A stretch of 64,000 nt of DNA from Cercospora beticola. Its lineage: Eukaryota; Ascomycota; Dothideomycetes; Mycosphaerellales; Mycosphaerellaceae. The DNA is taken from the NCBI RefSeq assembly GCF_033473495.1, contig NC_088942.1, forward strand, positions 2,170,001-2,234,000. The letters are read 5' to 3'. The translations under genes were made by a program, and so were the position numbers. Positions 1 through 64,000 of this stretch are shown here, in pieces (the stretch's first letter is position 1; every line of letters starts with the position of its first letter). Below the pieces are notes generated by a model. The model was not told the origin of the DNA. It searched no databases and saw only the letters and a list, made by a program, of their open reading frames with translations.

Positions 1-409
1 GCCAGACCCACGCTTGTCCAACGTCTCCTTGGATGTGGATGTGGTCGTTGACATATACGGGACGGATGAATCGGCTCTAAGATACTCAATAAATGCCCAA
101 CGTGTCATGCACATCCAAATCCGCTCGACCCCATCCCAGTCCTCCGCTCCACACGAACCGCCTTGCTTTCTCTGAGGCCCCATGGCCCCTAACCGCAGAT
201 ACCTCTGAATGCAGCTAACTCTGAGTGTAAGCGCCTAACCATGTTGGCTCTCAATCCTTTGAAAGCTTTGCTTATTGGCTTAGCGACCTGCGGTTGCACT
301 CAGAGGCAGTGACATCCAGAGGCAACCACGGTTACCTGTGACCACAGTAGTCTTGAAGGAAGTACAGCTTCACAGCGTCAGACTGGAGCCAGGCCACAGC
401 CAAAGGACC
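1..409. other. Left-edge stretch without a gene
   Basis: I see no supportable coding region, RNA gene or repeat here. It is the 3' flank of the minus-strand hydrolase gene that ends at 410. Confidence 0.4.
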
Positions 410-2149
410 TCATACCTGTTTCCTCTCGAGCTTCTGCTTCAAAGCTTTAAGTTCCACGTTGCACGCGTTCCCTCTCTCATCGACCTCAAACACAAGGCCT
501 CCTAGAGGCACATTGCCATACGTAAAGTCGTCAATGTCGAGCCACGTCTGGCAAGGCCAGTACCACGTTCCGTCAGGCAATTGTTTCTGCGGTGGCTGAT
601 ACACTCCTGTGAACCCAGTCTTGTTTCCGCCGTACAAGTGATTGGGTATGAGGCGAAAATCAATAGTGGTGCCGAAGCTTCCAAAGACGGTATGGAGCAG
701 ATCGAAGCCGTTGATGATGTATTCGGTCACCCTCAAGCCAGGCAAATCGTCTGTCGTAACCGTGATCGAAGTATTGCTGTTGTCATTAAGCGTGTATTGG
801 CCGGCAAAGTTCCGATGTGCTTGCTGACGGCTGATCTCCTCCAGTGCTGGCAGCATTGCGTTTATGACCACGTTAGGGATGTCATCTTGCACTTCACCAC
901 GGCCCACAAGCGAAGCAGTCAATACTGCAAACCCAAAGTTATATGCTGGCACGACAGCGAATACAGATCTGTGAGCCCCCCAGTAGCCACTCTTGGTATA
1001 CACTTCGACGGGGTGCCCGTTGACCTTTCTTCGGAAGATCTCCCATGGCCGACCTGCAGCCTGATCGATGATCTCAACAAAGGTCATGGTCGAAAACCAG
1101 CGTCTAGTCGCCGCCTTTGTCGTGAGGGTGCTGTTCAGAATGGCTCTACCAATCGCGGCCAGATCATTGACTGTCGAAAAAGCTCCAGCCGCAGGATCCT
1201 GTGGACCAAGATCGTTGTCCCAACTACTCTTCTGCGCATCACCAAGGGGCACGATTGATCTCGCAGTAATGTTCGTTGGCCGTCCCGATGTAGTTCCAGT
1301 CAACCCAAGAGGCCTTATCAGGCTATCATGGAATACCTTCTCGAAATCCTCATCGGCAAAGTTTGCCAAAGCAGCACCCAATAATGCAAAGTTGGCATTG
1401 CTGTACAATGGGGTGTATCCTGGCGGAAAGCTGGCCGCTAGCTCGCCAATGCCAGTGATCGACTGTCTTTGGTTGCAAGTAACGTAGCTGACATTAACTG
1501 TGAGGTAGCCGCAGGTAGGCACGTCCTTTTGTGCCACAACATGAGGTAAGTCTTGTACGGTGGCTTTGAAAGCATCGGTCAAATAGCCTTGAGGGGCAAG
1601 ATCGTTGAGGCCGTACTCTCTCGAAGCTCCCGCAAGATAGCTCGCTAGATCACCGAGTGTGATTTCATCCCACTCTGGAACAGCATAGTCATACTGCGAC
1701 CGATCAAGCTGCGCGAGCTCTGGAATATATTCGGTGATCGGATCATTCCATCTTCTGTCTCCTGCTTTGATCATCCACAGATATACGGTGAGAACTTTCG
1801 AGATGCTGGCGATCCGGTAAATGGAGTCTGAATTTGCTGAACGAGTTCCTTGCGTACTATTCCGCACTGCTTCGTCCGTATGCGAATATTCGAATATGAG
1901 CTTGCTCTCATCCACGCTAAAAAGTCCTAGGGAGAAAGTGGTCTCGTTGTATGGTGACGTGGTTAAATTGGCTTTGAAGTGGTCTTCTATGATCTTGGTG
2001 GCATTCTTGAAGGCTGTTTCTTCTGACAATCTTGTTGGAAACGGGAATTGCTGGCCTTTGATTGGACATATTTTGAGGTCATTCTTCTCATTCTGAGCCG
2101 TGGTTGTGGCGAGAAAAGCTGTTAGACAGCCCGCCAGTACGAATCTCAT
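410..2149 (-). CDS. Secreted serine beta-lactamase-like hydrolase
   Basis: A single-exon gene of 579 residues starting with an ATG at 2149. Residues 1-18 form a signal peptide (short charged start, hydrophobic core, TTTAQ cleavage region). The beta-lactamase/penicillin-binding fold is shown by the S-x-x-K motif (S115-I-S-K118, the acyl-enzyme serine and its lysine), a Y-S-N motif at 249-251, and a later KSG-like segment in VYTKSGYWG that would be the third active-site element. The C-terminal ~140 residues resemble the extra domain of fungal ARB_00930-type proteins. Several N-x-S/T sites fit a glycosylated extracellular enzyme. The family is widespread in fungi as secreted esterases or peptidases; the substrate cannot be read from sequence. 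No intron is needed. Confidence 0.85.
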   Translation of the reverse strand: MRFVLAGCLTAFLATTTAQNEKNDLKICPIKGQQFPFPTRLSEETAFKNATKIIEDHFKANLTTSPYNETTFSLGLFSVDESKLIFEYSHTDEAVRNSTQGTRSANSDSIYRIASISKVLTVYLWMIKAGDRRWNDPITEYIPELAQLDRSQYDYAVPEWDEITLGDLASYLAGASREYGLNDLAPQGYLTDAFKATVQDLPHVVAQKDVPTCGYLTVNVSYVTCNQRQSITGIGELAASFPPGYTPLYSNANFALLGAALANFADEDFEKVFHDSLIRPLGLTGTTSGRPTNITARSIVPLGDAQKSSWDNDLGPQDPAAGAFSTVNDLAAIGRAILNSTLTTKAATRRWFSTMTFVEIIDQAAGRPWEIFRRKVNGHPVEVYTKSGYWGAHRSVFAVVPAYNFGFAVLTASLVGRGEVQDDIPNVVINAMLPALEEISRQQAHRNFAGQYTLNDNSNTSITVTTDDLPGLRVTEYIINGFDLLHTVFGSFGTTIDFRLIPNHLYGGNKTGFTGVYQPPQKQLPDGTWYWPCQTWLDIDDFTYGNVPLGGLVFEVDERGNACNVELKALKQKLERKQV

Positions 2150-3210
2150 GGCATTCAGCGTGTTGTGGCAATATGCTAGACAATGGCTTTGTAGAGCGAC
2201 AGCGTGTATTGCAATATACCAAGAATCAAGGTCTCACAATCCCATCGTGCCGGTACGCATGAACCCGGTTCCTTCAGACCAGCATGGTTTCGGTGTTTGT
2301 TTGTGAGCAAATCCGTTGACCAGGTCTGACTCCAGGAAGTCCCTGATGTGCTCGAACACTTATACTCGGGCCACGTCGGACCCGCGATACCTGCATTTTC
2401 CAGTTTGGACACTAGGACCTTTCGAAGGAGCTTGCAGGATGCAAGTCGATGATCCACCAGTGCCTGAAAAAGTAAAGCTCGGACGCCATTGACCAACGAC
2501 AGAAAGTCAATCCAATGGCACAGAAATGCCCCCCGCTGTGCTACCTTTGTTGCCCGAAAGAAAAGACTTCTTGATAGGTAGCATATTGTGACACGATGGA
2601 GACGTCCGTACGCCCTTATTTATTGGGGCGATAAGCCATCAGGTCCACAGTCCTAGATGAGGAAGTCAACGCAATCAATGGGTCTACATCACCTACGCCT
2701 ATCTCGCACTCGTCCTCGAGGCGACGCGTCGTCTATGCACATGGCATGTGCGCACAGCTGACAATACAGTCGGTGTAGGACCGTTGAGAAACAAGGAAAG
2801 AACACGTACGAAAGTAGCAAGTCGATCCGCTCATGCTCAACTACCGAACATCTATCTACATCTCTATCCTAATGGCAGATCAGACACATCAACGATACGA
2901 TTCTATCCTAAATGCAGACCAAACAATTCAACGAATGTCTCCGCGCACATGTATATGCCCTTCTATCAGCGCATCGCGCGACGCAAGCCCGAACCCGCCA
3001 ACCACCGGAAAGCAAAATGGAACTAGAACTAAGGTTGCGTAGCTCTCCCGTGGACTCAATACTTCCTCCCTCTTCGTACCTCTGTCTTCTGAAGCATAAT
3101 CGAGGCACTGTGTCTCGCGAAGCGAGCTAGCGCATCACGGGGGTTGCGACGAGAGAGCAAAAATTGTCGCTGTTTGCGAGTTTCCATCTTGCTGTCCACA
3201 GCCAGCCCCC
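2150..3210. other. Intergenic, no gene seen
   Basis: Short open frames exist but none has family resemblance, splice support or an ATG in good context. It probably holds the hydrolase promoter (next to 2149) and the 3' region of the next minus-strand gene. Confidence 0.4.
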
Positions 3211-3867
3211 TCAACCGCAGCCAGGGTGGCCCGCTGTGTGAACCAAGAAGACAGCGATAGCACCACGGATGAGCGTGTTCCACTGGATTCTCCAAAACTC
3301 ATGCAATCTGCCACGATAGCTCTCCTGCGTGATCCTCATAGTCACTCTTGGCCAGATCCCTCCCCAGTGGTAGTCCAGTCCATGATTGGCCATATTCGGC
3401 GTGGTAGCGCTGTTGGAGTCGAGTTCCAGCTCAACGAAGCGATCGTTCGGACCAGCATGGACTCCTGCAGGAGGACCAGCTCTCCTGGCATGGACCTGGA
3501 AAGGTGGTGAAATTCGTACGCCTCGGGCGGTCGCCTCAGAGCCAACTTCTTCTGCAGTAACTCTCAACGGGTCGACACGAACTGTGAAGTATCCGGCCAT
3601 GCCGTGGTTGTTCATCCAGTTGATATCGACTGTGAACTCCTCGTTGTTATGGGTGATAAAGATGGGCTGCTCATGGGCGGGACAAGTATTTGGAGGAGGC
3701 GGAGGCGTCTGATCAACAGCCCGCTTCAGTGGATTATCGAAGGACACCGATCTCTCGAATGTGAAGACCGGCGCAGCTATTTGCACAATTGGGCTGCTCC
3801 ATGCAGGGACAGCTGCCAGAAACAGACAGAGTACAGTTTTGATTCCAGTCTTGCCCGAGGGAGCCAT
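3211..3867 (-). CDS. Small secreted protein of unknown function
   Basis: A 218-residue open frame with an ATG at 3867. The N-terminus has a signal peptide: lysine at position 6, hydrophobic core VLCLFLAAVPAW, cleavage near WSS-P (about residue 25). A proline run and a TCPAHEQPIF segment follow, then a stretch rich in beta-prone residues (about 75-175). Cysteines are few, so it is not a typical cysteine-rich effector. I recognise no family. Two N-x-S/T-poor halves and the lack of introns leave open whether the 3' end is exact. Size and secretion fit a secreted effector-like or wall protein, but that is an inference. Confidence 0.55.
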   Translation of the reverse strand: MAPSGKTGIKTVLCLFLAAVPAWSSPIVQIAAPVFTFERSVSFDNPLKRAVDQTPPPPPNTCPAHEQPIFITHNNEEFTVDINWMNNHGMAGYFTVRVDPLRVTAEEVGSEATARGVRISPPFQVHARRAGPPAGVHAGPNDRFVELELDSNSATTPNMANHGLDYHWGGIWPRVTMRITQESYRGRLHEFWRIQWNTLIRGAIAVFLVHTAGHPGCG

Positions 3868-5327
3868 TGTTTGGTTGTGTTCAATGATAATGTCTGGTAA
3901 GATCGGTGTGTAGATGTGCTATCTGGTATACCGCGGCAACTGATGGTGAGTATACAAAGACTACGTTCGGTGCAGTCGTCGAGATTTATACTGCTGGTAT
4001 ATCTTGGCTTCACACGCAGGATGCAAGGTATGGACCCAAGACTGCTAAACAAAGTGCTTATCAGAAGTAAGCTCCCTGTGAAGAAGTTCTGAAAGGCTGC
4101 TCGTATTTATCCTACCAATGGGGACGAGGCGGTAGAGGTAAGTACTCTTACGTGCTGTTCAGTAATTGCCGAAAAGGGACTAAGCGCCTAAGATTCGTAT
4201 ACGTGCGGACTATTCTTACTAACCTTTGCCTAGCTTCTGCTAAGACGACTCACGCATGGTTTCCAGAAACCTGCTCCTGGACACTCTTGTACGAAACCAT
4301 CAAGACTTGTTCAGCCTGGCCCCAGGTCTACGCGACACTCTTCTGTATGAGGCCGGATACAATACAGATGCTGACAGTATATACCGGTTCAACCTCTGGA
4401 CCGCGGACAGGTCACCAACACCGTCTCAAGAGCGCATATGGACAATCAAGATCGAGCTACACGAGCATTCGACGCTGCTATCCCGAAAACATTGCATTGC
4501 TCGATCAGACTCTATAGATTCCGCAACAGAGCTACGATGCTCTTCGCTTACATGGTTGCACAAGTGCGCACCTCCGCAAAGCGAGCGGCCGCGCTGACCG
4601 TGTCACATGAGTCCGGACTTACGCGACGGACTTCCATGCATATTGCAGCAATACGAAAGTATAGTATGTTCTTGTTGATTATTGATCTTCGAGCCGCTCC
4701 TACAGCTAATAATAAATTCGTTGAACAAATGGTATTCGTCAATAGCAGGGATCAAGCAGCATCGGAGAGATCGCACGCACTTCGTCAATAGCAGGGATCA
4801 AGCAGCATCGGAGAGATCGCACGCACTTCGTCAATACTCATCTGCCATAGCTCGACAGGCGCCGCAACCTCCGGCCTCAAGGATGGGAATCTTGATCGCA
4901 CGATGTGTGCAGAAACGATGCCCTTCTAGAATGTGGCCGCACAGATCCGGGACGAGATCGTAAGAAACATTCCTGAACTCGATTTCCAGGCGAGGCCCAC
5001 ATCTAGGCTAGTCCGTAGCCTAGCGAGGCTGGCTAGTCCTCGATCGATTGTTTCCACCAACATCGCTGGCCAGAATGTCCAAAAAAGGAGCCTCGGCACC
5101 ATAGAAAGTGTCGTGATTTCGAATAAATCCTTGCTGTTTGGTCGATTTTTTCCGACTCCGGGACCCGTTTTCTGCCATTCCCGTGTAGACGAAGGCGGCG
5201 AGGGCTCGGACGAGTGAATTTCGAAGCTCCGGATTTCCAGAGAGGCAAACAACACACCTCTCATCAAAGCCTGTACACCAATCCCACACTCCCAGCCTTT
5301 CCCGCACACAACATCCGCCAGCCTCCT
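3868..5327. other. Gene-poor region
   Basis: Several overlapping short frames lie on both strands around 4150-4600, but none has a recognisable family or convincing splice sites. The only clear structure is the 46-bp direct repeat at 4735-4836. The right part is the 3' flank of the DUF2855 gene. Confidence 0.4.
4735..4836. repeat. 46-bp direct tandem duplication
   Basis: Positions 4735-4780 and 4781-4826 are identical 46-bp copies beginning TTCGTCAATAGCAGGGATCA; the first 10 bases of a third copy follow (4827-4836). Identity is perfect by eye, so the duplication is recent or variable. The unit length is not a multiple of three. Confidence 0.9.
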
Positions 5328-6551
5328 TCAATCCCATTGTCTCCTTTCACACCTTTTACCCCACTGTAACTTCAGTCCCTTCAGCCCACCATGCTCCAGA
5401 AAGACCTTGCAAGCCTCATCTTTCTCCGCAAAGAACTTTTCCGCGCCTAGCTTCGCGATGGCAGTCTCTTGAATCCTCGCAGTATTCATTTGCATTCGAT
5501 TCGTCAGTTTCGCACGTCTCTGCATCACGTCTGCGATCTCTTCAGGTGATTGTGCTTTTGCTTCTCCTCCGATTCCGATTATGGTGACCTTGGTCCCGGG
5601 AAGGCACTCTTGTAATGTGTGCTGTAGCTGTTCCAGCGAATCTCCTCGCCCTCCGAAGTCCAGTACCACGATTTTGTCCGGCGCCAAATTCGCGATCCAG
5701 TCTCCTACATGTGACGATTGCAAGTCTGCATACTGTATAACTTGCGTTGGAAATGTGGCGATTTCCGGTATAAAGCTCCCATCTGTGGATGAAGACACAG
5801 CCAGAAATCCAAGAGGTCCAGAAGCGTCCTCCCTCCTCTCTCTTGCCAAAGCATGCGCAAAAGCCCTCGCAGTCCTTCCACTAGCACTCAAACTCACCAC
5901 CACCGCTTTGGACAAATCAGCATCTTCCTCACTCCACCCTTCCAATAAACCACTAGGATGTACGACAGGCGCCGACGACCCAAAAACAAACCGACTCAAC
6001 ATCCATCCAGCGGCAGGTAGAACATTCGCCTCCCAAGCCATTCGTTCCAAAGTCTTCTGGTCAAGATCTCGATACCTAATTTTGTCCGACGCGACGACGT
6101 AGTGATTATAGAACTTCCACAGCTTGTCTCTATGTCGACTAACATCGAGATAATGGCCTTTCAACTCAAAAGCAGTCTGAAGTTCAAGATCCACTGGTAT
6201 ATTATATGAAGGCCAAAGACCCCAGATCATGCTTCCTTGAACCACATCTGCGATCTTGCTTTCGAGGATTTCTGCGTAGCCCCAGACTGGTACGATCCCG
6301 TACTGTGTTGCGTCATTGTGAGGTGAAGGTAGATGGCTGGGAAGGGGAAAAGCGTCCCACCAGTGCATGATATGCCCGCCTTTGGCGTAAGATAAGTTGT
6401 TCGCGGTGAGAGAGACGATTCGTGGTATGGCTCGGATCTTGTTTTCTGGGAGTGGAGGTAAGGAAGATGAGATTGAGATAGTGGAATGCTCGCTGATTTT
6501 GGCCTTTCTGACAACGTGGATATCATATGCCATCGTGGTGGTGGAAGTCAT
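5328..6551 (-). CDS. DUF2855 family protein
   Basis: The open frame reaches upstream to 6680, but the likely start is the ATG at 6551 (or 6533), giving about 407 residues; the upstream 43 codons have no family character. The signature of DUF2855 is visible: SLTANNLSYAKGG near the N-terminus, then HWWDAFPLP, YGIVPVWGYAEI and the IWGLWPSYNIPVDL block. The C-terminal half (KAVVVSLSASGRTARAFA, then KIVVLDFGGRGD) looks like a Rossmann-type nucleotide-binding fold, consistent with an MDR-like dehydrogenase relative. The function of the family is not established. The coding strand is strongly C-rich in the 5' part and G-rich later (see findings). Confidence 0.8.
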   Translation of the reverse strand: MTSTTTMAYDIHVVRKAKISEHSTISISSSLPPLPENKIRAIPRIVSLTANNLSYAKGGHIMHWWDAFPLPSHLPSPHNDATQYGIVPVWGYAEILESKIADVVQGSMIWGLWPSYNIPVDLELQTAFELKGHYLDVSRHRDKLWKFYNHYVVASDKIRYRDLDQKTLERMAWEANVLPAAGWMLSRFVFGSSAPVVHPSGLLEGWSEEDADLSKAVVVSLSASGRTARAFAHALARERREDASGPLGFLAVSSSTDGSFIPEIATFPTQVIQYADLQSSHVGDWIANLAPDKIVVLDFGGRGDSLEQLQHTLQECLPGTKVTIIGIGGEAKAQSPEEIADVMQRRAKLTNRMQMNTARIQETAIAKLGAEKFFAEKDEACKVFLEHGGLKGLKLQWGKRCERRQWD

Positions 6552-7388
6552 TGTGGATGAGAAATTTCGAGGTACTCTTGATGGGCACAGCGAGGGTCGG
6601 CACATTTCCAGCTTTATAGCTTGTCTCTTGCTGCTTGCCTGGTCATCGTGCATACCAGTATACGGATAGCAGCGCTTCACTGTGAGTCAGTGAATTCCTC
6701 GGATCAGGTTTGAAGTAAGCGAATCCTTCTCTCCCGCGCCGGAACAAGCTCTGGTTTTTGATTCGCGTCCCATGCTGTTGCTTACAACGCAGAAGGAATA
6801 CGGCCGCAAGGCCTATCGCTCCGCTGGCTGTATTTCCGAGCTCCTAGACGATAAAGTCAGTTCTCGTCCTCATCTTCACCTCGCACACTAACCTTGGCAA
6901 TGCCCAAAGTTTCCTATTAACCATCAGCTCACCAAAACGCCAGCGACCTCGCCCACGAAAATCACCCTGTCACAAAGAACCACTTTTCTCTGACCAGTCC
7001 TTCAGATATTCCGCTACCTAATCAGCCTCTCAAGCGATGGCCTACCCAGGCTAGCAAGAAGGAACGATCCAGTAGAACCGGTCTTTGTCAATGAAAACAC
7101 TCTCTCGCCCATTCCCATGTTGCTGAGTCGTTACTGTGTTCTGTACCTTTGCCCAAGGCTCGTTTCCTCCTTCCCAAGAGTCGAAGTCATCGAAGCTAAT
7201 ATACAGAGGGGTTCAAAGGGTGAAAGTGTTTGCGACACGCTGGTCGTCTGATGCAAGGGCTCGCTGCATGTTACAAGATACAAGCCATTGCCGTACTAGA
7301 GCCAGGTGGCCGTTCCAGCTTTAGCTGTACTCGAGAGCAGCCGCAATGTAATGTGTAGTGCCGGTCGTGATGTCGAATCGTTAGATCC
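6552..7388. other. Intergenic, DUF2855 promoter side
   Basis: No gene seen. It holds the DUF2855 upstream region and the 3' flank of the RRM gene that ends at 7389. Confidence 0.4.
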
Positions 7389-10300
7389 TTACATCATCTG
7401 TGCCTGCAGGTCGCCGGTGGTCTCCTGGCCTTCCATGGCGCCTCCGTCGGGGTACTTAGCGTAGTCGAGGCCAAGTGGACGACCGCCGTAGTTGTAGCCC
7501 TGGAACTTCTCGATGGCGGTGGCAGCGTCGCCAGCGCTGGTGAACTGAACGACACCGGTACCACGAGAGCGTCCGTTTGGCTCGTACTGAATCTCGGCGC
7601 GATCGACGGCTCCGATAGTGACAAAGAGCTCAACCAAGTCCTCGTTGCTGGTGCTCCATGGTAGCTGTTAGGATGTTAGCGTTGTTCAGTGTTGCAAGAT
7701 TCCGGTCTCCACTTACGTTCTTGACGTAGATGATCGAGCCACCCTGCTCGCCGCCAGCAGTCACACCGTCGGTAAAGGGGTTTGGTGGGACGACTGGAGC
7801 AGCCGCAGCGCCAGCATTGTAGCCGCCGCCTTGACCGTAGCCGCCACCTCCACCCTGGTAGCCTCCACCGCCCTGGTAGCCGCCGTATCCACCGCCACCT
7901 CCATATCCACCACGTCCGTATCCTCCGCCACCGAAGCCTCCGCGGAAACCACCACCGCGACCACCAAAACCGCCGCCGAAGCCACCACGGAAGCCACCGC
8001 GGCCACCGAAACCGCCCGGGCCTGAATTGGCGAAGCGATCTTCGCGGACTTCGAGCACGCGGCCTTGCCAGTCGTAGCCGTGGAAAGTCTGAATAGCGTT
8101 CTGGGCATCTTCTGGAGTCTCGAATGCGACAACACCAGATCCCTTGGGGCTGCCATCGTGTGCCATGTGGACATCGGCGCGGATGACGTTGCCGGCCTGG
8201 CGGAAGAGGTCCTTGAGGTCCTGCCAGCCGACTTGGAATGGGAGCTGGTGTAATGTCAGTTGGGTTCTCACATATATAGTCGTGTGTCACTTACGTTAGA
8301 GACGAAGATCTGGCTGCGGCCACCTTGTTGCTGCATGCCGCCGCCGTAGCCGCCGCCCATACCGCCCTGGAAGCCTCCGCGGCCGCCAAATCCACCACGG
8401 CCACCGTGAAATCCGCCGTCGTGGCCGCCGCGCTGTGGTGCTGCGAAGCGTGGCTCGGTCTCCCGGTCCTGTGATATGTCAGTCACTCCACGAGCTTGTG
8501 AATTCGGGGTTGCATACTTCGCGGACGTAGATGAGGCGCCCCATCAACGGAGTGTTGCTAAGAGTCTCGATAGCGGTGCGTGCTTGGTCGCGTGTCTGGT
8601 ACTCGACAATTCTGGAAGTTGTCAGTTGTTTGTAGAGCATTCAGTGAGGGCGGAAGAGGCCATACCCGCAACCCTTGCTCATGCCGTTCGGGAGAAGGAG
8701 AACGTCTGCGAAGATGACATCGAGCGTGCCGTCCTTGCGCATGTGGTCCTTGAGATGGTGCCACTTGACGTCGTAGGCCAGATTGCCCACGTAGACCCTA
8801 CGGTCCTGCTGCGAGGAGTCGGTCACCTGCTTCAGCATCTCGCCTTTTGCCTGTTGGCGTTCTTCCTGCGAGCGAGGTGGTGGGCGGCTGGAGCGCTCTT
8901 CGCTGTAGTGACCGTTGCTCGGTCGTGGTGAGCGCTCGCGTCTCTCGCGGCGGTTGTTGTGACGCTCTTCGTCAGGGGAGCGGCTACGGCCTTCGTAGCG
9001 GCGGTTGTCGCGGCGGTTGTAGTCCTGCGGCGAACGGCTTCGAGACTATAATATCACAAGTTAGTTTCCACGTTTTCACATGCTTCCAGTAAACAGTCGC
9101 TCCTGCGTTCTTCCTGATGGGGAGCCTGACCGACTGGGCCTGTTCGGCCGCGCCTGGAGTCGTAGCCGGAGATAGAAGGGGGCCCGCCTCCTCGTTGAGG
9201 AGCGGCTCGTCACCGAAAGCGAGATTGGTGGCCATTGTTGTTGTGTTGGAGACAGAGTGAGCGAGCGGGCAAGCTGAGAATTTGAGCCACTTCAGGCAGG
9301 TGCCAAGAGATCACAGACCACTGCCTCTGTCGCTCGTAGCCAAAGGCCCATCCTAGGAACACCAGGCAGGGAAACACTGTGGATCACGAGAATGCAGAGA
9401 CACGGCTCTCGGCGCTCTGCTGACTCCATTGTCTCCAGACATTGCCGGCCAACCATACTATCGATCACGACGACAGTGGCCTGGCGCGACCAGCGGAGAC
9501 ATGTGGCCCTGAGCCCGTTCTCTCCAGCGACAACCACAACCACCGTGGTCGCGGGTGTCCAGACAGGCAGGAGGTGGGCCGAGACATGTGAACAGAGACG
9601 CGACGACCGTCTTCCCGTTGACAAAGCTCTCGTCGAGGAGCACCAGAGAAGTGTTGAGGCTCGGGCGACACATTGCCTTGGATACTAATGTTCTGCCCCG
9701 AGGGCCGCCAGTGCGATTTCGAAACACATTCAGAGCAATGGCACTCTCCCCCGAATGGCAATCCTCCGCGCCGACAAGCAGCGTCAAGGCGGGAAACACG
9801 GCGGCAGGGTGGTGCGGAAGCAGCAGTGATCGAACACGCTCGAACGCCCGCGGTCATCTCACGCGCACCAATCTCGGCGGCCATCAAAGACAGCTGTGTG
9901 AAGGCGATTGGAGACGCATTCAGACCAACGATGCTCTCATCCGAATAAGAGCCAGTCACGCCGACGTGGAGCGCCAAAGACGAAGCCGAGTTGGGAAGCT
10001 GATCCCGGAGCAACATGGACCGAACACGCTCGCACCTTCGCATTCAACGCGGGCAAACGATACTTGCGCCGGCAGGAGGAAGTGTCGTCTAATATATTGG
10101 CAACATCTTGGAAGCAATGGCGCTCGCAGCCGCGTGAGAGCCTGCGCGCCAACAAGATGTGCGCAGGGCGAGAAGTGGTTTCGGAGGGCGGCGCAGAAGC
10201 AATAGGGATCGGACACTCTCGCACAATCAAATACTCCCGATGCGAGCCGGGGCGGCGGTGGTCAAAAGCAGTGTTGTCCAATTTGCAGGAGAAACACTGG

Positions 10301-13300
10301 GTTCGATGGCGCTCCCATTCGCAAGGAAGCTCTCGTGCCAACAAGAAGCGCCAGAGGCGAGGAAGAACCTTCGAAGAGCGGTCCTAAGAGCGGCAGAAAC
10401 AGAATGCTCTCGTGCGCTCGAATGCACCCCACACAGACCCAGCCGGCAGTGGCGGAAGATGGCAGCAGTATTCAGTCAGATCGAGACTGAGCGTGACGAA
10501 GTCGAGCATTGGAGGCAATCCCTCAAGCGGCGAGCAAGACGAAGGACATAGCGAGCAGACATGAGCTTGGATACCGTCACGAGTACTCGGTCGGCGGGCG
10601 TTCAGTCATCCCGACGATGCTCGACCGCAGGAGCTAGCCCGGGCATGAACGGATGAAAGGCCAGCTGTAAAGGGCTGTCGAAAGCTGAACGAGCCCTTTC
10701 CTGCTCCTACGGCCAAGGTCTAGATGGCGACAGATACGAAGAAAGATTGGCCTTTTGTGTCCATGGCGTATCCCAGCCGACAGCAGGCACCGTCCGGTGT
10801 TATAGGAACGTCGTCGAAGCAAAGAAACTGCCTCGTGTGCTGGAGATCGACGTCCGATCAGACGAGGACTTTGCAATACGAACAGCCTTGACTTGGACAG
10901 CGACCTCCATCCTCTGCTTGAAATGGGTGCAATCTGCTTTGACATACAGAGGGCAACGCCAGCAAAGTGCAACACTCATGAACAGCGAGCAAAACTCTCC
11001 GATAGTGCTTTCGTGGCTTGACTTCGACAAAAGCCCAGTGCGTGGCCCGCAACACCAGTCGACACCGAAGAGCTGCCTGAACGCACGATCGCGCCAAGGC
11101 TTTTCGAGATGGATTTTGGTCGAAGAAGCTGAGCAACCCCAAGACTGATTCCAGAACCTGACGACAATTCAACGGCGTGTAACGTGTGCTGAACAACATC
11201 GCTGGTTAGACATTGAAGTCTGTTGGCTGGGCCGAAGAACGAATTTTGCACGCCTGGCTTCACTGAGCTAGCTCTCCAAGGAGGAGATAGTCTGTGCAAC
11301 CAGGAAATGGACCAGGTGATGGCATGACTGCTTGATCTTATCTTGCTTGGTCCATGTAGGGTCGTACTTGCTCGGAGGAAGCTGACGGTGTGTCCTTTTG
11401 TCTCCGAGGAAGCCGGTCATAATTTGGTTGCAGCGTGACCCTTCGGCAGATTGCACCAACTTAGGCTTGGAGTGGAGCGATGCGCGTCGCTGCTCTACAT
11501 GCGGAGCAAAGCAAGTGATGAATTTGCCTGTCCGCATCCAATCGAAGCCAGTTCGGCGAAGGCGAGCACACATGCAAGGCAATACCGGTGATGACAAGCC
11601 CAGCGTCAGTGACAGCAGTATGTCGCGGCTGATAAGCGGCCGAGGCAGGTCAGACATGCTGTGAGTGATCAAGATGCTGGCATGTCTGCCTGTCGTGCCT
11701 GCAGGAGTCCAGTACGCACTGCCGCGCATGCGTTCGTGCGAGCAAAGTGTAATCATCACCGGCTCGGAGCCGCCGGAGAAGACCAAATGCATCTGTCGGA
11801 GCCAGCTCCACAGCGATGCCCCAAATCCGGATCATGGGTCATACCTTGTCCATGGTCGGAAAAGCGCCAAGGCGTTGTATGTCTTTCTTGGTGAGCGATA
11901 GCCACCAGATCAGGTGGTCGGCCAAGCAAGTCCAGCGCGGACCCTATACGCACACTGCGCTACAGCTCCATGAGCAGTGAGACCTCATGTCAACTTGCAG
12001 CGTTGTTGTCTTGAGCCTTTGTTGCAGAGGCAAGCTCAGAAGCATGCGGCAAACAGTTCTTGATGTAAAAGTCCCAACTGAACGCGGACGGCTCTTGTTT
12101 GGGGTCGAATCTGGGTTTAGTGCTGTCGCACCATTCATCTGATGGCGACGACCAGGTCTGTCTCGACACGTTGTCTGACGGCGACGACAAGGTCCTTTGA
12201 CGGAGCACATGCGCAAAGACGGTGCCGAATGCCCGTTGGCGTGGTGTTGTCGCTTGAGAATATCCTGAGCAAGCTGGTCTTTGTACGGAGCTTCTCGCGA
12301 AGCTGGCCATGGTTGCAACGCCAATGGAAGCTCTGGGCTTGTCGCTGATGTCGAGGTCCTCCGCCTTGTGTTTCGATGTCGCTACTGCTTGTGATGAAGC
12401 GCAGCAATCTGGAATATCGGTCGCCGGTGAACTGCGAGCAATATGCACCCTGAAAGGGTCAATGCACTGTGAGTAGTCGCAAGCAAGAATTCCGCCGCCG
12501 ACATGCCTCACAGGACGGTGTTGCTGGGAGTGCACACTTGAAGACGATGGTCTGATTTGACAAGTCATGATCAGAGCGTACTCGTGTTGTGCGTGGACCT
12601 CGCAGAAGCGTACAGTCGAACACCACGAGCAGCCGAGGGCGCACGGGACGCATGATATTGCTTCATGTTAAAAGATGTCTTCTTGGACAACTATTAAAGG
12701 AGCAGGCAGGACTCCTGGCACATTTATTGGTGGCAGCTTGCTGTTATCGAATCATACATGACCCGCCGCGCCCTTGGTTGCGCTCAAAGCCGTATGATAC
12801 CGTGTCCTGCCGTCCAGCATCGAGTGTCGTCTCTCGATAACTCCCGCGTGTACGCCGCGTCTTCTGCCGCCGAGCTTTCATTCTTCTCTGCTCTGTGTCC
12901 AGCTCGAGATTGTCACCGGTCAATGCTCATCTTCTCTCCTCTCGTCCATCCGAGTCCGCCGCGTCCCAGTTCCCAGATCGAATCCATCAAAGTCCAGGTC
13001 CGGGCGGCAATCCCATCAGCTTCCACCATCAGGTGGACAACGCAGGAGGCTACATGGTCAATACGATGGGGCACGATGCGGTCAACTTACGTAGTTGCGG
13101 TCACGGTCACCTGAATGCGAATCAGTATTGACGGCGGCGCTGTGTCGATGGCTGAGTGCGACGCTGATGTGCGATGAGGGCGGGAGTGACTGATGGATGC
13201 CAAAGAGCGAACATCCAACGGAGTAAGGTGGTGTGTCGGGTGAGAGTGAATGAGTGAAGAAGGCTGAGGAGTGAGGTGGTCACGGAGGGGGCCAAGCAGC

Positions 13301-13328
13301 AGGCGTGCGCGTTGGAGGACTTACCCAT
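7389..13328 (-). CDS. GBP2: Gbp2/Hrb1-type three-RRM, SR/RGG RNA-binding protein
   Basis: Exons read by hand (minus strand): 9045-8666, 8611-8518, 8468-8295, 8244-7717 and 7664-7389, all with GT-AG introns and matching phases. The N-terminus has RS and RD-rich sequence ([16 protein letters not shown]), then RRM1 ([12 protein letters not shown]), a Gly/Arg spacer, RRM2 (SQIFVSNLPFQVGW), a long GGYGG/RGG-like linker, and RRM3 ([16 protein letters not shown]). This matches yeast Gbp2/Hrb1, nuclear mRNA-binding and quality-control factors. Two first exons are possible. The preferred one is distal: ATGG at 13328-13325 plus a 20-nt microexon at 13110-13091 gives MGDRDRNY, which runs in phase into SRSRSP (491 residues, 4-kb intron). 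The other is local, 9235-9095, donor GTTTAC, giving 530 residues. Confidence 0.7.
9046..13090 (-). other. Putative 4,045-bp intron of the Gbp2-like gene
   Basis: The donor GTAAGT at 13090-13085 follows a TAC codon in phase 0; the acceptor ATAG at 9049-9046 has a CTAAC branch site just upstream and opens exon TCT CGA AGC, also phase 0. The interval carries a degenerate 189-bp tandem repeat (9700-10550) and many overlapping short frames on both strands without family resemblance. An intron this long would be exceptional in a filamentous fungus, so an independent local first exon (9235-9095) or an unseen gene inside the interval must be kept open. Confidence 0.4.
9700..10550. repeat. Degenerate ~189-bp tandem repeat, 4-5 units
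   Basis: Diverged copies align at a constant spacing. The phrase around CAATGGCGCTC occurs near 9736, 9926, 10114 and 10303; the phrase CGAACACGCTCG (variants CGGACACTCTCG, AGAATGCTCTCG) begins near 9831, 10021, 10210 and 10399, steps of 190, 189 and 189. Another shared block, CGCGCCAACAAG-like, falls in between. A weaker fifth copy may start near 10471. Copies are about 50-60 percent alike by eye. Frames stay open for long stretches on both strands, but I cannot support a protein. Confidence 0.75.
13111..13324 (-). other. Putative first intron after a 4-nt coding exon
   Basis: The donor GTAAGT begins at 13324 directly after ATGG (CAAAATGG is a good fungal start context). The acceptor ATTCAG ends at 13111, with a CTGAT branch-like site and a pyrimidine-rich tract before it. 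Length is 214 bp. Together with the donor at 13090 it defines the 20-nt microexon 13110-13091. Confidence 0.5.
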
Positions 13329-16300
13329 TTTGATGGCGGCCTAGAGAGGAATTGGTTGGGATCTGTCCGCGGTGAGCAAGTGGTTCCAAGTCAGAAGAGT
13401 GCAGCAAATGCGACGTGGGAGGTGCGCCACCAGCAGAGAGCCCATGTCGCGGCAGCTGATGGCCGCCAGCACCAGCACGCTCCCGCCGGCCGTACGCTGC
13501 TCCACTCGCGCGCCTGGCTGCGCGTCCAGTACGAGCAGGCAATGCCGCCGTAGCGTCTGCTGCGTCAGGCCCCGGAGCTTGCTGGATGCTCTCTGGCTGC
13601 TGGCTGCGGTCTGCGAGGCTCACGCACCGCGCCGCTGCTGCATGTACCTCGCTAGCTGCTGCTGGCGGCGCTGCGCAGATGAGTGAGATGACGGCGGGAG
13701 CACGACGACTGACCTGTAGGCTGTGGGCTGCGTGTAGGGCCGGGGCTCGCGGCTGCAGAGCTGCGCACGGGAGAAGCACGACGACTGCGTGCCGATGGAG
13801 GACGGCGGACGAATGAGCGTGGCGGGAGGGTGCAGATGGGGGTGTGTCTGGCGCAAGGTTGTCGATGTTGTTCCTGTCACGGTCGGTGTTGCGCGAAGAG
13901 AGTTCGGCAGGATCCACGGGCTACACTACGTCGTGACTTGGCAGGCAGGGCGGCAGTCGTGGGAGTTCGCCCGAGCCTGGCCACTGCATTGGCTGCACTT
14001 GGAAATTGCTCCTCGTGCCATGCTGCAACACCATTCATCTCAACCATGCCCGACTGCGCACACCGTCACGGCGGGCTTGCTGGCTTGCTGTGCGCGGCCA
14101 TGCCCTGCCCAGTTGCGCTCCAGCGGGCTGGCACCGACCCGTGCCCGCAGCACCACGATCATCGGGCAGGAGGCAGCACAGCAGTGACCATCGCTCATCC
14201 ACGATGAGACGAGACCCAGCAAGGTCATGTCTGTGTCTCGGCTGCTGCGACTGCGCCAGCTGATTCCCCTCCGTGCCACCGTACCACCACGTATTGCGCA
14301 CACTCGCCCGCAGCATGCAGCCGCAACGATCCGATTACGAGCACATCCGCAACACGACCGCCGCCCTCGAGCCCCGAGTATGCTAGCTACTGCGGACCCT
14401 CGACCGTGCGGGAAAAGCAATCGGAACAGGCATGGTGCTCCATCACGGTACTCGCGGATTGCGGCACAGAGCCTCAGACAAAGCGTCTGACCTGCATCAG
14501 CCGTCTGCATTGCTCTGGCTTGATGTTACTTGGCATCGCCTCCTCCAGTCGGGCACTTTAGAGCTACCTGTAGCTGTAGCTTGAGCTACGAGCTAGCTGC
14601 GGACTGCGGACATATTTCTCAGCACCTGACTGAGTGCACCTCGCAATTTGTGTACATGACGACACAGGCAACAAAATTGGACTAACGGATAGTGAGTCGA
14701 GATGATTACGTTTTCGAGCCATCACGGTGCAAATCGCAGAAAGCGAGCGAAGAATGGTGAGTAGCCTCCCCGCTAGCGTGATGCACATTACGACAGGATG
14801 CTATAACTGGTAGCTCGGTCGCCGCGCAGCTCTTCCAAGATAAGATTAACTCGTACAAGCATCATAAAGCTCGAACTTCGAGGATGGACTGCTCAACCAT
14901 CGGCCATCGCTTGCTTCAGAGCACATCGCCAAAGCGGACAGCATAGGCAGTGAAGCCGATACATTTCCCCCACACACGACAAAGCATCTGACATGCTAGG
15001 CCATGCCGCACAAAATGGCAAAACAACTGCCGACCCCTCAACAACCAACCTCGTGCCCCATCATCGTTCGAAAACACCGAGGCAAAAGCCCCCAGTCCGG
15101 GACTCACGAATATCAAACCCCAACTTAACTAGTGACGAAGTTTCCTTGTGATCCTCGAGCTCTGCTTCTCCTATCCTCACCAACTTCAACAGTCGAACAT
15201 GGTGCTCAGCCACCTGCAGTTGCAATAAAGTTTCTAGCAGGGCCTCAGGCCGGACTTTTGCCTGCAGTACAGTACGGACGTAGATCGACCACGTCAGACG
15301 ATCACAACGACACCCAGTTGCCGATCCAGATATCGTTCAGAGACCTGGCGCATTCCGCTGCCCATCAGACCTCGGTGCCCGAGCCGTGCCTTATTTCGTT
15401 TGCAGCCGTTTTGTGTTCGTCACAATCCTTGCCTCGGAAAGCTCACTACAGCGCGTGGACCCCTCGGCCTTATCGCGACTGTGGTGCATCTACTACAGCT
15501 TGCCGCTATGGCCAAAAGTGGCGCATTGGCGGTGAGATTGAGCACGTCATCGCATTCAATGCCTTTCATACTTTCGCATGAAAGTAATCAGGTCCAAATG
15601 CACCAGTAGAAAGCTTTTGGTAGGAACTACAGCGACCCATGAGACAACATCGGATAGAGTTCGTGAGTGATGCATATCGCTTAGCAGAGGTTCGCCGATA
15701 GTCGGCAGCAGGAGCCGAGCATGTCCTGTCGAGGTGTGGGATCCCCAAACGTCGCGTGCAGCGAGGCTGTGAGCATGGCAGCATTCCGCACTTCCCAGAG
15801 ACGAACATAAGTACTGAGACCAGAAGCAAGATACCTCTAGGTGGGGCCACATGGGTAGCGAGCGGCCTGCACAATGGTCCACCACACCATCCCCAAGGTG
15901 GATCGAGCGTTGCTCGACGGCTATAATATTCCGCGTCTTAGGCCGCAGCGATTCGTGGTGCTGATAGCACTCAATTTCGCGAATTCACAAATACATGGAG
16001 AGCGAAGTTTCTTGGCAACAGCCAGAGTCAGAATCACATACGCTTTAGTCAAGTCGCTTGTAGCCTGTCGTGCTTGGGCATTAGGCTCGGTCGGTAGGTT
16101 TACCAGTACAGGAAACCACACTAGGGTCAGGGCCGTACACATATACAATTCTCGGGGAAAGCTTTGCCTGCAAACAAAATGGGGCATTGCCATCGCCAAC
16201 GCTACCTAGGATGGGCGGTCTATCAAGCGTGATTTTCTTTACATCTTGTGCGTGATGCAGGCATACTTGAAAGCAACACTTCGGATGTAACTCCTACGGT

Positions 16301-16712
16301 GAAATTATGCTTGAGATACATATTCCACACAGTGAGGAGTTGTACTGAGTGCGAGACAACAAGTCTGAATGGGATAGATGACGGATCCACCCACGAACTG
16401 TGTCCGTAGGCAGAGCATTGCAGAATTGTTGCAACAAAAGCACGTGAAGTGAGCAGTGTCAACCTGAGGCGGAAGGCGGAGTCGGAGAGCGGAAAGGGCC
16501 GGCCGACGGTTCGGCGATCGGCTTCGCGTCACACCTTCCAGCCGGAGCCTCATCGCCAACTTGAGTAAGCTCGACCACCTCAATCACCACCTCATCACAC
16601 GCCATCTCTGCTGCCTTCGAACGCATCAACATCAACCACCTCCTTCATATTCCAGAGAATACCGATCAAATTCAGTTGCACCCATCAAACCACCACACTA
16701 AATCCCGCAACC
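13329..16712. other. Long intergenic stretch
   Basis: No gene I can support in about 3.4 kb. A CT-rich leader typical of fungal 5' untranslated regions precedes 13328 on the minus strand. Frames such as 13321-13917 (minus) are low-complexity Ala/Pro/Arg strings with no family. The right 150 bp is the RPN12 promoter and leader. Confidence 0.4.
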
Positions 16713-17594
16713 ATGGCGGAGAACGACGTCAAACAGATCCTCTCCACCCTCACATCCATCAAATCCGCCTCCGACCTCCAAAAAGCGCCCCAACTCCTCT
16801 CCCGCGCAAAACTCAGCCTCCTCAAACTCAACGCCCTCGTCCCCTCCTCAGAAATGAACCCCAAACACCTCCCTCTCAGCCTCGCAGTCCTCGAAGCCGG
16901 CGCCTTGATCTCCATCCGTCTACGCGACACGGACTCTTTCACGCGCTATTTCCAGCAATTGCAACCATTCTACGCAATCCCGGAGTCGATTAAAGAGAGA
17001 CATGGTGTCAAGGGTGGTCAAGAGGGGAAGGTCACGGGGTTGTATTTGTTGTTGTTGTTGAGTGTGGGGGATTATGCGGGTTTTCATACGGTGCTTGAGG
17101 GACTGGGGGTTAGTGGGAGTGGGATTGAGAGGAATGAGTTTGTGCAGTATCCGGTGCGGTTGGAGCAGGCGCTTATGGAGGGGAGTTATGATAAGGTGTG
17201 GGGTGAGACGAAGGGGGAGAGGGTGCCGAGTGAGGAGTTTGCGGTGTTTAGTGAGGTGAGTTTTGATGAGGTGTTGGAGGTTAAGTGGTTTTGGTATGCT
17301 AATGATGACTTGTAGGTTCTGATCGATACGATTCGATCCGAGATAGCCTCTTGCTCCGAGCGCGCTTACCCTTCGCTACCGATCTCGAATGCAAAGAACC
17401 TGTTGTTCTTGAATTCGGAGGGTGCTGTCATTCAGTTCGCACAGTCAAGAGGATGGGTTGCAAAGGATGGACGAATCTACTTTCCTGCGCAAGAGGCAGA
17501 CGCACTGGCCGCAGAGAAGGATGTCATGAGCAATAGCGATCTGGTGATCGAGAACACACTGGGCTACGCCAGGAAGCTTGAAACCATTGTGTAG
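16713..17594 (+). CDS. RPN12: 26S proteasome regulatory subunit RPN12
   Basis: Exons 16713-17255 and 17316-17594; the 60-bp intron has donor GTGAGT, a GCTAAT branch site and acceptor TGTAG, phase 0. The product is 273 residues, normal for the family. It shows the CSN8/PSMD8/EIF3K-type PCI domain: N-terminal helices, then QYPVRLEQALMEGSYDKVW and the conserved block VLIDTIRSEIASCSERAY with LPISNAKNLLF. RPN12 is a lid subunit of the 19S particle. The 5' half of exon 1 is almost free of G and rich in C; the 3' half is the reverse (see findings). Confidence 0.95.
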
Positions 17595-17985
17595 AAAGTG
17601 GAGAAGACGTGTATGATGGCGTATGGAAGAGCGCATTTGGTCAGCGCTTAACTATCGCGCGAAGCTTCGATGTCACGAAGACTTTGGCAGGAGCAACGAA
17701 TACCACGAAACGCTGTAACATTACAACCCTAGCCCGCCCCTTTGTTCCATTCCTGTGGGTTGCATTTTCTCGGCCACTAGCTGGTTCTCCAGCATGCGCA
17801 GTCATAAGTCGAAGCACTGAAAGTGGTCATCCAAAAGGTGGCCCTTTCCCTGCGCCAGGAACGAGTTTTGTTAAGGTCGGTTGCAGTGCTCAGCTACACG
17901 TCCCACAGCACTGGCAGCACGCCACCGCAGAGGAACGGCTCTTCGGACAGCTTCCGCCAAATGTGGACTGATCTGCTCAGGAAGT
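17595..17985. other. Convergent 3' region
   Basis: RPN12 (+) and the F-box gene (-) converge here. I see no gene. Confidence 0.4.
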
Positions 17986-18874
17986 TTACTGCTGCCAAGT
18001 CATGCTGTGGTAGTCGGCGGCACGGTCGTCGTGCACTGGAAGAACATTGAGCTTTGTAAGTTCTTCCTTCCACAAGTATGGCTTGGCCGCAGCAGCGATT
18101 GTCTCTGCAGTGACATGCTCCTCCCGTGGCCGCTTCCAGGTGAAGACATCGTGTAGATAAACGCGGCTTGGCACGTAACCGTAAACGCCACGGTCACAGT
18201 GGAACAGTTCGTACAGCCAAGCGATGTCCAGCATTTTGATACCTTCCTTATTCCTCAAGGTGCGACCATAGCCTTTGGGTTGATAGCAGTCAATGCCCAG
18301 TCCCATAGGCTCCACACTGTCGAGAGTGAAGCGATGCTCTACGGCAACACTGCTGTCGCGCGCATAAAGAAAGAGTACTGGAGGTTGACAAACGAGCATT
18401 TTTCGCCACGAAGCGTCGGGATGGTTCAGGCTGGCCTTGAAGCGTTCTGTGAGTGGAGGCATGATGTCGCCCACTTTCTGTTCCATACCCAAGATCGGGA
18501 ACAGGCGGGCCATGAGGGGATTCATGGTCAGGCAGTAGGCTTCGGTAGTCTCATCGTCGACGGCGTAGCGGAATAAAACCTCATCCAGACGAGTTGCATC
18601 AATCACCTGCCAGGTGTCCGTCTTGTACAGAAGGCGCTCTGTTCCGTCAGTACCCACTATTCACGAGGAGCAACGAGAACTCACTAGTTCCATGATCAGT
18701 CACGACCGGACCTGTCGGGGCCAGAAAGAGCGCACGCTTCAACTTGACGGAGCCCTGGATGGTGCTGTGCCACGTACGGTCGACGCGCTGTGACAGCAGG
18801 AGGTCGCGGCACGGAATGCTCAGCAAGATCATCTCGAGCAGCTCCGGGGTCTGCAGGACTTGCGCGGCCGCCAT
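17986..18874 (-). CDS. F-box domain protein
   Basis: Exons 18874-18685 and 18638-17986 with a 46-bp intron (donor GTGAGT, branch ACTGAC, acceptor ACAG); phase 1 joins to give the sequence HGTKRLLYKTD. The product is 280 residues. An F-box is seen at residues 5-45 (LQTPELLEMILLSIPCRDLLLSQRVDRTW), the Skp1-binding motif of SCF ubiquitin ligase adaptors. The rest resembles the short F-box proteins expanded in Dothideomycetes, with no known substrate-binding repeat. The target is unknown. Confidence 0.8.
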
Positions 18875-19107
18875 GGCGATAGCCTTGACCGTCAGGGTTG
18901 TGTGTGATGGTGTCGAATTGGAAGTGTGGCGGCTGCGAGATCAGGCATCAGGCAGAGGAGACAAAACGAATTGAGAAGGTACGACGACAAGTCTCGGCTC
19001 CAACGTTAGAGACTTGACTTCACTTGCTAAACAACATCCTCTCAGTCTCACCGACGGAACAAAAAGCAGCACTGATCGCTCTCAAGATGTTACACGAACC
19101 GACCTGG
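18875..19107. other. F-box promoter and 3' flank of next gene
   Basis: A short spacer between minus-strand genes; nothing recognisable beyond untranslated sequence. Confidence 0.3.
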
Positions 19108-19731
19108 CTAAACATTCGCCATAATCCCCCTCAATGCCCTCGCAGACTCCTCCCCATCATCCAAATCCCCAACAAACCCAACCTTCCCATCCCAAAACCG
19201 CCCCACAGCAACCGCTGCCTGACTCAAATCTGCCCCTTCAACCCAAGAACAAGGCCTATACATCGCCTCCTCATCCCTCACATTCTTCAAACAGCGCGCT
19301 CGTTGATGATACCGATACGCAACAACCTCCCACCAAATTCCATTCATCTCCTCATTCACATCAAATTCCCCTTCAATCACATCTACAGCTTTCCAAGGAA
19401 TCGAGAACCCCGAAAAGAGTGTGTTGATTTGTTCAGGAGAAGCCAAAGAAGCGAGTTGTCCAGCAAACATGATTTCACCGCCCATGCTGACCCATAAGGC
19501 TGCTTTTTTGAGCAAGAAAGGGTATCTTGGGAGGGCGAGAGAATGATCTGTGCAGAGGACGAGAGGGTGGTCGGATATTGTGAGCAGCTTGAGGGCTTCG
19601 GATTCTGTGGTTATGATGAGGAGGTCGTTGGGTTGGAGGGATGAGAGGAGGTTTTTGCAGTTTGTTGAGAAGGATTGGGGGGAGGTCTCGAGTTGGAGGA
19701 TGGGGAGTTTGTTGGAGAAGGGGTCGTTCAT
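19108..19731 (-). CDS. Conserved fungal protein of unknown function
   Basis: A single-exon frame of 207 residues with an ATG at 19731. The pattern ALWVSMGGEIMFAGQLAS, then FSGFSIPWKAVDV, then RYHQRARCLKNVRDEEAMYRP matches a recurring fungal family I know only as uncharacterised (it usually reads W+.GdYhRTTF followed by YS.KAl.LKNV...davY). The N-terminal part (QLETSPQSFSTNCKNLLSSLQ, NDLLIITTESEALKLL) looks like an alpha/beta glutamine-amidotransferase-like or ThuA-like fold, but this is weak. The coding strand flips from C-rich to G-rich. Confidence 0.7.
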   Translation of the reverse strand: MNDPFSNKLPILQLETSPQSFSTNCKNLLSSLQPNDLLIITTESEALKLLTISDHPLVLCTDHSLALPRYPFLLKKAALWVSMGGEIMFAGQLASLASPEQINTLFSGFSIPWKAVDVIEGEFDVNEEMNGIWWEVVAYRYHQRARCLKNVRDEEAMYRPCSWVEGADLSQAAVAVGRFWDGKVGFVGDLDDGEESARALRGIMANV

Positions 19732-19907
19732 TCTTCCAGCATGCGGTGATGATGCGGCATGTCTGTAACGAACGATAGTTGGTTGTTATGCATTGGAGCA
19801 ATGGGCAGAAGGATGAGTCATGTTAAGATGTGGCGAGTATATCTTAGCTCGATCCTTTTGCCTCCATTGCACTTATTGTAGAAATTATTGTATACATCCA
19901 CGGCCAA

Positions 19908-20708
19908 TCACATCCGATCATAACATCGTGCTGCAAGCTTTCTTCCTTCATCCGTAAGATTGCTTTGCTCTCTACCCAATTCCAAAAGTCTCTTCTTCCA
20001 AACCACCCAATGCTCCACCAAACTCGCACCAACAGATTCCTGCTTTTCTCTCGTCTTTCCAGCTACCCTTCTCGAATACCACCTTATCTCACTCGACTTC
20101 CCAACTTCCCCCTTCAATTCAGCCCCAGCAACATCAAGCCAAACCTCAACCTCACTCAACAATACATCCATTCCATTTCTATTCTGTGCCACTAAATTCA
20201 CAACATCAAATCCCCAGCTCAAAGGCAAATCTCCAACACCTCGCAGACATAGTTGTGCTTCTACTTTTCCTATACGGCGAAAATGCTGCCTTAATTCTTC
20301 TCTTCTCGAATCGGTGAGATTCTCCTTTTCCCATACACATGGACCATCCAAATGCATCTGATATAGATCATGCCACATGTTTGCGAAGCTTGGTAGGCCT
20401 TTCCACTCGAAACGTTCTGTGAAGGGGAGATGTTGAATTGCTAAGAGCAGCTCGATGGTTTTTTGATATCCTTCGTCGCTGAGTTCGACTAGAGCATCGC
20501 AGAGGAGAGCCCATAAGCGGTAGAGGTTTTTTTTAGGATTTGGTTCGCTTGATACTGGTTCTGTGATCTTTCTTGCGGCTTCTTGCGCACTGCAGTTGTC
20601 GTTGAGATAGTTGCGTAAGGCATTTGCTTCGTCTGGGTGACAGCCGTCGCCTGCGAGTAAGGCGGCTTTTGTGGGCGCTACTTTTGAGGCGTACCAGGTT
20701 TCTTGCAT
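19908..20708 (-). CDS. DUF3632 family protein
   Basis: The open frame extends to 20795 but begins there with TTG; the first ATG in frame is at 20708, giving 266 residues. An upstream coding exon cannot be excluded. The LYRLWALLCDALVELSDEGYQKTIELLLAIQHLP block followed by W..LPSFANMWHDLY is the signature of the fungal DUF3632 family, all helical and of unknown role. The C-terminus carries further amphipathic helices. The 3' part of the gene is G-rich and C-poor on the coding strand. Confidence 0.7.
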   Translation of the reverse strand: MQETWYASKVAPTKAALLAGDGCHPDEANALRNYLNDNCSAQEAARKITEPVSSEPNPKKNLYRLWALLCDALVELSDEGYQKTIELLLAIQHLPFTERFEWKGLPSFANMWHDLYQMHLDGPCVWEKENLTDSRREELRQHFRRIGKVEAQLCLRGVGDLPLSWGFDVVNLVAQNRNGMDVLLSEVEVWLDVAGAELKGEVGKSSEIRWYSRRVAGKTREKQESVGASLVEHWVVWKKRLLELGREQSNLTDEGRKLAARCYDRM

Positions 20709-21079
20709 TTTCCGATAATCTTGCTTTTTGTTGTCCGAAATGTTGTCATTGCTCGATGACTTTAGTGACAGCTGCGGTCGTGTCGAGAAAGTCAAGCGTT
20801 CGTACCTTCACTTTGCAAGGCGCCAAGACAGACCGGACCCTCTCTGCACTGCCTCCTCAGCAGGATTCAGCTTTGACTCACACACGTAAAGTACCAGCAA
20901 AACGCTCTGCAGAACTCTCATGTTAGTGAATGTTTTGAGATCACTTCCTTTGGCAATACAGCGAATCCAAAGCCATCTGTATTGCTACTTTACAAGCCAC
21001 GCCAATCGTATAATCCATCGCTAATGCTTACCACTCCATACACAATTTCCATGCAACCTGGTATCATCAAGAAACGCAC
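20709..21079. other. Intergenic spacer
   Basis: Upstream region of the DUF3632 gene and 3' flank of the large membrane-protein gene. A possible short upstream exon for the DUF3632 gene lies in 20800-20926 but I cannot fix it. Confidence 0.3.
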
Positions 21080-24000
21080 TCAGTGCAAATTCAAGTTATC
21101 CTCATTCAACGTCCCATACAGTCCTTCCACTTCCTGTCCCACAACCTCAATATCCTTCGCCAGCTGTCCCGTAACCAGCACATAAGCATATAACATCTCA
21201 TAATCCTGTTCTGTAGTCAACTCCCTCCCTTCTCCGGTCCTTCTATACTCCGAAATCTTCGCAAGTAAGCGGTCTCTCGCGTCGTCAATCTTTGGTAGAA
21301 CATCATTGAGCGGATATTCGAGTTTGATGGAGCTGGCGAGGACGGTGAAGAGATGGGAAATTCGTGCTGATAATGCGAAGCGTTCGGGACGAGTGTATTT
21401 GAGGACGGCGGCTTCTCCGGGTGTGGCTTGGAGGTTCTTCGATATGACGACGTTCATGGCGTGGAAGGCGTCGAGCATTCGTCCGGCGCGATCGAGCATG
21501 TTGCCGATTTGTTTGTCGGGGAACGGACCTTGGAATTCGAATTCGGCTGAAGCGGCTTTTCGTAGACTTCGTAGATTGCCGAGGAAGGAGACGAGTTCTG
21601 CTTCTTCGCGGATGTCCATGTATGCGCTTGCTGGTTCGCCGAGCAGGAGTAGAGCCAGTGGATCACGTTTCCAGATTAAACCCATTCGCAGCCAGAGGAG
21701 ACATAGTCCTTCTCGGAGCTTGTGACGCGCGGAGATTGGTGCGATCCAGCGGCAGACGATGATAGCCCAGATTGTACCGACTGTTACGGAGACAGTTCTG
21801 TGAAGAACAATCTCCCAGATTGCAGGATCGACGCCACCCTCGTCATCGTCATTGTCGTTGTCGTTGATGCTCAAGCTGTAGGAGTACAGCGCACTCAGGT
21901 TGTAAGTCAAAATGATAAATCGTCCCATCGGCCCATTATCCTGTCCCACGATCACGTAAAACCCGTAGAGTGACATCAACCAGCCGCAGAATCCGAGAAT
22001 ATAAGGATTGGCAACTCCATCATGGTTTGCTATGAGCCATGCAAGGGTAGCGCAGACGGCGCCAATGATCGTTCCCCAGATCCGATTGAAACCCGTCGTG
22101 TTCGTTGCACCGACTGTCATGGAGCATACGACCATGTACGAGACCAGACCCCACTCACCTCGCCAATGCAGGAAGAAAGGCCTGGTCTCGCGCAGGAAGG
22201 CCGGTAGAGCATACAAAGCTGCGCCCAGGCCAACTTTGATTGCAAATCGAACATCATCTCGCCGGATCCAGCGGAATGCCCTGTACACTCCATAGTACCA
22301 AGGCTTATCCAACAAGAAGCTGTGTGTCGTGGGTATGAGACGATCTGCCTTGCGGATATCCTCCGGTATCTTGTACCCACTGTCAGGCTCTTCGTTGTGC
22401 TCCGGATAAGTGCTTGCTCGTGGACTGACGGTGCCGTCCGGCTTCCTTTCCTTTTGCCAGAATTTAAGCCAGTTCCAGCTCCGTCGTGGCGACTCCATCT
22501 CGATTTTAAGCTCATCTAAAACGTTCAGGTAATTGAGCACATCTTCGGCAAAGTCGAGCAACGCAAAAGAGAAGTGCCCGCAGCAGGCAGAAACTTCCTC
22601 AATATCTGCCAACACCTCCTCAGGCTGTCGGTCAAAGAGAGTGTTTTGCCTTCTGTCGGTTCTCACACTGACAGGCGAGTGGTTGCCGGGCGTTTGAGGT
22701 CGCGTTCCGAACGCACCCTTGCTGTCGTGCTGGGCATTTACTGCTGCACTAATTGCCCGATTCTGGTACAGTGCAGAGAGAGCATGCTTACGCTCCTCTC
22801 GATATAGCTCCACCGCGTCCCGCAGACTGTCGTGAAATTGCTCGCTCACGGCCACTTCCAACTCTCGCACGGTCCATGGGTTCCAGCCCGGCGTCCTCAC
22901 TTCTTTGAATGGTAACTCGTCCAGTACCTGCTTCACAGTGTATACTAGAGACTTAGTCGGAGGGCCTAGCTGGCTTATGAACGCCACAAACATGTCGCCA
23001 GGGCTCTTTGCGAGCTGCCCACCAGGCGTGTAAGGCTCGTGCTCACGTGTCGAGTAATCCGTATATGTTGAGTACGGTGTTGCCGTTCCGCTTGGAGTGA
23101 CAAAGTAGCCATTCTTGAAGTTGGACATGTCACTTGTCGTTCGTTCGTGTCCCCCCACTGGCAAGCCATTTCCATTTGGCAGTGACTGCTCGGCTGATCC
23201 GCCCTCGGAAACCTCATTGATCACAGCAAGGTTGCGATAGTTCTGCGCCGGGGCATCGATCGGTGGGCTCGTCATGGTCGGACTCGCAATCCAAGACTCG
23301 TTGTCCACCGGGCTTAGCGACCTTCCATAGATCACATTCTGCTCTTGTTCGTGGAGAAATGCAAATTGTGCCAATGCTGCACTTCTCAAGCCTCCCAGAT
23401 CCTGCGACAGCCCAGCAAGACACGAGACGACTTTAGCTTGCGCCCTGTACAGCCTCTCATCACCCAGAACATAGTGCTCCTTCTTCGCCTCGTTCAAATT
23501 CTTCTTCATAACATTCAAGCTCGACGCATGTTCTTTCGCCAAAGTCTTGAAGTAGTCATCCTCCAAATCCTGCTCGCGGCCATGTAGGAACGCACGCGTG
23601 ATGGATATGAGCATCTCGCCGAGCAGATCAGTGTTCTTCTCCATCTGCTCCGAAAGCTTCTTCCTCGCCAATGTCGGAAAGATCACGAAATTGACCACGC
23701 TTGCGATGATGATTCCCAAGATGACCATGCCCAGGACCTGTGTGATCCTTTCGTAAGAGAAAGATCCTGCCTGGATCGAGCCCTCCCTCAGCAAGATGGT
23801 AATGCTTCCAAGCGAAGCCAGAGATATCGCAACATTGACGAGTGGGTTTCCCAATCGCTGCTTGACATATGCCATCAAGCCGAACCCTCCGGCAACAAAT
23901 ACAACCAAGACGATCGCATGGCCGACTACAATCAAATCCTGGTGAGCGAAGAATATGCTCACGCCCATGCTTGAGAAGCTGAGGAATGCGGCATATAGGA

Positions 24001-24496
24001 AGCCCATCAAAGCTAGAACTGTAGCTTCATGCATGCTGCCCACTGTTCTCGCAGCGTGGAAGTAGACCGTCACGGTGGCGACCAAGTGCTTCGAGTCCTG
24101 TTTATCACCAAAGAACTTGGCGATACTGGGGATCAAGGTGGCCATAGAGCCCAATAGATAGCCGATGGAGCATTTGAAGATTCCTTGGCCAGTCGGACTG
24201 ACTGCGAAATTCCGGAATCGTTGCGCGCGGTCCTGGATGACATCTTGGATCTGCTGCCATCGCGTCGGCTCCTCGTACTCGCCTTCATCGTACGGCAATC
24301 GGATGCTATCGCCGTTCAGAAAGGATCGTGATTGTTCGGGGCTGTTGCCCTGGGACATGCGAGCGGAAGCATCGCGAAGCGTAAACTGGCGCTTAGAGCG
24401 CTCGCCCGTTTTGGGAAGGATGAATGAGGCTCGGCGGAGCTGGATAGGCAAGTCAGTAGTCGTTTCCGCGCCGCCCTCATCGCCGTAGCGGCCCAT
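21080..24496 (-). CDS. Bre4-like membrane protein (DUF2421/DUF2422, FUSC family)
   Basis: A single-exon gene of 1138 residues, ATG at 24496. Two six-helix membrane blocks are visible: about residues 105-290 (FKCSIGYLLGSMATLIPSIAKFFG onward, with FVAGGFGLMAYV and MVILGIIIASVVNFVIFP) and about 745-930 (VGLGAALYALPAFL, GLVSYMVVCSMTVGATNTTG, GTIIGAVCATLAWLI). The order of a putative ER transporter N-domain then an aromatic-acid exporter/FUSC-like domain fits fungal proteins related to S. pombe Bre4, linked to brefeldin A sensitivity. The last ~200 residues are a cytosolic helical domain (DUF2421). Substrate unknown; related bacterial proteins export aromatic acids. Confidence 0.85.
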   Translation of the reverse strand: MGRYGDEGGAETTTDLPIQLRRASFILPKTGERSKRQFTLRDASARMSQGNSPEQSRSFLNGDSIRLPYDEGEYEEPTRWQQIQDVIQDRAQRFRNFAVSPTGQGIFKCSIGYLLGSMATLIPSIAKFFGDKQDSKHLVATVTVYFHAARTVGSMHEATVLALMGFLYAAFLSFSSMGVSIFFAHQDLIVVGHAIVLVVFVAGGFGLMAYVKQRLGNPLVNVAISLASLGSITILLREGSIQAGSFSYERITQVLGMVILGIIIASVVNFVIFPTLARKKLSEQMEKNTDLLGEMLISITRAFLHGREQDLEDDYFKTLAKEHASSLNVMKKNLNEAKKEHYVLGDERLYRAQAKVVSCLAGLSQDLGGLRSAALAQFAFLHEQEQNVIYGRSLSPVDNESWIASPTMTSPPIDAPAQNYRNLAVINEVSEGGSAEQSLPNGNGLPVGGHERTTSDMSNFKNGYFVTPSGTATPYSTYTDYSTREHEPYTPGGQLAKSPGDMFVAFISQLGPPTKSLVYTVKQVLDELPFKEVRTPGWNPWTVRELEVAVSEQFHDSLRDAVELYREERKHALSALYQNRAISAAVNAQHDSKGAFGTRPQTPGNHSPVSVRTDRRQNTLFDRQPEEVLADIEEVSACCGHFSFALLDFAEDVLNYLNVLDELKIEMESPRRSWNWLKFWQKERKPDGTVSPRASTYPEHNEEPDSGYKIPEDIRKADRLIPTTHSFLLDKPWYYGVYRAFRWIRRDDVRFAIKVGLGAALYALPAFLRETRPFFLHWRGEWGLVSYMVVCSMTVGATNTTGFNRIWGTIIGAVCATLAWLIANHDGVANPYILGFCGWLMSLYGFYVIVGQDNGPMGRFIILTYNLSALYSYSLSINDNDNDDDEGGVDPAIWEIVLHRTVSVTVGTIWAIIVCRWIAPISARHKLREGLCLLWLRMGLIWKRDPLALLLLGEPASAYMDIREEAELVSFLGNLRSLRKAASAEFEFQGPFPDKQIGNMLDRAGRMLDAFHAMNVVISKNLQATPGEAAVLKYTRPERFALSARISHLFTVLASSIKLEYPLNDVLPKIDDARDRLLAKISEYRRTGEGRELTTEQDYEMLYAYVLVTGQLAKDIEVVGQEVEGLYGTLNEDNLNLH

Positions 24497-25381
24497 CGTC
24501 GCGGTAAGAATATCAGGTCATTTTGCTCCACTTCTTTGTAACAGAAATGAGAATCTTGCGCTGGGCGTGGCTGTGGAGCCAACAGCAGGCCCATGGGGTT
24601 GTGTCGACCAGGGTCTGTGGTTGCTCACCTTGCGGCCGAAACGGGATTGCCGTCGCGTCTCTCTAGTCGAGTCTTGTTGATGAGGCATCGCATCGCTGCC
24701 TGCGATAAGAGCTTATGGCATCGAGGTCTGGTTGCTATCGTCTGCCGGACTGCAGCAGCAGAACGTCGTATGGTAGGACATGACGCGAACAGCGGTAAGC
24801 AGGCTGGCTGTCGCATGAGCGTCGGCAGATTCAAGATCCAAAGGATTCGCCCAGCCAAGGAGGAGGGAGGCTTGGCGCGTCGATCCATCAACACAGCACA
24901 GTTCAACAGTAGCTGGGATTGTGATGGTGACAAGCAGGACAAGCGTCTGGTAGCATATATAGGCTTTATCTAGCACTACGTTGTGGAGTGAGTTGGAAGC
25001 TACGCGAAATGTGGTTGATTTTGAACCTCTGAAGCCAAATCATGAAGCTCTATCTGCATCTTGACGCCTAGTCTATGCTACCCAACGAGCCCGTCCACTG
25101 TGCCTGGGATATTCACGTCGACTCTCGACTATTTGTCGCATTTCTAAGGCGACACGCGAATCGGCATCGCCCTGAGCAACGTGGCAGCCGGCACTTCCCC
25201 CTGAGCACGAGACGAGCTCTGGCAAGTGGTGCAGTGCAGTTTTGCTATGCTTGACTAAAGCCGCCCGCTGAAGTTGTCACCTTACTCTTACATGAAGCAC
25301 TCAACGCCCCGCTATGCTTTGACCTCTCGTGCATATTTCTGCGCGCTCGTAAAACTTTTGTGTCCCAAATCCCTAGGCCTC
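24497..25381. other. Intergenic, promoter of the Bre4-like gene
   Basis: No gene seen. Contains the upstream region of the 24496 start and the 3' flank of RPB5. Confidence 0.4.
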
Positions 25382-26167
25382 TCAAACCACAGTTCTGTAT
25401 GAAGCATACCGCCCGGCGGTTTCTGACTTCCTGATGATCTTGACCACCTGGCCGCGCCGTAGAGCGAGATATTTTGCCATGGGATCCTCAGACCTGATTC
25501 GCGGGAGCTGTGTATCTTTCAAACGATATCGCACCAGCAGACCCTGCTTCTCTTCCGGTGATAGCAGAAGATGCTTCGGCACCAACTCATGTTTCGAAAT
25601 GTTGACAAGCAGATCCTCCTCCTTGAAAATCTCCAAGATGGTCGGCAGGACGCTAGGAATGATCTTATTCGCAGCAGATGTGGGAGCGACAGCGGTAACG
25701 TAGACTCCCGTGTAGTAGTTTTTCTCTGATAGGGTTTGAACGAATCCCTTAAGCTGCTTGATGCCGACCGAGGGCTCGTTGAAGAACTCGACGTGAATCG
25801 TTCCGATTTCGGGTTCTCGTTCGGGCTGGCCGGGTCGTGGGAGCGGCGTGTAGCGTTTGATCATGGCGTCTGAGGGTCGGGCAGTGAAGGCCATTTTGGC
25901 GCGACTGGGCGAGCCATCTTGTTCGGTGTACTCGTTTCGGAATTCGTCGAGGGAGATGTTGCACTCTTCGTCGGTCAACTCGTAGCCCTGCGCGTGTCAG
26001 TCTGGCCCTGGCGCGTGTGCAGCGGCGCTGGTCATACTCGGTCCTGGCACATTTGCTTCGTAGTTCGGAGGACGCGCCATAGGCGAGAGCTGTCGCGCAG
26101 TCAGCGTGGATGATCAAAGGACGCATGTTGATACATACACCTCGCGTGAGTGATCTTGGTCCGCCAT
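25382..26167 (-). CDS. RPB5: RNA polymerase I/II/III subunit RPABC1 (Rpb5)
   Basis: Three exons: 26167-26139 (29 nt), 26089-26038 (52 nt) and 25987-25382. Introns are 49 bp (donor GTATGT) and 50 bp (donor GTATGA); phases match and give MADQDHSREVSRLWRVLRTT then QMCQDRGYELTDEE, the standard Rpb5 opening. Total 228 residues. The N-terminal jaw domain is followed by the universally conserved assembly domain (ISKHELVPKHLLLSPEEK, LPRIRSEDPMAKYL, GQVVKIIRKSETAGRYASYR), which is shared with archaeal RpoH. It is a common subunit of all three nuclear RNA polymerases. Confidence 0.95.
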
Positions 26168-26593
26168 TGTGAGCAGTGGCTGTGCGGCGCGGTGGATGAT
26201 GGTGTCGCAAGGCTCGAGATGTTCTCGAAGAAAGAAGCGGCGCCGCGTCGGGCCTTCGGCAGGTGAGCCGAGCATGATCTGCATGATCCCTGCGTGCAGC
26301 ATGGCGCGCTTGCTGGAGCTGGCGCGCGGAGGCTTGTGATCTCACAGGCGGCAGCTGCAACTGCAATGACGACCACTCTTGCATACCTTCCGAATATCTG
26401 CAGCAACACATTGCATACGGCAGGCACCACCGTTTGCCGAAAGAGCTTTCCGAGCACCAACAGTCGCGTGCCGTGGGGAAGGCATGACGGTGGACAGCTC
26501 GGCTCGCAGGACAGTACGCACAGCTTTGTTGGGCGTGAAACGGTTCCCAAGCTCTGAGAGCAGGTTGACTATGTTGCATGAGTAACGCGCAGT
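26168..26593. promoter_or_regulatory. Bidirectional promoter RPB5/VAC14
   Basis: 426 bp between the divergent starts of RPB5 (26167, minus) and VAC14 (26594, plus). No clear TATA box seen. Shared housekeeping control is an inference from the arrangement. Confidence 0.5.
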
Positions 26594-29500
26594 ATGGATC
26601 ATGCCCACTTGCGCCTCTTGTCCGATAAGTTCTGTAAGTCGTCGTCCACCGCTCCCGTCTTCCGCAGGCCGTGCATCCTTCTAACGTCCTTCTGCTAGAT
26701 GACAAGCGTAAAGCAGGCGCTCTAGAGTAAGTCGCCTGTCCGCTGTGCTCCACCCCCGCTACCACCTCCTCCTCCATCTCGCCGCTGTTCCTCGCCCGAG
26801 AGATCATGGCCGTCGCCTTTCTCAAGTCGACGACAGTTGCTTCGCCGCCACCCAAGAGCCCTGGCTGCCCCTACACCGATGACTACGAGGTGGAGATACG
26901 GGCGACCTCAGACAAACAGGCGTTGACACAGCATGCTCGCAGGCTCGAGACGGTGATACGCAATGCTCTCGCAGAACAGAACCACGACAGGATAGGCAAG
27001 ATTGTATGGCAGCTATGTCATGACTACGCGTATGCGGTCCATCAACCCCACGCTCGCAATGGCGGCCTCATTGGGTTGGCTGCCGCAGCCATAGCGTTAG
27101 GGCCGGTGAGTTGTGGCAACGGAACGCTGCTCCAGGCTGCCGCTGACATTGCACAGGAAGTAGCACGTTACCTGAAACAGATAGTGCCTCCAGTGTTGGT
27201 ACGTGATCCTATCCTTGCACCGCGCTATGGTGGTCCATCACGATGCATTGAAGCCAGTTGCATGAGGAAAATTAACAACGCATATCTAGGCATGCTTCTC
27301 CGACCAAGATGCTCGGGTCAGATATTATGCTTGCGAGAGCATGTACAACATCGCCAAGGTGGCCAAAGGTGAAATATTGATATACTTCAACGATGTCTTC
27401 GATGCCCTCAGCAAACTGGCCGCCGACACCGAGCTTTCTGTCAAAAATGGAGCCGAGCTTCTCGATCGACTGATCAAAGACATTGTATCCGAGTCTGCCG
27501 CCACATACACTTCAGTGCTTGTATCAGAAAGCAAAGAATCTACCGAAAACACTCCAGACCAGAGTGTTGAGATACCACAGGCATTCAGCTTACCAAAATT
27601 CATACCACTTCTTCAAGAGCGAATCAATGTGCAGAATCCTTGGGCAAGAACATTTCTTGTACAGTGGATATTGCTGTTGGACTCAATACCAGATCTTGAA
27701 TTGGTCTCATATCTACCCAGCTTCCTGGAAGGGCTACTGACGTTTCTGAGCGATGGATCCCTCGATGTGCACAACGCGACCAGGGAGGTCCTCAGGAGAT
27801 TCTTGAAGGAGATCAAGAAAATTGCCGAGGTGAAACAAGAGGTGGCTGAGAGCAAAAAGAGTAGAGAAGAGCACGGGCGAAAAGCAAGCGACTCAAGTTT
27901 CGTTGCTGATGATCATGCCAGCGACGCAGCGGAGGCGGAAGTGGAACCCGACCTGGATCAAAGTCGTGAGAGCAGAGAGAATGGCGAGATGCAAGCGATC
28001 GAAGCCGATACGAGCCCCGCCACTGGCGACCACCAGACACCGGATGATGCCTCTTCGTTTACCGCTGCAGACAATGACAACATCGAAGGCATGAATGCTG
28101 AAGACGAATGGATACCAGGCCAAGACGTCCAGATCGACTACCCAAAGATCACGGCAATCCTGGTGGACTTCCTGGCGAGGTCGCGCGAGGAGGAAGTCCA
28201 ACTCACATGCCTGAACTGGATTGGCGCGTTCCTCGAGATCTGCCCTGAAGACATTCTCCCATTCACACCGAGCTTATTACAGCAGCTACTGCCATCTCTT
28301 TCACACGACAAGGATCATGTGAACACGGAAGCGAAAAAGGTCAACAGTGAACTCATGAGATACATCATGTCTCTGCCGGACGACCCAACGCGAACACATG
28401 GTGGAGTTGTGGAGCAACCCACGCAGGCGGCAGTCGTAGTCGCAAATAACGCCTCAGGTTTGCGAGCACTTCGAGATGCAGGGGATGGAAAGCGAGAGTC
28501 ACTGGGTAGCCGGACAGCTCGCAGGACGCCAGATGTCCCAGAATCACGAACACCTGAAGTCTCTACTCCCGAACCACCTGCAGACGAGTCCGAGAATATC
28601 AGCAATGCTCATCCAGATCTTGACTATGAGGCAGCAGTGAGCGCGCTGACTCTACAGTTCCTGCACGAGCACGAGGCCACCAGGGTCGCTGCATTAGCTT
28701 GGCTGATCATGCTTCATCGAAAGTCACCTCGGAAAATTTTGGCAATCCAGGATGCGACGTTTCCGGCACTGCTCAAGACGCTTAGTGATCCTGCAGAAGC
28801 TGTCGTCACCCGGGATCTGCTATTGCTGTCGGAGATTAGCAAGAGCAGCGATCAGAGTTACTTCACCTCATTCATGGTCAATCTACTGAAGCTTTTCGAG
28901 ACAGACCGACGTCTTCTAGAATCGAGGGGCAACCTCATCATTCGACAATTGTGCCTCTCTCTGTCTGCAGAGCGCATCTTCCGAACCATGGCAGATTGCC
29001 TGGAGAAGGACGAGGATGATGTCGAATTTGCTTCTATCATGGTGCAAAATCTCAATAATAACCTCATCACTGCGCCAGAGCTGGCAGAGTTGCGCAGACG
29101 CCTGCGAAACCTTGACAGTAAAGAAGGTCAAAGCTTCTTCACGGTGTTGTTCAAGGCGTGGTGTCACAATGCAGTCGCCACTTTTTCACTTTGCTTACTG
29201 GCTCAAGCTTACGAACAGGCTTACAATCTGTTACTGGTCTTCTCAGAACTGGAAATGACTGTCAACATGCTCATCCAGATCGACAAGCTGGTGCAACTGC
29301 TGGAGTCACCCGTCTTTACCTACCTTCGAATGCAGCTCTTGGAGCCTGATCGTTACCCCCACCTGTACAAATGCCTGTATGGCTTGCTGATGCTGCTACC
29401 ACAAAGTAGTGCATTTGCTGCACTCAAGAACAGGTTGAACAGTGTCTCAGCAATAGGATATCTGCACATCCGCGACCGTGTGGGACCAGCTGCCTCAGGA

Positions 29501-29836
29501 ACGTCAAGTTCACTCAGCGGCAACTTCGGCGAGCGAAATCGTCTGAAGAGCCGCGAGGACAGTGGTGGGATCAAATGGAACGACCTGCTGGAGAAGTTCA
29601 AAGCCACGCAAGAAAAAGTGAGACGTTCTCAGCAGCGCCAGCTCATCAATCAGCATGGCCTTGATGACGCAGCTCCGGTAAAGGCACCACCGAAGGTGAT
29701 ACAGAAGCCAGAAAATCTCCAACAATCAGTCGCTCGCCAACCCAACCCACCTCCTGTCAGCCATCAACGGAACAAGTCAAGCCTTGGAAACCTGGGCCGC
29801 TTCGCCTCTCGCAACGCCACGAAGAACAAGAAATAG
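26594..29836 (+). CDS. VAC14: Vac14, scaffold of the PI(3,5)P2 kinase complex
   Basis: Five exons: 26594-26633, 26699-26726, 26943-27105, 27157-27198 and 27290-29836, joined in phase to 939 residues. The joins reproduce family blocks: FYDKRKAGALELETVIRN, YAVHQPHARNGGLIGLAAAA, and PPVLACFSDQDARVRYYACE into SMYNIAKVAKGE. The protein is a HEAT-repeat scaffold that holds Fab1 kinase and Fig4 phosphatase on the vacuole or endosome membrane. An acidic, disordered insert lies near residues 280-360, and the conserved C-terminal Vac14/Fig4-binding block (LRRRLRNLDSKEGQSFFTVLFKAWCHN) is present. The frame stays open 82 codons beyond the TAG at 29834-29836 (separate entry). Confidence 0.93.
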
Positions 29837-30085
29837 GATCTCACATCAGAAGACGACGAATACACACCCCTCATCCGGCGCATCTCGACGAATTTGACTC
29901 CCAGGTCGCTATCTGGTGGCATTCTGATGAGTCCCACTGTGGAAGCTCGACCGCAGCAGACTGGCAAAGGGAAGCTTGAGATCGAAGTCAAGATCGATAG
30001 CGAGGAAGAGGAGGCTTTGAGGAAAGACAGCACTTTTGATCCCACGCCTGCGATGGGCTTTGATGGAGGTGGAGACGTGGATTGA
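29837..30085 (+). other. In-frame open extension after the VAC14 stop
   Basis: Directly after TAG the same frame stays open for 82 codons to a TGA at 30083-30085. The translation looks coding: it begins DLTSEDDEYTPLIRRIST, has an LSGGILMSPTVEARPQQ stretch, then an acidic SEEEEALRKD segment and ends GGGDVD. Possible reasons: stop readthrough, an intron removing the stop (the TAG could serve as acceptor with weak donors GTCAGC or GTCGCT in phase 0), or a recent nonsense mutation. No peroxisomal signal is seen at its end. Confidence 0.5.
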
Positions 30086-30600
30086 GCCTGATTGAGGCCT
30101 TCTTGAGCACATATCTAGGACTGGGATGGCTCATGGTTGATGCTCGGAAACACAGGTCTGCATGAACCGGGACATAAAATCAGAGCAATTGAGCGGCCCT
30201 CTTGATAGAACTGGGAACGAAGAAATTCACGACTGAATACCGACGCGCTTCGCGGTGTGCTTAAGTTTTCTAAGAACAGCCACATCAGGCACGAGAGAGT
30301 TGGGAGGCGTGAAAGCCTTTGGACATCACGACATCGATTTGAGTCACCTGTGGCCGTTGAATTTTCTCAGATTCCTGGAAATAAGAGCTAAAAATACTTG
30401 CAGTATCTGCAGAATCCCGCTGACCGCGGAGAGTGAACAAAGTGGACATCTGTAAGTTCGGCGAGAACGGAAGCGCTGTCAACTACATGAATGTTCACAA
30501 CTTTGACATATAATCTAGATATACTACTACTACATGTTTCTTCTACTTCAAGACTCAGGTCATTCCACGAGATAACTCTTCAGGCCGAGATCAAATTTCA
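30086..30600. other. Convergent 3' region
   Basis: VAC14 (+) and the large disordered-protein gene (-) converge. No gene seen. Confidence 0.4.
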
Positions 30601-33342
30601 TCAACCTTCATACCTCGACGGAGCCTTCCTCTTCCTCGTCGGATACCGTGGCTCCGAATCCGCAGCAGGTTGCGAAGATGTCGGGGTCTTCTTTACTTTC
30701 TTCTTCCTCTGCTGCTTCGTAGGAGGAGGTGTCTTCTTCACTCGTCCTTCAGTCGTCCGTTCTGCCGCGGGCGCAGCCGCGGGAGAAGGACTTTTACTTT
30801 TGCTTTTGCTTCTGCTTCTACTCCTATCCCTCCACCTTCTACCACAAGTCGGACAAGCTCTACTCGCTGGCGTCCTCGTACGACTTCTCGGTCTTGGAGG
30901 TAAATGACTTGCTGTAGGGGTATTTGGTAATCTACGAGGTTCTTCGAGACGATTTTCGTAGCGGAGGTTGTCTACGCGTTGGATTCGGCGGTCGCGGTGG
31001 CGGGGTGTGGGTCTCCGACGATTTGAGGTTGGAGGTGAAGAGCGGACGAGGGTGTCGAAGGTTTGGGCGAAGGGTGGGGAGGTTGGGCCTTGGATGTCTG
31101 AGGCTCGGGGGGTGGAGGGTATGGGAGGGGAGAATGGGGGAGGGGTGGAGTGGAGTCTGTTGGGTGGGGTGCTGAAGGCTGTGTAGTAGCTTGAGAGTGG
31201 AGAGCTTGCGTTGCGGGTTGGGAGGTGTTCCATTGGGGATGGGGTTGGGGCGTAGTTGGGTGATGTTGGGAGGAGGCGAGGAGTGGAGGGGAGTCTTGGT
31301 GGAGAAGAGGACCATTGGCGCGCAGGCGGGCTGGAGTTGTAGGGAGAGTTGCGGGCGGTGTAGTAGGTTGTTGCTGTTGCTTGCGAGGCTCGGGAAGAAC
31401 TGAGTGGCTGGTCGGGGTTTATGGCATTCCAGAGAGAAGTGAGCGGGCTGGAGCGAAGTGGTGCTGGGGGAGATGACGGAGGAGCTCGGGGCGACCCAAC
31501 AACGATTTCTTCTTCCCCAGAATCGTTCTCATCTCCCTCGAGTCTTGGAGAGTATCGACTTCCCTCCTCTGTACTTCCCGTCGAGATGTCATCAGAAACG
31601 ATGTCGGCCTCTTCGGTTGAGCTGGGTTCACTCTCAGAGGAGCTCATCTCAGGGTCATCGGTATCTTCGTCTTCTGGCTCTGAGCTATCATGCCCGAATC
31701 CACCATAACCAGATCCATCATGGTCAGATCCACCATGATCTGATCCATCATGATCGGACCCATTGTGATCAGACCCACCATCTACAAATTCATCTTGATC
31801 AGAGTCAGGAGCATCGAACAATCCATTCATGACTTCCTCAAATGTTGGATGAGGAGAACGGGCTGGAGGATCGTCGTCTTCATCATCACTATCTCTGTCA
31901 AGACAGTGAAAAAGCCTCGGCGCCCACTCCCGAAGTATTTCTTCAGCATTTTGTTCTAAGATAAACTCGTGGAAATTCTCGAGCCCCTTCCTGACATCTG
32001 ATAACGCTCTGACAGACTGGCGCCGCGAGATCGAATTATCTCTAAAGGCTAAATGCCATTGTTCGATCGTCCAGTAAAAGTCGAAATCTCTTGCCATGGC
32101 ATCTTCGACGATTTTGGTCATACGGTCCCTTAATTCGTCAGTTGGCAGTTCTTCAAGTGTTGGCCGAAGTTCAATCAGGAGCGCGAGATCTCGCCATTGA
32201 TGGATCTCGAGTTTGACGAGTCTACTGTCCGTGTACAAGTGCATCGTACCGTAGACGCTGTCTATCGCTCTGCCAATATCGTCACCAGAAGAGGATATCC
32301 GTGTGCGTACCATTGCCGTGACGAATTTCCATGATGCTTGTGGTGGCCACCCACGTTTTGCGAGCCAGCGGAAGTCTTTGCACATGTTGCGGATGATAAA
32401 ATTGTTGTCGTTTCGTGGCGTAAATGGTGAAGGTGGAAGACCTGGACTGGAACTTGGGAAGCGTATGAAGCTTTCTGCTGGCGAAACTTGAGTGGGAGAG
32501 GTTTCGAATGCTGGTGCGTTCGGCAAATTGTTCGAAAGAGCACTGAATGCACCACGCTCTGGACTACGAAGCTGACCGCTTGGAGAAGCGACTTGTTCAT
32601 AAGGATAGTATCCATCGTCGTTGTTGCGCACGTCAAACCAAGGCACGGCCCAATTAATTCGATGGTATGGGTCGCATGGGTCGAAAATCGATTCCAGGTA
32701 TTCCTTGGTCGCTTCCACATCACCACCGTGTACTGCAAGCTCATCTGTGAATTCAAGAAGCAGGTCTTGGTAGTCAAATCCAAGTCGCAAATAGTCCACA
32801 AAAAGTGGAATAAGTTGTTCGTGTAGTCCTTGACTGAGCAGGCGATCCGTGATGTAGCTGGGATCATGGAGTTTGTAGTGCAGATTTGCTACGTCTTCCA
32901 CTGACAGACAAGACTCTCTTTTCACGACTGCTCTCCACTCATCTTCGATCAGATGCGCAGTACCTTCGAAGGATGCTGGCGCCCTGCTGGCAAATGCGTC
33001 ACGGTAAATTTTGGATGCTGATAACCAGGCTGACAAGACATCTCGTCCATTATCTTCCACCCATCTGAGCTCATCCGCAAAGGCCGAGGCGATTATATCG
33101 TTGTGCGCGTGCATTTGGTCGACTTGCACGGCGAAAGTGATGTCTTCATTGCGATGGTAGGCTGTCCGATCGTCGATAACACGATCATAATTGCCGTCGT
33201 GGGACCAATCGTCTCGAATACTGATGGTGTCTGATGACTGATCATTAAGCTGCTCGTCATAGTCCGGTAGATTTTGATCCAGGACCTCTTGGGCCTCGAC
33301 TGGTGCACTGTCTTCTGCCGGTTTACTGGCGTTGTTACCCAT
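30601..33342 (-). CDS. Large disordered protein with MGNNASK N-terminus
   Basis: The frame is open to 33447, but the ATG at 33342 has good context and gives MGNNASKP, which fits the N-myristoylation rule (Gly2, Ser6, Lys7). This start yields 913 residues. Residues ~20-500 are mostly helical and acidic and contain no domain I know (blocks such as DYLRLGFDYQDLLLEFTDEL). A Ser-Asp-His-Gly repeat of five-residue units follows, then a long Ser/Pro region, a CPTCGRRW zinc-knuckle-like CxxC, and a basic C-terminus rich in RSRSKSKSKS and lysine. The combination suggests a regulatory or scaffold protein; function unknown. The alternative start at 33447 would bury the myristoylation motif. Confidence 0.7.
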   Translation of the reverse strand: MGNNASKPAEDSAPVEAQEVLDQNLPDYDEQLNDQSSDTISIRDDWSHDGNYDRVIDDRTAYHRNEDITFAVQVDQMHAHNDIIASAFADELRWVEDNGRDVLSAWLSASKIYRDAFASRAPASFEGTAHLIEDEWRAVVKRESCLSVEDVANLHYKLHDPSYITDRLLSQGLHEQLIPLFVDYLRLGFDYQDLLLEFTDELAVHGGDVEATKEYLESIFDPCDPYHRINWAVPWFDVRNNDDGYYPYEQVASPSGQLRSPERGAFSALSNNLPNAPAFETSPTQVSPAESFIRFPSSSPGLPPSPFTPRNDNNFIIRNMCKDFRWLAKRGWPPQASWKFVTAMVRTRISSSGDDIGRAIDSVYGTMHLYTDSRLVKLEIHQWRDLALLIELRPTLEELPTDELRDRMTKIVEDAMARDFDFYWTIEQWHLAFRDNSISRRQSVRALSDVRKGLENFHEFILEQNAEEILREWAPRLFHCLDRDSDDEDDDPPARSPHPTFEEVMNGLFDAPDSDQDEFVDGGSDHNGSDHDGSDHGGSDHDGSGYGGFGHDSSEPEDEDTDDPEMSSSESEPSSTEEADIVSDDISTGSTEEGSRYSPRLEGDENDSGEEEIVVGSPRAPPSSPPAPLRSSPLTSLWNAINPDQPLSSSRASQATATTYYTARNSPYNSSPPARQWSSSPPRLPSTPRLLPTSPNYAPTPSPMEHLPTRNASSPLSSYYTAFSTPPNRLHSTPPPFSPPIPSTPRASDIQGPTSPPFAQTFDTLVRSSPPTSNRRRPTPRHRDRRIQRVDNLRYENRLEEPRRLPNTPTASHLPPRPRSRTRTPASRACPTCGRRWRDRSRSRSKSKSKSPSPAAAPAAERTTEGRVKKTPPPTKQQRKKKVKKTPTSSQPAADSEPRYPTRKRKAPSRYEG
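31690..31779 (-). repeat. 15-bp coding minisatellite (S-D-H-D/G-G units)
   Basis: Five to six imperfect 15-bp units, encoding GSDHNGSDHDGSDHGG-like pentapeptides, inside the disordered protein gene. On the plus strand they read as repeated CCATCATGATC/GGA-type blocks. Likely variable in copy number between strains. Confidence 0.75.
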
Positions 33343-34303
33343 CGTGACGGAAGTGCTGGGAAACCAAGCTGAGCAATAGCATGTTTGCTTAGAGCCATCA
33401 TCTTGAATGTGTACTGTGACAAAGAGATTGTGATCGAGCTGCCGCATCCGGCGATGGCAGTATCGAGCATAGTCTGTGAGCCCCTTGAGAACAAAGAATA
33501 GCCAGGTCTCGAAAGCTTCATAGGAATGCAGTTTGACAATGAGAAATGCCCTGAGTACCTGTCGTGATTAATTCCACGAATGGTGCTTGCGAGCCAACTT
33601 GATCTAGTACTAAGCAACATGTGAAAAGAACGTTAGCAAGGAGTCAGAATGGCAAATTTGTGCATAGTCTGATGAACTCCTAGTGAAAGTCAGATCGGCC
33701 TGTGCCGTCCCTGGGTCAACTCATGAGCTTTCCAAGTCCGGCAGCCATCGTCTCCAACTTTTCCAAGTTCAACTAAGAAGAAAGGTGGGCTTGACCAGGA
33801 ACTATGCCGTCAAAAGACTGCCGTGGGTCATGTCAGAATTTGGGTCAGGCTCGCTTGGTATTCTTGACACTGGCGATGAACTTGACTGCAAAGTCGATGG
33901 TGTTTACAGTACTGTGCAGAATCGCATAGAAATTGCACTGATCAACGTCTCATGCCCGCAAACTTGACGAGGTGCAAGGCCGGAAAGCGTGTGTGATGTC
34001 CGGAACTTTCTTAGATATGCAGCTTGCTTCTGGACGCTTTGAGGTCGACATCAACATAGAGAATAATTTTGTTATGCCTCGAAGCATTGAGTAAAACAAT
34101 GGCAAGGGCGAAGGAATGTGTCAGCATGTCGTCGGATCTTGGCACTCCGCTTTCGGATGCAAAATTTCCCCACGGCAAACTTTGCACCAATTATTTCGAC
34201 GCACATCCGGTTTCAACCTGGCCCTTTTTGTCAAGCATTATAATTACAATCGAATAATGCTCGTCATCCAATGAGGTGCTCTCAGTGTGCACTCAATTGG
34301 TCA
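33343..34303. other. Intergenic
   Basis: Upstream region of the disordered-protein gene and of the tRNA gene. An AT-rich stretch (ATTATAATTACAATCG near 34238) lies about 65 bp before the tRNA and could help position TFIIIB. No other gene seen. Confidence 0.4.
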
Positions 34304-34426
34304 AGCTCGATGGCGCAGTGAGTATCAATCTTGCACGTATTTACTCATCAATCTCTAACATTACTTAGGCGGAAGCGCGCCGGGCTCATAACCCGGAGGG
34401 CGTCGGATCGAAACCGACTCGAGCTA
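34304..34426 (+). tRNA. Initiator tRNA-Met (CAT) interrupted in the D-loop
   Basis: Mature halves are 34304-34317 and 34369-34426. Joined, they form a 72-nt cloverleaf with every stem paired: acceptor AGCTCGA/TCGAGCT, D-stem GCGC/GCGC, anticodon stem CCGGG/CCCGG with loop CTCATAA, T-stem GTCGG/CCGAC. Initiator hallmarks are present: A1:U72, three G:C pairs closing the anticodon loop, and T-loop ATCGAAA in place of TTCGA. The anticodon loop has no intron. Box B is GGATCGAAACC. Box A is split, but the inserted sequence begins GTGAG, so TGGCGCAGTGAG still resembles box A. The 51-bp insertion is described separately. Confidence 0.93.
34318..34368 (+). other. GT-AG, mRNA-type intron candidate inside the tRNA
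   Basis: 51 bp starting GTGAGTATC and ending ATTACTTAG, with CTAAC at 34355-34359, about ten bases before the 3' AG. These are the same signals used by the protein-gene introns of this window. Removing exactly this segment turns the D-loop into AGCGGAA and gives a complete 72-nt tRNA; no other boundaries do so with GT-AG. Canonical nuclear tRNA introns lie at position 37/38, which is uninterrupted here. Confidence 0.8.
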
Positions 34427-35448
34427 GTTCTTTTGCTATTTGTACAGGTATTGGAAGTGTTGGTATCGTTATTCTTTTGTTCTTGGGGATCCGGGAGCTC
34501 AGGGAGATCTAGGGTGAAATTGGACGAAATGGGCTGCTTTTTTATGCTCGCAAGCGCTGTCTTTTGAAAGAGACAAGCCAGAACTCCAATTGTAGCGTGC
34601 TAACTGTGTGCGGGTTATGATTTATTCTCATATCCAGTTTGATCAAATTTCGTGCACGGACCACGTGCACGGCTTGGCACTGAAGTGAATCTCACGACCA
34701 GGAAACTTGACGCTGCAGAACATAACAACACATACGGCAGTATAGATCACAACAGTATAAAATCGATATGCAGTGGTGCAGGGGGAAAATCCGATGCTTC
34801 CAAGGACGGCGGAGCTCCCGCATTGGACGCAATGAAGAAAGCGGCGATTTCAACAGCATCGTGAACAAGATGGCAAGCAAGCGGCCACTTCTAGCTTACT
34901 CGAGCACACTGGACGAGTTGACTAGTTGTCTTTCTTATGCAAAGCGAAACCGACTAACGGCTATGCAGCCAAAATAAGCCCAAGATCTATGAAAGAGGCT
35001 ACAGTATGACCATGCAATGCAGGACACCTTACGCTGCTGGTTGCTGATTTCTGTTGACATAACCTCTCAAGTCTCTTCGCGTCTTGTATGTGTGCATCAA
35101 ACAGGGTATGCGACGATGTGTTGGCCATACCTCCTATGGGGAGACGAAGTCGATTGCCTTGACGTCACCGCCAAGAACGCAACAACGACTCTTTCCCATG
35201 CTCTAGTGACCTCTCAACCCTGCGGTACGCCGTCCATCAAATGCCATATCGATTTGGCCAGTCTTCCTGCCCAAACTAACTGAGTCACTACGAAAGAAAT
35301 CATTTGGAAGCTTCAGAGGTGCCGTTTAGCAGGACATGACTCCGATAGACAGGTGAGTGCGTGGGGCAGTCCCTGCTGCCTGGAATAACTACAAGAGAGT
35401 ATTCACAACTTCTCGCCTTCTGAGATCAAGAAAGCATTCTTTGAAATC
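34427..35448. other. Intergenic
   Basis: Apart from the Pol III terminator at its left edge, no gene, RNA or repeat recognised. The right end is the upstream region of the cullin-N-like gene. Confidence 0.4.
34431..34434 (+). terminator. Pol III oligo-T terminator
   Basis: TTTT four bases after the tRNA 3' end, the minimal RNA polymerase III stop signal; a further TTTT lies downstream. Confidence 0.6.
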
Positions 35449-36309
35449 ATGTCTCAAGATGATGGACCCGCCAGCTTTCAGCAGCCGCCAAAGCCGCCAT
35501 CGCGTAAAGAAACGCGTGAGAATCCTGCTCCCACTCTTGCTTGGATCGAGGATCGAATCGCAGAGATCTATTCTGTCAGACAGGTTCATCAGCAACATGT
35601 CAACATTGCGCAATACACCTTAAGCACCTACATGGATACCTACACTGCGATTCACGAGTTTTGCACATTCACAAAACACGGTCGAACAGAATCTGGCGAA
35701 CTGAACGGAGAGAGCCTTTACCGACGCCTGGAATCTGCGATCAAAGCCTACTGTCAAGAAGTAGCGGCTGTGCTTTCCGCTTCACAGGGCGGAGAGAGCA
35801 TCGATCGCCCCGGTGTCCCAGTTGCAGTGCTGTCAGCATACTCGCGTCAAAGGAATACCTTCTCGCAGATATGCAAGAAAGTCGAGCATATGTTTAGCTT
35901 TCTTGACCGGCATTGGATTAAGAGAGAAGTTGACGAAAACAAGCACGAGGTATATGAGCTACGACGTCTTCACGACCTGATCTGGGTAAAAGAAGTCCTG
36001 GGTGTCACATGGCCCTACCAAGGGACACCAGTGCCGCACACGACCACCCTAGTAGTGGAATCTATGAAGGAACTACAGCAACGCGGCGAAAACGATACGG
36101 CTTCCACTGGTAGCGAAGATGGCCTTGTTCAAAGCGTGCTTGATACTTTTCGCAGCCTTGGACTTGAGTTCGTCGATGGTGACTTGACAGTACCAAAGGT
36201 CGTCGAGACCGTGGTCGAAACACCTGTCGAGAAGGCCATTAAACGTGCCAAGTCCAAGTTGAAACCAGTATCTGAGGAGGAACCAGCGCGCGACGGAACT
36301 CAAAACTAA
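35449..36309 (+). CDS. Stand-alone cullin N-terminal-repeat-like protein
   Basis: A single-exon gene of 286 residues with an ATG at 35449. Residues ~30-195 follow the helical pattern of a cullin N-terminal repeat: TYTAIHEFCTFT, then LYRRLESAIKAYCQEVA, then FSFLDRHWIKREVDENKHEVYELRRLHDLIWVKEVL, comparable with the YLDR+YV(K/R) region of cullins. The cullin homology domain, winged helix and neddylation site are absent, since the protein ends about 90 residues later with a basic tail (KAIKRAKSKLK). Full cullins are over 700 residues. Related short cullin-repeat proteins occur in Dothideomycetes; their function is unknown. Confidence 0.65.
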   Translation: MSQDDGPASFQQPPKPPSRKETRENPAPTLAWIEDRIAEIYSVRQVHQQHVNIAQYTLSTYMDTYTAIHEFCTFTKHGRTESGELNGESLYRRLESAIKAYCQEVAAVLSASQGGESIDRPGVPVAVLSAYSRQRNTFSQICKKVEHMFSFLDRHWIKREVDENKHEVYELRRLHDLIWVKEVLGVTWPYQGTPVPHTTTLVVESMKELQQRGENDTASTGSEDGLVQSVLDTFRSLGLEFVDGDLTVPKVVETVVETPVEKAIKRAKSKLKPVSEEEPARDGTQN

Positions 36310-36584
36310 CAACACACATGCTCCACGAAAAGCAAATGTGAGAAATCAAACACAGGTCCGGCAGTCGAAAGTTTCATTGCTCTTTCATTCGAATCATGAA
36401 TTCTACATACTGGCAACGCCATCTTATTCGCCCTCAGCATATTACGAGTTCATGCTGCAATCTCTTAATAGTTCCTCAGGCTGGCCGCCTTACGCCTTGC
36501 ATCACTCTCGTACGCTAGCCAGTCGACTTTCTCTTCAACAACTGAGCTGTTCGTCAACCACATCCTCAACATTGCGCCCTCGAT
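36310..36584. other. Convergent 3' spacer
   Basis: 3' regions of the cullin-N-like gene (+) and the next gene (-); nothing else seen. Confidence 0.3.
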
Positions 36585-37829
36585 CTACTTCTTGCCAATA
36601 CCGAGACTCTCAAGGACGTTGTAAGCCCCAAAGCTCGGCACGTTGACCTTTGGCACCTGGCTTGGCTCTGTCAGGCGCTTGGCAATCTCGCCATCCACAT
36701 CGGTCTGCTTCTCGTCGTACGTCTTGCGCTCTGCCACTTCGCGTGCCTCGCGATTCTGTTTCTCGGCGAGAGCAATCGCTTCCCGACCAGTCATCGGGCG
36801 AGCTTGAGGAGTATCAGCTTTCTCGACTGCTGTCTCTGGCGCCTTCTCAATGTCTTTCCACGCGGCGATTGGGGTAACATTGGCATTCGAAGTCTCACGC
36901 GATGTGGAAGTGCGATCTTCGGCAGCGCCAACCATCTGGTGTGACAAATCGGCGTGAGTCTCGCTCGTGCCAGTGCGTGCTTTCTTGTTGGTGGAAAGTG
37001 CTCGCAGCACCCCGTCCTCTTCTTCTCCAGCGCTCGATTTGCGCTTCTTCGATTTCTTCTCAATCTTCGGCAGCTCCGAGAATGGTATCTGTGGTTGAAC
37101 AACGCTCTTCAAAGCCGCGCGAGGCGCCTTACCACTCTGCTTGTATGCCGAGACGTCGCTGATTGACAGCGTGGAGGCATCGCTACCACTCGAGGCACTC
37201 TCGAACTCGCGCTGACGTTTCTTGAGCTTCGCCCACGACTGCTTGCCGTGCCTGTTCCACCAAGACTCGATCCACTGATCAATTTGGAATGGTGAGGTGG
37301 TCATGGTCGCTGTGCCAAGGTATGCTGGTAGGTGAACTATGCAGAAATCGCGCTTCTCAGCATCCGAAAACTCTCTGAGCCCAACTTTAGAGTCTTGTCT
37401 CATGGCACGGCACATGGCCTCCTTGGAAGGCGCGTTCTCTGGATCGTGAGCCTTGCTCGGAGCTTGACGTCGCAGGGTTTGTGGGCGAGGACGAGAGATT
37501 TCCGCTGAGACTCGAGGCTTCTTTGGCTTCTCGTCGAGTTGTTCTGGTGCCGTCTTGGTGGTACGCTTACGCTTGCGGTTGATCAGCGAGGCGTTGGAGA
37601 CAGTGAGAGGCATGTCATCGCCATCGTCGTCGTCAGACTCCAGGCCCGAGCTTGGCAGAGATAGTGTGTCCTGGACTGGGCCGACTTGCGCGGCAGTGGG
37701 CTCGGAGCTCTTCTTCTTCGGCTTGTAGGCGACGCCCTTCTTGGGTGGTTGGTTCTTCGCCATGGCTTTTGTGATGGATCGTGGAGAGGAGCTGAGAAGG
37801 GTTCGTGGCTTATAAGTCGCGGAAGACAT
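36585..37829 (-). CDS. Disordered, lysine-rich nuclear protein, unknown function
   Basis: A single-exon frame of 414 residues, ATG at 37829. The first 120 residues are basic and disordered with several nuclear-localisation-like runs (NRKRKRTTK, KPKKPR, KKSKKRK) and an acidic patch ESDDDDGDD. The only part likely to fold is ~130-215 (AHDPENAPSKEAMCRAMRQD, DFCIVHLPAYLGTA, FQIDQWIESWWNRHGKQSWAKLKKRQ). The end carries a short conserved-looking tail, NVPSFGAYNVLESLGIGKK. No domain recognised; a nuclear location is an inference. Confidence 0.65.
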   Translation of the reverse strand: MSSATYKPRTLLSSSPRSITKAMAKNQPPKKGVAYKPKKKSSEPTAAQVGPVQDTLSLPSSGLESDDDDGDDMPLTVSNASLINRKRKRTTKTAPEQLDEKPKKPRVSAEISRPRPQTLRRQAPSKAHDPENAPSKEAMCRAMRQDSKVGLREFSDAEKRDFCIVHLPAYLGTATMTTSPFQIDQWIESWWNRHGKQSWAKLKKRQREFESASSGSDASTLSISDVSAYKQSGKAPRAALKSVVQPQIPFSELPKIEKKSKKRKSSAGEEEDGVLRALSTNKKARTGTSETHADLSHQMVGAAEDRTSTSRETSNANVTPIAAWKDIEKAPETAVEKADTPQARPMTGREAIALAEKQNREAREVAERKTYDEKQTDVDGEIAKRLTEPSQVPKVNVPSFGAYNVLESLGIGKK

Positions 37830-38933
37830 GACTAGAGGCGACTAGACGTTGGCGACAGGAAGATTCTGGCTGGTTACGAGTCTGGTGAATGAGCTGCGTG
37901 CGTGCGTGTCGCAGAACTTGGAAGCTGTCAACTTCTGTTGGTGCCGGTGAGATGCTGTCGAGTACTCTATGGTGAGGTCTCAGGGTAAAGGCGACAGTGA
38001 ATGTTTCCGAGTGGCACGGCTGTGTGATAGATCTCGAGTCCGCAAAGGGTCAGTCAAGAGAAGAAGACGAATGGTGAAGCGCAAGCCGACCGGTGTCTTG
38101 GTCTCTTGAGCGATGACAGTAAGTGACGTTTGGGTCAAAGTGTGGTGATAAGAGTAGTGCAGCAGCAGTGTTGTTTATAGTGGCGGAAGCGCATGAGGCC
38201 GCAAGAAACACGCTAGAACGGAAAAGGCTAAAATCAGGTGAATGGCCACAAATTTAGAGTTTCTGCCATGCCACATCTACAATAGGACGGCCTCAGAGCG
38301 ACAATATGGAATACAATAGGTGTTTCGCAGCCATATTGGACTTTGCGATACGTTGTTTGGATGTTGCAGAGCATAATAGGACAAAGTTGAATGTGCGTAT
38401 AGTGAGCCTAGTAGAAGATTGTTGAGAGAAGAGTGCTTGTATTGCTTGATTCTATCTACGATGTATCTCTCTCTGCCTTAATAGTCTCTCTCTCTTGTTT
38501 GCCCGTTGTTTGATCGTTGTTTGATCAAAGAGTCAGTTCAATGTTCTAGCACTTGCCAGTTAGGGATACCGGCTGTCCGGAACAACCAACAACCTGTCTA
38601 TCACTTAAGGGAAGGGCACATGCAGGGACGATGTTTAGTCTCTCGAACGTAGTGTATACTACTAATGTAGATGGAAACTATTCTCGCAGTCTTATGGGCA
38701 CTGAAGAAACGTCGTTGTATCAAAAATCGAATCTGTCACATGTAAAAACGCGTTTCGAGTCATTCTCTTCACTTGCACATGCTCCTTTTCCCACGTGATC
38801 GACGCAACACTCATTCACTTACTCGAACGACTAGCAGTTGCGTTACATTCAATACATTTTCTGACGCACTGCAGCATTATTTACACGCACGACCGCCCTG
38901 TGCCTTACTGATACAACCGAGGCTGCCCACAAA
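37830..38933. other. Intergenic between divergent genes
   Basis: Upstream regions of the nuclear protein (-) and the small membrane protein (+). Simple CTCT tracts and a short GTTTGATC/GTTTGATCA reiteration occur near 38500-38530. No gene supported. Confidence 0.4.
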
Positions 38934-39742
38934 ATGGCTTCAACTGTTCAGAAACTCGCGACTCGAGTCGCCCTTATCTGCCTCCGCGAAATCGAAACAG
39001 CAGTCGATGTCGTCCAGGAAACACTGCTTGGATGCAAGGTGGAGCGAAGGGAGCCTGCAAGGCTGTCGGTACCGTTGACCCTTTTCTTGCTGGGCACGGG
39101 ACTACGAACCAAGGATAAAGGTAAGACTACGAATGGTTTTCGAAAACGATTATTTGCTGACTCGAGATCAAAAGGATGTCGCCAGCGTAGATTGGCAGTG
39201 ACTGGCTTAGTATTACTGCTCTATGTATTCGGTTGGAATAAAAGGGAGGGCGCGAACCGATTTGTTAGCTATGCACAAGCTGGAGCTGCAGACATGGGAT
39301 GGGCATCGATGCTGAGGTTCGCTCTGCCTCGCATGCGGAAGTTCTTGATTGAACAGCAAGGTATGTCTTGACTAGGAGATCTCAACATCGAGAACATTGA
39401 GCTGACAGTTGGATAGATGCAATCGACCCTCCGCCCTCCCCGAAAGCCACTACGAAAGCTAATGAAGACGAGCGCAAGGAAGTCGAGGAAAGCGACAGCG
39501 ATGCTTTCGAAGAAGAACTGCTCAACGTGAAGAGCATCCGAATTGTCAAGTCGACTGACTCAATTCCTGAGCTCAACATCGCGCCTGGCGCTTGGCCAGT
39601 TAGACCTCGTCTCATTCGCAGAACAACCAGTGTTGCGAGCACGCTCGATCTCTCCAATTTGGCAGCGATGCGCCAGGCGTGGCCTTTGGCTTGTGATCAG
39701 CTCACTCCGCTGGACAGGCTTACTTCGGGCATACTGGAATAG
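38934..39742 (+). CDS. Small single-pass membrane protein, unknown
   Basis: Exons 38934-39360 and 39417-39742 with a 56-bp intron (donor GTATGT, branch GCTGAC, acceptor GATAG); the split Asp codon gives EQQDAIDPPPSPK. Product 250 residues. A hydrophobic segment at ~82-97 (LAVTGLVLLLYVFGW) is flanked by a very basic stretch (FRKRLFADSRSKGCRQRR), so the N-terminus is probably cytosolic. The C-terminal half is acidic and disordered, with EEVEESDSDAFEEELL-like content. No family recognised. Confidence 0.6.
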
Positions 39743-39948
39743 TCTTGTTGAGGATCTGGAAACGCACAGTAGCAACATGGTAGCAAGAAGAAAATGGGCA
39801 CCTCACCGGTGCAGTGGGTTGTGGGGTGGAATCGAAAGTCGTCGTTTACGAGTCGATAGCTTTGACTGCGCAATTCGAAAGCACATGTTGATGTGCCCTC
39901 TGATTTGAGCGTCTGCTAGATGAAAAACTCACCATCTCTTCCAACTCA
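39743..39948. other. Convergent 3' spacer
   Basis: Only untranslated sequence is expected here. Confidence 0.3.
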
Positions 39949-40753
39949 CTACTTCCCCACATTCAACGGCTTCTCCCTCCCAGCACTCTTCCACCTCTCC
40001 AAATGCAACAAAGGATTATCCAACCCCTCAATAGGAAGGAATCCCTTCAAACCCTTAATCCTCTCAATCCACTTTCTCACATTCTCATAAGGTTTCAAAC
40101 TGATATCTCCCATCTCCGCCAACGCGATATACACGAAAACACTGATATCCGCGATCGTTGGGCGACCGAGCACCAACCAGTCGTTGGTCTCCAACTGTTT
40201 GTCGAGGATCTTGAGAGATTGGTTTCCGCGAAGAGCGCCTTCCTCGAGAAAGACGTCGAGTTTCTCTTGCGACCATTGTTGGTTGTTTCCGAGGCCGTTG
40301 TAGGGTCCGTTGTAGGAGAGGATGGCGCGGTTGGTGAAGACGCCGTATTGGACCCAGGAGTTTGCGAAGGCCAGCTATGAGTTAATATTGTCAGAGAATA
40401 ATTCTTCATGTAGACGATCAAGGAGATCATGTATTTACCCAATTTATGATCTGAGCCTGCTCATAGAGATCATTAGACCAGTAAGATGAAGGTCCTTGAC
40501 TTTTGCCTCCGTCGCTCCATTTGCCTGCTAGCCATGTGAGGATAGAGCTGGAGTCATTAAATGTCTTATCGCCGTCAACGAGACAAGGCACTTCTCCGCG
40601 CGGGTTGATTTTGAGAAATTCTGGCGAGTGTTGCTGATCGGCGAGGAAGTCTATTTCTTCGTGCTTGAGTTGAATACCCAGAAGAGCTTCCAGCAAACGA
40701 ACTTTGTAGCTGTTGCCGGAGCCTTTGAATGTGTAGAGTGTGCCTGCGGACAT
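39949..40753 (-). CDS. Glutathione S-transferase
   Basis: Exons 40753-40439 and 40374-39949 with a 64-bp intron (donor GTAAAT, acceptor CATAG), phase 0; 246 residues. The N-terminal thioredoxin fold has LYTFKGSGNSYKVRLLEALLG, the cis-proline motif NPRGEVPCLVDG (glutathione binding) and FNDSSSILTWLA, where the D-S pair binds the gamma-glutamyl group. The C-terminal helical domain has the structural motif GRPTIADISVFVYIALAEMG (the hydrophobic staple Asp). The class is fungal Ure2/theta-like. Likely a cytosolic detoxification enzyme. Confidence 0.88.
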
Positions 40754-41325
40754 TTTGAAGAAGTTGTGAGACGAGCAAGTAAATCTGAAGCTGCAGGGTT
40801 GCAGATAGGCATTGTTGCATTAGTATACTCTTGCATGGTCCTGTATGTTGGATTACCGCATCTGCTGAAGGCGTCATCTGTAAGCTGTGAAGCAACATGG
40901 AATTTGTGTCGGCATTTACTGGATGTAGCAATGGAAGTGGGGTTGCTGTGTGGTGCTATAAGGATTGAGTTCGACGCTTGAGCTCGTTGCCAGATGGCGC
41001 GATGTCAGTTGCGACAACGAAGCTGCAAAGAGCGACATGCCCATGCTACTCGATGAGCTGCAGGCTCGAAAAAGGTAGAAGCTTTGCTGCGTGCGTTGGA
41101 TTCGCATACCGCAAAATAACCTTGACGATTCCTTGACCTTTGTTGTGAGAAGGTACCTTACATGCAATGTCTGTGTAAGTGCATGGGCCCGTTGCAGTTG
41201 CTTGCATTCTGCTGTGAGATTAGTAAAAGACCTTTGACAACTGCAGCTGCAATCAATGCCAAGCACAATTGCAACTCCCAATCGTGCTGGAGGACTTTGC
41301 CTTACTTCTGAGCGCATCACCGTGC
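40754..41325. other. Intergenic, GST promoter
   Basis: No gene seen. It separates the GST start from the 3' end of the aquaglyceroporin gene. Confidence 0.4.
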
Positions 41326-42594
41326 TCAAGCCATCTTCTCGCCAACCGCATCAACCAACATCTTATCATGATGAGCACTGATCCCAGTCTTGGTCAAATG
41401 CAAAGCCAATCCTTCCTCCCCATTCTCATGGAACGCAGCACCTTTTCCGATCTTTTGCAGACTGTCTCTGAAGAATACTTCATAGAAGCTGACAGCAAAG
41501 ATTGTGGCAGGGATATTGACCAGAATCGGGATCCAGGAATAATGGTAATATGTGAAGGCTTCCTTGCCATAGAAGATTGCCGCAACGATTCGAGGTCCGA
41601 GATCTCTTGCGGTATTAAGACCAACAGTAATACCACCGAAGCCCCAGACTATGGTCGCATAGCCGAGACCAATCATGAAAGGTGCAGCGGATGGTGAGAC
41701 GAAAGGGTTTGCGGGATCGAGCACGGCCCAGATGATGATGCCCTTTCGCATGTTAGCTTCGTTGCCAGCTATCGTGGCAGACGACTTACGACGTAGGCGC
41801 TCGTGAAGAATTCAATGAAGAACAAGTAACCCAAATTCGTCTGGGCCAGACCAGGAAAGGAGCAAAGCACACTAGCTGGACCTCCCTCGAAGACCATGGA
41901 TGACGCTCCAGCTGTCCTCAATGTGTGTTCATAGTCGCCGAGCTGTACATGATACATGCCCATCAAGAACAGAGCAGCAAGGAAACCACCGAAGAGCTGG
42001 CTGAGAATGTAGTGCGGTACCTTCTTTAGTGGGAAGCCTTGGAAGATGGCGAAGCAGATGGTTATGCAAGGGTTGAAGTGACCTCCAGAAACAGGTGCAC
42101 AGATGGTGATGGCAAAGGCGATGCCCATAGCGAATGCCAGACCTAGATCAATGGTTCGTGAGCTGTTCGTGTCATTACTCCGCCGGGGAGTTCTGTCCTG
42201 TCTTACCTATAGCGAATATGCTTCCATACCCAGCGTTCGCTTTGCTGACAGTGAAAGCCGCGATCGCCGCAATGCCGGGCAGGACGTAGAAGAACACTCC
42301 AGTAGCCTCAGCAACACATCTGAGATTGCTTAGTTTGAACACTACGCAAACCGAGATTCGATGCAACGCACTCTCTAAGCCATCTCGGTCTTGCGTGCTC
42401 GAAGTCGAGTTTCCGCTGCGATACTGGACGTGCTGCAACAACGTGTCGTGCAAAATGCTGCTTGAGGACTTCTGTGGCACCAAGTTCGAGGTCATGAGTA
42501 TGGAGCTATTTGATTGGACATTCTGTCAGCTCTACTTGATTTTTGAAAGAGCGAGATCATGTACCCTCTCGATTCGGGAGGCGTCATCTGCCAT
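41326..42594 (-). CDS. Divergent aquaglyceroporin (MIP family)
   Basis: Five exons reconstructed: 42594-42565, 42505-42372, 42319-42207, 42142-41790 and 41742-41326; introns of 47-64 bp, phases consistent, 348 residues. The join RPRWLRECVAEATGVFFYVLPG gives a standard MIP first helix. Six helices are visible. The first pore motif is NPC (116-118, in SGGHFNPCIT) and the second is NTARD (253-257), replacing NPA and NPARD. The Asp after Arg is the glycerol-facilitator signature, so a glyceroporin-like pore is likely. A long N-terminal cytosolic tail (~55 residues) is typical of fungal aquaglyceroporins. Substrate uncertain. Confidence 0.85.
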
Positions 42595-43390
42595 TCTTGG
42601 GGATGACTTCGTAGACTCGTGAGCTCCGTAGGAACAAGCGTGTGCGAGACAAGGTGAAGGGAAAGGTCCCAGAGTCACAGCCGAGGACCAGCTGCTTCAA
42701 GCTCACCGCGGCACGAGCGCGCAGCACTTCGTCTTATAGATCATGATCGATCTCAAAAGCGCGTGCTTCCCGCGTGCACTTCAGCCGGCTCTTTGCGGGG
42801 AATGCCATCTTCTGTGCATAACGCCGTGCTCCATGATCATGGAAAGACAGCCTATGCGACTATCGACAAGCACTTTTCTCGATTGGTGATGCTGTACCGG
42901 CCGGATATCCAAATAGTGGAACAAGATACCGCCAGCTCCACTGTGATGGGGGTCAGCGCGGATCGACAGTGGTGCGGTTCGACCGGCACTTGAGTTGAAG
43001 CGTGGCCGAGACTCGCGTCCAGAAGGTGCGAATACGCGTGTTCTGGCGGCTGACATGCTGGAGCGGGACCTTGCGCGATCCGGCAGATGTGTTACTCTAC
43101 TGCATGGCTCATTGATCTTTGTAGTGATGCAAGTAGAGTGCTTCCAGTAGATCGAGTATGGAGGAAGCGGACTGTCTTATATGTTAAAAAAGATGATTAG
43201 TTATCGTGAGCGGTGGTGAGCATTGTGGGTTTTGAATTAGTTCGCAACGCTGTCGAACTTCCCCGTGGGCAACTCCAGACCTGAGTGGAGTCGACAAGCT
43301 TGACAAGGATGTTGAGTGAGCCGGGAAGTCGGCATTGGAGTTGACGGGGATAATTCGAATTTCCGAGGCAAAATGCATAATTCAAGCATC
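42595..43390. other. Intergenic
   Basis: Aquaglyceroporin promoter side and HST2 3' flank. I see nothing else. Confidence 0.4.
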
Positions 43391-44599
43391 TCACAGCTTC
43401 GAGCCATCGCCACTGGTGTCCTTCTCACTGCTGTTCTGCCCAACTGATCCGGAGCCATCCACTTTGGGAGCTGTTGCCGTCTGCGTTGAGTCCGCTGCAC
43501 TTCCCACGAACACGTGGCCAAGACCACTAGCAGATGCTTCGTATTTCTTGTCTGACTTGGACCTTTCGCCTGGTAGTTTCTCACTCTTCACCTTGTCTGT
43601 GTGCCATCGAGACAAATTGAGCGTCTCGTCCACATCTTTTGTCAGCTTGGCAATCTCGTCTTCGAGTTGCTCATCCTTGGTCTTCTCTGATCCTGGCTGC
43701 TCACCCGCGGTCTTGCCAATTTCTGTTCCTGCCTTTGATGATGTCTCTGCCCACAAGGCTTCAAGTTCTTCGAGCCAGCCACATGCTTCCGCAAGTCTTT
43801 TCACGCCTCCGTCGCAGTCCTCCAATAGTAAGACGTCATCCGCCCGAGTGCCGAGATTGCCCACACGCTCCTTGTTGATCAAGAGTCGTGGCGTCTCTTC
43901 TCGAGCGAAGCCTGGAAGGCTTGCAAACGGTTGCACTGTCAAGCTTGTGCCCATGACTATAGCAAGATCTGCCTCACGTGGAAGATCGCGATTGTCAAAG
44001 AATGCCGATGGAAGTGCCTCACCAAAGAAAACAATCTCAGGCTTTACCAGACCCTTGCAGAAGTGGCAACGCGGGATGGTCTTGTTCTCGACGTGTACTT
44101 GAATCTCATCCCTCGGGTATGGTTCTTTGCACTCGATGCAACTCTGTTTCGCAAAAGAGCCATGCGCTGCTATCATCTTCTCCTCTGGGACGCCAGCTTC
44201 TTGCTCCAAGCAGTCTATGTTCTGCGTGAAGCACTTCAGCAGCAGACCCCTTTTGTGCAGCAGACTTATGAATGAATGTGTGATAGTCGGACGGTACTTG
44301 CCAGGGTAAAGCTCGTGGGCCAGCGCATAGAAAGGTTCTGGATTCTCTCTGAAATAGCTGATGTCGAAGACAGCCTCTGCGTAGGGTAAGTTCAACCTTG
44401 CCAGATTTGCATACAATCCTGTCTCTGGACTTCGGAAATCCGGGATACCAGCACTCGTGCTGATACCTGCTCCTGTCATAACCACGACTTTCTTGACTTT
44501 GCCACTTTTGATATACTCTGCCAACGCCTCGAGCGTTCTACCCGACAGGGTGTTCGGCGGTGTCGACTCATCAATCGGCGTGCTTTCTTCGTTCCCCAT
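43391..44599 (-). CDS. HST2: NAD-dependent deacetylase, Hst2/SIRT2 type
   Basis: Chosen start is the ATG at 44599, giving 402 residues beginning MGNEESTPID; the same frame is open a further 181 codons upstream to 45142. The sirtuin core is complete: MTGAGISTSAGIPDFRS (41-57), FTQNIDCLE (124-132), catalytic His146 in AAHGSF, zinc cysteines 154, 157, 178 and 181, and VMGTSLTVQPFASLP. A lysine/serine-rich C-terminal tail (~110 residues) follows. The family removes acetyl groups from histone H4 K16 and other proteins. Gly2 and Ser6 fit an N-myristoylation site, which would place part of the enzyme on membranes; this is inferred. Confidence 0.9.
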   Translation of the reverse strand: MGNEESTPIDESTPPNTLSGRTLEALAEYIKSGKVKKVVVMTGAGISTSAGIPDFRSPETGLYANLARLNLPYAEAVFDISYFRENPEPFYALAHELYPGKYRPTITHSFISLLHKRGLLLKCFTQNIDCLEQEAGVPEEKMIAAHGSFAKQSCIECKEPYPRDEIQVHVENKTIPRCHFCKGLVKPEIVFFGEALPSAFFDNRDLPREADLAIVMGTSLTVQPFASLPGFAREETPRLLINKERVGNLGTRADDVLLLEDCDGGVKRLAEACGWLEELEALWAETSSKAGTEIGKTAGEQPGSEKTKDEQLEDEIAKLTKDVDETLNLSRWHTDKVKSEKLPGERSKSDKKYEASASGLGHVFVGSAADSTQTATAPKVDGSGSVGQNSSEKDTSGDGSKL

Positions 44600-45227
44600 G
44601 GCGCCGAGGAAGAAATCGGAATTCGCTTGTGCAAATCTTCTCGCTAAGCTGTTCCTCCAGCCGCCTCTCTTGCCTTTGCCTTTGGAACTGCCTTCTGGCA
44701 CCTGGCCACGCTTGGGCTTGTGCTTGCGACCTATGGTGACGAATAACGATCTTACAAAGTTCACTTTGGTAGTTGCGACCAAGTGTGTGGCCGGATACAC
44801 TGCAGAAGATTGTCGGGAAGAGCTCAGAAAAATGGGTGTCGCGAAGCTGATTTGCCACAGAGAGGGCTTCTGCTGTACCGAGATGGGCGCGAAGATATGG
44901 ACTGGAAGCACAGCCAGCTCGGTCAAACCTAGGTGGAGCACTTTAAGGTTCTCGAAGCTGCTCTCGTGAACCTGTCTTGGGGAAGTGAATGCTAGGAAGT
45001 GTGTCTCAGGCGCAGTATCGAATCTGTCAGACTGCTGGTGATCGAAAAAGGGAATTGCGCGGGATGACGTAATGCTTCCGTTGCATCTTTTGGGCAGGAT
45101 CGACCAACATTCACTCACGCCAACCAAGCTTCCGCGAATCACAAACTACCAGCTTTCACAGACTACGAGCTTGCCAGACGTAAGACCTCAGCATTTGTTT
45201 CTGACGCATCAAGAGACATCGTAGAAA
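44600..45227. promoter_or_regulatory. Divergent region HST2 / DLH-like gene
   Basis: 628 bp between the 44599 start and the 45228 start. On the minus strand it is an open frame continuous with HST2, so it could be leader or an N-terminal extension (see findings). Confidence 0.4.
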
Positions 45228-46631
45228 ATGAGCAGCTTCCTCTCCTTTGACAAGTGAGCAATTTCCCTGTCACCTTGCATAGAAGCAAAGTCCATATGAA
45301 TAAATCCGTTACCAAATAGTTTCAAGAAAAGACTTCCCGTGACCGTAACAGCCGACGACGATGAATTCGACGAAGATATCTTGAACCACCTTCGTGAAGA
45401 GGGCTTCGATGTGGTACGTCAGACATCAATGTGCAACAAGAACAAAATCAATAATCACCAACCACAAACAAACCACGACAAGAAATGATCTCAAGACCCC
45501 AATACTCACACCGCCACCACAGACCTATTTACCATTCGACCCCTCCAACCCAAAACCCTACCTCAACCAACTCAAACACCTCGCCGACGACCTCGAACTA
45601 GGTGAAACCTACTCCATGATAGCCTTCAACCAAGCCGCCGCAGTCTGCTTAGACTTCCACCTCAAACCCCAACCCAAACTCAATTCCCTAATTTGCTACT
45701 ACCCAAACCATCTCCCTTCTCCAAAAGCAACCTATCCAACTCAACTCCAAGTTCTGGTTCATCTTGCTGGGAACCAACCTTTCGCTCCCGCAGGCGTGAA
45801 ATCTTATCATTATAAGAATGCGCTTGTGGGGTTTGCGGAGAGGGATTTGGACACGTGGGACGGAGTTGCGGGCGGGTTGAGCTGGACGAGGACGATTGGG
45901 TGTTTGAGGAGGGGGTTTAAGAAGGAGGTGGATTTGGAGCCGATGAAGGAGAGTTATTCGGATCAGGTGTTTGGGAAGAAGAGTGCTGAGGGAGTGGCGG
46001 GGATGATGGTCCCGGTGAGTAGATTGAAACTCATTCATAAGTGTTACCGGTTCATGCGTGCTGATAGAGTTGACTGCAGGATTCGTATATGAATTGCGTT
46101 CCGACAATGACGGGCGGCATCGGCCAGCAGGATCTATTCATATTCTATCGAGACTACTTCATTCCGAAGAATCCACCTTCGCTGAGCATCAGATTGGTCA
46201 GTCGCACGATTGGAACTGATCAAGTGGTGGATGAAATGGTTCTCTCTTTCAAGCACACGCAAGAAGTGCCTTGGCTTTTGCCTGGCGTAAAGGCAACGAA
46301 TAAGGTCGTACACATTGCGGTCGTTTCAATCGTGGCGTTGCGCGGGGGACGTTTGGTGCACGAGCATTTGTATTGGGATCAAGCGTCGGTGCTCGTGCAG
46401 GTTGGATTGTTGGATCCGAAGCTTGTGCCGAAACCGTTTCAAAGTCAAGGTTTGAAGCGATTGCCTGTATCGGGGAGCGAGGCGGCTGCGAAGGTGCTGA
46501 ATGAGGAGAGTCGGCCCAGCAATGAGCTGATCCCTGACTGGAAGCAGTCGATGAGCAAGCAAGGCAGTCAAGCTCTGCCGCAGAGGCCGAAGCAGGCTGC
46601 GAACGGTGGCAAGGGTGCGCCATCATCATAA
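45228..46631 (+). CDS. Dienelactone-hydrolase/SnoaL-like two-domain protein
   Basis: Four exons: 45228-45253, 45320-45413, 45523-46014 and 46080-46631; donors GTGAGC, GTACGT and GTGAGT, all in phase, 387 residues. The first ~210 residues align in layout with dienelactone hydrolases (FDNFKKRLPVTVTADDDEFDED, EEGFDVTYLPFDP), but the expected G-x-C-x-G-G nucleophile site reads AFNQAAAVCLDF, so catalysis is doubtful. The second part (FIFYRDYFIPKNPPS, VVDEMVLSFKHTQEVPWLLPG, VALRGGRLVHEHLYWDQASVLVQVG) is a SnoaL/NTF2-like domain. Substrate unknown. A strong C-to-G composition flip lies inside exon 3. Confidence 0.8.
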
Positions 46632-46639
46632 TCACACAC

Positions 46640-48045
46640 TCAGGGAGCTCCGGCTGTTTGACCGATAAACTTGCATGTCGGCAAGCGATATTCGGGCACG
46701 GTCCAGTAAGGGCGACGGATGCCGTCCCACGCGCCAACCAGTGAAGGGACCTGAAGTGTGGTCCATTCGACATCCAGACCAGCATCGAACAACTCGATCT
46801 CAACCACCTTGGTGTACACATCGTAGCAGATCTGGCGATCCGCTCCCAGGCCGTTGTAGAAACCGAACTTGCCATTGCTGTCCAGCAGCTGGATCACGTA
46901 TTCCGAGAAGAGCTCTTTCAGGTCCTTGTAATCCTCAGCATAGGTGTCGTAGTACATGCCATCAAGCACAACTCCCTCTGCGACGAGCTTGGGTAGCACA
47001 TCCTGCCACCTTCCCTCACAGACTCTTACGTTCTTCTTCTCATACCAGCCTGTGTTGCGAATGTGCTGCAAGACCTCGGGGTGTGCCTCGACAATGTAGT
47101 GCATCTCCGGTTCGTTTTCCATGAACATGCGATCGACGATGCCCATGCCGTGACCAATGTTCATCGTGCGCAGACCCTTCTTCGGGCACAGTTGGTCGGC
47201 AGAGCATTTCATGATCTCAGTCTCCCAGTCTGTGAATTATTAGTATCGATCATATGTCTAGTATGTCATTCTCTTTACGTACCCATCATCACTGCATTCT
47301 TGTCCGAGTCAAGGAGACGGCCTTCGGAGTAGGTGAGTTTCGATGCGAGGTAGGCTGGGTTATCGACGTTGGGGTTCAAGAGCTCGCCATCCTCGTTGGT
47401 CTGTGTGATTTCTGGCGCGGCGCCCGCAGCAGCTTGGTCGGCGATCTTCGTCGAAGGATTTGGTGCAGGCTCGAATCCAGAAACACCGACAGCGCCATCA
47501 CCATTTGCGTTTCCGTTCGCTTCGGGAACGTCTGCGGGGCTGGGTTCGAAACCGGTGATTTCCTCATCTTCCATCTCTTCGTCTTCCCCTCCATCTGGAA
47601 GCGGGGCATATTCATCCAGCCTGTTGAAGAGAAGTTCGGCGCGCACACCAGCAGCCACGACAGCTTCGTAGACGTTCTTCAGGCCGAGTCTCAGTGCCAA
47701 GCAGCCGGGAGTCTCGTCGTTGTTGTCCAGCTCGTTCCAAATGGCACCGTTCTCAAACAGAAGTTGGACGGTAGCCAAGGCGGACTCTTCGGTCAGAGCA
47801 TTGCCGTGGACAGCATCGCCCGCGGGCACCGACTCCTCTTTAGACTCCTCATCTGGCTCACATGCTGCAATGGCCGCGTGCAGGGGAGAAAACCCGGTCT
47901 CTGAATCCTGAATGCGTGCAGAACCCGTCCGCAACAACTTTTTCAAAGCCTCGAGGTCGTGGTTGGTAGCAGCGAGCAGGATCTCGTCGTTGGTGGTGTC
48001 GGTGTCGACCTGCATGTTGACATCGTCCTGAGCGGTGGCAGCCAT
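46640..48045 (-). CDS. RMT2: Protein arginine N5(delta)-methyltransferase 2
   Basis: Exons 48045-47283 and 47229-46640, intron 53 bp (donor GTACGT, acceptor CACAG), the split codon giving NAVMMDWETEIM; 450 residues. The N-terminus has ankyrin-like repeats (NHDLEALKKLLRTGSARIQD, GFSPLHAAIAA), a short acidic spacer, then the methyltransferase domain with the SAM-binding loop NIGHGMGIVD, EAHPEVLQ and YDTYAEDYKDLKEL. Yeast Rmt2 methylates the delta nitrogen of an arginine in ribosomal protein Rpl12. The stop is only 8 bp from that of the convergent upstream gene at 46631. Confidence 0.92.
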
Positions 48046-48672
48046 GTTGTGCAGAGCGGCAGGGAGGAGCAGCGGGGTGCAGGCCGGACGTGCAGAGGGA
48101 GGAAGCAGCAGCAGCAATATTTCTCTGCAGAATGACTTTCCGCTGTTTTCTCGGCTCCGCAATTCCTGGCGCGCTTTTGAGCAGGACCCTGGCGTTTCAC
48201 ATTCAGGCTCAATGTCACCACCGACACCTCCACCAACACACCAGCAACGGCCGGCGACCAGCTTGCGTGGTGCTGCTGGCGGTGCAGTCAGCAGCCATGG
48301 CTGTGGGCGATGACGAGGAAGCCTACGACGACGATATCGCGGCCATGAGCTTCTTTTGCTGCCGTACCCTGGAATCACGTCGGCGGGACAGCACCACGGA
48401 CGCGCTCCGGCGTGCGGCGACGTCATCCGCTGATGTGCTGCTCCTCCGATGATGGCAGTCCGAAAAGCATGGCGCGGCGGCGGCGGCGGTGTGTTGGCCG
48501 TCACGCGCGGGAATCAGTCTTCACCACTGCGACAGCAGCCTGCATCATCGCCGCCGCATCTGGGTCGCCCCGAGTTTCAGACATCGGCTGGGTCGGGCGT
48601 GCTGCAGGTACAGTACGAGCAACCAGAAAAGCCATCCTGGTCTGAGCGGCCCCGTGCTACTGCGAGCTCGAC
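48046..48672. promoter_or_regulatory. Bidirectional promoter RMT2 / sterol acyltransferase
   Basis: 627 bp between divergent starts. GC-rich with CAGCAG and CGGCGG runs; no gene supported. Confidence 0.45.
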
Positions 48673-50736
48673 ATGTCCAAATCAGCCGATGGTGGTACAC
48701 AAATGCCTTTTCACTCCACCAATGGCATCGATGCCGCGCAGATAACAGGCACGGTGGGCGGCGATGGGGTCGTCGAGCTGGAGCAGCGGCCCTCGTCGAA
48801 TGCCAGTCGGAAACCCAAGGAAGAGAGCAAGGATGGAGGACCCGGGAGCTCCACTTCGACCTCGAGTTCCAACTCGGACGACGAGCTTATGGACAACTAT
48901 GATGAACTGGAGGTAGATCCAGACACGCTCATCGTGAACAGCAGGAGAAGCCTCGACGTCGGTTTGCGACCTTCGAATGTCACCATGGGCGACGTCGGTC
49001 CATCGGACGACGACCTGCCTCCCGCGAACCATGGCAAACGGAACAGCATACAGATCAACCTGAAGAAGACGGACCGGAAAGGAAGATACATTCTTACCGC
49101 CGATGATCCCGCGATTCGCGAAGTCTTGCGTAGAGGTATTGAGCGCGAGGAAGAAGAGAAGGGGAACAAGAAGCGCATGCGCTTTCGAGATCTAGTTTTC
49201 ACACGTCGCTTCACGAGATTCGATCGCCAGAATCCATCGAGTTCCGATAGCCCTTTCTTCGGCTTCTTCACTCTGTTCTGGATCTGCATGTTCTTGATCT
49301 TTGTTCAAGTGGCACTGCGGAACTGGCGAGAATATGGCAGCGTCCTGGGCGGCAACCAAGTCTTCAAGCTGATGATGAGCCGCGACGTTGTGCTGCTGGG
49401 AGTGACAGACCTAGCCATGTGTCTGCTCACCTTGGAGGGACTATTCCTTCAGAAACTGGTACTGCGCGGCTGGATCAAATGGTCACGTACCGGGTGGATC
49501 ATACAGAACATATGGCAGGCAGCATATCTCGGAGCTGTCATAGCCTTTGCGTATTACCGCGAGTGGCCCTGGACACACACCATCTTCGTAGTACTCCATG
49601 GTCTGGTGTTTCTGATGAAGCAGCACTCGTTCGCATTCTACAACGGCTACCTTTCTGGCGTGTACAAGCGGAAACAACTCCTTCGAGAAAAACTGAAGGA
49701 GTTGGAAAGACTGGAACCAATACACTCTCCACCTACAAGTCCAGTGTCGGAGGACAAGGAATTCCTCACCTCTGCCGTCGACGTCGCTCAGATGTCGTCT
49801 AATATGCGGCGCCGTACTTCATTCGGTCCCAAGACATCCGTTAATCTGAAGAGTGAGCAATCCGACGTGGCAACTGTCGCAAAGGCTATTGAATCTGGTC
49901 AGCGACTCAGTGCAGATCAAATGCAAGTGATGGTCGCCGTCATCAACCGCGAGATTCTAGAGCTCAACAAAGAGTTGCGTGGTAAAGCTGACAGCGATAG
50001 CCTCGCCTATCCGAACAACTTGACCTTGTACAACTCAGTAGAGTGGATATGCCTGCCGACTTTGGTCTACGAGCTCGCCTACCCTCGTCAGGACAAGATC
50101 AATTGGTGGTATGTGCTGGAAAAGACGACGGCAACCTTCGGCGTCCTCTGCGTGATGCAGGTCATCTCTCAAGGCTTCATATATCCCTTGGTCCGTAAGA
50201 CGGTCGATATGAAAGAAGCCGGGATGACTTTGGACCAGCGCTGGCAAGAGTTCCCATTCATCGTCTCGGACATGCTCTTCCCGATGCTCATAGAGCAGTT
50301 GCTCACCTGGTACCTCATCTGGGAATGCATTCTCAACGTCCTCGCCGAGCTCACTTACTTCGCGGACAGAGGCTTCTATGGCGACTGGTGGAACAGCGTC
50401 ACCTGGGATCAATATGCGCGAGACTGGAATCGACCTGTCCACAATTTCCTCTTGCGACACGTCTACCAAAGCAGCATCAGCGCGTTCAAGCTGTCGAAGA
50501 CTGCAGCGACGTTTGTGACCTTCTTACTCAGTGCGTTGGTGCACGAGCTGTGCATGGCTGTATTGTTCAGAAAGGTCAGGGGGTACCTTTTCACGATGCA
50601 GTTGATGCAGATGCCGCTCGTTATGTTGAGCAAGACGAAATTTTTGAGAGACAAGGTCGTGCTCGGCAACGCGATCTTCTGGTTTGGTTTGTTTATCGGG
50701 CCTAGCTTGCTGACGAGTTTGTATTTGGTGGTGTAG
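48673..50736 (+). CDS. ARE2: Sterol O-acyltransferase (Are1/Are2 type, MBOAT)
   Basis: A single-exon gene of 687 residues, ATG at 48673. The first ~190 residues are disordered and acidic, as in fungal Are proteins. About eight to nine membrane helices follow from FFGFFTLFWICMFLIFVQVAL. Family motifs: FLMKQHSFAFYNGY, the fatty acyl-CoA-binding motif FYGDWWN, YARDWNRPVHNFLLRHVY, and the active-site histidine in SALVHELCMAV. The enzyme esterifies ergosterol with fatty acids in the ER for storage in lipid droplets. A diacylglycerol acyltransferase relative is less likely because the Are-type long N-terminus and motif spacing are present. Confidence 0.9.
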   Translation: MSKSADGGTQMPFHSTNGIDAAQITGTVGGDGVVELEQRPSSNASRKPKEESKDGGPGSSTSTSSSNSDDELMDNYDELEVDPDTLIVNSRRSLDVGLRPSNVTMGDVGPSDDDLPPANHGKRNSIQINLKKTDRKGRYILTADDPAIREVLRRGIEREEEEKGNKKRMRFRDLVFTRRFTRFDRQNPSSSDSPFFGFFTLFWICMFLIFVQVALRNWREYGSVLGGNQVFKLMMSRDVVLLGVTDLAMCLLTLEGLFLQKLVLRGWIKWSRTGWIIQNIWQAAYLGAVIAFAYYREWPWTHTIFVVLHGLVFLMKQHSFAFYNGYLSGVYKRKQLLREKLKELERLEPIHSPPTSPVSEDKEFLTSAVDVAQMSSNMRRRTSFGPKTSVNLKSEQSDVATVAKAIESGQRLSADQMQVMVAVINREILELNKELRGKADSDSLAYPNNLTLYNSVEWICLPTLVYELAYPRQDKINWWYVLEKTTATFGVLCVMQVISQGFIYPLVRKTVDMKEAGMTLDQRWQEFPFIVSDMLFPMLIEQLLTWYLIWECILNVLAELTYFADRGFYGDWWNSVTWDQYARDWNRPVHNFLLRHVYQSSISAFKLSKTAATFVTFLLSALVHELCMAVLFRKVRGYLFTMQLMQMPLVMLSKTKFLRDKVVLGNAIFWFGLFIGPSLLTSLYLVV

Positions 50737-52286
50737 CAGGACATGGAGATTGGATGCTGATCAAAAGTATGATTGTGTACAGTAGTTGGGCATGTCTGTA
50801 TGACTGTATGAGGAAGCGTTCAGTATCAGCCCCGGTGGCATCGACGAGCGACTGTGGAACGGCCACACTGGGGCTCTCCAAAGCTGGGGGCTTTCGTCAA
50901 GCACGCCACTCACACATACCGCGACATAATTCACGCCACCCTTGCCAACACAGACGGCGACCTCAACGTCCGTTCTTCCAGTGCGAGCGCGCAGGTTACG
51001 CAGAACAGGCAAGATGTACCACGCATATTCACCGGACCATCGCAAACATCGGACTGTCGCAGAACAGAGGCAATCAACGCAGCATACCCTCCTCGCCATC
51101 AGGCAAGGATATGGCGTGCCTGGGGATCTACCGAAACTGCCGAATAGATCGACAGCCTGTCAAAGCATCGCAAATATCAGCTTCCTCGTTACTGGTCTGT
51201 AGTGCTGCAGTAGAGGTGACTGTGTGCTTCCTGAGCGCATTTCACCTATGGCGCAAGAATTAAGGTTTCGTTGTGCTTGGCACTATCGAGTACATGCGGA
51301 CATCACCTCATGTAGAGCTACGCCCATGCAGTCATCAGCTCAAGCGTCATTGGATGGCGCTCTCAGCAAAACAACTTCCCCATTGACGCTGTTGTCGGTG
51401 GCGTACGGTGGAGTTTACGCCGAAGTAGTTCGGGCAGTTCATGCACTACTGCGCTCCTTGCCCTACCAGTTGGCCCCACGCATTAAGCTTGTGCACAAGC
51501 TTGTGTCCAAAGGCTGTGCGATCGACTACTTGGGGGCCCCTAGAGAATCTGGAGATGGTCAGCTTTGCTGTGGCGGCCGGTGACCGTTGAGTCGGGCCTC
51601 TCTTTGTGATGGCGAGGCGCTGGGTGCCACAGTCAAGACTCAGCGCCTGACTCCGCAGAGATGTCCTCGACGACGGCACCGATCCGAGTGATATCACATC
51701 GTCGGAGTCGTCAAGATCGAAGGAAGCATTGTGCTCGCTGAGCACCACCTACGTCTGCTACAGTATGTCGTGATCAATCAAGCAGCGGCAAAGGCGGCGA
51801 CTCATCCTCAACACGTTGCATCGAAGGGCTACAACAACACCTAACGGCGACCAATGGACCGAACGGTGCATAGTCCACCTGACGACCGTGTGCAGAACCC
51901 ACGAACTTACTGCAACAACTCTTCCTGACCTAGACGCCCATCGACACATCTTTGCTACATGGGGTAAGGTCGTATCCGCTTTCGCAGATTTTTGGGATGT
52001 TGGTTTCTTCCGCTGTGGCGTTGCTGCTAGACTTCAGAGGAAGTGATCGACCTTTCGACGAAGTCGGCCTGCTCGTGCTAAGCGATTTTGCATGTACCAC
52101 GAGCAGTGGCGACGAGATTTCGAGGGACGATCATATCCCACCGCAATGGTAGACACAAATTGCGCGAGCACGACTCCACGGGGGATTGATGGAACGGTGC
52201 ATATAAAAGAGCTGTAGGAACTTCCTTCAAGGCTCCCTATCCTTCCATCACTTCCTCAAGCCATCAACAATCTGCTCTCATCCAGT
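50737..52286. other. Long intergenic stretch
   Basis: Overlapping short frames without families. The segment 52200-52286 is a typical promoter end: TATAAAAG at about 52202-52209 and a CT-rich leader ending in CCAGT-ATG before the haloperoxidase start. Confidence 0.45.
52201..52209 (+). promoter_or_regulatory. TATA box of the haloperoxidase gene
   Basis: ATATAAAAG about 80 bp before the ATG at 52287, followed by a pyrimidine-rich leader; a regulated, inducible promoter is likely. Confidence 0.6.
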
Positions 52287-53799
52287 ATGAAGACCACACT
52301 CATCCTGGCCAGTGCTCTTGGAGCAGCTGCCTTCCCTGGTATGAAAAGGGGCATCGACGGTGTTCCACACGAAATCAGATCTCTCCTGGAGTCCGAAGGC
52401 GCGAGCTTGAAGAAGCGTCAGGAGGATGCCCTCGGCATTTCCCGTGCGCAGTCCAACTGCGGTCCTCGTCTGTGCCCGACTTTCGACGAGCAAGGTATGA
52501 ACCACCAGTTCTTCATCGACCGAAGCGTTCATTCACTGACAGTGCTATAGACCAGCTCGTGTCTGTGAGTGGTGAGCATGAGTGGATCAAGCCAGGACCA
52601 GGCGATATTCGTGGACCTTGCCCAGGTCTCAACGCTGCTGCCAACCATGGCTACCTCGTAAGCCCATCCCGAGCCATCACTTCGGCTGTGCCGTTACTGA
52701 CTGTCGCCTCTCTAGCCACGAAACGGTATCGCATCGATCCAACAGACTGTCAGCGGTCTGGGTGCATTGTACAACTTGGGCCCTAGAATCTCTGCTGCCC
52801 TTGCTGTCTACGCCATCGCGACGACTGGAAATGCCGTCGAGGGTGTCTGGTCTATCGGCGGTCCGCTGCCTGAGTTCCCTCTCACCAACCCACTCATTGG
52901 CACCGGTCAAGGTCTCTCCTACTCGCACAACATCTATGAGGGAGACTCAAGCATTGGTCGCGGTGACTCTTACATCAACAACGGAGATGCACACTCCCTG
53001 AACGTCACTCGCTTCGAGCAGGTGTACAACATCGCCGTTGCCGATGGCAGTGATCGATACACACTGGATAAGTTCCGTGCCAAGTTCGAGGAGGCTCAAG
53101 ACGAGTCGATCGCCAACAACCCATACTACTTCACTGGTGCTTTCTCAACCGTCGTCGTTGTGCCTGCAGCTTACAACTTCGTCATCAACCGTAAGCACAT
53201 ATCCACCTGTCGTGCCAAAGCTTCAAGCTGACCCTTCCTCAGTGATGAGCAACCACTCTGCTGAACAGCCAGCCGGCTATCTCGACGGCTATAACTTCGC
53301 CTCATTCTTCGGCGTCGACACCAGCGGCGGCGCTGGCAACTTCAAGTGGCTCCCAGGCCAAGAGCGCGTCCCAGAAGACTGGTACCGCCGTCCATCTTAC
53401 GCTCCATACGAAGCCCAAGATGTCGTCGGTGACGTCGCCATCGGCTACCTCGCCTACCCACGCACCCTCAAGTTCGGCGGCAACACCGGCAGAGTCAACA
53501 CCTTCACCGGCGTCAACGTCGCCAACCTCACTGGTGGCGTCTACAGCGCTCGAACACTCTTCACCGGCAACAACTTTGCTTGCTTCAGTTTCCAGCTCTT
53601 GCAGCAGGGTATTCCAGATGCGTTGAACAACGTCATTGGTAACTTGTCGCCTATCACTGCGCTGTTGAACAAGTATGTTGGACCGATTGTCGGTGGATTG
53701 AGCTGCCCACAGTTGGCCAAGTACGATTACAGCCTTTTCGATCAGTTCCCTGGTCGCAAGTATAACCCCAAGGGCCCGGCTACCAACTTCAAGGGTTAG
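52287..53799 (+). CDS. Secreted heme haloperoxidase (chloroperoxidase-like)
   Basis: Four exons: 52287-52494, 52551-52657, 52716-53190 and 53243-53799; introns 52-58 bp, phases consistent, 448 residues. Signal peptide 1-16, then a pro-like segment ending in a Kex2-type KKR (42-44). The proximal heme ligand is Cys93 in RGPCPGLNAAANHGYLPRNG, the family 2 peroxidase signature. The acid-base Glu is expected downstream of SHNIYEGDSSIGRGD, a region that is conserved in layout. Such enzymes halogenate, peroxidise or peroxygenate organic substrates outside the cell. A TATA box precedes the gene. Confidence 0.88.
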
Positions 53800-54306
53800 G
53801 CGAGGAAATACGAGGGAAATTATGAAATGGTATAATGAGGAGGAAACGAATAAAGGAATTGTGCAAAATTATACAGACTAGGTAGTTATGCAAGCACAGA
53901 ATGATGGTTCGGATTGAACCGGGGATTACCCGCAATTTGAGTCAGAGATTGATTAATGTTGCGCTCGTCGTCAGCAATCATTGACTTGCTCCTTCCACTC
54001 TGGCTTACATTCATTCTCCGCTGGCCGTCTTTTGCAATGACGATGGAGATCGTGCGCAACATGGATCTTACTACTGATCGTGGCCGGCACGGCAGTAAAT
54101 ATCACCCATATACGACTGACTCGCTTCTATCCTCTCAGTAGCACTGAGCGGAGCTGCAGCATAGCTACAAGCGGGGGACGATGGCTCCCGTGGCATACGC
54201 GGCAATGAGGAACCAGAACAATAGATTGCAGACTATAACCATATCCTATTCAACCAAGAAGGTTCTCTAATCACAAACCCCCAATCATTTTCTCTCCAAA
54301 TCCACA
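53800..54306. other. Intergenic
   Basis: 3' flank of the haloperoxidase and promoter of the alcohol dehydrogenase. A GGTTCGGATTGAACC imperfect palindrome lies near 53915; a tRNA T-arm was considered and rejected. Confidence 0.4.
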
Positions 54307-55637
54307 ATGGCATCCTCCCTTCCCCAAACAATCCGCTCCGCATTCTTCCACGACAAAGGCGACCTCCGAATCGAACAAGTCGAGCATCCACCTCTCTTAC
54401 CAGGCCATATCGCAATCGAGAATAAATTCTGTGGACTCTGTGGCAGTGATTTACATTTTTTCCATGAGCAGATGTTTGCGGATACTTTGAAGACTCCGCA
54501 TCCGATTACGGGGGCCAATTTGCCGATTGCGATGGGACATGAGTTTTCGGGGGTTGTGAGGGCTGTTGGGGAGGGGTGTAAGGGGGGTTTGAAGGTAAGT
54601 TGTTGCATTCCTACTTTTGGGGTTGGTCTTGGGTGTTGTGGGAGTTTGGGGTGATTGCGATGAGGATTGAGGGATATGCTGATGTTGAAAGCGTTGGAAA
54701 TTTAGGTCGGTGACAAAGTCGCTGTCATGCCTACGATTTTCGATGGGAGCTGTTCAGCTTGTAAGACTGGAGCGACGAATGTTTGTCGGCAGACGGGGTT
54801 TTATGGGATCAATACTAAGACTGGAGGGATGGGTGACGGGGCTGTGATTCCGGAGGATTTGGTTTTTAAGTTGCCGGAGGGCATCGATTGTGATGTTGGA
54901 GGTATTGTGTTCGGTGTAGCATCTCGGTATGAGTTGATTCGCTGATGATTATTTCTAGCACTTGTTGAGCCTTTGGCTGTGGCATGGCATGGCATTAGTC
55001 TGGTGCGTGACCAGATTACGGAGGATTCGACGGCGTTGATTATTGGTGAGACATCGTAACATCGAAGAGAGTTCGATCAAAGTCACTGATCATATTTCGC
55101 TTCGCAGGTGGTGGTCCGATTGGAGCTGCAACACTTCTTGGACTACGAGCCAAAGGCGTGACTCGGATCGCGGTGTCCGAGCCAACACTGAGCCGAAGAG
55201 AATTCGCCCTGCAACTAGGAGCCACCGCATCGTACAATCCCTTGACCGATAACGTTCCCGCTGAAGCCCCCAAATCTCTCGGTGCACCTGATGGTGTCGA
55301 CATGGTGTTCGATTGCGCAGGCGTTGGACCTACGATGGATACCGGGCTCGCGTGCTTGCGTGCCAAAGGCACTCTGATTAATCTCTTCGTGTCGACCAAT
55401 GCGACAACTTACTATTCATTCCCGATGATATCGAAGGAGATCACCATGTCCAGTAGCTTGGCATATTTATCGAGCGACTTTAGAGAAGTCATTGCGGCGA
55501 TAGAGACAGGGAAGATGGATCCTCGTCCTTTGATTACGAAGAGGATCAGGCTGGAGGATGTTGTCAAGGAAGGGCTGGAAACTTTGACTCAGAAGGATAA
55601 TCAGAATTGCAAGATCTTGATTGATATGAGCCTATAG
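54307..55637 (+). CDS. Zinc-containing alcohol/butanediol dehydrogenase
   Basis: Four exons: 54307-54594, 54706-54901, 54959-55045 and 55108-55637; donors GTAAGT, GTATTG and GTGAGA; 366 residues. MDR features: catalytic-zinc Cys in KFCGLCGSDLHFFHE, GHEFSGVVRAVGEG, structural-zinc-like cysteines in GSCSACKTGATNVCRQTG, then LVEPLAVAWHG and the nucleotide-binding IIGGGPIGAATL. The domain order and the PHP insert before GHE fit the 2,3-butanediol/sorbitol dehydrogenase branch. Substrate cannot be fixed. The 5' exon is C-rich, its last third G-rich. Confidence 0.88.
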
Positions 55638-55739
55638 GTGAGAATAGATCGGAACAGAAATATTGCCATAGACAAGATTTTTAGCAAGACTTATACTGCC
55701 ATTCTTCGAGGTGAGCATTCTGCTCGGCACCCACGCACT

Positions 55740-56949
55740 TCAGCTCGGGATTTCATATTCCCTCCAACCCTCTGTGCTGAACAAAATCACCACCATGTTA
55801 CTTCTCGCTGCAGGAGTCAATGTTGATACATACTTGCGCAGAGCAGCCAACGTCGCGGCCCCGCAAGGCCCAGCATTGACTTCGTTCTTCTTGAAGAACT
55901 TGACACTTTCGTGCGATTCCTGGTCGGTCACGGTCACCGCGGCTGTCACTCCGGTCTTCAGAATAGGCCATGCGATCTGAGATGTGGTACCGCAGTTCAT
56001 GCCAGCCATGATCGTATCGTCAGTCTCAATAGGAGTTAGTTCGCCAACGTGCAGAGACTCTTTCAACGACGCAGCAGTGTCAGGCTCCACGGCGATGATG
56101 TCGTTGTTTGGATTGGCAGCTTTATAGTGCGCCACTGTTGAGTGAGCCCAGCTGCCCACTCCGACAGACACGAAAAATGTGTTTGGTTTGGCATCGTTCG
56201 CCAGGGCTGCCACTTGTCGGCCCGCTTCTGTAAGCATCGTACTGTAGCCGTCCGTTACCCACTTCAAAAATTGTTAGTTGAAGCAGAAATCACCAAAACA
56301 GGCTTCATCTCACCTTTGGAATCTCCGTATACCCTTCCCAACTGACATCCATCACCATCAAAGCGCCAGTCTCCTCCGAATCACGCCTGGTAGCAGCAAT
56401 GGAATCATCGTAGCTCCCACCTTCCAAAACCTTGACCTCCGCACCTTCGCCGCGCAGCAAGTTCTGGGTATACTCGCTCATGAATCCTGGTACATATATC
56501 GTCAAGGGCAGTCCATAGATCTTCGCCATCCTTCCGCAAGCCCGACCCCAATTGCCTTCGGAGCATGTGACGAGTCGGATCGACTGATCTTGGTTCTTCA
56601 ATATATTATCCTTGAGTTGCTTCAGAGTAGTAGAGGCCGGAAGGCCCATTTGCTTGCAGACAGTTCGATGAACCGCGTAACTGGCGCCTAGGACCTTGAA
56701 AGCTGGAAGTCCAAAACGTGTAGATTCGTCCTTGATGAACACTCGAGCGAGGCCGAGCTCCTTAGCCACCGTGGGTAAATCGTGTAGCTGTGTTTCATTG
56801 TAATCTGGTAGAGTGCGATGAAAGGCTTCCACACCAGGATCCACTTGTTCGCGAGACCATCCTTGTGTCGTGTGGTGTGGGTTGTGAAGCATCCAGGGCC
56901 GTGAGAAGTCCTGACCAGAATTGAGATGTTTGACATTATAATCTTCCAT
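55740..56949 (-). CDS. Diaminopropionate ammonia-lyase-like PLP enzyme
   Basis: Exons 56949-56314 and 56261-55740; intron 52 bp with donor GTGAGA and CTAAC branch; phase 0; 385 residues. Fold type II PLP enzyme: the Schiff-base lysine is K85 in LPAFKVLGAS, phosphate-binding glycines lie later in VSVGVGSW, and TCSEGNWGRACGRMAK gives the substrate/PLP loop typical of diaminopropionate ammonia-lyase (TEGNHGRGVA type). The bacterial enzyme splits 2,3-diaminopropionate to pyruvate and ammonia; a threonine/serine dehydratase-like activity is the alternative. It converges with the alcohol dehydrogenase, 102 bp apart. Confidence 0.85.
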
Positions 56950-57587
56950 CTTTGCTTGGCTTGAGAGTGCTGGGATCGTGGGGATGGTGTCTTGCAGCTT
57001 GATGGTAATATGGAAGAAGTATGGCTAGCAAGAAAGTTGGTAGAATTTGTACTTAGCTTTCACTGCTTAAACCTGCCTCCAAAGGCAACGCAGTTGTCTA
57101 CAGGGCGCGTGTATTCAATGGGTCTTGGCTCCCTCACGTGTTCCACAACGATGCGTGAAGTAGGTGTGAGATGTACTGTACTATTGGAAGGAAGCCATCA
57201 CTGGAGATCCCGGACCGGGTACCAGCTGATTCAGCAAGACGCACGGATGCTCGGCGAGTGAAAGAAAAGCCGACGGGAAGTGGCAGCTTTGGCCGAGAGG
57301 AAGCAGCTTGCCCGCCAATGCACGTCTCCGTCACAGCACTATCATGTCCACCACGGCGTGTTGATGCTCTCTCCATGGCGAAGAGCGGACCGATAGGCCT
57401 TCTTTGAGCACGCAACGGTCAAGTCTGGCATATACATATCACTGACTTGCCTTCGTCTACTCCAATCTCGCACCACTCTATACCCCTCCACATTATCCCA
57501 CTTCTAGCGTCTCGACAACTCATGCTGAAGAATATTAGACTTGACCTCTTTCTGTAATCTCTGCAGACCTTCGAAAGCATTGCAGCC
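56950..57587. promoter_or_regulatory. Divergent promoter, ammonia-lyase / 5-oxoprolinase
   Basis: 638 bp between the starts at 56949 (-) and 57588 (+). No gene seen. Shared control of two amino-acid-catabolic genes is possible. Confidence 0.45.
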
Positions 57588-60500
57588 ATGGGAGCTACCA
57601 CAAACGGCCAGGTCAATGGCACCTCAAGAGGCATCCGGATAGCCATCGACCGAGGTGGGACCTTCACAGATTGTGTCGGCAACCCAGGGACGGGTAAGAT
57701 GGAGGATGATGTTTTGATCAAGCTCCTGTCTGTCGACCCTCAAAACTACGATGATGCACCACTCGAGGGTATTCGACGTCTACTCGAGAAGTTTACCGGT
57801 CAGGACATTCCCCGAGGGCAGCCATTAGACACGAGCAAGATCGAAAGCATTCGCATGGGCACGACTGTCGCGACAAATGCGTTGTTGGAAAGGAAAGGAG
57901 AAGATATTGCTATGGTAGTCACGAAAGGCTTCAAGGACTGTTTGGAAATCGGCAACCAGAGTCGGCCGAACATCTTCGACCTTGCGATCAGGAAGCCGGA
58001 AGTGCTGTACAAGAAAGTGGTCGAGATCGATGAGCGAGTCACACTAGAGGATTATGCTGAGGATCCAGAACGTCGTACGACGGAAGCTGAGGCAGTAGAT
58101 GGAGCAAAGAGAAACGCAGAATTGGTTAAAGGCCTATCGGGAGAGACAGTACGAATACTACAGAGGCCAGATGAGGAGCGCATACGACAGCAGCTGCAAG
58201 AGGTGTATGATTCTGGATTGAAGAGCATAGCAGTATGTCTCATGCATGGATACACATACCCGCAGCACGAGGCGCTAGTGGGTAAGATCGCGAGAGACAT
58301 CGGGTTCGAGCACGTCTCGCTATCGTCTGAGCTGATGCCTATGATCAAGCTGGTGCCGAGAGCGACTTCGGCTTGTGCTGATGCATATCTTACTCCAGCG
58401 ATCCGCAAATACATTGACGGCTTCCAGAAAGGCTTCGAGGGCGGACTGGGAACAGAAAGCGTGAAGAACGAAAGTGGCTCGAAAGGAGCACGTTGCGAGT
58501 TCATGCAGTCGGATGGAGGACTTGTTGATGTTGATGGCTTCAGTGGTCTGCGAGCCATTCTTTCTGGGCCAGCGGGAGGTGTTGTCGGATATGCGCTTAC
58601 GAGTTACGACCCTGAGACGCAGATTCCAGTGATCGGTTTCGACATGGGAGGAACCAGTACTGATGTGTCAAGATATGGCAATGGGCGTTATGATCACGTT
58701 TTTGAGACGACAACGGCCGGCGTCACGATCCAGTCTCCTCAACTGGACATCAACACAGTGGCTGCTGGTGGTGGCTCTCGGCTTTTCTTCCGAAACGGTC
58801 TGTTCGTGGTTGGCCCGGAGAGTGCGAGTGCACATCCTGGTCCTGCATGCTACCGCAAAGGCGGCCCATTGACTATCACAGACGCCAACTTGCTGCTCGG
58901 CAGGTTATTACCTGACTTCTTCCCCAAGATCTTTGGCAAGAACGAAGATGAGGGCCTGGACGAGCAAGCAAGTGAGACCGCCTTCATGGAGCTGACGGAA
59001 AAGATCAACAAAGAGAATGCCGCTGGTAACAAGGAGAAGGAAATGGATATGGATGAGGTCGCCTATGGCTTTCTCAAAATCGCCAACGAGACCATGACTC
59101 GGCCGATTCGATCTCTCACCGAAGCACGAGGACACGACACCAGCAAGCACAGGCTCGCGACGTTTGGTGGCGCAGGTGGACAGCATGCAGTCGCCATCGC
59201 CGAAGCGCTCGGCATAACACAGATTTTGGTCCATCGCTATTCTTCAGTCCTATCTGCATACGGCATGGCGCTAGCAGATGTCGTAGACGAGCGACAAGAG
59301 CCTGAGTCACGTATCTGGTCTGACAAAGATCAAGAGACCAGGCAATACCTGCAAGACAAAATGGCCGAGCTCAAGAAGAAGTCGACCGCAACACTCAAGG
59401 ACCAAGGGTTTTCTGAAGATCAAATTCATTTCGAAGAGTATCTCAATATGAGATACCGCGGAACAGAATCAGCGCTCATGATCGTCAGACCCAGTAAGCA
59501 AGAAGCGAGCAAGGACTACGATGGTGACGATTGGGCGTTTGGCAAGGCCTTTGTGAAACAACACGAGCAAGAATTCGGCTTCACGCTACCAGACCGCGAT
59601 ATAATCATCGACGACGTGCGTGCTCGAGGCATCGGCAAGACCTTCGAGGGTCTTGAAAAGACTGTCGATCAGCAACTCAAAGAAGTCAAGCCAAAGGATC
59701 TACAGAAAGGCGACAAGACCTATGGTAGTAAGTCGGTGTACTTTGAGGGCGGGAGGCAGGATACTGCTATCTACAAGCTGGAAGATCTGGCTGTCGGAGA
59801 TCGTATCAAGGGACCTGCAATCATTGCTGATGGCACCCAAACCATTGTCGTCACGCCGAATGCTTCTGCTCTGCTCATCGACACGCACGTGGTGATCAAT
59901 CTCGGCGAAGTTGATGCACAGGAGAAGAAAGTGGAGACGAAGAACGTTGATCCGATCATGCTTTCGATCTTTGCTCACAGGTTCATGGCCATTGCTGAGC
60001 AAATGGGTCGTGCATTGCAAAAGACTTCTGTTTCTACTAACGTCAAGGAGCGCCTCGACTACTCTTGCGCTTTATTCGACGCCGATGGAGGTCTCGTTGC
60101 AAACGCACCACATCTTCCAGTCCATCTCGGAAGCATGTCCACCTGTGTTCGCAAACAAGCCGAAATATGGAAAGGAAAGCTAAAGAAAGGCGATGTGCTG
60201 GTTTCAAACCATCCCATGTTCGGCGGGACACATCTACCTGATATCACTGTCATCACACCCGCCTTCTCCGGTGACAACATCGTCTTCTACGTCGCATCAC
60301 GAGCTCATCATGCAGACATTGGTGGTATCTTACCCGGCTCTATGCCTCCACACAGTCGAGAACTCTTCCAGGAAGGCGCAGCGATCAAGACTGAGAAGCT
60401 CGTATCGGAAGGTCACTTCAACGAAGAACGCATCACCGAACTCTTACTCACTGAGCCTGCGCAGTATCCGGGTTGTTCCGGCACGCGTTGTCTTGCAGAT

Positions 60501-61709
60501 AACCTGAACGATCTCAAAGCACAAATCGCCGCTAACCAAAAAGGTATCAACCTCATTTCTACATTGATCGAAGATTATACCGAAGATGTTGTACAATTCT
60601 ACATGCACAGCATTCAGGATAATGCCGAACTTTCTGTTCGGAATCTACTCAAAGACGTCTCCTCTCGTTTCGAAGGCCAAGACCTCTCCGCCATCGATTT
60701 TATGGATGATGGCTCTCCCATTCAACTCAAAATCACCATCGATGCCGAAAAGGGTGAAGCAGTATTTGATTTTACCGGCACGGGACCGGAAGTTTACGCC
60801 AACTGGAATGCGCCTGAAGCTGTGACTTATTCTGCCATCATCTACTGCTTACGATGTCTGATCAAAGAAGACATTCCGCTGAATCAAGGCTGTTTGAAAC
60901 CCGTCAAAGTCATCATTCCTCCGAAATCATTCTTGTCGCCTTCCGGGACTGCAGCTGTCGTAGGCGGGAATGTCTTAACATCGCAGCGTGTTACGGATGT
61001 GGTATTGAAAGCTTTCCGCGCTTGTGCAGCTTCTCAAGGCGATACGAATAATCTCACCTTCGGCTTCGGCGGTAACGTTTCTGGACAAGAAGCTGTCAAA
61101 GGTTTTGGGTATTATGAGACGATTGCAGGTGGAAGTGGTGCTGGGTCGACATGGGATGGAACGAATGGTGTGCATACACATATGACGAATACTCGAATCA
61201 CGGATGCGGAAGTCTTTGAGAGGAGGTATCCGGTTGTTTTGAGGGAGTTTAGTTTGAGAGAGGGAAGTCATGGGAAGGGACAACATAAGGGAGGGGATGG
61301 TGTGATTCGTGATATTGAGTTTAGGATTCCGGTGCAGGTTTCGATTTTGTCGGAGAGGAGGGTTTATCATCCTTATGGGTTGGAGGGAGGAGAGGATGCG
61401 CAGTGTGGGAAGAATATTTGGGTGAGGAAGGTGAAGAAGGTGAAAGGGTCGGATGCGGATGTTAATGGAAAGAAGGGCGAGAATGGGGATGTGGGTGCTG
61501 AGAAGGAGGAGGAAAGGTATATCTCGCTTGGGGCGAAGAATACTGCGGCTATGCAGGCGGGAGAGCGTATTATTGTTATGACGCCGGGTGGTGGAGGTTG
61601 GGGCCCTATTGGTAAGGCCTCTGAAGCAGAGAGACAAAAGGATCCGAAAGAGAGCTGGAAGGGTGGATCGGTCGCTGCTCGGCAAGCGGAGGGCGAAGCC
61701 AGTGCGTGA
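57588..61709 (+). CDS. OXP1: 5-oxoprolinase (ATP-hydrolysing)
   Basis: A single-exon gene of 1373 residues. The N-terminal HyuA part begins IAIDRGGTFTDCVG (ATP-binding) with RMGTTVATNALLERKG and GFDMGGTSTDVSRYG; the C-terminal HyuB part starts near residue 780 (DPIMLSIFAHRFMAIAEQMGRALQKTSVSTNVKERLDYSCALFD), with HPMFGGTHLPDITV and a terminal MTPGGGGWG. The enzyme opens 5-oxo-L-proline to glutamate using ATP, the salvage step of the gamma-glutamyl cycle. The length is slightly above the usual ~1280 because of a short Lys/Glu-rich insert near residues 1275-1310. The last 600 bp are G-rich on the coding strand, unlike the C-rich segment before. Confidence 0.95.
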   Translation: MGATTNGQVNGTSRGIRIAIDRGGTFTDCVGNPGTGKMEDDVLIKLLSVDPQNYDDAPLEGIRRLLEKFTGQDIPRGQPLDTSKIESIRMGTTVATNALLERKGEDIAMVVTKGFKDCLEIGNQSRPNIFDLAIRKPEVLYKKVVEIDERVTLEDYAEDPERRTTEAEAVDGAKRNAELVKGLSGETVRILQRPDEERIRQQLQEVYDSGLKSIAVCLMHGYTYPQHEALVGKIARDIGFEHVSLSSELMPMIKLVPRATSACADAYLTPAIRKYIDGFQKGFEGGLGTESVKNESGSKGARCEFMQSDGGLVDVDGFSGLRAILSGPAGGVVGYALTSYDPETQIPVIGFDMGGTSTDVSRYGNGRYDHVFETTTAGVTIQSPQLDINTVAAGGGSRLFFRNGLFVVGPESASAHPGPACYRKGGPLTITDANLLLGRLLPDFFPKIFGKNEDEGLDEQASETAFMELTEKINKENAAGNKEKEMDMDEVAYGFLKIANETMTRPIRSLTEARGHDTSKHRLATFGGAGGQHAVAIAEALGITQILVHRYSSVLSAYGMALADVVDERQEPESRIWSDKDQETRQYLQDKMAELKKKSTATLKDQGFSEDQIHFEEYLNMRYRGTESALMIVRPSKQEASKDYDGDDWAFGKAFVKQHEQEFGFTLPDRDIIIDDVRARGIGKTFEGLEKTVDQQLKEVKPKDLQKGDKTYGSKSVYFEGGRQDTAIYKLEDLAVGDRIKGPAIIADGTQTIVVTPNASALLIDTHVVINLGEVDAQEKKVETKNVDPIMLSIFAHRFMAIAEQMGRALQKTSVSTNVKERLDYSCALFDADGGLVANAPHLPVHLGSMSTCVRKQAEIWKGKLKKGDVLVSNHPMFGGTHLPDITVITPAFSGDNIVFYVASRAHHADIGGILPGSMPPHSRELFQEGAAIKTEKLVSEGHFNEERITELLLTEPAQYPGCSGTRCLADNLNDLKAQIAANQKGINLISTLIEDYTEDVVQFYMHSIQDNAELSVRNLLKDVSSRFEGQDLSAIDFMDDGSPIQLKITIDAEKGEAVFDFTGTGPEVYANWNAPEAVTYSAIIYCLRCLIKEDIPLNQGCLKPVKVIIPPKSFLSPSGTAAVVGGNVLTSQRVTDVVLKAFRACAASQGDTNNLTFGFGGNVSGQEAVKGFGYYETIAGGSGAGSTWDGTNGVHTHMTNTRITDAEVFERRYPVVLREFSLREGSHGKGQHKGGDGVIRDIEFRIPVQVSILSERRVYHPYGLEGGEDAQCGKNIWVRKVKKVKGSDADVNGKKGENGDVGAEKEEERYISLGAKNTAAMQAGERIIVMTPGGGGWGPIGKASEAERQKDPKESWKGGSVAARQAEGEASA

Positions 61710-61970
61710 TGGTGTGTGACTGGATTTCACTGCGATTGAGTCAGTTGTGGCTGTGAGTGGGTTGTCTGTTTTCAAGCATCCAGTGATCGGCGCTTCGAAC
61801 TTTGGGGAGGCTGAGTGGCGCTGCAGCGAACGATTGGAGAGGCCGCCGACACATCGATCAGCTGGAATCTTGAATGACTACTGTAGTTAGAGCGCGCCAT
61901 GAGATCCATATTTGAGTCGAATGCCATGTGCACGATAGTTTCACAGTTTCTGACGAAGGAACACTCAAGC
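61710..61970. other. Spacer before the FAD monooxygenase
   Basis: Contains the alternative ATG at 61899 for the next gene; no other feature. Confidence 0.3.
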
Positions 61971-63155
61971 ATGCATGTTCTGGTCATAGGAGCCGGCTTC
62001 ACGGGACTGGCGATAGCCCAAGGTCTGCGAAAACATGGAATCTCTTGCACAGTCTTTGAACGTAGCTCAAGCAATGAGCCTATCCGAGACTGGTCTATGC
62101 GAATGGATTGCGAAAGAGAGAAAGAGCTCCTGGAGACACTGCCCAAGGATATCTCCGATCGTTGGAAGGACGAATGCGAGATCAACTTCGGCGACGAGTC
62201 GGGTCAACGATCATTTCCAGAGCGTGATGCGAAAAGTGTCGCCGTACTTGTTGAAGCATGTGACCCGGGTTGGAGGCGTGTATCAAGAGCGAGAACGTTG
62301 AGATTGTTGGGAGCTGGACTTGATATCAGGCATGACAAGAAACTGATCGACATCATCACAAGTAAGCGTGGGGTCAGAGTCCTGTTCGAAGACGGGTCAG
62401 GCGCGTCGGGAGATGTCGTCGTCGGTGCTGATGGCGCCGACTCGTTCGTGCGGTCCTGGCTGTTCGATCATGCGGAGTCTGCGAGAGCCAAGCCGCTTCA
62501 AGTGATTGCCTATCACTTTTCGGCTTCGGTTCCAGCGGACGTTGCGCTCATGCTGAGGGAACAATGTGGTAGGAGTCAATGTTATGCGTTTCATCCGGAT
62601 CGTTCAAGCTGCATGTCCATCACAATACTGGACGCGTCAGAGAATGTATCGCCAGAGCGCTGGGTATTTCAGATGGCTCTGACCCACTGGGAAGACGCAG
62701 AAAAGACGCCTGAGACATCGGAAGAACGACTTCAACACTTCAAAGACCTAGGACAGACATTTGTCGAGCCTTTCAAAGCGGCTTCTCAAGCAATACCGAT
62801 CGGAACAGACGTGCCGCGCGACCGCTGGAAGCGATGGGAAGAGCCTTCGCTTTGGGACAGCCGCCGGGGCAGAGTGACTCTGGCGGGTGAAGCAGCACAT
62901 CCATTTCCACCTCGTAAGTGCCTTCTGAACTCTTCCAGGCTACGCTCGCGCTGACCAGCGTCTGCAGATCAAGAAAGGGCTCTGAACCATGCAGTCGAAG
63001 ATGCTGTACGATACGTGGCAGCCATCGCCACTGGCCTTCTGAAGTCAAAGGCCTCGAAAAAGACATCGTACGAGACAGCAATTTACCAGCGTGGCAGTCG
63101 TGGGGTCGCAATGTCAATCCGGTATAGGTACGATGCGGCCTATTTTGACCCGTAG
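61971..63155 (+). CDS. FAD-dependent monooxygenase
   Basis: Exons 61971-62913 and 62968-63155 with a 54-bp intron (donor GTAAGT, acceptor TGCAG); the join gives HPFPPHQERALNHAVEDA. Starting at 61971 the product has 376 residues and begins MHVLVIGAGFTGLAIAQGL, the dinucleotide-binding fold; the ATG at 61899 would add 24 residues. The DG motif (VVGADGADSFVR) and the FAD ribityl motif are present, the latter as LAGEAAHPFPP, with Glu where GDAAHP is usual. Class A monooxygenases of this type hydroxylate aromatics or act in secondary metabolism. No polyketide or peptide synthase is nearby, so the pathway is unknown. Confidence 0.85.
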
Positions 63156-64000
63156 TGCCTGCCGTGGGCTGAGCAGGTCGGATTCGACTCAAGCCATTCC
63201 AGTGTGCAGCAAAGCCATGGAGATTCAGGGTGTCTAGCAGTACACTGGATGTGTGCATCAGCATAGCTTCATAGATTCATTCATGTAGGGATGTCAGTCG
63301 TGTAAGCCCGTCTTGAGCCCCAGACGAGGTCAATCGGCCGAGCCATGTCTGCCTCAGGCTTCCATAGTCACGTGACGAGACATCGGTCGTAGATTCGTTG
63401 TATGGCACCGGAAGGTGTAGAAAAGCGCGAAAAGTCGAGTGAATGATCTTTCGGACGACACTCCGTCGAGATCAAGCGCGAGAATTGAAGTCACGGCGTG
63501 AGCAATTGCCAATGTGCAGGCAGTAGCGCCGGGTATGCGGTTGGCGAACAGGCGGTCGAGGCTCATTCCGATGTTGGTCGGCGGCACTACTCAGCCGATG
63601 TCTCTGACGACCGGCTGTCATGCATGTGACGGTGGTGCTGTCGCTGTTCTGTGTATGCTCTGCTTTCGCTATGAACGTCTGTCGTAGGAAATGGGCGGTG
63701 GTGGTCTAACGGGGAGCGTTTGTCGAAGGATGCGGGCGTCGGGTGCTCGGCAGTTCCCCTTCCTCTCCACGGCTGGATGCGTTCTGTTGATGTCGATGCT
63801 GCACACGCGCCTGGGCCTGGACGATTCCAAGGACGACACGACGGCCTGCCCATCTCAGGATCACGGTATGTCATGCTGCTCTCTCTTCACGCTCTATTCT
63901 CGACTTCGCTGCGCGCGCGCCCCTTCACTCACCCTCTCCGCGCGCTCGCTCGCTCGCCCTACAGCAGCAATGCGACCACTCGCTTTGCTACGCCCGCGCA
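63156..64000. other. Right-edge stretch without a called gene
   Basis: A minus-strand frame 63874-63587 is Arg/His/Ser/Pro-rich with no family; I do not call it. CGCG runs and a CT-rich tract at 63880-63960 could be the leader of a gene beyond the window. Confidence 0.35.

Follow-up and report, generated by a model that had tools for sequence, protein, structure and literature searches.

Probable spliceosomal introns in initiator and other tRNA genes of Cercospora beticola

Interrupted initiator tRNA genes

The window, a 64,000-nt stretch of Cercospora beticola DNA, contains an initiator tRNA-Met(CAT) gene (iMet1) at 34304–34426 on the forward strand, which is split by an insertion in its D-loop. 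The first exon (34304–34317) covers tRNA positions 1–14 and, at 14 nt, is a 5′ exon that we take to be unusually short; the second (34369–34426; 58 nt) covers positions 15–73. The 51-nt insertion between them (34318–34368) has GT-AG ends and U2-type signals, namely a 5′ splice site GTGAGT (34318–34323), a candidate branch-point motif CTAAC (34355–34359), and a 3′ splice site TAG (34366–34368) within the closing letters TTAG. The original prediction had described the same insertion and signals, and the sequence bears this out; only its spacing of CTAAC, put at ten bases from the intron end, is corrected to 9 nt by recount. The intron borders are ambiguous by one base (A/G...G/G, with slashes at the borders), and GT-AG ends are obtained in one register.

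Joining the exons yields a 72-nt RNA that ARAGORN names tRNA-Met(cat), with the splice junction (GGCGCA joined to GCGGAAGCGC) between A14 and G15. The unspliced gene gives no ARAGORN call, the program reports no tRNA anywhere in the window, and in a window-wide Rfam scan zero families reach their gathering scores. The mature sequence has an A1:U72 pair, three G:C pairs closing the anticodon stem, an intact CTCATAA anticodon loop, and an ATCGAAA T-loop, as expected from the earlier claims that exact removal leaves a flawless initiator and that the anticodon loop is undisturbed, the insertion lying at 14/15 and not at 37/38. The joined exons thus carry each of the features that mark eukaryotic initiators: a CAU anticodon, A1:U72, the three G:C pairs, and A54 and A60 in the T-loop. 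A54 is likewise an initiator T-loop feature in PMC3978253. For both iMet1 and the second initiator gene described below, the cloverleaf lies at most 1.3 kcal/mol from the free-energy minimum.

The internal promoter elements remain recognisable around the insertion. Box A (TGGCGCAGTGAG; 34311–34322) overlaps the 5′ splice site and matches 11 of 12 letters of the consensus TRGCNNAGYNGG, and box B (GGATCGAAACC; 34405–34415) lies in the second exon. The suggestion that box A stays nearly complete thanks to the GTGAG start of the intron agrees with this count. A TTTT run downstream of the gene (34431–34434) is a likely Pol III terminator.

Elsewhere in the window, eight of the ten open reading frames searched between 410 and 62951 matched Pfam families (beta-lactamase-like, DUF2855, FUSC-like transporter, Vac14, cullin, Sir2, MBOAT, and FAD oxidoreductase). 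The protein encoded at 30604–33447 on the minus strand shares 87% identity with a Cercospora berteroae protein (96% covered) and 93% with one from C. beticola (65% covered).

The genome assembly comprises 36,074,111 bases in 10 contigs with telomere repeats at 20 of 20 contig ends, so any missing initiator gene would have to sit in an internal gap or in unplaced sequence. A search with the whole iMet1 gene found a sole relative, a second initiator gene (iMet2) on the minus strand of contig C7 (C7:114547-114689), which matches at 77% over 140 query bases. Its insertion is a 55-nt GT-AG segment at the same site (14/15); the two introns are identical in GTGAGTATC, including the GTGAGT 5′ splice site, in CTAAC, and in the final AG, and their interiors have diverged. 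The question raised at the outset, whether the window holds the only initiator gene, is therefore answered in the negative, but the second gene also carries the intron.

The initiator anticodon arm GGGCTCATAACCC has exactly two exact occurrences in the genome. An independent anticodon/T-loop pattern, CTCATAACN{8,28}ATCGAAA, gave four matches (one in the reversed control), and the tRNAs among them are iMet1 and iMet2. Within two mismatches of the anticodon arm there were 335 matches against 418 in the reversed control, and none of 17 two-mismatch matches inspected (L016–L032) is initiator-like by eye. The uninterrupted D-arm TGGCGCAGCGGAAGCGC has zero exact occurrences, and its two one-mismatch matches are tRNA-Trp genes. 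Additionally, a 15-mer scan of viral and prokaryote collections for a related eukaryotic initiator gave 41 stretches with a 15-mer; the 60 viral contigs viewed held prokaryote-type tRNAs by eye, none flagged for a TCGAAA T-loop, and the genome contig collection gave 0. As far as these searches go, two initiator genes are found, both interrupted at one site.

If the interrupted genes were pseudogenes, an uninterrupted gene elsewhere would have to make the initiator. One of the 11 places that match the anticodon arm with one mismatch could be read in this way: L010 (C5:666125, minus strand; about 1440–1570 of the reverse complement) is a degenerate initiator-like sequence that lacks the D-loop intron but contains D-arm and anticodon-loop words, and its ends resemble a tRNA acceptor. 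However, inspection by eye shows L010 to lack a T-arm and to have a disrupted anticodon stem, and both initiator genes located in the assembly, whose contigs all end in telomeres, are interrupted. The mature iMet1 and iMet2 sequences also differ in a manner that argues against decay. All eight differing columns (of 72) fall into four pairs (7:66 and three T-stem pairs) in which both sides have changed and pairing is retained, with standard pairs in 100% of cells; with n = 2 sequences, this number of compensated pairs was equalled by 38 of 500 shuffles, and slid controls gave 0–1 such pairs. The four compensated changes suggest selection on both initiator genes, and both look functional. We therefore regard the pseudogene explanation as extremely unlikely.

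Insertions in tRNA-Trp, tRNA-Asp and tRNA-Leu genes

GT-AG insertions are also present in the T-stem, between positions 61 and 62, of two tRNA-Trp genes, two tRNA-Asp genes, and one tRNA-Leu gene, and in the D-loop of that tRNA-Leu gene, giving six further introns. The Trp, Asp, and Leu genes also hold anticodon-loop introns. In the two tRNA-Trp(CCA) genes (L170 on C6 and L169 on C4), the T-stem insertions of 52 and 51 nt lie between C61 and G62. Their identity as tRNA-Trp is presumed from the CCA anticodon and from resemblance to Trp tRNAs of other eukaryotes; ARAGORN names them Leu(cag) when the anticodon-loop intron, whose borders are approximate, is left in. With a whole Trp gene as query, the places listed at E values up to 10 were these two genes, and such counts are lower bounds.

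The tRNA-Asp(GTC) genes provide a direct comparison. A search with Asp1 (L216) returned four places: Asp1 itself, Asp2 (L220), a third gene (Asp3; L232) with an uninterrupted T-stem, and L231 (C3:1083160-1083335), a truncated 5′ fragment in which 34 identical bases are followed by unrelated sequence. After removal of the introns (anticodon-loop and, where present, T-stem), Asp1, Asp2, and Asp3 give an identical 72-nt mature tRNA. The Asp1 and Asp2 insertions are therefore defined by comparison with the empty site of Asp3 and not by a motif, and their GT-AG borders are unambiguous. ARAGORN calls Asp3 tRNA-Asp(gtc); for Asp1 and Asp2, with the anticodon-loop intron retained, its call is Thr(tgt). 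The tRNA-Leu gene (L219/L222) has three introns: one of 54 nt in the D-loop (near 20/21), one in the anticodon loop, and one of 54 nt in the T-stem. Its anticodon is AAG as read by eye and UAA according to ARAGORN.

The T-stem motif GTTCRANNCGTRAGT gave eight matches against seven in the reversed control, corresponding to the two Trp, two Asp, and one Leu genes and three non-tRNAs, and a looser T-arm motif gave 37 matches against 59 in the control; 16 of the 37 were examined, and the five tRNAs among them are the same five genes. Because these counts are hardly or no higher than in the reversed controls, it is the tRNA context, and not the number of matches, that carries the argument. The T-stem search demanded GTRAGT and nothing at the 3′ side, and all five T-stem introns end in YAG precisely where the tRNA resumes.

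The T-stem sites also bear on whether the intron might be retained, with the precursor acting as an initiator whose D-loop is enlarged. In the Trp, Asp, and Leu genes, insertions of the same class interrupt the T-stem, which retention would break, and the splice signals are kept in both initiator genes, whereas the intron interior is not. Retention is consequently exceedingly improbable in our estimation.

On the seven interrupted genes, ARAGORN found none unspliced and all seven when spliced, four of them misnamed with the anticodon-loop intron retained; such genes can therefore escape annotation. In the tRNA census, the Rfam tRNA search scored 62 of 905 candidates.

Several other candidates were set aside. 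A pattern combining D-loop box A/5′ splice site with a distant B-box gave 16 matches against 34 in the reversed control; one is a U6 gene, four (L209–L212) are not tRNA-like at their loci, and the other 11 are known by 80-letter extracts. The word GTTCGAATCGTAAGC occurs at seven places, and the three that were read belong to a dispersed AT-rich repeat and not to tRNAs; these copies (L223, L224, and L225) look like a mutated transposable element. L217, L218, L221, and L226–L230 are not tRNAs by eye. Separately, an AT-rich, mitochondrial-looking tRNA cluster (ARAGORN: Ile, Lys, and Leu; L045, L053, and L056) lies in a nuclear contig at C2:3502591-3503121 and is perhaps inserted mitochondrial DNA.

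Splice signals and the likely mode of removal

All eight tRNA introns are 51–57 nt long, begin with GTGAGT, carry CTRAY 9–12 nt from their end, and finish in YAG. This uniformity is in part a product of the searches: GTRAGT served to detect the T-stem introns of Asp and Leu, so that their 5′ ends were selected and their branch motif, length, and 3′ ends were not, and the Trp introns were found through the D-arm and an intron-like motif, so that their signals were partly selected. For comparison, intron-like segments were collected from 310,607 bases of this genome and outnumbered those in a first-order Markov background with 10 resamples (57 against 17.8, s.d. 4.6; 72 against 27.1, s.d. 3.3). 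Of the 72 segments, 33 are 50–59 nt long, a range that includes the tRNA introns. This set is motif-selected, partly circular, contains two of the tRNA introns as well as a small number of overlapping loci, and serves as a yardstick only; a first, codon-based intron finder was too strict and gave three clusters.

A cleaner yardstick is available in a U6 snRNA gene (L215; C7:2731250-2731700), where conserved U6 sequence flanks three GT-AG introns (49, 50, and 52 nt) whose layout matches that of the tRNA introns. The earlier statement that mRNA-type introns occur in fungal U6 genes thus holds in this genome. The gene is identified as U6 by comparison with L168 and with the known U6 sequence; U6 introns have reportedly been surveyed by Canzler et al. 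in 2016. L168 (1501–1602; C2:3146896-3146997, minus strand) is a second, diverged U6-like sequence without introns, which could either be functional or have arisen from spliced U6, and was the sole U6-like sequence reported by an Rfam U6 search in which 47 of 1862 candidates were scored. Avoidance of TTTT within introns was considered as a sign of Pol III transcription and dropped as not significant (P 0.41): none of the 11 tRNA and U6 introns contains TTTT, but 60 of 65 intron-like segments lack it too (present in 5 of 65).

Introns of the SEN type are removed without any need for GT-AG signals and mostly lie at position 37/38 of the anticodon loop. They resemble the insertions described here in being intervening sequences in nuclear tRNA genes that need removal, and differ in position: the insertions lie at 14/15 in the initiator genes, near 20/21 in the Leu D-loop, and at 61/62 in the T-stems. 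The insertions could nevertheless be substrates of the tRNA splicing endonuclease, like the non-canonical tRNA introns of some archaea and red algae, and the Trp, Asp, and Leu genes do hold anticodon-loop introns as well. Introns in D- and T-arms have been described for Cyanidioschyzon and nucleomorphs, and those of algae and archaea are linked to the tRNA endonuclease (PMC4090602 and PMC3978253). Such introns rely on bulge-helix-bulge (BHB) structures, and here a strict 3-4-3 BHB fits no junction, the four central pairs and the outer helix never occurring together. Central pairs number 2 of 4 for iMet, 2 of 4 for Trp, 3 of 4 for Asp (with 0 of 3 outer pairs), and 1 of 4 for the Leu D-loop, and the Leu T-stem reaches 4 of 4 only in a register excluded by the tRNA, with 0 of 3 outer pairs. 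Additionally, the GT, CTRAY, and YAG signals are not needed by that enzyme (PMC13149111). Endonuclease cleavage is thus very unlikely, and the BHB motif, which together with endonuclease-dependent cleavage was proposed beforehand as grounds for refuting a spliceosomal reading, does not appear in its strict form.

Self-splicing group I and II introns have a catalytic core and span hundreds of nucleotides, whereas the iMet1 insertion has 51 nt and the Rfam scan of the window at gathering scores gave no such intron. A bacterial self-splicing intron of an initiator tRNA gene shares the type of host and differs in mechanism; it is far longer and lies at a different site. The break in the T-stem, the lack of a strict BHB fit, a length too short for self-splicing, and the spliceosomal signals together argue for removal by the spliceosome. 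The best explanation of the iMet1 insertion, to which we assign a probability of about 0.9, is that a U2-type spliceosomal intron interrupts an initiator tRNA gene transcribed by Pol III. This agrees with the original prediction of a spliceosomal-type intron in the initiator D-loop, and the iMet2, Trp, Asp, and Leu introns are alike.

Under this spliceosomal explanation, Pol III would read iMet1 using box B together with a box A that the intron's initial GTGAG preserves. In the initiator, the opening bases of the intron complete box A, and the T-stem introns start where box B ends, a placement with which Pol III transcription would stay possible. In the nucleus, the spliceosome would then excise the intron from the pre-tRNA and connect A14 with G15, and end processing, CCA addition, and export would presumably follow as for ordinary tRNAs. 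Since both initiator genes found need splicing, the supply of initiator would depend on the spliceosome. The same need would apply to both Trp genes found, to one Leu gene (with two such introns in addition to its anticodon-loop intron), and to two of the three complete Asp genes found.

Relation to known introns, origin and significance

According to a 2017 paper (PMC5832005), U3 and U6 were the sole small structured RNAs in which frequent interruption by introns was known. The fungal U6 and U3 introns described there resemble the tRNA introns in their GT-AG borders, CTRAY branch motif, and structured small-RNA host, U6 being made by Pol III, but here the hosts are tRNAs, including the initiator, with D-loop and T-stem sites. 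The archaeal, red-algal, and nucleomorph BHB introns (PMC4090602 and PMC3978253) likewise lie in D- and T-arms, whereas the present introns have mRNA-type signals in place of a strict BHB. A 2026 review classes tRNA splicing as spliceosome-independent (PMC13149111), and the literature searched, which lacks most subscription journals, yielded no description of a spliceosomal intron within a tRNA gene. The machinery and signals are known, and the host RNA class, tRNA, is new.

Introner-like elements are a source of recent intron gain in the Dothideomycetes and probably still multiply in some fungi of the class (PMC4457414). The tRNA introns, from a fungus of that class, differ in not being dispersed copies of near-identical sequence, and whole-gene searches match their own tRNA families only. 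Where introner-like elements would appear as many near-identical copies, the gene-wide iMet query matches two places, with diverged intron interiors.

Some resemblance between D-loop introns was nevertheless seen. The Leu D-loop intron has a nine-letter word in common with one initiator intron and an eight-letter word with the other, at matching offsets. In a word test of intron interiors, its pairs with iMet2 (TCACTTCTC) and iMet1 (ATCAATCT) ranked as the top two of 55, with uncorrected values of 0.007 and 0.01; among 600 intron-like pairs, five likewise share words of at least eight letters, and two of these five appear to be one segment taken twice. In contrast, a global alignment of the interiors gave Trp1 with U6 intron 2 and Asp2 with the Leu T-stem as the best pairs; the Leu D-loop/iMet1 pair had a z of 1.96, and the Leu D-loop/iMet2 pair fell outside the best 12. 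Spread of an intron between D-loops is thus possible, and the evidence for it is suggestive only; capture by reverse splicing, as originally suggested, may account for the introns.

A broader and tentative interpretation, to which we give somewhat less than an even chance, is that spliceosomal introns have invaded tRNA genes as a class in this fungal lineage, at positions that leave the internal promoters intact (in the D-loop, just behind or overlapping box A, and in the T-stem, at the end of box B), and spread in part by reverse splicing between D-loops. All initiator and Trp tRNA would then be supplied through a spliceosome whose U6 is itself spliced, and there would be a direct coupling between translation start and splicing capacity.

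Two essential tRNAs, the initiator and tRNA-Trp, appear to have spliceosome-dependent genes only, and one tRNA-Leu gene seems to require both splicing systems. If the spliceosomal explanation is true, the spliceosome would accept Pol III transcripts with a first exon of 14 nt, the start of translation would be tied to splicing, and this lineage would offer a natural test of intron gain.
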